Shown: one piece after another, positions 1 to 24,717 of the stretch
Layout: each line of letters starts with the position of its first letter
Position numbering within the stretch: the stretch's first letter is position 1
IMG/VR virus record: IMGVR_UViG_3300042876_000129
Location: 1-24,717 of that record
Length of the DNA stretch: 24,717 bases
Source of the DNA: a virus
Reading direction: 5' to 3' (one strand)
Notes under the pieces: model-generated
Databases searched by the model: none
What the model saw: only the letters and a program-made list of their open reading frames with translations
What the model was told of the DNA's origin: nothing
Position numbers and translations under genes: made by a program

Positions 1-39
1 GGTCGATTTTTACAATGTCATTTGACGAGGGAGGGGACT

Positions 40-501
40 ATGGGAAACCGAATGAAACCAACAGAACAGAAAAAGACCGAGGGAACCTATCGGGCTGACC
101 GGGATTTGGGCGTAAAAATCATGGCACTTGATAAGATGCCAGCACCTTCAGAAAAATTAAACCTATCCGATGACGCTGTTGGTTTGTGGTATAATTATGG
201 GACTCAGCTAATCATTAATGGATTGATGACATTTTTGGATCTTGTTACTTTTGGCCGTTACTGCCAACTATACGATCAGGCGATTGAAATGAGGAAGGAC
301 ATAAAAGACAAGGGGTACTTTCAAAAAACTCAATCAGGCTATGAACAGGTTAGGCCATGTGTCGGAGTATTAGGATCAACTGAATCTGAAATGTTGAAAT
401 TAGAAGATCGCTTCGGACTGTCTCCAAATAGCAGGGCAAAGATTCCGGCACAAAAACAGGACGATAAAGGCGATGATTTTGATAAGGCACTGAATGCGTA
501 G
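40..501 (+). CDS. Terminase small subunit, P27-like
   Basis: Likely DNA-recognition subunit of the packaging terminase, which binds phage DNA and guides the large subunit that follows. The 153-residue product has the layout of P27-type small terminases: a charged N-terminus, a helical centre with the LWYNYG and GLMTFLD segments, and a C-terminal FGLSPNSRAKI segment matching the family's typical FGLTP-x-SR-x-K ending. I chose the ATG at 40; the frame also has a TTG at 22 and is open to the window edge. A purine-rich GAGGGAGGGG run just upstream of the ATG resembles a ribosome-binding site, unusual in this window. The end overlaps the large subunit start by 8 bases. The assignment rests on motif, size and position; no homology search was possible. 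Confidence 0.85.
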   Translation: MGNRMKPTEQKKTEGTYRADRDLGVKIMALDKMPAPSEKLNLSDDAVGLWYNYGTQLIINGLMTFLDLVTFGRYCQLYDQAIEMRKDIKDKGYFQKTQSGYEQVRPCVGVLGSTESEMLKLEDRFGLSPNSRAKIPAQKQDDKGDDFDKALNA

Positions 502-2113
502 ATTCAACCAATATATTGAGGACGTTATCAGTGGCAGGCAGATCACCGGCAAGCTGATTAAGCTCGCTGTTGATCGGCACATAGCCGACATAACAAAGGG
601 CGAATTTTGGTTCGATGAAAAAGAGGCGGCCCGCGCCGTTCGGTTCATCGAGATTATCAGGCATTGGAAAGGTGAATGGGCTGGGTCACGGATTACGCTC
701 GAACCGCATCAGGTTTTTTATATCGGGCAATTATTCGGATGGAAGCGACCGGACGGAACGCGAAGATTCAGAACATCGTTTAAGGAGGTTGCCCGTAAAA
801 ACGGTAAGACAAGCGAGGCAGCCGGTAAAGCGTTGTACCATATTTCCGGTGACGGGGAGCCGGGCGCTCAGGTCTATTTTGCAGCAACGAAAGAGGAACA
901 GGCCCGGATTGGATTTTCCGATGCCCAGAAGTTTGTCAACGGAACCCCGGAGCTCAGGAAGCGAATTAAGGTAATGACAAAAAGTGTCGTCATGGGTAAT
1001 AGCTTCATGAAACCTTTGGGATCAGACAGCAATACTCAGGACGGTTACGATCCAAGCTGGGGAACGATTGACGAATACCACGAGCACAAAACGGATGAGA
1101 TGCTGAACATTCTGGAAACGGGGATGGGTGCACGCCGTCAGCCGGTGATCGACGTGATAACCACGGCGGGATTTCATAAGGATTACCCATGTTATACGGC
1201 ACTCCGCAAGACTTCGATTGAGATTCTCAAGGGCATTAAGCACGATGAAACCTTGTTGGCACTGATTTATGAACTGGATGCAGAAGATGATTGGCACGAT
1301 CAATCGACCTGGATCAAAAGTAATCCTAATCTGGGCGTATCGGTAAAGTTGGATTTTTTACAAACCCAATTCGTTAAAGCCAAGAACGAGGGCGGTACAA
1401 AAGAGGTGACGTTCCGAACCAAGAACTTAAACCAGTGGACGGATTCAGCCGACACATGGATTCAGGATGAAATCTTTATCAAAGGATCTGAAAAGTTACC
1501 TGACCTATCAGGCAAACAGGTATATTTCGGGTTAGACCTTGCTTCTACTGGTGACATGAACTCGCTTGCTTTGTTTTTTCCGGGTGATCCGGCCTTTGCG
1601 ATTGTCCGGTATTATGTGCCTGAGGACACGATGAGGCAGAGGGTAAAGGATGGAGCCGATCATATCCGGTGGAAAAATGAGGGCTGGTTGAATGTTACGC
1701 CTGGAAATACCACAGATTACGACTTTATTATTGCCGATGCGGTTAACCAGTTGAGTAAGTATAAGGCCGTTAAGTTAGGATACGACCCGTGGAATGCCTC
1801 ACAGACAGCGATTTATTTACAGGACAAAGGGTTTAAGATCGAAGAGGTTAGACAGGGTATTGCTTCGATGGGTGAAGCAACCAAGAAACTGGAAACCTTG
1901 ATCCGAAACGTGAAGTTGATTCATGGCGGCAATCCGATCCTCAGGTGGAACAATTCAAACATCGTGATCAAGAAAGACCCGAACGATAACATCCGAATGG
2001 ATAAAGGCAATTCTACCGGTAAGATTGACGGCATGGTTGCACTGACTATTGCCATTGCTGTATGGATGAGGGATAATGCGAAAACTCCACAATTTAATAT
2101 TAGATTATTATGA
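494..2113 (+). CDS. terL: Terminase large subunit (packaging ATPase-nuclease)
   Basis: Motor ATPase that drives DNA into the prohead and nuclease that cuts the concatemer. The product has 539 residues, normal for the Terminase_1 (HK97/P27-associated) type. The ATPase domain shows a Walker A-like loop VARKNGKT at 99-106 and a Walker B TIDEYHEH at 191-198, with acidic residues D193 and E194. The C-terminal RNase H-fold nuclease shows its expected acidic positions: GLDLAST at 346-352 (D348), GYDPWNA at 429-435 (D431) and KIDGMVAL at 510-517 (D512). The gene overlaps the small subunit by 8 bases and its TGA overlaps the next ATG. Nothing looks broken: both active sites are complete. Confidence 0.96.
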   Translation: MRRFNQYIEDVISGRQITGKLIKLAVDRHIADITKGEFWFDEKEAARAVRFIEIIRHWKGEWAGSRITLEPHQVFYIGQLFGWKRPDGTRRFRTSFKEVARKNGKTSEAAGKALYHISGDGEPGAQVYFAATKEEQARIGFSDAQKFVNGTPELRKRIKVMTKSVVMGNSFMKPLGSDSNTQDGYDPSWGTIDEYHEHKTDEMLNILETGMGARRQPVIDVITTAGFHKDYPCYTALRKTSIEILKGIKHDETLLALIYELDAEDDWHDQSTWIKSNPNLGVSVKLDFLQTQFVKAKNEGGTKEVTFRTKNLNQWTDSADTWIQDEIFIKGSEKLPDLSGKQVYFGLDLASTGDMNSLALFFPGDPAFAIVRYYVPEDTMRQRVKDGADHIRWKNEGWLNVTPGNTTDYDFIIADAVNQLSKYKAVKLGYDPWNASQTAIYLQDKGFKIEEVRQGIASMGEATKKLETLIRNVKLIHGGNPILRWNNSNIVIKKDPNDNIRMDKGNSTGKIDGMVALTIAIAVWMRDNAKTPQFNIRLL

Positions 2114-2311
2114 GCATGTATCAAGGCAATTCAGTAGAAACGGATTTGAACAAAATTATTGAAATCCGGGTTGAGGATGGTGTACAATTCGCATATTTTA
2201 AAAAGGGAAAAACTCCCGCTTCAAATTTGCACCATCGTGAAAGATAAGGTAAATTGTGCCACTGAAGCACATATCAGATTATTTGTTAAACTCACAGACT
2301 CAGAAAAATGA
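2110..2311 (+). CDS. Small unknown gene, apparently frameshifted
   Basis: Two overlapping short frames fill the space after terL. Frame one starts with an ATG that overlaps the terL stop and runs 45 codons to 2247; its first 34 residues, including IIEIRVEDGVQFAYFKKGK, look like ordinary protein. Frame two, one base later, is open from ATG 2177 to the TGA at 2309-2311. Its C-terminal part, including TEAHIRLFVKLTDSEK, also looks like ordinary protein, and its stop overlaps the next ATG (ATGA), the standard junction in this cluster. Joining them by a +1 shift near the A-run at 2208-2212 gives one 66-residue product. That could be an indel, a sequencing error, recoding, or two separate small genes. 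I recognise no family. Confidence 0.5.
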
Positions 2312-2544
2312 AAAAGTTTGGCCTGTATGTAGGTGACAAGTTTATTGCCGAAGTAAAACCGGTTAAAGTTTGGATTTCTGATGCTACTAAATTTTCCGGA
2401 GATTTTGAGTTTTATATGAAACGGCAAACTAAGTGGGGATTACGGTATTATTTTCGTAATGAAATCGGCAAGGTACGTGCAATTTTTCCTAATGAAATTA
2501 AATTTGAATACGGTAAAAAATATCAACTGAAAGGAACATTCTAA
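2308..2544 (+). CDS. Hypothetical protein, 78 residues
   Basis: I do not recognise this protein. It has 78 residues, is rich in Lys, Phe and Tyr, and contains alternating hydrophobic and charged stretches such as KFIAEVKPVKVWI near residues 12-24, which suggests a small beta-rich fold. There is no signal peptide or membrane segment. The ATG overlaps the TGA of the preceding frame, and the final TAA shares a base with the next ATG (TAATG), so it is probably translated together with both neighbours. The place between terminase and portal is typical for small accessory phage genes. The window gives no clue to its function. Confidence 0.65.
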   Translation: MKKFGLYVGDKFIAEVKPVKVWISDATKFSGDFEFYMKRQTKWGLRYYFRNEIGKVRAIFPNEIKFEYGKKYQLKGTF

Positions 2545-2930
2545 TGACAAAACAAACCACGAAACCACGTAAGCCGTACCAGCGAAAGCCGAAATTAAAA
2601 GACGGCGGACTGGTTACTAAACCAGATGGAAGCATTGACCCCAAAAGCGAAATGATTGAGCCGGTTGAAAAATTCGTTATTAAACCCGAATACCGCTATG
2701 AAAAGCACATCCTTAATCTTCAAACCATGCAGGGGTTTTACGATGAATGGATTTCCCGGTTTGCCTATTCCAAAACAAATGAAGATGCCTACGAATCAAC
2801 AGAGATATTTTTCGAGGCGTACTTTGGTAGGCGAAGGTTTAAGAATTACGAATCGTTTGCATCGAGTGTATCACAATGGCTAAAAAAACGCAATGAAAAA
2901 CCCGAAAAAAATACGCAAGCACTTCGCTGA
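2544..2930 (+). CDS. Hypothetical protein with basic N-terminus
   Basis: The product has 128 residues. The first 25 are strongly basic (KPRKPYQRKPKLK), as in many nucleic-acid-binding or packaging-associated tails. The rest is mixed and helical, with an aromatic acidic segment (EIFFEAYFGRRRF, about residues 88-100) followed by YESFASSVSQWL. This FGRRR-x-x-YESF pattern reminds me of small uncharacterised phage proteins, but I cannot name a family. It starts in a TAATG junction with the previous gene, and its last 38 bases overlap the next small gene. No signal peptide or membrane segment is visible. Confidence 0.65.
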   Translation: MTKQTTKPRKPYQRKPKLKDGGLVTKPDGSIDPKSEMIEPVEKFVIKPEYRYEKHILNLQTMQGFYDEWISRFAYSKTNEDAYESTEIFFEAYFGRRRFKNYESFASSVSQWLKKRNEKPEKNTQALR

Positions 2931-3099
2931 TAAGCTAACTAAGTTAATTCAGCAATATCCAGAAGTGGTAAGTATCACATATTCACGACTGGACGGTGTA
3001 ACGGGTGAGAGATTGAATCGCTTTGAGCGATTAAACAATGAATTTAGCTTAAACTTTTATACTCGAAATAATGAAAGCAAAGATATTAGGACACGGTGA
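2893..3099 (+). CDS. Hypothetical protein, 68 residues
   Basis: This is a short, basic frame that bridges two genes: it overlaps the previous one by 38 bases and the next by 29. It is the only open plus-strand frame covering 2931-3070, which is the main reason to accept it. The product has a Lys/Arg-rich start (KNPKKIRKHF) and a central IQQYPEVVSITYSRLDG stretch that looks like a beta strand and turn. No known domain, signal or membrane segment is seen. Such overlaps are normal in this cluster. Function unknown. Confidence 0.5.
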   Translation: MKNPKKIRKHFADKLTKLIQQYPEVVSITYSRLDGVTGERLNRFERLNNEFSLNFYTRNNESKDIRTR

Positions 3100-3784
3100 A
3101 ATCGGTAAAAGTTTACAGGAAGTCTATCAACTTGCCGCAATTGATGTGGCGTGGAAGGATTTAACAGGAGAGCACGGTGGGAATTATTGTGATTTGCTAA
3201 ACATAGCTATTCCGTATAGCGATAGTTTTGTGGAAACAGTTCTGAACGAAATTCTAAATTCGGATGCTAATTATGTCGTTATTCATTCCACCGTTGCTCC
3301 CGGAACGACATCAACAATTAGCGCGCTGACTAACGCCGTTGTGGTTCATTCGCCTGTGATCGGCGTTCACCCAAACTTAACTCAAGGGATACTTACCTTT
3401 AAAAAATGGATTGGGTCGGATGAAGGCGATATTTCTCCAATCATTAAGCACTTTAAAGAAATCGGCATCAGTAGTATCGGGGTGGTTCCATCGGTTGTAA
3501 GCGAGAAGATGAAACTGCTCGACACCACGTATTACGGTCTTTGTCTGGCCTTTAATGCTGAAGCACGGGACTGGTTAGGCGAAAACTATACGGATTGGGT
3601 CGAATATCTGAAGCAGTACAATACAGGTTATCACAGGCTGAATATGCCAAACGTCAGACGGCCATACTTTGAACGTTTAGCCACTCCGATAGGCGGCCAT
3701 TGCATCATGCCGAATGTTGAAATACTGGAAAAATGTCACCCGATGCCAGCACTCGAACAAATTAAAAAGTATGGTAGTCAATAG
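3071..3784 (+). CDS. Nucleotide-sugar dehydrogenase-like protein, short
   Basis: Resembles the NAD-dependent UDP-glucose / UDP-ManNAc / GDP-mannose dehydrogenases, which oxidise nucleotide sugars to uronic acids. The N-terminus has a Rossmann-type GHGEIG loop at 7-12. IHSTVAPGTT at 71-80 and HSPVIGVHPNL at 93-103 match conserved parts of the NAD-binding domain. TPIGGHCIMPN at 205-215 matches the GGxC motif whose Cys (C211 here) is catalytic in the family. At 237 residues the protein is only a little over half the usual length of about 400-450, and it stops soon after this Cys, so the C-terminal UDP-binding domain is missing. It may be a minimal enzyme, a reductase on another substrate, or a degraded copy. 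It is the first gene of the sugar cassette. Confidence 0.7.
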   Translation: MKAKILGHGEIGKSLQEVYQLAAIDVAWKDLTGEHGGNYCDLLNIAIPYSDSFVETVLNEILNSDANYVVIHSTVAPGTTSTISALTNAVVVHSPVIGVHPNLTQGILTFKKWIGSDEGDISPIIKHFKEIGISSIGVVPSVVSEKMKLLDTTYYGLCLAFNAEARDWLGENYTDWVEYLKQYNTGYHRLNMPNVRRPYFERLATPIGGHCIMPNVEILEKCHPMPALEQIKKYGSQ

Positions 3785-4553
3785 TTTCAATTGCGAATTT
3801 GGTTATGAGATGATTTCAGTCATCCCATATGCCCATTGGTTATACGAACGCGGCGAACTCGAGCAAACTACGTCCGGGTTAAGCAGCGAACCGTTTTACT
3901 ATTTTTCACCGCGTCACACGATGAATGCGGAGCCGCGAAGTTGGTACAACGTCTGTAAAATGAACACGCCTAATGCCGACATACACAAATCAGAGCTTGA
4001 CCTATCCCGTTTTTCACCGCCACCGTACCGCGAATACTTCGCGAACGACAAATATCACTTCGATTTGGTGATTTATAACCGGCATAACAACGAATGGCCG
4101 GGCGTTCCTGAGCTGAATCGGCCTATTAATTTCTTTTCATTGGAGCTTTTAAGGGAGATTTTCCGCAATTTTAAGGGAAAAATTCTCTATATCAATGTCG
4201 ATGGAGTGCCCGATTTGTACGATAATGCCCCACCAATACCGTTTTATGACTATGCTTTATGTGGTGAATTTAAGAATATTACGGTAATTCACGACCTAAA
4301 AGAGTCGTTTAACTTGGCACAACTCAAGGCATTTGCGAATTGTCGGCTATTCCTGACCATGAACGGGGGCGGGAGCATCTTAGCTTCTTACTTCGGGGGG
4401 CGTAACATCATTTACACTAATCCTCAAACGGTATACGGCAGAGTTTACCCGCGTGAAAACCAAACGGGCGATTTTACATATTACCATCATTTCGGAGGGT
4501 CTGAAATCATTAACGTACACACTTATAATCAAATACTTAAACTACTATGTTAG
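3771..4553 (+). CDS. Glycosyltransferase-like protein (GT-B type suspected)
   Basis: Probably transfers a sugar from an activated donor; donor and acceptor are unknown. I chose the ATG at 3771 (260 residues) because it begins just before the characteristic start and overlaps the previous gene only slightly; an in-frame ATG at 3714 would lie deep inside that gene. CEFGYEMISVIPYAHWL near residues 7-23 resembles the GEFGWEL-x-P start of some polysaccharide glycosyltransferases. FLTMNGGGSILASYFGGRN near residues 195-215 resembles the Gly-rich donor-binding loop of GT-B enzymes. There is no signal peptide. The end overlaps the methyltransferase by 7 bases. The call depends on these motifs and on the neighbours. 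Confidence 0.6.
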   Translation: MVVNSFNCEFGYEMISVIPYAHWLYERGELEQTTSGLSSEPFYYFSPRHTMNAEPRSWYNVCKMNTPNADIHKSELDLSRFSPPPYREYFANDKYHFDLVIYNRHNNEWPGVPELNRPINFFSLELLREIFRNFKGKILYINVDGVPDLYDNAPPIPFYDYALCGEFKNITVIHDLKESFNLAQLKAFANCRLFLTMNGGGSILASYFGGRNIIYTNPQTVYGRVYPRENQTGDFTYYHHFGGSEIINVHTYNQILKLLC

Positions 4554-5080
4554 AAAGAACAAAATTAATCAATGATCTGATCCAGAAAAACGGGTACAAA
4601 AGCTATCTGGAGATCGGAACAGGCGGCGGAATCAACTTCAAAGAGGTTGATTGTGAGCATAAAATAGGGGTTGATCCAAATAATCCGGCAACTTTTCAGC
4701 AAACATCGGACGATTTCTTTGCCGCCAATCAGGAAACGTTCGATATTATTTTCATCGACGGGTTGCACGTGGCGGAGCAAGTTGAGAAAGACATGGCAAA
4801 TTCGCTCAAAATTCTTAAGAAAGGCGGGGTAATTGTCGTCCATGACTGCCTGCCTGAGATAGAAGAAAGACAGCGACCGGTAAGAATCACTAAAAACTGG
4901 CAGGGTGACGTATGGAAAGCCGTGGTAAGCATGGCGCGTAAGCATCGCAAAATGAAACTACTCGAAATTGAAACGGGCATTGTCCTGTTATGGCCGGGCA
5001 AAAAGACTTATGTCATTCCAGAAGGAGAATTGACATGGGATTGGTTCGTAAAAAACTTTAAATCAATGCTATGTGGATAA
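4547..5080 (+). CDS. SAM-dependent methyltransferase (class I)
   Basis: Likely transfers a methyl group from S-adenosylmethionine, plausibly to a sugar given the neighbouring genes. The 177-residue product is a compact Rossmann-like methyltransferase: motif I YLEIGTGGG at 20-28, an acidic residue after strand 2 in IGVD at 40-43, the FDIIFIDGLH strand-4 segment at 65-74, and GGVIVVHDC at 93-101. The IDG-x-H and VHDC patterns are typical of the Methyltransf_24 group, which is common in polysaccharide clusters. The gene overlaps its upstream neighbour by 7 bases and its downstream neighbour by 10. The fold is clear; the substrate is inferred from context only. Confidence 0.85.
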   Translation: MLERTKLINDLIQKNGYKSYLEIGTGGGINFKEVDCEHKIGVDPNNPATFQQTSDDFFAANQETFDIIFIDGLHVAEQVEKDMANSLKILKKGGVIVVHDCLPEIEERQRPVRITKNWQGDVWKAVVSMARKHRKMKLLEIETGIVLLWPGKKTYVIPEGELTWDWFVKNFKSMLCG

Positions 5081-5991
5081 GTTGGTTAATTAGCAGCGGT
5101 GGAATCTTCGGATCAGTCCGCGAAATGATCGAAACATCGAACGTCCTGGTGGATTTAGGCCATAAGGTCACGATATACACACCGGAAGGGATAGATCACA
5201 AATGGTTGCCATGCAAAGCAACATTCCGGCAAATGGCCGAGCTCAAGCATGACGAACCGGATGTTTTGTTCCTGATGACTACGCCAGAAGAGCCGTATTT
5301 CTCCATTTGGAAGAACAGCAAGGCAAAAATCAAGTCGTATTGTATGATGGGTTACCCCACGGATGCCCTACACAAAGAGCCGGACAAATTTCTATCGGAC
5401 AAACACGATTGGATCGTTCGTAACCATTGGTGTATTTGCGATGGCTCATGGCAACTTCGCGACATGGGACGGTTTAACCCGGATGTGGGCCCGGCTATTG
5501 GTGGGGTTAATCTCCGGCAATTTCACCCGGTGGACGTTCCTAAACGGGTCGATGTGGTTTGGAGCAATGATCCCAGACCCCGGAAGGATTCCAGTACGGT
5601 TGCAAAGGCTATCGTAGGGTTCACGAGTGATTGCTATTTCGGCAAACGGCTTACTCAGGATCAAATGGCCGGATTTCTATGCGAAGGCCGGGTATTTGCA
5701 GATAGTCACGTCCGGGGCGGATGGTGTAACCCCGTAGCGGAGGCGATGGCTTGCGGCGTGCCAGTCGTTTGCACAAATATCCCCTGCAATGAAGATTTTG
5801 CCATACAAGGTAGGACGGCATTGATTGTTGAACCGGGTGACTGGCAGAAAATGAACGAGTATATCAAAATGCTCTTAATGGATTCGGATTTGTATAACGA
5901 TTTGCGGGAAGAGGGGCTCGCACAAATAGCTAAATTCAGCTATGACATTGTAGTGCCCCGCCTTGCAGATGCAATTCAAAAGCACCTATGA
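5071..5991 (+). CDS. Glycosyltransferase, GT4/GT1 group (GT-B fold)
   Basis: A retaining-type glycosyltransferase of the group 1 family by sequence. The N-terminus SWLISSGGIFGSVREMIE matches the Gly-rich acceptor-side loop after the first strand, followed by LVDLGHKVTIYTPEG (about 26-40), the usual start of these enzymes. Near residues 215-235 the segment containing NPVAEAMACGVPVVCTN is the hallmark donor-binding motif (E-x7-E region), followed by GRTALIVEPGD. Length 306 is somewhat short for the family (350-400). The start is inside the end of the methyltransferase and the TGA overlaps the next ATG, so the cassette is tightly coupled. Cytoplasmic; no membrane segment. Donor and acceptor cannot be read from the sequence. 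Confidence 0.88.
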   Translation: MWISWLISSGGIFGSVREMIETSNVLVDLGHKVTIYTPEGIDHKWLPCKATFRQMAELKHDEPDVLFLMTTPEEPYFSIWKNSKAKIKSYCMMGYPTDALHKEPDKFLSDKHDWIVRNHWCICDGSWQLRDMGRFNPDVGPAIGGVNLRQFHPVDVPKRVDVVWSNDPRPRKDSSTVAKAIVGFTSDCYFGKRLTQDQMAGFLCEGRVFADSHVRGGWCNPVAEAMACGVPVVCTNIPCNEDFAIQGRTALIVEPGDWQKMNEYIKMLLMDSDLYNDLREEGLAQIAKFSYDIVVPRLADAIQKHL

Positions 5992-6626
5992 TAAACATAT
6001 TGGTCAGAACCAGCAACCGCCCGATGTACTTCTGGGATTGTATACAAAGCATTCAAAAGCAAACGTATACGGATTACCGGATTATTGTCGGCATTGACGG
6101 CGAAGATTCATACGCAAACTTTTGTCATCCCATCCGATACCCGATGCTTATATCAAACAAAACCTACCTTAAGTCGGCCTATACCTCTATGTTACATTTC
6201 CCGGTTAATCTTTATCTCAACCGATTGATGCAAGAGGTAACTGATGGGTGGGTAATGGTTCTGGATGACGACGATATGTTTGCCGGGCCGGACTCTTTAG
6301 AGTTGATCGCTCGGAACCTTGTCGATACTCATAGCATCATTTATTGGCGGGTTGATATTTGCGGTCGGATTGTTCCTTCAGACAGCAACTTCGGACGGCG
6401 CCCGGTAGTGAAGGATATTTCCGGTATTGGGTTCTGTTTTCACTCGAACTATATCCCGTTACTTCAGCACGACACTTATAAACAAAGCGATTACCGGGTC
6501 GCAGATCGGGCATACTCATTACTTAATCCAATATGGATCGACAAGGTGCTGACCCGGACGCAACGAAGAGAGGGTGATGGTTTCGGAAAGCGCCGGGATA
6601 AGGATTTTGAGAATAAAAGCAGGTAG
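5988..6626 (+). CDS. Glycosyltransferase family 2-like (GT-A fold)
   Basis: Likely inverting glycosyltransferase. The start INILVRTSNRPMYF followed by SIQKQTYTDYRIIVGIDG (21-38) is the classic GT2 beginning, where the nucleotide-sugar is bound. WVMVLDDDDMF at 88-98 contains the metal-binding DxD motif. Length 212 is short but near the core GT-A domain size; no C-terminal membrane anchor is seen, so it is probably soluble. It is the last gene of the sugar cassette and ends 59 bases before the portal gene. Acceptor unknown. A phage virion protein or a host surface glycan are both possible; position inside the structural operon favours the former. Confidence 0.85.
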   Translation: MINILVRTSNRPMYFWDCIQSIQKQTYTDYRIIVGIDGEDSYANFCHPIRYPMLISNKTYLKSAYTSMLHFPVNLYLNRLMQEVTDGWVMVLDDDDMFAGPDSLELIARNLVDTHSIIYWRVDICGRIVPSDSNFGRRPVVKDISGIGFCFHSNYIPLLQHDTYKQSDYRVADRAYSLLNPIWIDKVLTRTQRREGDGFGKRRDKDFENKSR

Positions 6627-6635
6627 GAAATATTT

Positions 6636-6660
6636 TCTTTAAATTACTTAAAGAGGTTTT
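6636..6660 (+). terminator. AT-rich hairpin with T-run before portal
   Basis: In the 59-base gap between the sugar cassette and the portal gene, TCTTTAA (6636-6642) and TTAAAGA (6648-6654) form a perfect 7-bp inverted repeat around a 5-base loop. A TTTT run follows at 6657-6660. It could be a weak terminator or attenuator separating the cassette from the head genes, but the stem has only one G-C pair, so the call is tentative. Confidence 0.3.
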
Positions 6661-6685
6661 CCATTTATAGGAATTACTTTTGGGT

Positions 6686-7960
6686 ATGCCTATAAGTGGA
6701 AAATTTCCGTTTTATGTACCGGAAACAAAAATACTCCGGCAACGGGTCGCTGAACTTGAAAAGCGGAACCTTGAACGTCCGCCGTCCTGGTTGGACGAGA
6801 TGATCCAAAACTACGAAAGCCAATCAGGCATTAAGGTAAGTGAGGAAAGCTCACTAAAATTTGCAGCCGTTTGGTCAGCCGTGAACCTCTTAAGCTCAAG
6901 CGCGGCACAACTCCCCTATCAGCCGTTCAAACGAATACCGAAAGGTAAAGAATTATACAAGGATCATCCTTGCTATAAACTCATTCATGAGTCTCCGAAC
7001 GGATGGATGAACCCGTTTGCATTCAAACAGATGCTTGTCGCGTTTGCCCTACTTTGGGGTAATGGCTATGCAAGGATCAGGAAAGACGCAAGAGAGCGAC
7101 CTATTTCACTTGAGCCTATTCATTCCAGTTTAGTTGATCCAATTCTGATTGAAGGGGTTTTATTTTATCGGATTAACGGTGTTGAGGTCGTTCCTGCTCG
7201 CGACATGATACATTTAATGGGATTTACCCTTAACGGATATATGGGGAAATCACCGATTGAAGTGGCACGGGATAATATCGGGTTAGGATTGGCAGCTCAA
7301 CAATTTGGAAGCACATTTTTCAAGAACGGGGCAAACAGCGAAATGGTATTCAATACCAATGCAACGCTTACCGATGAGCAATATTCGAGGCTGCAAAAAG
7401 TGATTATGTCTCGTCAATCGGGGACCGAAAACGCTCACAAACCGCTATTAGTTGAAGGTGGTGGGTCGGTTACACAACTAACCATCCCGCCAGATCAGGC
7501 ACAATTTATCCAGACGCGGAATTTTCAGGTAAATGAGATTGCCCGTATTTTCAATGTTCCGCCTCATATGATTGGCGACTTGGAGCGCTCTACGAATAAC
7601 AACATTGAACAGCAATCGATTGAGTTTGTCCAATACTCGCTAATGCCGTGGGTCATCCGATTGGAAGAGGAATTTACCCGAAAACTGATTTTCGAGAGCG
7701 AAAAACCGGATATTTTCATCGAAGCCAATGCAGACGGCCTGATGCGGGGCGATGCACAAGCGCGCGCCGCTTACTACAAAATACGATGGGAAATCGGTTC
7801 ACTGTCAGACAATGAAATCCGGGCAAAAGAGAACGATAACCCTTATCCGGGCGGAGACACTTACTATGTACCTGTAAATTATCAAACGGTTGAACGAGCA
7901 CAAAGCAATATTACACAAACCGCCCCAGAGCCTGCAATTGGCGACGGGGATACGAAGTGA
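6686..7960 (+). CDS. Portal protein, HK97-type
   Basis: Forms the dodecameric ring at the capsid vertex through which DNA enters and to which the tail attaches. From the ATG at 6686 the product has 424 residues, normal for HK97-type portals. Typical segments are FAAVWSAVNLLSSSAAQLPY near the start, MIHLMGFTLNGYMGKSPIE in the middle, and IFNVPPHMIGDLERSTNNN followed by EQQSIEFVQYSLMPW, the conserved stem and clip region. A TTG two codons upstream is an alternative start. The C-terminus runs into the overlapping protease frame. Gene order portal-protease-capsid supports the call. Confidence 0.95.
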   Translation: MPISGKFPFYVPETKILRQRVAELEKRNLERPPSWLDEMIQNYESQSGIKVSEESSLKFAAVWSAVNLLSSSAAQLPYQPFKRIPKGKELYKDHPCYKLIHESPNGWMNPFAFKQMLVAFALLWGNGYARIRKDARERPISLEPIHSSLVDPILIEGVLFYRINGVEVVPARDMIHLMGFTLNGYMGKSPIEVARDNIGLGLAAQQFGSTFFKNGANSEMVFNTNATLTDEQYSRLQKVIMSRQSGTENAHKPLLVEGGGSVTQLTIPPDQAQFIQTRNFQVNEIARIFNVPPHMIGDLERSTNNNIEQQSIEFVQYSLMPWVIRLEEEFTRKLIFESEKPDIFIEANADGLMRGDAQARAAYYKIRWEIGSLSDNEIRAKENDNPYPGGDTYYVPVNYQTVERAQSNITQTAPEPAIGDGDTK

Positions 7961-8720
7961 CGAGGGTAAAATATACTTCGATCCTTTCGTTTGGTCTATG
8001 GATCAGGCAAAAAGATATTTGAAGGATAACGGGTTGAGATGGTCAAGTTTTATAAATGCAAAAGACATGGAACGCGGGATTGAAAAAAGGATATTGAACG
8101 CTGAATTTCGGGTAAAAACCGAAGATGGTCAGGACATTGTTGAAGGTCAGGCAGCAGTTGCAGAATCATGGTCGGAAGATTTAGGCGGGTTCCGGGAAAT
8201 GATTATGCCTGGTGCTTTTATGGGTGCTGATATTTCGGATGTTAGGGTACTGAAAAACCATAACCCGGACTTTATTCTTGGAAGAACGACCGCCGGAACT
8301 GCCAAAGTCATACCAACCGAAAGATCATTGGCCTATTCCTATACGGATGGCGGCACAACTTACGGCAAAGACTTACTCATTAGCCTGAGACGGGGCGATG
8401 TTTCACAGTCATCGTTTGCTTTTCGGATTGCTGAAGGTGGTGACAAATGGGAAAGGAACGCGGATGGCAATTACGAGCGAAGGATTTACGCTTTTTCAAA
8501 GATTTACGATGTTTCGCCGGTTACTTTTCCGGCCTATCCTGACACTTCGGTTGCCAAACGGTCAATGGATGCCATTGCTGAAAATGAGGCACTATTGGCT
8601 CAACAGCAAGCTGAACAGGAACAGCGTGACGAGCAAGCCCGGAAAGATCGGGAGGACATCGACAAACGTATATCACAAATTGAAATTAACGAGGCTAATA
8701 GCCTTATCGGACACAAATAA
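7890..8720 (+). CDS. Prohead protease, HK97 type
   Basis: Serine protease that cleaves the capsid protein's N-terminal scaffold during prohead maturation. From residue 66 (KRILNAEFRV) the sequence follows the HK97 protease family: MIMPGAFMG near 105-112, VRVLKNHNPDFILGRT with the likely catalytic His124, and RRGDVSQSSFAFRI with the likely catalytic Ser in the SSF segment near 172-176. A charged Gln/Glu/Arg-rich tail follows, probably coiled coil. The start is unsettled: TTG 7890 (used for the numbering here), TTG 7938, or first ATG 7998. The stretch KIYFDPFVWSMDQAKRYL before the ATG looks protein-like, favouring an upstream non-ATG start that overlaps the portal end. Confidence 0.9.
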   Translation: MNEHKAILHKPPQSLQLATGIRSDEGKIYFDPFVWSMDQAKRYLKDNGLRWSSFINAKDMERGIEKRILNAEFRVKTEDGQDIVEGQAAVAESWSEDLGGFREMIMPGAFMGADISDVRVLKNHNPDFILGRTTAGTAKVIPTERSLAYSYTDGGTTYGKDLLISLRRGDVSQSSFAFRIAEGGDKWERNADGNYERRIYAFSKIYDVSPVTFPAYPDTSVAKRSMDAIAENEALLAQQQAEQEQRDEQARKDREDIDKRISQIEINEANSLIGHK

Positions 8721-8729
8721 ATAAACAAA

Positions 8730-9986
8730 ATGAACTTAAAAGACTTGAAAGAAAAGAGGGCCGCTAAGGCTACGCAAATCAAAGATTTGCGTGACAAACT
8801 TGAGGCCGAAAAACGCGGTTTAACCGCAGAGGAAAGAACCCAATTCGATGCTTTGGGGGCCGACATTGACATGATTGATGGTGACATTACCCGTGAACAG
8901 CGGGCTGAAGAGATCCTAAAATCACAGGCCGTTGTAGCTGAGGAAAATCGTCAGGTGGTTGGTGGGAAATCGAAAGAGGAAATCCGCGAAAAAGCCAATG
9001 ACGCTTTACGGAAATTCATCATGTTTCGCGCTTTCGGACGTGGTTCTGAACCGGACATGAGAATCCTTACCGATCCATCACTCAACCCATTCCCGGAACT
9101 CCGTACCAACGTACAGAGCACGACCGATGCAAAAGGCGGGTTTATGATTCCCGAAGGATTCAGTAACGAACTGGCCATTGCAGAAAAAATGTGGGGCGGG
9201 ATGGAAAGCGTTTCAAGGATCATCACCACTCAGTCCGGGAATGATATTCCGTGGCCGGCTGCAAATGATACCTCGAACGTGGCCTATCAGGTTTCAGAAG
9301 CTGCCGACCTGAACACTTCAGCAGTTGACGTAACTTTTGCCAAAGCCCTGACCTTAAAGGCTTACAAATGGTCGTCTGGCTTGGTGAAGATTACCGAGGA
9401 AATCTTTGAAGATTCCTATTTCAACATTAACCAGATTCTCGCTGATCTTTTCGGTATTCGTATGGGTCGCGGCTTGAATGCTGCCTACACGACCGGAGCC
9501 GGAACCACGACGATTTCTGGCGTGGTGACCGGTGCAACCGATTCGGGTATTTCCGGAGTTGGCGCCGCAGCCATTACCTATGCCAACTTGGTCGATCTGC
9601 TTCATTCGGTTGATCCGGCTTATCGTATGAGAGCCCGGTTTATGTTCAACGATTCAACGCTGGCTTACCTAAGAAAGATTGTCGATGGTGACAGCAAACC
9701 GTTATGGCAACCGGCTATTACCGCTGGAGTACCTGACACGATTCTGGGATATCAGTACACGATCAACCAGGATGTCGCTTCTATCGGAGCATCGGCCAAA
9801 TCGGTTCTCTTCGGAGATTTCCAGAATTACCTGATCCGCAAAGTTCGCGGCGACCGCTTCAAAATTCTGCTTGAGCGTTATGCTGAGCTGGATGAAGTGG
9901 CAATGGTATTGCTTCGCCGGACTGATGGCCAGTTGTTGGATGCAGGGATGCACCCGGTTAAGTATTTAACTCATGCAGCTTCCTAA
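8730..9986 (+). CDS. Major capsid protein, HK97 fold
   Basis: Shell protein of the icosahedral head. The 418 residues have the standard layout: an N-terminal charged coiled-coil scaffold (delta domain) of roughly 105 residues beginning NLKDLKEKRAAKATQIK, then the mature domain with QSTTDAKGGFMIPEGF (about 127-142), the usual start of the N-arm/E-loop region. Next come VSEAADLNTSAVDVTFAKAL and KITEEIFEDS, typical of the P and E-loop parts, and a C-terminal VRGDRFKILLERYAELDEVA. Cleavage by the upstream protease probably falls between the scaffold and the QSTTDAKGG segment. Nine bases separate it from the protease, and a strong hairpin follows the stop. Confidence 0.96.
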   Translation: MNLKDLKEKRAAKATQIKDLRDKLEAEKRGLTAEERTQFDALGADIDMIDGDITREQRAEEILKSQAVVAEENRQVVGGKSKEEIREKANDALRKFIMFRAFGRGSEPDMRILTDPSLNPFPELRTNVQSTTDAKGGFMIPEGFSNELAIAEKMWGGMESVSRIITTQSGNDIPWPAANDTSNVAYQVSEAADLNTSAVDVTFAKALTLKAYKWSSGLVKITEEIFEDSYFNINQILADLFGIRMGRGLNAAYTTGAGTTTISGVVTGATDSGISGVGAAAITYANLVDLLHSVDPAYRMRARFMFNDSTLAYLRKIVDGDSKPLWQPAITAGVPDTILGYQYTINQDVASIGASAKSVLFGDFQNYLIRKVRGDRFKILLERYAELDEVAMVLLRRTDGQLLDAGMHPVKYLTHAAS

Positions 9987-9996
9987 ATTGAAATAG

Positions 9997-10020
9997 GGCC
10001 GGTTATGACCGGCCTTTACT
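9997..10020 (+). terminator. Rho-independent terminator after capsid gene
   Basis: GGCCGGT (9997-10003), loop TATG, ACCGGCC (10008-10014), then TTTACTTCT: a 7-bp, almost all G-C stem with a T-rich tail in the 37-base gap between the capsid and connector genes. It looks like an intrinsic terminator, probably leaky, since the tail genes downstream have no clear promoter of their own. It would make capsid transcripts more abundant than tail transcripts. Confidence 0.75.
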
Positions 10021-10023
10021 TCT

Positions 10024-10596
10024 ATGAGAAAATTAATCACAGCACCCACGACCGAACCGATAACCACCGCGGAGGCTAAAATCTATCTAAAAGTAGACGA
10101 CAGCACCGAAGATGCGTTAATCGCCGTCCTGATTAAGGCCGTCCGTATGGCAGCCGAAAAGTATATGGGTCGCGCTTTGATTACCCAGACATGGGAGGCA
10201 TCGTTTGATGAGTTCCCGGATTGCGATGAGGATTGGACTTTTGAACTCTACACATGCCCGGTTTCAAAGATTAATACACTCAAATATTACGATGCCTCCG
10301 ATGTTTTGGCTACGTTGGCCACAACGGTATATTTACCTGACTATGTTAGTGAACCGTGCCGGGTCGGATTAGCTTATGGTCAATCATGGCCGTCTATCTC
10401 AGGTCGGCAAAATAGTGTAGTCATTAATTACGAATGTGGTTATGGTGCGGCTTCTGTCGTGCCGGATTTGATTAAGGCGGGTATGTATCTTCATTTGGGA
10501 CACTTGTACGAAAATCGTCAGGATGTCACTAAAGAAAAAATGAACGAGTTACCGATGGGATCGCGCTCACTATACGATATGTACCGTGTCTATTAA
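10024..10596 (+). CDS. Head-tail connector, gp6-like adaptor
   Basis: Probably forms the adaptor ring under the portal. The 190-residue product starts with ITAPTTEPITTAEAKIYLKV, followed by a helical segment with ALIAVLIKAVRMAAEKYMGRALITQTWE. This is the standard opening of the HK97 gp6 / phiE125 gp8 connector families, where residues 10-50 form the packed helices. The middle holds the QSWPSISGRQNSVVINYECGYG segment, also typical, and the C-terminus has a helix with KAGMYLHLGHLYENRQD. Start: ATG three bases after the capsid terminator's T-run. It overlaps the next gene by 11 bases. Confidence 0.87.
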   Translation: MRKLITAPTTEPITTAEAKIYLKVDDSTEDALIAVLIKAVRMAAEKYMGRALITQTWEASFDEFPDCDEDWTFELYTCPVSKINTLKYYDASDVLATLATTVYLPDYVSEPCRVGLAYGQSWPSISGRQNSVVINYECGYGAASVVPDLIKAGMYLHLGHLYENRQDVTKEKMNELPMGSRSLYDMYRVY

Positions 10597-11401
10597 AGTT
10601 CTTTGTCTTACAGCTTTATGGCAGCGTCCCGAAATTACGGAGATCTGTTTTAGGGGTCTTTGTCGGCTTCGGGAGGAAGATGGTTTTGAACTGACCGCTT
10701 TGGCCGTTCATTCTGGCGGGTTTGATGAATTATGCCATTTGTATGATGTGATTCCGGTTGAGCATCGAAATTTACCGCTTGGCGAAAAGTGGAATTTCGG
10801 GCTGAAAGAAGCATTGAAATACGATTGGGATTATTTGTTGACGCTTGGATCGGACGACTTGTTGAGCCGTGAACTTCTTCGGACGTACACATGGCAAGAC
10901 GAAGCGGCGGGACTTAACCGATGCGGGGTGGTCGACACGCTGACCGGGCAAACAGCGATCTTTGAAAATAATTACGCGATAGGATGCGGGCGGGTAATTC
11001 GCCGCGATGTGATAGAAAGGATGGGTGACATGGTTACCGTGAAATACCGGGATTGTTACGTGGGTCCTTTTGGTACAATCACACCTGGCAAAGCAATTAC
11101 CATTTCCAGACATTTCCTGACCCGCGTACAAGGGCAAACGGAATTGATTTCTGAACGCAAAGGAACCCCAAAATTATGGGGTGACGACTTGAATCAGGGA
11201 TTAGATTATAGCTCAGATTGTTTACTTAATGCTAACGGGGTGATTCAAAAAATTTATCCGTCCGATAAGATTTTAGCTTTAGACCTCAAAAGCAATGTAA
11301 ACATCTGGCCGTTTGACCATTACACAAGAAAAGATTTTGTTATTGATTGGCTTTCAAAAGAAGAAGAAGATGCAATTAGGCGACTTAGATCGAAGGATTA
11401 G
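10586..11401 (+). CDS. Glycosyltransferase family 2-like inside connector operon
   Basis: Predicted sugar transferase with a GT-A-like core. The 271-residue product starts SIKVLCLTALWQRPEITEIC, similar to the GT2 first strand and helix; PLGEKWNFGLKEALKYDWDYL at 65-85 matches the conserved helix before the DxD strand; and LTLGSDDLL at 86-94 supplies the metal-binding acidic residues (D90, D91). The C-terminal half is unfamiliar. The start is a GTG overlapping the connector gene by 11 bases, and the end overlaps the next connector gene by 32 bases, so it is translated within the head-tail operon. This unusual place suggests it acts on a virion component; acceptor and donor unknown. Confidence 0.75.
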   Translation: MSIKVLCLTALWQRPEITEICFRGLCRLREEDGFELTALAVHSGGFDELCHLYDVIPVEHRNLPLGEKWNFGLKEALKYDWDYLLTLGSDDLLSRELLRTYTWQDEAAGLNRCGVVDTLTGQTAIFENNYAIGCGRVIRRDVIERMGDMVTVKYRDCYVGPFGTITPGKAITISRHFLTRVQGQTELISERKGTPKLWGDDLNQGLDYSSDCLLNANGVIQKIYPSDKILALDLKSNVNIWPFDHYTRKDFVIDWLSKEEEDAIRRLRSKD

Positions 11402-11687
11402 GATCGAACAATGCACGTACACAACGGATTCAGTTGGTCAGCGCATTGCGGTATGGTCAACCCTTATCACGGTTTGGGCGCTGGTTGCTTATGAATCCGG
11501 GAATGAAGTTTATGAAGCCAGCCAAAAGGTCGCTGAAAGGGTTGTGAAATTCATTGTCCGTTATCGCACCCTGAACGAAACCATGCGAATTGTTTACGAT
11601 GGCGTGGTGTACGATATTCTGGCAATAGAAGAGATCGACCGGAAACGGTTCCTTGCAATCAGGACGCTTAAAAAAGATCGATCATGA
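11370..11687 (+). CDS. Head closure / head-tail adaptor protein
   Basis: Likely head-completion protein of the SPP1 gp16 / Phage_H_T_join type. I chose the ATG at 11370 (105 residues), because MQLGDLDRRIRIEQCTYTTDSVGQ is the usual opening of this family (a G-x-LDRRI-x-I strand, then a loop); a TTG at 11313 would add an unlikely extension inside the glycosyltransferase gene. Next comes TVWALVAYESGNEVYEASQ, then VKFIVRYRTLNETMRIVYDGVVYDILAIEE, the strand pattern typical of these small beta-barrel proteins. The TGA overlaps the following ATG (ATGA). Confidence 0.88.
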   Translation: MQLGDLDRRIRIEQCTYTTDSVGQRIAVWSTLITVWALVAYESGNEVYEASQKVAERVVKFIVRYRTLNETMRIVYDGVVYDILAIEEIDRKRFLAIRTLKKDRS

Positions 11688-12148
11688 TAAGCGTGGAACT
11701 AACTAACCGGGCTGAAATTGTGAAGTTATTGGATCAGATACCCAATGCCTACAACTCGAAAGCGGTCAGAAGTCTGATTAAGCACTCCGTAAAACCACTG
11801 GTTGAAGAGGCACAACGATTAGCACCCAAAGCATTAAAACCTCACAAAGGCAAATACGGCATGGTGCAACCGGGCAACCTTGCGCGATCCATTTGGACAA
11901 TCGACATGAAGCGTTCGCGTACCGTGACATTGATCGTAGGCCCGCGCGTGAAGGGTGCTTTTAGAAAGAACAGATCGGGATTTTATGGGATGTGGTTAGA
12001 GCGAGGAACGAAAAAGATCAAGGCACAACCATTTATGCGCCCGGCGTGGGATAGTAAAAAAGGCGAAGTGATCCGGCGCTTTGAAGAAGATGCAATAAAG
12101 ATTTTTGAGAAGGTTATTCGTAAACTGACTAAAAAAGGCTTGATATGA
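11684..12148 (+). CDS. HK97 gp10-like tail component
   Basis: Connects head and tail and takes part in tail completion. The 154-residue product has the gp10-like pattern: a helical N-terminus (EIVKLLDQIPNAYNS), VEEAQRLAPKALKPHKGKYG in the loop region, PGNLARSIWTI, and YGMWLERGTKKIKAQPFMRPAWDSKK. The last is the family hallmark, in which a Glu-x-Gly-Thr followed by PFMRPA marks the end of the core. The basic C-terminal helix has many Lys residues. It overlaps neighbours by 4 bases on both sides, so translation is probably coupled. Confidence 0.9.
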   Translation: MISVELTNRAEIVKLLDQIPNAYNSKAVRSLIKHSVKPLVEEAQRLAPKALKPHKGKYGMVQPGNLARSIWTIDMKRSRTVTLIVGPRVKGAFRKNRSGFYGMWLERGTKKIKAQPFMRPAWDSKKGEVIRRFEEDAIKIFEKVIRKLTKKGLI

Positions 12149-12495
12149 TTGAAGATACCATATATACACTACTAAGTGCTGTTGGAACGGCCTTTCCAAA
12201 GGTCGCCAAACAGACTCAGGATGCTCCGTATATGGTTTACACGGTTATATCCAATGTCCCATCAAAGCGAAAAAATGGCGTGTCGATTACCGACATCATG
12301 CGGCTCCAGGTCGATATTTACGCGACCTCTGCGAAGTCATGCAATACGTTGTATGAATCGCTGCGAACAGCCTTAGACTACACGAACAGCGGCAATATCA
12401 CTCATATTTCATACGATAGTCATTTTGACGAGTTCGACAATGCCGCCGATTATTACAGGCGCTCTGTTGATTTTCTAATACGGATAAAACGATGA
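12145..12495 (+). CDS. Tail terminator, DUF3168-like
   Basis: Likely caps the tail tube at the head-proximal end. The 116-residue product matches the DUF3168 layout: an N-terminal helix IEDTIYTLLSAVGTAFPKV, the AKQTQDAPYMVYTVIS strand, then IMRLQVDIYATSAKSCNTLYESLRTAL (strand and helix), and SVDFLIRIKR at the end. Length and position before the tail tube gene fit. It overlaps the gp10-like gene and the small lysine-rich gene by 4 bases each. Confidence 0.85.
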   Translation: MIEDTIYTLLSAVGTAFPKVAKQTQDAPYMVYTVISNVPSKRKNGVSITDIMRLQVDIYATSAKSCNTLYESLRTALDYTNSGNITHISYDSHFDEFDNAADYYRRSVDFLIRIKR

Positions 12496-12680
12496 AAATT
12501 ATACTGACTGACGATCTGGAGATCGGCGGGTACACGAAAAGTAAAGGCCGCACGATTGAAGTGACGAAAGATTACGGGCGCAAGCTCATACGAGAGAAGA
12601 AAGCCCGCGATGAGAATTTTATTGAAAAGTTGATCGAGAAAAAAATAATTAAAAAGAAAAAACGAAATGGCAACTACTGA
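12492..12680 (+). CDS. Small lysine-rich protein in tail operon
   Basis: The product has 62 residues. The first half reads like a small beta hairpin (IILTDDLEIGGYTKSKGRTIEVT); the second half is an amphipathic, very basic helix ending with KKIIKKKKRNGNY. I do not recognise a named family. Start and end overlap neighbours (4 bases upstream, 14 bases downstream), which supports real translation. Position between tail terminator and tail tube suggests an accessory tail or scaffold role, but that is inference. No signal peptide or membrane segment. Confidence 0.65.
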   Translation: MKIILTDDLEIGGYTKSKGRTIEVTKDYGRKLIREKKARDENFIEKLIEKKIIKKKKRNGNY

Positions 12681-13077
12681 AATTATTAATGGCACGGCGC
12701 TGATTATGTACATCGGCGATGTTGCTATTGGGTCGGCCACAAGCCATACCCTTTCAGTTCAGATGGCAACGCGTAACGCCACCACGAAATCAAGTGGTGG
12801 GTGGGCCGCTAAACTATCCGCGCTGAGAAGTTGGAACGCTGGCGGAGGCGGGTTTGTCTGCTTTGCTGACACTTATGGATATAAAGAGTTGGTAGCGGCT
12901 GCGATTGCTCGCACTCCGGTAACGGTGAAGCTGTCAACCGAAGTATCTGGCGATACCTATTATTCCGGGTCGGGTTACTTTACCGGGGTTGATCTGGATA
13001 GCCCGGTGGAAGAGTCAACCACCTATACGTTCACCATCGAAGGAACAGGCGCATTAACTCCAGCTACCGGAACATGA
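12667..13077 (+). CDS. Major tail tube protein
   Basis: Forms the stacked hexameric rings of the tail tube. The 136-residue product starts ATTEIINGTALIMYIGDVAIG, which fits the TP901-1-type tail tube family: a first strand with a G-x-x-L motif, then SATSHTLSVQMATRNATTKSSGGW. The C-terminal part holds GSGYFTGVDLDSPVEESTTYTFTIEGTGAL, the conserved final strands with the E-x-x-T-Y-x-x-x-x-E-G-T pattern. It is small for the family but complete. The TGA overlaps the next ATG. A single small gene with two tail chaperone frames downstream is the normal order. Confidence 0.9.
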   Translation: MATTEIINGTALIMYIGDVAIGSATSHTLSVQMATRNATTKSSGGWAAKLSALRSWNAGGGGFVCFADTYGYKELVAAAIARTPVTVKLSTEVSGDTYYSGSGYFTGVDLDSPVEESTTYTFTIEGTGALTPATGT

Positions 13078-13418
13078 TAGATCACGTTACATTAGGAGGA
13101 ACGGTGTACCCGGTTAGTATCGGGTTTGCTTCATTGAGGCAAGTTGAAATCGAAAAGGGTATATCCCTTTTGGATGTGATCGATGCGGTCAGTAAAAACG
13201 CTTCTGTTGTTAATACAGTGTATATTTGTACGTTGGCAATTAATGAGGGGTTTAGGAAAGAAAAAGAAACCCGCGTATTGAGTGAAGTTGAAGTTGCTGA
13301 CTTACTGGATGAACCGGAAAAGCTCACTGAAATTGCAGGGTTAATCGGTAACCAGTTGGGAAAGATTTTCGCTCCTCTGATAGCGGAGGGGCAAAAGTCG
13401 AAGAAGAAATCAACGTAG
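13074..13418 (+). CDS. Tail assembly chaperone, short form (lambda gpG-like)
   Basis: Chaperone that coats the tape measure before tube polymerisation. The 114-residue frame-0 product starts IDHVTLGGTVYPVSIGFASLRQVE, has a helical core with LDVIDAVSKNASVVNTVYICTLAINEGFRKE, and ends with a basic tail QKSKKKST. It lies directly between tail tube and tape measure, as in lambda and its relatives. A -1 slippery heptamer in its last quarter allows an extended product. The family assignment relies on this gene order and the frameshift rather than on conserved residues. Confidence 0.85.
   Translation: MIDHVTLGGTVYPVSIGFASLRQVEIEKGISLLDVIDAVSKNASVVNTVYICTLAINEGFRKEKETRVLSEVEVADLLDEPEKLTEIAGLIGNQLGKIFAPLIAEGQKSKKKST
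13358..13364 (+). other. Programmed -1 ribosomal frameshift site (GGGAAAG)
   Basis: GGGAAAG is read in frame as G GGA AAG, which is exactly the heptamer used in the lambda G/T frameshift. After slipping back one base, translation continues from GAT at 13364 without a stop to 13747. The frame-0 stop is 54 bases downstream (13416-13418). The sequence and phase are seen directly; the function is inferred from lambda. Confidence 0.88.
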
Positions 13419-13747
13419 AATATCTGATGGCGATAGGCCTAGGACAACTTCGCCTATCGCCGGATGACTTCTGGGCAATGTCACCTCTGGAATTTCTTTG
13501 CACACAAAAGGGATTTTTTGATCTGGAACAGCAACGGGAAAAACAACATTGGTATCGAACGATTGCCCTGCTTAACATCCAGTTGCCGCGCAAAGATAAG
13601 ATCAATCCTGATATGCTTTTCCAGAATAAAAAACGGTCGCGGCCAATGACGCGTGAAGAGTTTGAGAAATTAGAAAAACGATGGAGGAAGTTTCATGTCA
13701 TTAGCGAACCTCAATTTCCTATTCCGGGCGGACACGGAAAACTTTGA
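13364..13747 (+). CDS. Tail assembly chaperone, frameshift extension (gpGT-like)
   Basis: C-terminal part made only after the -1 frameshift at 13358-13364. It joins to residues 1-97 of the upstream frame to give about 224 residues. The extension runs through an acidic linker (VEEEINVEYLMAIGLG) into LRLSPDDFWAMSPLEFL and a helical region, which resembles the small helical T domain that recruits the tape measure in lambda-like systems. The ATG at 13427 could give an independent product, but the open frame upstream and the perfect slippery site favour fusion. The last 53 bases overlap the tape measure start. Confidence 0.85.
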   Translation, partial: DFRSSDSGGAKVEEEINVEYLMAIGLGQLRLSPDDFWAMSPLEFLCTQKGFFDLEQQREKQHWYRTIALLNIQLPRKDKINPDMLFQNKKRSRPMTREEFEKLEKRWRKFHVISEPQFPIPGGHGKL

Positions 13748-15596
13748 ACGCAAACTCAAACAAAGTAGGCGCTCCGTTAATGATTTTAATTCCGGCATTC
13801 GATCAGTAGGCAAACTGATTGGCGGCGCGTTTGCCGTCGATCAGGTCGTGGAATTTGGCAAGGCTTGCGTTACTGCTTTTGATGAATCTGAAAAGGCATC
13901 GGCATTACTACTCACTTCGCTGGATGGCAATACCGAATCTTTTCGCCGTCTATCCAATCAGGCCGTTTTACTACAATCAACAAAGTTATTTGATGACGAG
14001 GCGATAAAGGGGGCGCAAACCTTTTTAGCTTCGATGAAATTGAACGAAACCCAGATACAAAGGATCTTACCCTTGATCATGGATTTCGCCACTAAGTTTA
14101 AAGTTGATTTAACGAGCGCCGCCAATTTGGTAGCCAAAAGTATCGGAGGGCCGACAAACGCGCTGAAACGGTACGGGATTGAAGCGGGCGGGGCGGCTGG
14201 TTCATCCGAAAGATTCAATAGTATATTAGCCGGATTGACGAAGCAGGTCGGAGGGTTTTCAAAGGCCGCAGCCGAAGCCGGAACCTCTGGATTGGTATTG
14301 CTTCGACAGGCGTTTGATGACATTAAGGAAGTTCTGGGCGCTGGTTTGGGTAAAGGGTTAAGTGATTTTGCACGGGACATAAAGGGAATCATTGAACTCA
14401 GGCGCGGTATAACTCAACAGAATTTCGCCACAACGGTTGAAAATGAGGGGCGTGAATTTGCAGCATTGGGTAAAAGTACATTAGAGGCACGTAATAACGT
14501 AGCTTCTTATGCGATGGAGGTTCAAAGCGGAATACCTGATTTGAAAAAAAGGATTGCGTACCTCGATAGCGAAGTAAAAGCAAATTGGGCAAATGGCAGG
14601 GCTATGAGGGCTGCCATGTTTGAACGCGATAAGTTACAGGCCAAACTGAATGGCAGTATCGAGGGCGTGTCCAAATTGACCGATTTAATGAACAATGAGG
14701 CTGAATTAGGTAAAATTGTTGCAGAATCTCAGGCCGGGGTCAATACGGAAACCGATACGGCGGTCGGGTTGTACGGAAAACTTAATGAACAGATTAAGAT
14801 CAATAACGACCTGATCGCTACAACGGATGACAAAAAAGTCATCGCTAAACTCAGGTTAGAAAATATTGAACTCGAAAAACAAAAAGAACTTTTAGACGCG
14901 ATAGGAACCGCACCAGCCCGGCAAACTATCGCCCCGATGCAAACGCGGGGCGGAGGGTTGATTCCCGAAACAACTAATAAGCAACTCAAAGACACGACAA
15001 CCGACGTCGCCGGGTTGGTTGACCAATTCGGTTATCTGGCAGATGCTTCAGATAATGTCGGCTATAAGATGGTCGATATGGGGAAAGCCGTTCAACAGGC
15101 ATTCTCAGGTTTAGGCGAAGCGATGGGCGGCGTTCTGGGTGAAGGTATTGCGAACATGATAACCGGAAGCGGAGGATTGGAAGATGTATTTTCAGGGATA
15201 TTATCTTTAGTTGGCGACTTCTTACAGAACTTAGGTAAGGCATTGATTGCCGCCGCCGCCGCTACATTGGCCTTTGAAGAGTTGGCAATTAATCCGATAG
15301 CCGCCGCCGCTCTTGGATTGGCCGCGATTATTGCGGGATCAGTTGTAAAGAATCTGATCGCTAAAGGACCGGACGGTCAGAAAGTACCGGCATTGGCTAA
15401 AGGGGGGCTGGCTTACGCTCCATCAATGGCTATTGTCGGAGATAATCCAAATGCTCAGATCGACCCTGAAGTTATTGCGCCGTTATCGAAATTACAAGGT
15501 ATGATGTCCGTTTCGGTATCAGGCCGAACAAAACTCAGGGGCAAAGATATTTATGTGGTTTGGGATCAGGAAAACCAATTTAAAAACCGTACCTAA
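13695..15596 (+). CDS. Tape measure protein
   Basis: Sets tail length and is ejected ahead of the DNA. The 633-residue product opens with a typical SLANLNFLFRADTENFERKL segment, followed by long helical stretches rich in Ala, Lys and Glu. A C-terminal hydrophobic region from about residue 515 to 550 (Ala-rich, with ALGLAAIIAGSVV) would serve for membrane insertion. It ends with SVSGRTKLRGKDIYVV, a short beta end seen in related proteins. The length is modest, so the tail should be short to medium. The start lies inside the chaperone extension by 53 bases; the stop overlaps the next ATG (TAATG). Confidence 0.88.
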   Translation: MSLANLNFLFRADTENFERKLKQSRRSVNDFNSGIRSVGKLIGGAFAVDQVVEFGKACVTAFDESEKASALLLTSLDGNTESFRRLSNQAVLLQSTKLFDDEAIKGAQTFLASMKLNETQIQRILPLIMDFATKFKVDLTSAANLVAKSIGGPTNALKRYGIEAGGAAGSSERFNSILAGLTKQVGGFSKAAAEAGTSGLVLLRQAFDDIKEVLGAGLGKGLSDFARDIKGIIELRRGITQQNFATTVENEGREFAALGKSTLEARNNVASYAMEVQSGIPDLKKRIAYLDSEVKANWANGRAMRAAMFERDKLQAKLNGSIEGVSKLTDLMNNEAELGKIVAESQAGVNTETDTAVGLYGKLNEQIKINNDLIATTDDKKVIAKLRLENIELEKQKELLDAIGTAPARQTIAPMQTRGGGLIPETTNKQLKDTTTDVAGLVDQFGYLADASDNVGYKMVDMGKAVQQAFSGLGEAMGGVLGEGIANMITGSGGLEDVFSGILSLVGDFLQNLGKALIAAAAATLAFEELAINPIAAAALGLAAIIAGSVVKNLIAKGPDGQKVPALAKGGLAYAPSMAIVGDNPNAQIDPEVIAPLSKLQGMMSVSVSGRTKLRGKDIYVVWDQENQFKNRT

Positions 15597-17731
15597 TGGC
15601 ACTCGCAAAAAGGTTATACATGGATTTCGATGACGACCTCGGAGTGACTTGGACGGTTGAGATATGGAATGAAGGATTTGCGGGTACGGCTGCTGAAATG
15701 CCTCAGATGGGCGGTAACCCATTTACTACCCGGTGGGGCGGTCAGGGTTGGAAAAATATCATTGGAAGTGAAACCACTTTAGAACTATTGGGCGATGATG
15801 ATCTAACCTGGATCGATCAGTCCAACGGTAGAAACATCAAAGTAATCATTAAGCGCGCCGGTCTGCAATGGTGGACGGGTTTTGCTTTGCCGGATCAGTT
15901 CGTTGATTCATTAGGTGATTGGCCGCGCTATTTCACCTTAACCGCTTCGGATCAATTAGGCATCATGGACCAGGTCGATTATGTCGATGGTAGTGATCTG
16001 CCTTATGAAACATGGGACGACGCAATCAACATTATTGCTAAATGTTTGGCATTGTCCGGGTTGCCACAAATCATCCTTTGTGCCGTCAACCTGTGGGAAG
16101 ATTCGATGACGATGAATTTTCAGGATGATCCATTGAAGCAAACCCTGCTTCGACAGGATCGGGTCGTAGACGATGATCTGGTTCCGGGCACTTGCTATTC
16201 TATCGTCGATAAGATACTCAAGAGTTTTCAAGCCCGGTTATTTCAATCTGCTGGTAAATGGATGATTATCCGTGTGCCGGAATACGTAGACGATCCATTG
16301 AATTACCGGACGTTTGCAAGCGATGGCACGGTCAATAGCGAAAGCCATTTCCATGCTGCGGATATCATTAAAGTAACCGATACCACGACCTTTGTTTTAT
16401 TGGCAGATGGATCACTCAAAACCGCACAACCGTATAAATCCGTAACGATCAATCAGGATTTCGATAAGCGCGAAAGTATTTTCCGGGGTTGGAAGTTTCC
16501 AGAAAACGAATTTCTTACAGATACCACTTTTCGCCATTGGGTTCCAAACGGTACGGACTGGGCGAAATATCAGGCCGGGGATGATTTCGGTGTGATCGCT
16601 CAAACCCTGACCGCTTTCGATGATACAAAGTACATTATGACGGAGGCCGTCCCGGTCGAACAAAGTACCGATCAATGGAAACTAATCGTTAAGTGGGGGC
16701 ATTTCACTGGGGGCGGTTCGATTACCGTCCGGGTGGTACTGCATGGGGTAAGTGCTAAATATTGGTACTTGAATCCCGGCGCTCCCGGCATTGTGCCACA
16801 ATGGAATGATTCAGGTACTTTGTATTCGGTTAGTTCAAAATTACCATGCCCTGAAGCGACCTTAGAAAGTCCGGGTGAATCTGAGCTTGTTATGGCAGCT
16901 ACGCCCGAGGCTGGCGACATTTATGTACTATTCTATTGCCCTTACTTACCCGCACCGGCTGACCATAACCATTTTTTTATTTCAGAAGTTAAACTCCAAA
17001 TTGTTCCGGGCATTTCCACACCATACGAAGAGAGTAAACAGACAGTCATCCAGATTGACGAAAACAATACTTTGTCGCTCGATGATTACCGGGTTGATTT
17101 TTCCGAGATTGTTGAGGCAAATAATAACTTTTCCGTTTATCGTGGTGTGATAAAGGTCGGAACCGCTCCGGCTGATCTTTGGTGGAAATCCGGGGTCGGA
17201 ACGAAGCGAACCCTTGCGGAATGGTTACAACAGTGGACGGATGCCACGACGAGCTATTATATTTTTGACGGGTCGATCTTTGGCGCTACGGATTACCACA
17301 TAGCAATCCAATTAACCGAAGCCGATGATTTAGTTTTCTTATGGGAGGATGTTGAGTTTAACGCCAGAGAATGTCTTTGGACGGGTACGGCAATCCAATT
17401 AAAGGGCGTTCTGTTGGACGGTGAAACGTCATCCGGTGAAACGTCGCGTACTTCGATTAGTTCAATAACTGGGCCGTCAACAGTTGTTCCACCTTCACAA
17501 ACGGTAAATTATCATACTGATTCGGTTGCCATTGATTCAGGGCCGCAAACGGTCACCTATGCCACACCATATTCAGCAGAAGATGAAATCGTGCTAATGA
17601 AACCTATTGCAGGCATTACAGCCGATGGAGAAACGATGTGGGCAATTCCAACGGCTGAAGATGAAAACGGCTTCACGATTAGTTTTGAAGTGGCCGTAAC
17701 CGTATATTATTCAGTAATTATCAAACGATGA
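15596..17731 (+). CDS. Baseplate / tail-tip protein
   Basis: A 711-residue protein directly after the tape measure, where distal-tail and hub proteins are encoded. The N-terminal 90 residues (LYMDFDDDLGVTWTVEIWNEGF, then GSETTLELLGDDDLTWIDQ) look like the tail-anchoring domain seen in tail-tip proteins of Bacteroidota phages. The middle (about 300-480) is beta-rich with many Trp/Tyr, resembling a carbohydrate-binding sandwich. The last 80 residues look Ig-like (SQTVNYHTDSVAID onward). No enzymatic motif was recognised. The TAATG overlap with the tape measure and the ATGA overlap with the fibre show tight coupling. Baseplate hub is the likely role; I am not sure of the exact family. Confidence 0.65.
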   Translation: MALAKRLYMDFDDDLGVTWTVEIWNEGFAGTAAEMPQMGGNPFTTRWGGQGWKNIIGSETTLELLGDDDLTWIDQSNGRNIKVIIKRAGLQWWTGFALPDQFVDSLGDWPRYFTLTASDQLGIMDQVDYVDGSDLPYETWDDAINIIAKCLALSGLPQIILCAVNLWEDSMTMNFQDDPLKQTLLRQDRVVDDDLVPGTCYSIVDKILKSFQARLFQSAGKWMIIRVPEYVDDPLNYRTFASDGTVNSESHFHAADIIKVTDTTTFVLLADGSLKTAQPYKSVTINQDFDKRESIFRGWKFPENEFLTDTTFRHWVPNGTDWAKYQAGDDFGVIAQTLTAFDDTKYIMTEAVPVEQSTDQWKLIVKWGHFTGGGSITVRVVLHGVSAKYWYLNPGAPGIVPQWNDSGTLYSVSSKLPCPEATLESPGESELVMAATPEAGDIYVLFYCPYLPAPADHNHFFISEVKLQIVPGISTPYEESKQTVIQIDENNTLSLDDYRVDFSEIVEANNNFSVYRGVIKVGTAPADLWWKSGVGTKRTLAEWLQQWTDATTSYYIFDGSIFGATDYHIAIQLTEADDLVFLWEDVEFNARECLWTGTAIQLKGVLLDGETSSGETSRTSISSITGPSTVVPPSQTVNYHTDSVAIDSGPQTVTYATPYSAEDEIVLMKPIAGITADGETMWAIPTAEDENGFTISFEVAVTVYYSVIIKR

Positions 17732-20700
17732 AAAAAATATTTGTCCTTTTATTTTTGATTGGTTCGGTTGCTTTCGGCCAAACCCCACTCACCACAACCC
17801 GCCTAACCACCGACACGGTACGGATGCGGAAGCTAACTCAGTTACCTACTCATCCACCGACCGGGTTTAAGATGACGGATTGGATCAATGACTTATGGCT
17901 AACCGATTCGGTTACACACCGGAAAGTCCTAACCGATGTGATTACAACGGCCATGAAAGAGCCGACCGGATTTCTTAACAATACCACTTCGCACCTATCT
18001 TTCACGAACCATAACCGGACGCTGATTATTACCGGATCCGCTTATACCACTTATTACCGGGGCACTCCGACCGTACATAGTGGCGACACGATCCAGATAG
18101 CCAATACGACCGGGCTACACTATATCTATTATAACTCAGCCGGAACGCTTGTGGAAACAACGGTATTCCCCGGTTTCGATCAGGTTTTGGTTGCTCACGT
18201 CTATTGGAACGCTTCGACCGGGAAAGGCCTATTAAATTGGGAACGACACGGGATCGCGATGGATTGGGCTACTCATATGTACCTCCATCATACTGTTGGC
18301 AGCCGGTATGAAAGCGGTTTCGGGGCGACCTTTGGCAACACGACTTTTTCCATTGATGGAGGCGATTGGCACGATGAAGATATTGAACATTTGGTTGCTG
18401 CCGGCACGACCGCTACGATCCTATACAAGAACGGTGCTGCTTCGTACCAATGGGACACGCTCCAGACGAACTATATGAAGATGAACGGGGCAAATATCCG
18501 GTATAACAACGGTACGGCTTTGGCCGATGTGGGTGCGAATGCTTATGTGGCATACTGGATTTTTGTCACTTCGGATAGTACCATGCCGTATGTTAGTTTG
18601 ATGGGTCAGCGAACCGATGTCACGATAGCCGATGCGAGGCTAAATAATACCTATGAATCCCTTTCGTTAGGCACATTGCCCTACGTTGAAATGAAACTCT
18701 TATATCGCATCCTATTGCGTAATGATGCCACGCCGTATGAAGAGGTGAAAGATTACCGGGCAACCGGGGCTGTCGGTAGTTCGACTTACATTGCCACGCT
18801 TCACAGCGGGTTAAGCGGCCTAACCGCTGATGACCATCCGAATTACGCCTACTTACCGGGCCGTGCAACCAATCAGACCTATAACGGAACGAACGTAGCA
18901 AATGGCGACCTGACCGTTCAAGGAACGGCTGATACGACACGGGCGACCAGCTACGTTAATTTACAGCCGTACGGGGGCGGGGTGAATATCGGCACACAGA
19001 CCGGGGTGACCGGGTACACCTTGAACAATGCGGGTTTTTACAACTCCGCTACGACCGTCAATCAATCGACCTATCCAACCATCAACGCCTCGCAAACCGC
19101 CGCTACCTTACAGGACGGATCGGCCTATGTAGGTACCGATTTAACCATGTCAACCACCTATATTGCAGTTAAATTTACCGCTTCTGGCGCGCATACGATG
19201 GGTGATTTTACAATCAGGTTAAAAGAATCTGCCAACATTACCAATTTTACAGCAACACTCACAGGTTATATTTATTCGAATAATGCAGGAGTACCAGGAA
19301 CCTTGTTGGCAACAGGTGATGGTATTAGATTTGGAGCAATTACAACGTCCTATCAAACATTATCAGTAGGCACGGTTTATACTATGACAGCGGCGACAGA
19401 TTATTGGCTTGTACTAAAAAAGTCAGCAGCAACAGTTGGAGGAGATATAATTTTAAATAGTGATGTTTCCGCTGATATGGGTGCAACATCAAACGATGGG
19501 ACAACGTGGACAAAAACAACGGGTCGAATGAGATATGCGGTTAGGGGATTAACTGGTAATGGATCAGTTAATTTTTCAACCAATAATTATGCAAGTTATA
19601 ACTCAAGCGTTACGGGTATTGCTCTTTATGGATTATCAACCAATAACATAGCCATACAAGGCGCATCGACACATAACACGGCAGGTTATTTCAGTTCCGC
19701 CAACGGTATTGGAATTTCATCAGTAAGTACTAATAATACAGGTGGAGAATTTACATCAACTACGAGTACTGGAGGATTGTTTACCTCAACTTCTGGAATA
19801 TCTGGACGTTTCGACATTAATCCCACATCAACAAATACCACCGCAGAAATTTTACGATTGCGCCGTTTAACTTCCGGCACCGCAGCGGACAACATCGGCG
19901 GTGGTATGGATTGGTACATTGAGGACGCGGCCGGAACAGCCGAATTATCTGCGCGTATGGCAACTGTCCTCACCACAGCAACCAACGGCGCTGAAACCAG
20001 TGCGATGACTTGGTGGACAAGAACAGGCGGGTCGGCCATTGCTGAGAACATGAGATTAGACGGTAACGGATCACTTGGATTAGGCGTAACTCCGACCGCC
20101 ACATTGCATTTAAAGGCCGGGTCTGCCACTATCGCACCGATCAAGTTAACCACGGGAACACCACTTGCCACCACCGAAGCCGGAGCAATCGAATTTGATA
20201 ATTCGCATTTATGGTTTACCGTGGCGAACGGAGGCGCACGGTTTCAACTCGATCAACAGGCCAACGGAACAACTGGTTATATCCCTAAATTTACCGGAAC
20301 GAATACTATCGGCAACTCCATTATCAAAGAAGTTGGCGCGGCGTTAACATTCGATCAGGGAGCAAACCGGACGCTCAATGTCGGCCAGAACACCACAGCG
20401 GCGGGCGATGGATTCGGATTGACCGTTAAGGCTGGCGATGCGAACCTGACCGGAGCGAAAGGTGGCGATTCTAAATTCACAGCCGGGGAAGGAACGGTAT
20501 CGCCGGGTCATGTGTTTGCTTTTGGCGGTATAGCCGGGGCAACGATAGGCAATGTGTATTTAGGTCATAACGGAACGGCTTATGTCGGCAAGGCTTATGC
20601 GGTCGTACCATCTGATGCGGACAGTTCGAACCAACTCGCTCCGACAGCGTGGGTGAGGAAGAATTTTGGCGACAATCGGGATTTCCATTTGCCGACCGAC

Positions 20701-21684
20701 AGTTCGATCTGGTTCGGGGCAAACGACCGGATTTATCGTGCTGCTGGTGAATTGAACATCCATTTAAACGATGGAGCCGGTACGGATAATTTGATCTTTC
20801 GGAATGGGTTGGACGTTTTCGGATATTTCTATCATTCGACCGATGACTGGACTTTTATGAAGAATATGTATTTTACCAAGAACGTCTATTGTTCCGATTC
20901 GCTCACAACGTCACATTTTAGGCTAAATAATGACGGGGCACTTGGTAAGGTTTTAACCTCCGATGCGAACGGAAACGGGAATTGGGCAACGCCGTCAATC
21001 GCAAATCTGTATTTAGGTGCTTCTGACACATACGCCGGGGTCGGTGCAATGACCCATAAATCAGGAGATAATTATAGTGTGGCGATTGGAGGTAATGCTT
21101 TGCACACAAATACAACGGCTGATTTTGACGTGGCAATAGGATATGGAGCACTCGAAAATTCAACACAGGGTGGAAATACGGCAACCGGAACAAGTGCCGG
21201 AAATGGTATTGGAACTGGAATAGAAAACACTTTCATTGGACGGGGTGCTGGCATGACTGGAACATCACAAGTTGATGGCGTCAGCGGTTCAACCGCAATA
21301 GGATCATTTTCGTTTACAACCAAATCAAACCAAATATCATTCGGTTCTACAAGTATTGTAGAAAACGTGTTACATGGCAACATGGTTCACCCAATCAAAC
21401 CCACCGGAACAATTACAGCCGGAACCGGGATTACCGTTGCCATGACGAGCCGAGTAATCGAATACAGCGGTGCGAGCGCTATCGACATCACTGCAAACCC
21501 GCAAATAGCAGACGGCGAAGATGGTCAGATCGTTACGATTGTCGGACTATCAGACACGAATACGCTGAAACTGGATGACGGCAACGGGATCAAACTTAAA
21601 GCGGGTGGTTCAATAACATTAGGGGCCGGCATGACTGTGACAGTAGTATATGTATTATCTTTAGATATTTGGACGGAAATATAA
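17728..21684 (+). CDS. Tail fibre protein with N-terminal signal peptide
   Basis: A 1318-residue fibre, probably trimeric, for host recognition. Residues 1-18 (MKKIFVLLFLIGSVAFGQ) form a perfect Sec signal of the Bacteroidota type, ending before Gln. Near 358-378, HSGLSGLTADDHPNYAYLPG is a motif common in tail fibres. At about 470-610 there is a beta-sandwich resembling choice-of-anchor domains (SNNAGVPGTLLATG, then YWLVLKKS), followed to about 700 by GGEF/GGLF-type short repeats. TPTATLHLKAGS near 790 is typical of Bacteroidota phage fibres. At about 1090-1217 there are YadA-head-like repeats (SVAIGGNAL, DVAIGYGAL, STAIGSFSF). No intramolecular chaperone such as S74 was seen at the end. Two AT-rich blocks suggest domain exchange. 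Confidence 0.82.
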   Translation: MKKIFVLLFLIGSVAFGQTPLTTTRLTTDTVRMRKLTQLPTHPPTGFKMTDWINDLWLTDSVTHRKVLTDVITTAMKEPTGFLNNTTSHLSFTNHNRTLIITGSAYTTYYRGTPTVHSGDTIQIANTTGLHYIYYNSAGTLVETTVFPGFDQVLVAHVYWNASTGKGLLNWERHGIAMDWATHMYLHHTVGSRYESGFGATFGNTTFSIDGGDWHDEDIEHLVAAGTTATILYKNGAASYQWDTLQTNYMKMNGANIRYNNGTALADVGANAYVAYWIFVTSDSTMPYVSLMGQRTDVTIADARLNNTYESLSLGTLPYVEMKLLYRILLRNDATPYEEVKDYRATGAVGSSTYIATLHSGLSGLTADDHPNYAYLPGRATNQTYNGTNVANGDLTVQGTADTTRATSYVNLQPYGGGVNIGTQTGVTGYTLNNAGFYNSATTVNQSTYPTINASQTAATLQDGSAYVGTDLTMSTTYIAVKFTASGAHTMGDFTIRLKESANITNFTATLTGYIYSNNAGVPGTLLATGDGIRFGAITTSYQTLSVGTVYTMTAATDYWLVLKKSAATVGGDIILNSDVSADMGATSNDGTTWTKTTGRMRYAVRGLTGNGSVNFSTNNYASYNSSVTGIALYGLSTNNIAIQGASTHNTAGYFSSANGIGISSVSTNNTGGEFTSTTSTGGLFTSTSGISGRFDINPTSTNTTAEILRLRRLTSGTAADNIGGGMDWYIEDAAGTAELSARMATVLTTATNGAETSAMTWWTRTGGSAIAENMRLDGNGSLGLGVTPTATLHLKAGSATIAPIKLTTGTPLATTEAGAIEFDNSHLWFTVANGGARFQLDQQANGTTGYIPKFTGTNTIGNSIIKEVGAALTFDQGANRTLNVGQNTTAAGDGFGLTVKAGDANLTGAKGGDSKFTAGEGTVSPGHVFAFGGIAGATIGNVYLGHNGTAYVGKAYAVVPSDADSSNQLAPTAWVRKNFGDNRDFHLPTDSSIWFGANDRIYRAAGELNIHLNDGAGTDNLIFRNGLDVFGYFYHSTDDWTFMKNMYFTKNVYCSDSLTTSHFRLNNDGALGKVLTSDANGNGNWATPSIANLYLGASDTYAGVGAMTHKSGDNYSVAIGGNALHTNTTADFDVAIGYGALENSTQGGNTATGTSAGNGIGTGIENTFIGRGAGMTGTSQVDGVSGSTAIGSFSFTTKSNQISFGSTSIVENVLHGNMVHPIKPTGTITAGTGITVAMTSRVIEYSGASAIDITANPQIADGEDGQIVTIVGLSDTNTLKLDDGNGIKLKAGGSITLGAGMTVTVVYVLSLDIWTEI

Positions 21685-21706
21685 ATTTTATTCCGAACTT
21701 CGGTAA

Positions 21707-22288
21707 ATGAAACGATTGATCTTCATACTGCTAATTTGCGCCGCCTGTTCTAAAGAGGAACCGCAATACTTTACCGTGACCCATCCGAAAGGGATCAGGA
21801 CGTGTAACATGGTTCCGATGCCAAACGGTAGAACCGGACTGAAATACCGGATCAGGTTCACAGAAAGTTGCCTATACCCAGAACTGCCAAACTCGAGCAT
21901 TACGGGCAAGAACGAAAATTCCAGCTGGAACAAACTTGTTTACATCGGGGCGGCCAATCCGCATTACAAAGGCGCAAACTTCGGATGGAGGCACTACCAA
22001 AACAGACTGCAACTCGCTGCCCGGATTTATGACAACGACACCGGGGACGCCTTGAATCATGTCGTATTATGGGAAAACGATATTAACATCAATGTTTGGT
22101 ACGAACTGGAACAACGGAACCTAAACGGTCGCCATCAATGGATTTTTAACGGGCTTATCGTGGCCGAATACGATGAAACCGTACCGAATGACTGGTTATC
22201 GGCTCCGTACTTCGGCGGCGGGGACGGCTTACCGTGGCAGGGAAACGTTCCGAATCAGGACATAACTTTTAACATCCAGATACTATGA
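21707..22288 (+). CDS. Lipoprotein with lectin-like jelly-roll domain
   Basis: A 193-residue predicted lipoprotein: a hydrophobic start MKRLIFILLICAAC followed by SKEEP, with Cys14 as the likely lipid-modified residue. Acidic/Lys residues right after the Cys resemble the Bacteroidota surface-export signal. The mature part is rich in Trp, Tyr and Asn and beta-rich. Segments such as NRLQLAARIYDNDTG, NVWYELEQRNLNGRHQWIFNG and APYFGGGDGLPW recall concanavalin-like folds of polysaccharide lyases and glucan-binding proteins, but I see no certain catalytic residues. It is 22 bases after the fibre and overlaps the next gene by 4 bases. It might change the cell surface or exclude other phages; function is unproven. 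Confidence 0.65.
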   Translation: MKRLIFILLICAACSKEEPQYFTVTHPKGIRTCNMVPMPNGRTGLKYRIRFTESCLYPELPNSSITGKNENSSWNKLVYIGAANPHYKGANFGWRHYQNRLQLAARIYDNDTGDALNHVVLWENDININVWYELEQRNLNGRHQWIFNGLIVAEYDETVPNDWLSAPYFGGGDGLPWQGNVPNQDITFNIQIL

Positions 22289-22692
22289 GCGAAGACGAAC
22301 TGGTAGACGTAAAAAAGTTGCTGACTGCATGCAACCGGGCGCACGAGGCAAACAGGGATAGACAGGATAAAGAACACTTAAAAAAAGTACGGCGGGCAAT
22401 ATGGTTACCCGTTGGTGTCCTGTCTGGCCTATTATTGTTAGTTCTAACTACATTATATGGTATCGGGGTAAGCAATGCCGGAACACTTAAAGCCGTTGAA
22501 TTGCAGACCAAAACACTCGAAACACAGACATTAACCATTGGCGGGGAAATCGAAAGCCGTACACTTTCGGACGCTGAATTGCGTAAAGAGATTCTTAGGC
22601 TCGATGAACAACTTGATACCCGGTTCCAGTGGCTAATCGAAAACGGCAATTTCAAAACAAGAGGCGTAAATCCATTAATCAAAAAGCCATGA
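22285..22692 (+). CDS. Single-TM coiled-coil membrane protein (lysis region)
   Basis: The 135-residue product has a charged cytoplasmic start (residues 1-38, ending with HLKKVRR), one strong membrane helix at about 39-62, and a periplasmic-looking helical part rich in Leu, Glu and Thr (KAVELQTKTLETQTL, then AELRKEILRLDEQLDTRF), probably coiled coil. The positive-inside rule places the C-terminus outside. A spanin-like or XhlA/holin-associated role would fit the neighbours, but no named family is certain. The ATGA overlap links it to the lipoprotein, and the end overlaps the next ATG by 4 bases. Confidence 0.7.
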   Translation: MSEDELVDVKKLLTACNRAHEANRDRQDKEHLKKVRRAIWLPVGVLSGLLLLVLTTLYGIGVSNAGTLKAVELQTKTLETQTLTIGGEIESRTLSDAELRKEILRLDEQLDTRFQWLIENGNFKTRGVNPLIKKP

Positions 22693-22910
22693 CAACTTTT
22701 AAACTCGAGAATAGAAAGAAACCAACTCCGAAGTTTTGGGTACGGGTTGGCAAGGGATTGGTTGCCGCAATGGGAGTGGTAACCGCTTCGGTTGCAATGG
22801 TTCCGCTACCGATCTGGCCTAAATTGGGAATCATTGTCGGGGCAAACGGATTGCTTTACCTCGGAAAATGGCTGACAACTTTGACCGCAGAAGAAGAAAT
22901 AAAGAAATAA
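22689..22910 (+). CDS. Small two-helix membrane protein, holin candidate
   Basis: I chose the ATG at 22689 (73 residues) because it overlaps the previous stop as ATGA; an in-frame ATG at 22629 would extend the product into the previous gene with a basic, unconvincing sequence. The product has a basic start (ENRKKPTPKFWVRV), two hydrophobic segments at about 22-38 and 43-60 separated by a Pro-rich turn (PLPIWPK), and an acidic end. This is the pattern of a class II-like holin or a holin partner. No conserved motif was recognised, so the call rests on topology and the adjacent lysis genes. Confidence 0.65.
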   Translation: MTTFKLENRKKPTPKFWVRVGKGLVAAMGVVTASVAMVPLPIWPKLGIIVGANGLLYLGKWLTTLTAEEEIKK

Positions 22911-22945
22911 TATACTTATAATCATTCACTTAACACTTAAAAATT

Positions 22946-23182
22946 ATGTTTTCAAAAGAAAAAATCTGGACGACAATCAGCTCGATAGTTGGATTCGTCC
23001 TAATGGCATTAGTTGTGTTTGGAGTAATTTCTGCAGACCAAAAAACCGCACTGCACGACTCATGGCAGGCTATCGTTACGGCTATCCCTGGTGGGGATTG
23101 GACGGTAATCGTTGGATTGGTTTTGGTTTTTATCCAACAGATTGTCCTGATCTTTACCAAAGACCCTAAGCCGGGGAAGTAA
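22946..23182 (+). CDS. Two-helix membrane protein, probable holin
   Basis: The 78-residue product has two membrane helices, about residues 10-29 and 52-71, joined by a polar loop with DQKTALHDSWQAI. It ends with the basic tail TKDPKPGK. Size, topology and position one base before the endolysin are typical of phage holins, which make the membrane lesion that releases the endolysin. It is preceded by a 35-base gap without a clear ribosome-binding site. With the two previous membrane proteins there are three candidates for the lysis membrane step; this one is the best holin candidate. Confidence 0.75.
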   Translation: MFSKEKIWTTISSIVGFVLMALVVFGVISADQKTALHDSWQAIVTAIPGGDWTVIVGLVLVFIQQIVLIFTKDPKPGK

Positions 23183-23183
23183 G

Positions 23184-23591
23184 ATGCCATTCAACAAGTC
23201 ATCCGAAGCGAAATTAAAGACCTGCGATAACCGATTGCAGATAATCTGCAACCGCGCTATACAAGTGTCCAAAATCGACTTCGGTATATCCTGTGGGTAT
23301 CGTTCCCCGGAAGATCAGTTGATAGCGTATAATGCCGGAAAATCGAAAATAGACGGCATTACCACTATTGGCAAGCACAACTATTCACCATCGAAAGCGG
23401 TCGATATTTTCGGCTATGTAAACGGCAAAGCGGATTATTCCGTTCCGGTATTAACCTATCTGGCCGGAATATTTCAAGCCGTATCATTCGACATGGGCAT
23501 AGAATTACGATGGGGCGGGAATTGGGATCGTGACGGTGAAATCCTGACCGATCAGGATTTTGACGATCTGCCTCATTTTGAACTGACGTAG
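23184..23591 (+). CDS. Endolysin, M15-type peptidase
   Basis: Cleaves the peptide part of peptidoglycan at the end of infection. The 135-residue product is a single M15 (VanY / L-Ala-D-Glu peptidase-like) domain. GYRSPEDQ at 39-46 matches the substrate-binding segment, KHNYSPSKAVDI at 64-75 carries the metal ligands His65 and Asp74 (H-x8-D spacing, where the family usually has SxHxxGxAxD), and DLPHFEL at 128-134 supplies the third ligand His131. WGGNW at 110-114 is also typical. There is no signal peptide, so it relies on the holin. The start is one base after the holin stop. Confidence 0.93.
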   Translation: MPFNKSSEAKLKTCDNRLQIICNRAIQVSKIDFGISCGYRSPEDQLIAYNAGKSKIDGITTIGKHNYSPSKAVDIFGYVNGKADYSVPVLTYLAGIFQAVSFDMGIELRWGGNWDRDGEILTDQDFDDLPHFELT

Positions 23592-23611
23592 GGTTGTTGT
23601 GGGTGAATGTT

Positions 23612-23644
23612 AGGCCGGGGCGGTGACGTTTCGGCCTTTCTCTG
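23612..23644 (+). terminator. Rho-independent terminator after endolysin
   Basis: AGGCCG (23612-23617) pairs with CGGCCT (23632-23637) around a 14-base loop, followed by the T-rich tail TTCTCT. It lies 21 bases after the endolysin stop and would end the late transcript before the tmRNA unit begins. Its right arm also borders the region where a -33 box for the next promoter would sit. Confidence 0.65.
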
Positions 23645-23649
23645 TAAAA

Positions 23650-23657
23650 TAAATTTG
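23650..23657 (+). promoter_or_regulatory. Bacteroidota-type promoter (-7 box) for tmRNA
   Basis: TAAATTTG is a perfect match to the Bacteroidota -7 consensus TAnnTTTG. Transcription would begin about 5-8 bases downstream, near 23662-23665, at the hairpin that opens the tmRNA acceptor piece. A TTTC at 23629-23632 is the nearest -33-like sequence, weak and slightly close. The match is seen directly; activity is inferred. Confidence 0.6.
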
Positions 23658-23660
23658 GAT

Positions 23661-23752
23661 AAGTTAAATATAGTTTTTAACTTTGGTTCGCGTTCATTGA
23701 TAGTTACAGTAAAGCATTTTGGACACGGGTTCGATTCCCGTCATCTCCACAC
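23661..23752 (+). ncRNA. ssrA: Permuted tmRNA: acceptor piece (3' portion)
   Basis: The 3' portion of a tmRNA, encoded first. It opens with a hairpin AAGTTAAA/TTTAACTT (23661-23668 and 23676-23683). P2 strands follow: ACTTT (23680-23684, an alternative to the opening hairpin), GCGTTC (23690-23695) and GTTAC (23703-23707). Then comes the TTTTGGAC segment found before the T arm in tmRNAs. The T stem ACGGG/CCCGT (23725-23729, 23737-23741) encloses the loop TTCGATT, and the 3' acceptor strand CATCTCC (23742-23748) is followed by A. CCA is not encoded as such (ACACC follows), so it would be added by a nucleotidyltransferase. All unpaired strands find partners in the piece at 23941. There is no tRNA body here, so this is not a tRNA gene. 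Confidence 0.82.
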
Positions 23753-23940
23753 CTTGGCAATGCTATAAAGCTGAAATATCGAAGTGCACATAAGATACTA
23801 GGACGCATTGCCATAAACTTATTGTTCGGTTGAAAGCTAACCCGTCGCGTTAGTACGGTTTACTTCCTGCCCGATTACGAAGGTAGGCATACAATTTACG
23901 GCCTTCTCCGACATCGGATAGTTTTCGGGTGGGAATTTAC
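23753..23940 (+). other. Intervening segment of permuted tmRNA gene
   Basis: 188 bases between the two tmRNA portions. It has no convincing open frame. TGGCAATGC (23755-23763) and GCATTGCCA (23805-23813) form a perfect 9-bp stem just after the acceptor strand. CTAAC/GTTAG encloses a 7-base loop near 23840-23860, and a CCGA/TCGG hairpin lies near 23910-23920. In known permuted tmRNA genes the corresponding segment is cut out by RNases, leaving two RNA pieces; I infer the same here. It is fairly long for such a segment. Confidence 0.6.
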
Positions 23941-24120
23941 GGGGGTGACCTGGTTTAGACAGGGTGCGAATATGGTAACAGGAGAACGCAAAAGTCTGAA
24001 AGGACAATATTTTCTACATGGAGCCAATGCTCGACAAGGTCGCTGCATAGCTCAAAGGCCGTAACTGACAACCCGATTAAAACATTCAGATCGGTAATAT
24101 CAGAAGCGGCCTTCGGTTTT
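23941..24120 (+). ncRNA. ssrA: Permuted tmRNA: coding piece (5' portion with tag frame)
   Basis: The 5' portion of a tmRNA, encoded second. GGGGGTG (23941-23947) is the 5' acceptor strand and pairs over 7 bp (two G-U) with CATCTCC at 23742-23748. ACCTGGTTTAGACAGGG follows, one base away from the strongly conserved tmRNA D-arm segment GGTTTCGACAGGG. GTAAC (23975-23979), GAACGC (23984-23989) and AAAGT (23991-23995) pair in order with GTTAC, GCGTTC and ACTTT upstream, rebuilding helix P2. A tag frame follows, ending GCT GCA TAG at 24042-24050. The 3' part folds as a nested hairpin: AAGGCCG/CGGCCTT (24055-24061, 24107-24113), CTGA/TCAG and CCGAT/ATCGG, ending in TTTTT. A classic first pseudoknot was not found. 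Confidence 0.82.
24000..24050 (+). other. tmRNA tag reading frame (putative)
   Basis: The frame ends Val-Ala-Ala-stop, a usual proteolysis-signal ending like the VAA ends of alphaproteobacterial tags. Upstream in frame it is closed by TGA at 23997-23999, so the longest possible tag is 16 codons starting AAG GAC AAT (Lys-Asp-Asn-Ile-Phe-Tyr and onward to Leu-Asp-Lys-Val-Ala-Ala). The exact resume codon is uncertain. AAAAGTC just before that TGA resembles the AGTC that precedes the resume codon in E. coli, but sits one codon too early. Confidence 0.55.
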
Positions 24121-24121
24121 T
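24055..24121 (+). terminator. Long nested hairpin with T-run ending the tmRNA coding piece
   Basis: AAGGCCG (24055-24061) pairs with CGGCCTT (24107-24113), enclosing CTGA/TCAG and CCGAT/ATCGG, then CGG and a TTTTT run. It may terminate transcription, or be a stem of the tmRNA itself with the true terminator at 24186. Confidence 0.5.
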
Positions 24122-24185
24122 ATATCTTTACAGTATTGCCCGCCCCGCTTCCCATCAGATCAGCGCGCTCAGGGTTGGCGTTATG

Positions 24186-24224
24186 GAGCCGGATCGGTGC
24201 AAACTGATCCGGCTTCTCTGTTTT
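24186..24224 (+). terminator. Strong Rho-independent terminator
   Basis: GAGCCGGATC (24186-24195) pairs with GATCCGGCTT (24206-24215) over 9 Watson-Crick pairs plus one G-T, with a 10-base loop, followed by CTCTGTTTT. It is the clearest terminator of the gene-free stretch and probably ends the tmRNA transcript. The remaining bases between 24122 and 24320 show no convincing gene. Confidence 0.75.
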
Positions 24225-24321
24225 GAACCGTTCCGATCCATGCCGGAAAGCCTATATCTATTGGGTTGTATGGCAAATTTCGGTTTGATCGAAAAAAAAT
24301 GTTGAAAAAGTGATGAAAAGT

Positions 24322-24353
24322 TTTGGTGGTTCTAAATAAATAATTTAAATTTG
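24322..24353 (+). promoter_or_regulatory. Bacteroidota-type promoter (TTTG / TAnnTTTG)
   Basis: TTTG at 24322-24325 and TAAATTTG at 24346-24353 are separated by 20 bases, close to the -33 / -7 arrangement of Bacteroidota primary-sigma promoters. The palindrome AATTTAAATT overlaps the -7 box, but in AT-rich sequence this means little. Transcription would start near 24360, about 25 bases before the ATG at 24384. Confidence 0.75.
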
Positions 24354-24383
24354 GTACGGATTAAAAACTAAAAACCAAAAGCA

Positions 24384-24635
24384 ATGTTAAACATCAACAG
24401 AACGGAGAAAAAACGGCAAGGTTCGTTAATCTCAAAAATTAAATCATTATTTTCCAAAAAGAATCCAGTGATCGAAACTAAACCGATTGTCAAAACAGAA
24501 CAGAAATTTGTTCCTGAAAAAGTGTCTAATCGGATCGTCCCAAACCACAACAATCGCAAGCGTACTCGTGGTCGGATCATTCAGGAAATACGCATCGGGA
24601 ATCATTGCCGGTATATTTATCACAGCGCAATCTAA
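24384..24635 (+). CDS. Small basic protein of unknown function
   Basis: The 83-residue product is strongly basic, with an N-terminal LNINRTEKKRQGSLISKIKSLFSKK segment that could form an amphipathic helix and a second Arg-rich cluster NHNNRKRTRGRIIQEIRIG. It might bind nucleic acid, but I recognise no family. A good Bacteroidota promoter lies about 30 bases upstream, and the start is preceded by an A-rich leader without Shine-Dalgarno sequence, as is common in that phylum. Being separately transcribed after the late genes, it may be the first gene of an early or regulatory region. Confidence 0.6.
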   Translation: MLNINRTEKKRQGSLISKIKSLFSKKNPVIETKPIVKTEQKFVPEKVSNRIVPNHNNRKRTRGRIIQEIRIGNHCRYIYHSAI

Positions 24636-24678
24636 AGAAAATGCCGTCACCTATTGCACATATCGAAAACGCTTCCAG

Positions 24679-24717
24679 ATGAAAATCGAAAGACCACACC
24701 CAGCTACAATAAAATGG
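24679..24717 (+). CDS. Possible start of a gene cut by the window end
   Basis: An ATG at 24679 opens a frame (MKIERPHPATIKW) that is still open at the end of the window, 13 codons later. The ATG overlaps a TGA that closes a 13-codon mini-frame starting at 24641, the same ATGA junction seen elsewhere. Too short for any assignment. Confidence 0.25.
   Translation, partial: MKIERPHPATIKW

Follow-up and report, generated by a model that had tools for sequence, protein, structure and literature searches.

A five-gene sugar cassette in a variable slot between the terminase and portal genes of a probable Bacteroidota phage

Virion glycosylation has been described in Che8-type mycobacteriophages (Freeman 2023, as cited in PMC11256854 and PMC12619734), and the transferase genes of the Che8-related phage Maravista are located close to the 3' end of its genome (PMC11256854). 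In gtrABC serotype conversion, genes of temperate phages variably change a surface glycan. The Gratiaviridae, a group of gut phages, carry glycosyltransferase, ATPase, and HipA kinase genes in their late region, and the authors propose capsule modification (PMC8008677). In the Cellulophaga phage phi17:1, gp41-gp42 encode a Methyltransf_24 protein and an overlapping glycosyltransferase between the head morphogenesis and protease genes. Like genes occur in phi18:1, which is cultured and for which infection proteomics by mass spectrometry exists (PMC13288928).

Here we describe a cassette of five plus-strand open reading frames (ORFs) at positions 3071-6626 of a 24,717-nt stretch of virus DNA (IMG/VR virus record IMGVR_UViG_3300042876_000129, positions 1 to 24,717; hereafter the window). 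The host of this phage is probably a member of the Bacteroidota. As in the Che8-type phages, a tailed phage encodes its own glycosyltransferases and the proposed target is a capsid or tail protein. Unlike those systems, the set predicted here from gene sequences numbers four to five enzymes, among them a dehydrogenase-like protein and a methyltransferase, and fills a variable terL-portal slot in what are probably Bacteroidota phages. The cassette differs from gtrABC in having no GtrA, membrane glycosyltransferase, or flippase, and in sitting in a head operon. The Gratiaviridae likewise have a sugar gene inside the virion-gene region, but it is a single glycosyltransferase beside the ATPase and HipA kinase genes, with no cassette and no methyltransferase. 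The phi17:1 and phi18:1 genes include a distant relative of the methyltransferase found here, although they number only two, involve the TOD1/MUCI70 glycosyltransferase family, occupy another place in the operon, and are annotated as encoding a DNA methylase. Finally, bacterial surface-polysaccharide loci also hold a family of the cassette (GTB, see below) beside GT2, GT4, GT11, Wzx-type, and exporter genes; those loci contain membrane export genes, whereas the phage cassettes contain none.

A preliminary description of this DNA had placed five sugar-type genes between terminase and portal, and the ORFs, their Pfam matches, and their relatives bear this out. The upstream flank is terL (494-2113, plus strand), which encodes an HK97-type large terminase subunit (Pfam TerL_nuclease, E 6e-43; TerL_ATPase, E 5e-30), and the downstream flank is the portal gene (6680-7960, plus strand; Pfam Phage_portal, E 8.5e-102). 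The cassette lies in this interval but does not directly adjoin terL, because three small ORFs (2308-3099) intervene. One of these (2544-2930, plus strand) encodes a conserved small protein at the slot border, with relatives in the slots of five related records (L002, L248, L249, L251, and L254) and no Pfam or PHROG family match over the cut-off. Neighbouring cassette ORFs overlap by at most 14 nt, given a corrected start for GTB. The cassette is inside the late head operon, as proposed: no plus-strand terminator-like site was found in 1900-8800, and hence none from terL to portal.

The first gene, DH (3071-3784, plus strand), encodes a short protein with weak but repeated matches to NDP-sugar dehydrogenases. 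It matched the PHROG UDP-glucose dehydrogenase (E 9e-5), and its profile matched UDP-glucose 6-dehydrogenase (E 2e-4) and UDP-ManNAcA dehydrogenase (E 0.003) in the PDB. The GxGxxG motif of NAD-binding Rossmann domains (here G-x-G-E-I-G) and a GGHC motif are invariant in three DH sequences, which is a match at the motif level only. The DH score for NCBIfam TIGR03026 is far below the cut-off of that family, and the relative in L253, a Bacteroidetes prophage, matches the Pfam NAD-binding domain under the cut-off (E 0.017-0.033). Full-length NDP-sugar dehydrogenases have about 400 residues and a C-terminal NDP-binding domain. DH ends at 237 residues and the profile match stops at position 274 of 413; its predicted layout comprises the NAD-binding and central domains and leaves no room for the C-terminal domain, which is absent. 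DH is 58% identical to its relative in L248 and 53% to that in L253.

The second gene, GTB (3771-4553, plus strand), encodes a putative glycosyltransferase. We place its start at 3771 rather than 3714 because GTB relatives begin there, and the overlap with DH is then 14 nt. GTB had no match in Pfam, PHROG, NCBIfam, or the PDB, including a search of the PDB with the GTB profile, and the assignment rests on its relatives in polysaccharide loci. Identity is 49-65% with the proteins of L251, L253, and L254. More distant relatives occur in Bacteroidota polysaccharide loci and in a single fusion protein, where GT2, GT4, and GT2 domains are also present. The neighbours of the bacterial GTB family are GT2, GT11, GT4, Wzx-type, Wzz-like, ABC-exporter, and UDP-galactopyranose-mutase genes. 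The preliminary GT-B fold was examined with AlphaFold, which gave a low-confidence model of GTB (pLDDT 35.7), and by profile search, which gave no match. Models of DH and GTB from two-sequence alignments had a mean pLDDT near 36-38 and were unusable. Single-protein searches of viral contigs and phage records found no direct relatives of DH or GTB.

The remaining three genes have Pfam matches. MT (4547-5080, plus strand) encodes a Methyltransf_24-type methyltransferase (E 2e-11), 73% identical to its L253 relative, and a weaker relative sits paired with a glycosyltransferase in Cellulophaga phage head operons. We dropped the PHROG label of DNA methyltransferase, because the Pfam family is Methyltransf_24; the related Cellulophaga genes carry the same label. 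MT may act on a sugar rather than on protein. GT4 (5071-5991, plus strand) matches Glycos_transf_1 (E 4e-13; 49.7 bits, cut-off 26.4) and is 84% identical to its L253 relative. GT2 (5988-6626, plus strand) has a DDDD motif and matches Glycos_transf_2 (E 4e-6) with 27.2 bits against a cut-off of 23.3; its relatives in L251 and L253, 58% and 60% identical, score 26.3 and 22.1, the latter just under.

The prophage L253 carries all five cassette genes together, with 53-84% protein identity to those of the window, in the order GTB-MT-GT4-GT2-DH. The TerL upstream differs from that of the window (phrog_2 vs phrog_9), as does the portal downstream, which is convergent (phrog_156 vs phrog_12), and the two phages have essentially no virion gene in common. 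The TerL and portal proteins of this prophage are unrelated to those of the window, so the cassette is not bound to a single capsid protein. Between the two cassettes, 52-67% of third codon positions have changed, which is near saturation, and the identity of the proteins despite this change points to selection on them. Recent transfer of the cassette between the window and L253 is ruled out by the third positions and by a longest identical DNA stretch of 18 bases. Of 395 Bacteroidota genomes searched with DH and GT4 profiles, only the one that bears the prophage matched at full strength; DH had three more matches, all of them weak. In L251, GTB and GT2 are kept and a GT-D-type gene replaces MT and GT4. 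We conclude that the five genes are a real unit with shared inheritance. The description of a glycan-type gene set also holds. The genes keep company across phages, and no membrane segments were predicted in the five proteins, nor in those encoded in the slot elsewhere in the window clade.

Sister phages differ in what fills this slot. The closest TerL relative, L002 (81% identity; 58% for L248 and L251), shares with L248 a sugar set different from that of the window: a DUF2334 plus DXD glycosyltransferase fusion and two GT2-like genes, with an FkbM methyltransferase in L002. The slot of L249 holds GTx-like and sulfotransferase genes, and that of L250 holds GTx-like and ATP-PPase genes. In most of the 85 loci with both terL and portal, the distance between them is less than 750 bp. 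A TerL alignment search found only L002 again, with few, poorly placed patterns. Small glycan-making kits therefore seem to be swapped among these phages at one slot.

Further downstream, between the head-tail adaptor and closure genes, lies a gene for a GT-A-like protein, GTx (10586-11401, plus strand). Neither GTx nor the slot variation between sister phages had been flagged in the preliminary description. GTx homologues were found in six of nine records searched. Those of L002 (69% identity), L055 and L248 (52%), and L250 (38%) lie in the head-tail connector region, next to the major capsid protein (MCP) gene in L250. Between L002 and the window, GTx is conserved to a degree like that of MCP (64%), portal (68%), and adaptor (71%). 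It is present in L002, L248, and L250 while their slot content varies. GTx has a GSDD motif, of which G-S-x-D is invariant across six relatives, and its best PDB profile match is weak (3bcv, a putative glycosyltransferase; E only 0.028). Around 39 non-redundant GTx-like proteins, PHROG matches among the neighbours were too few to show a usual structural-gene neighbourhood. GTx is a candidate first transferase.

Our best model, which we favour tentatively, is that GTx begins a glycan on a virion protein and that the cassette, a kit working in the cytoplasm, extends it. A compact pathway, expressed late from the variable terL-portal slot, would build or extend a short glycan. GTx, constant in the clade, would start the glycan; soluble DH would make or oxidise a sugar in the cytoplasm, GTB, GT4, and GT2 would add sugars in turn, and MT would supply a methylation step. 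Sister phages would then differ in glycan type according to the cassette in the slot. More loosely, we consider it possible that Bacteroidota phages have a two-part virion-glycan system, in which a head-linked, backbone-specific first glycosyltransferase is combined with alternative extension cassettes in the terL-portal slot, giving related phages different, serotype-like coats, and in which entire cassettes move from one phage to another that is unrelated. L253 has essentially none of the virion genes of the window and no GTx relative, so there the virion acceptor would differ and another first enzyme would be needed.

Since L253 and the window share almost no other gene, a strong rival, though one we regard as somewhat doubtful, is that the cassette changes a glycan on the surface of the host (capsule, LPS, or lipid-linked precursor), either late in infection or from a prophage, and blocks re-adsorption and superinfection. 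A shared host substrate would be the simplest common target for a cassette also found in an integrated prophage with unrelated head genes, and the surface-polysaccharide loci that hold GTB relatives in Bacteroidota fit this reading. Serotype-like variation would suit an adsorption arms race, and the Gratiaviridae late-region glycosyltransferase has such a proposed role (PMC8008677). However, the clade cassettes have no GtrA or membrane anchor; the GtrA flippase family PF04138 was absent from eight records, which are incomplete, with the control positive in seven genomes. The cassette is also embedded in a virion-building module, within its late head operon, and GTx is conserved along with head genes, both of which speak against a host target.

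It is unlikely that MT methylates proteins or small molecules and that the five enzymes yield a small glycosylated metabolite, or unrelated modifications, rather than one glycan. Methyltransf_24 names no substrate, and methylated virion proteins are found in Cellulophaga phi18:1, which bears a distant MT relative (PMC13288928), but MT adjoins glycosyltransferase genes in the window, L253, and phi17:1. We consider it very improbable that the enzymes put sugars on phage DNA against restriction. In DNA glycosylation the acceptor base is usually made by a thymidylate-synthase-type hydroxymethylase, and this family (PF00303) was absent from eight window-clade records, which are incomplete, with the control positive in nine genomes. 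Viruses are known to encode glycosyltransferases that hypermodify their DNA with a variety of glycans (Pyle 2024, as cited in PMC12619734), but in bacteria the GTB relatives belong to polysaccharide loci. Least probable of all is passenger cargo without a phage role, retained by chance at a site that tolerates it. The small terL-portal spacing of most relatives suggests that slot content is dispensable for this general phage type, but all five proteins are strongly conserved against near-saturated third positions.

Whichever the target, such kits can be sought in sequence data by way of the GTB family and the slot, and cultured Cellulophaga phages, whose infection has already been followed by mass spectrometry, carry a distant MT relative. 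If the host is the target, the cassette would be a surface-changing kit of several genes that is placed in a late operon and lacks the usual membrane parts. If instead the virion is the target, as we favour, virion glycosylation would reach beyond actinobacteriophages, and these phages would have an exchangeable coat chemistry, with surface glycans that vary like bacterial serotypes.

The window is a linear viral record of 24.7 kb in which terS opens a late gene run on the + strand, followed by terL (494-2113) and three small ORFs. The preliminary description had placed a cassette of five sugar genes at 3071-6626, and all five were found there as described: DH (3071-3784), GTB (3771-4553), MT (4547-5080), GT4 (5071-5991) and GT2 (5988-6626). 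Downstream on the same strand lie the portal gene (6680-7960), then protease, major capsid and head-tail adaptor genes. GTx, a GT-A-like gene (+, 10586-11401) that was not part of the earlier finding, sits between the adaptor and head-closure genes, with the tail genes further on. A scan of 1900-8800 detected no terminator-like sites on the + strand, and GC content in the cassette genes (0.43-0.49) was similar to that of the backbone.

Pfam supported the MT, GT4 and GT2 assignments, and no membrane segments were found in the cassette proteins. DH gave weak matches to nucleotide-sugar dehydrogenases by several routes and retains GxGxxG and GGHC motifs across three relatives. At 237 residues it is too short to hold the C-terminal NDP-binding domain, and we therefore rejected the name of normal UDP-sugar dehydrogenase. 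The start of GTB was set at 3771, the better choice, because its relatives begin there. GTB had no family match; with a profile, remote relatives turned up in 4 of the 395 Bacteroidota genomes searched, in addition to a prophage-bearing one. Loci of these relatives include GT11, GT4, Wzx-type and Wzz-like genes; another setting pairs GT2 genes with an ABC exporter, and one relative, 1630 residues long, has GT2, GT4 and GT2 domains and adjoins a UDP-galactopyranose mutase. Because its distant relatives occupy such bacterial loci, we read GTB by association as a putative polysaccharide-type glycosyltransferase.

All five genes recurred in L253, a prophage within a Bacteroidetes MAG whose contig also carries an integrase and host-type genes. 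Protein identities to the window were 63% (GTB), 73% (MT), 84% (GT4), 60% (GT2) and 53% (DH), in that gene order, and the L253 cassette lies between TerL and a convergent portal, both of families other than those in the window. The strict-threshold GT4 match in the Bacteroidota phylum sample fell in the prophage-bearing genome only. Outside the cassette, we found one weak match between window and prophage contig, a lipoprotein-like pair (21707-22288 and L256:9337-9909 (-); 24% identity, E 1e-6). Partial sets also occur: the related locus L251 retains GTB (65%) and GT2 (58%), with a gene of GT-D type in the place of MT and GT4, and L254 has GTB (49%) plus a GTx-like gene next to the portal. From these comparisons, we conclude that the five genes form a unit, and, because 52-67% of third positions differ between window and L253 while the proteins stay conserved, that their association is old and under selection.

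The terL-portal interval holds different genes in close relatives. L002 has the TerL closest to the window's (81%), and the two intervals share only a small border gene and no cassette gene. L002 and L248 share a different set: a DUF2334-glycosyltransferase fusion (698 and 682 residues, 59% identity) plus another two genes resembling GTs (51% and 60%); L248 additionally carries DH (58%). The L249 interval holds a GTx-like gene, a sulfotransferase and putative deacetylase-like and ATP-PPase-like proteins, and in L250 a PP-loop ATPase accompanies a GTx-like gene and a second protein resembling glycosyltransferases; family-less proteins were named by reading their sequences. In 85 loci that pattern scans showed to hold both genes, the terL-portal distance was <=750 bp in nearly all and >2.9 kb only in L195, L002/L101 (a single contig), L204 (L249) and L005 (L250), in a sample that was not random (L005 and L101 were retrieved by a glycosyltransferase motif and L002 by TerL, while L195 and L204 entered through the portal motif alone). 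The interval is modular, and its differences probably reflect swapping, or possibly differential loss from an ancestor carrying both sets.

The border protein (2544-2930, ~100 residues with a conserved core) has relatives in L002, L248, L249, L251 and L254, on either flank of the sugar genes. L248 has an RNA ligase within the interval and a radical SAM protein just ahead of terS (L248:8614-9507 (-) and L248:11568-12914 (-)). Its TerL (L248:9504-11123 (-)) looks mosaic, with an N-terminal ATPase part very near the window and L002 and a nuclease part far less so. Reverse transcriptases 56% identical to each other occur in the L195 interval (L195:3759-4751 (-)) and in the L253 prophage (L256:10211-11176 (-)), each neighbouring a similar 100-residue protein, and are possibly diversity-generating retroelements. 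Two similar proteins adjoin the L195 copy (4920-5811), and L258:13669-14172 is related to both.

Identity of GTx to its counterparts was 69% for L002, 52% for L055/L248 and 38% for L250, a divergence rate resembling that of the head genes. A profile search found it in 6 of 9 records; L195 (a distant record), L251 (a short fragment) and the L253 genome gave no match. It had no Pfam match and reached a solved putative glycosyltransferase at E 0.028 only. Among wider viral contigs, GTx-like proteins were not found mainly next to structural genes. From its constancy and place, we infer that GTx is a candidate first enzyme.

We propose that the cassette is a late-expressed, cytoplasmic, glycan-making kit. 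Mycobacteriophages are known to glycosylate their virions (Freeman 2023, cited in PMC12619734 and PMC11256854). The late head operon, the constant transferase among connector genes and the lack of membrane parts lead us to predict, tentatively, that the virion is the target. That reading is somewhat more likely than action on the host surface, a serious rival to which the polysaccharide-type relatives of GTB and the carriage of the cassette by a prophage with unrelated head genes point; late-region glycosyltransferases of Gratiaviridae have been proposed to alter the host surface (PMC8008677). A role in DNA modification is unlikely: no thymidylate-synthase-type base hydroxymethylase was found in 8 window-clade records, which are fragments. 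Virion-side and host-side facts could both be accounted for by a model in which a fit to the acceptor protein is required of the first transferase alone, leaving the extension kit portable.

In cultured Cellulophaga phages, a gene whose product is distantly related to MT (35% over 86 residues) overlaps a glycosyltransferase gene within the head operon; it is annotated as a DNA methylase, with Methyltransf_24 as its Pfam result. At NC_021795.1 20251-20718, the DNA methylase in the structural module of these phages scored as Methyltransf_24. For phi18:1, the genome paper counts a DNA methyltransferase within the structural module and, for the glycosyltransferase of that module, names LPS or phage DNA as possible substrates (PMC11946311), and the gp40 DNA methylase was detected in infected cells (PMC13288928); the phi18:1 papers disagree, with four DNA methyltransferases against no predicted methyltransferase (PMC11946311, PMC13288928). 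We consider the Cellulophaga phage system the best testing ground for the glycan-kit idea.
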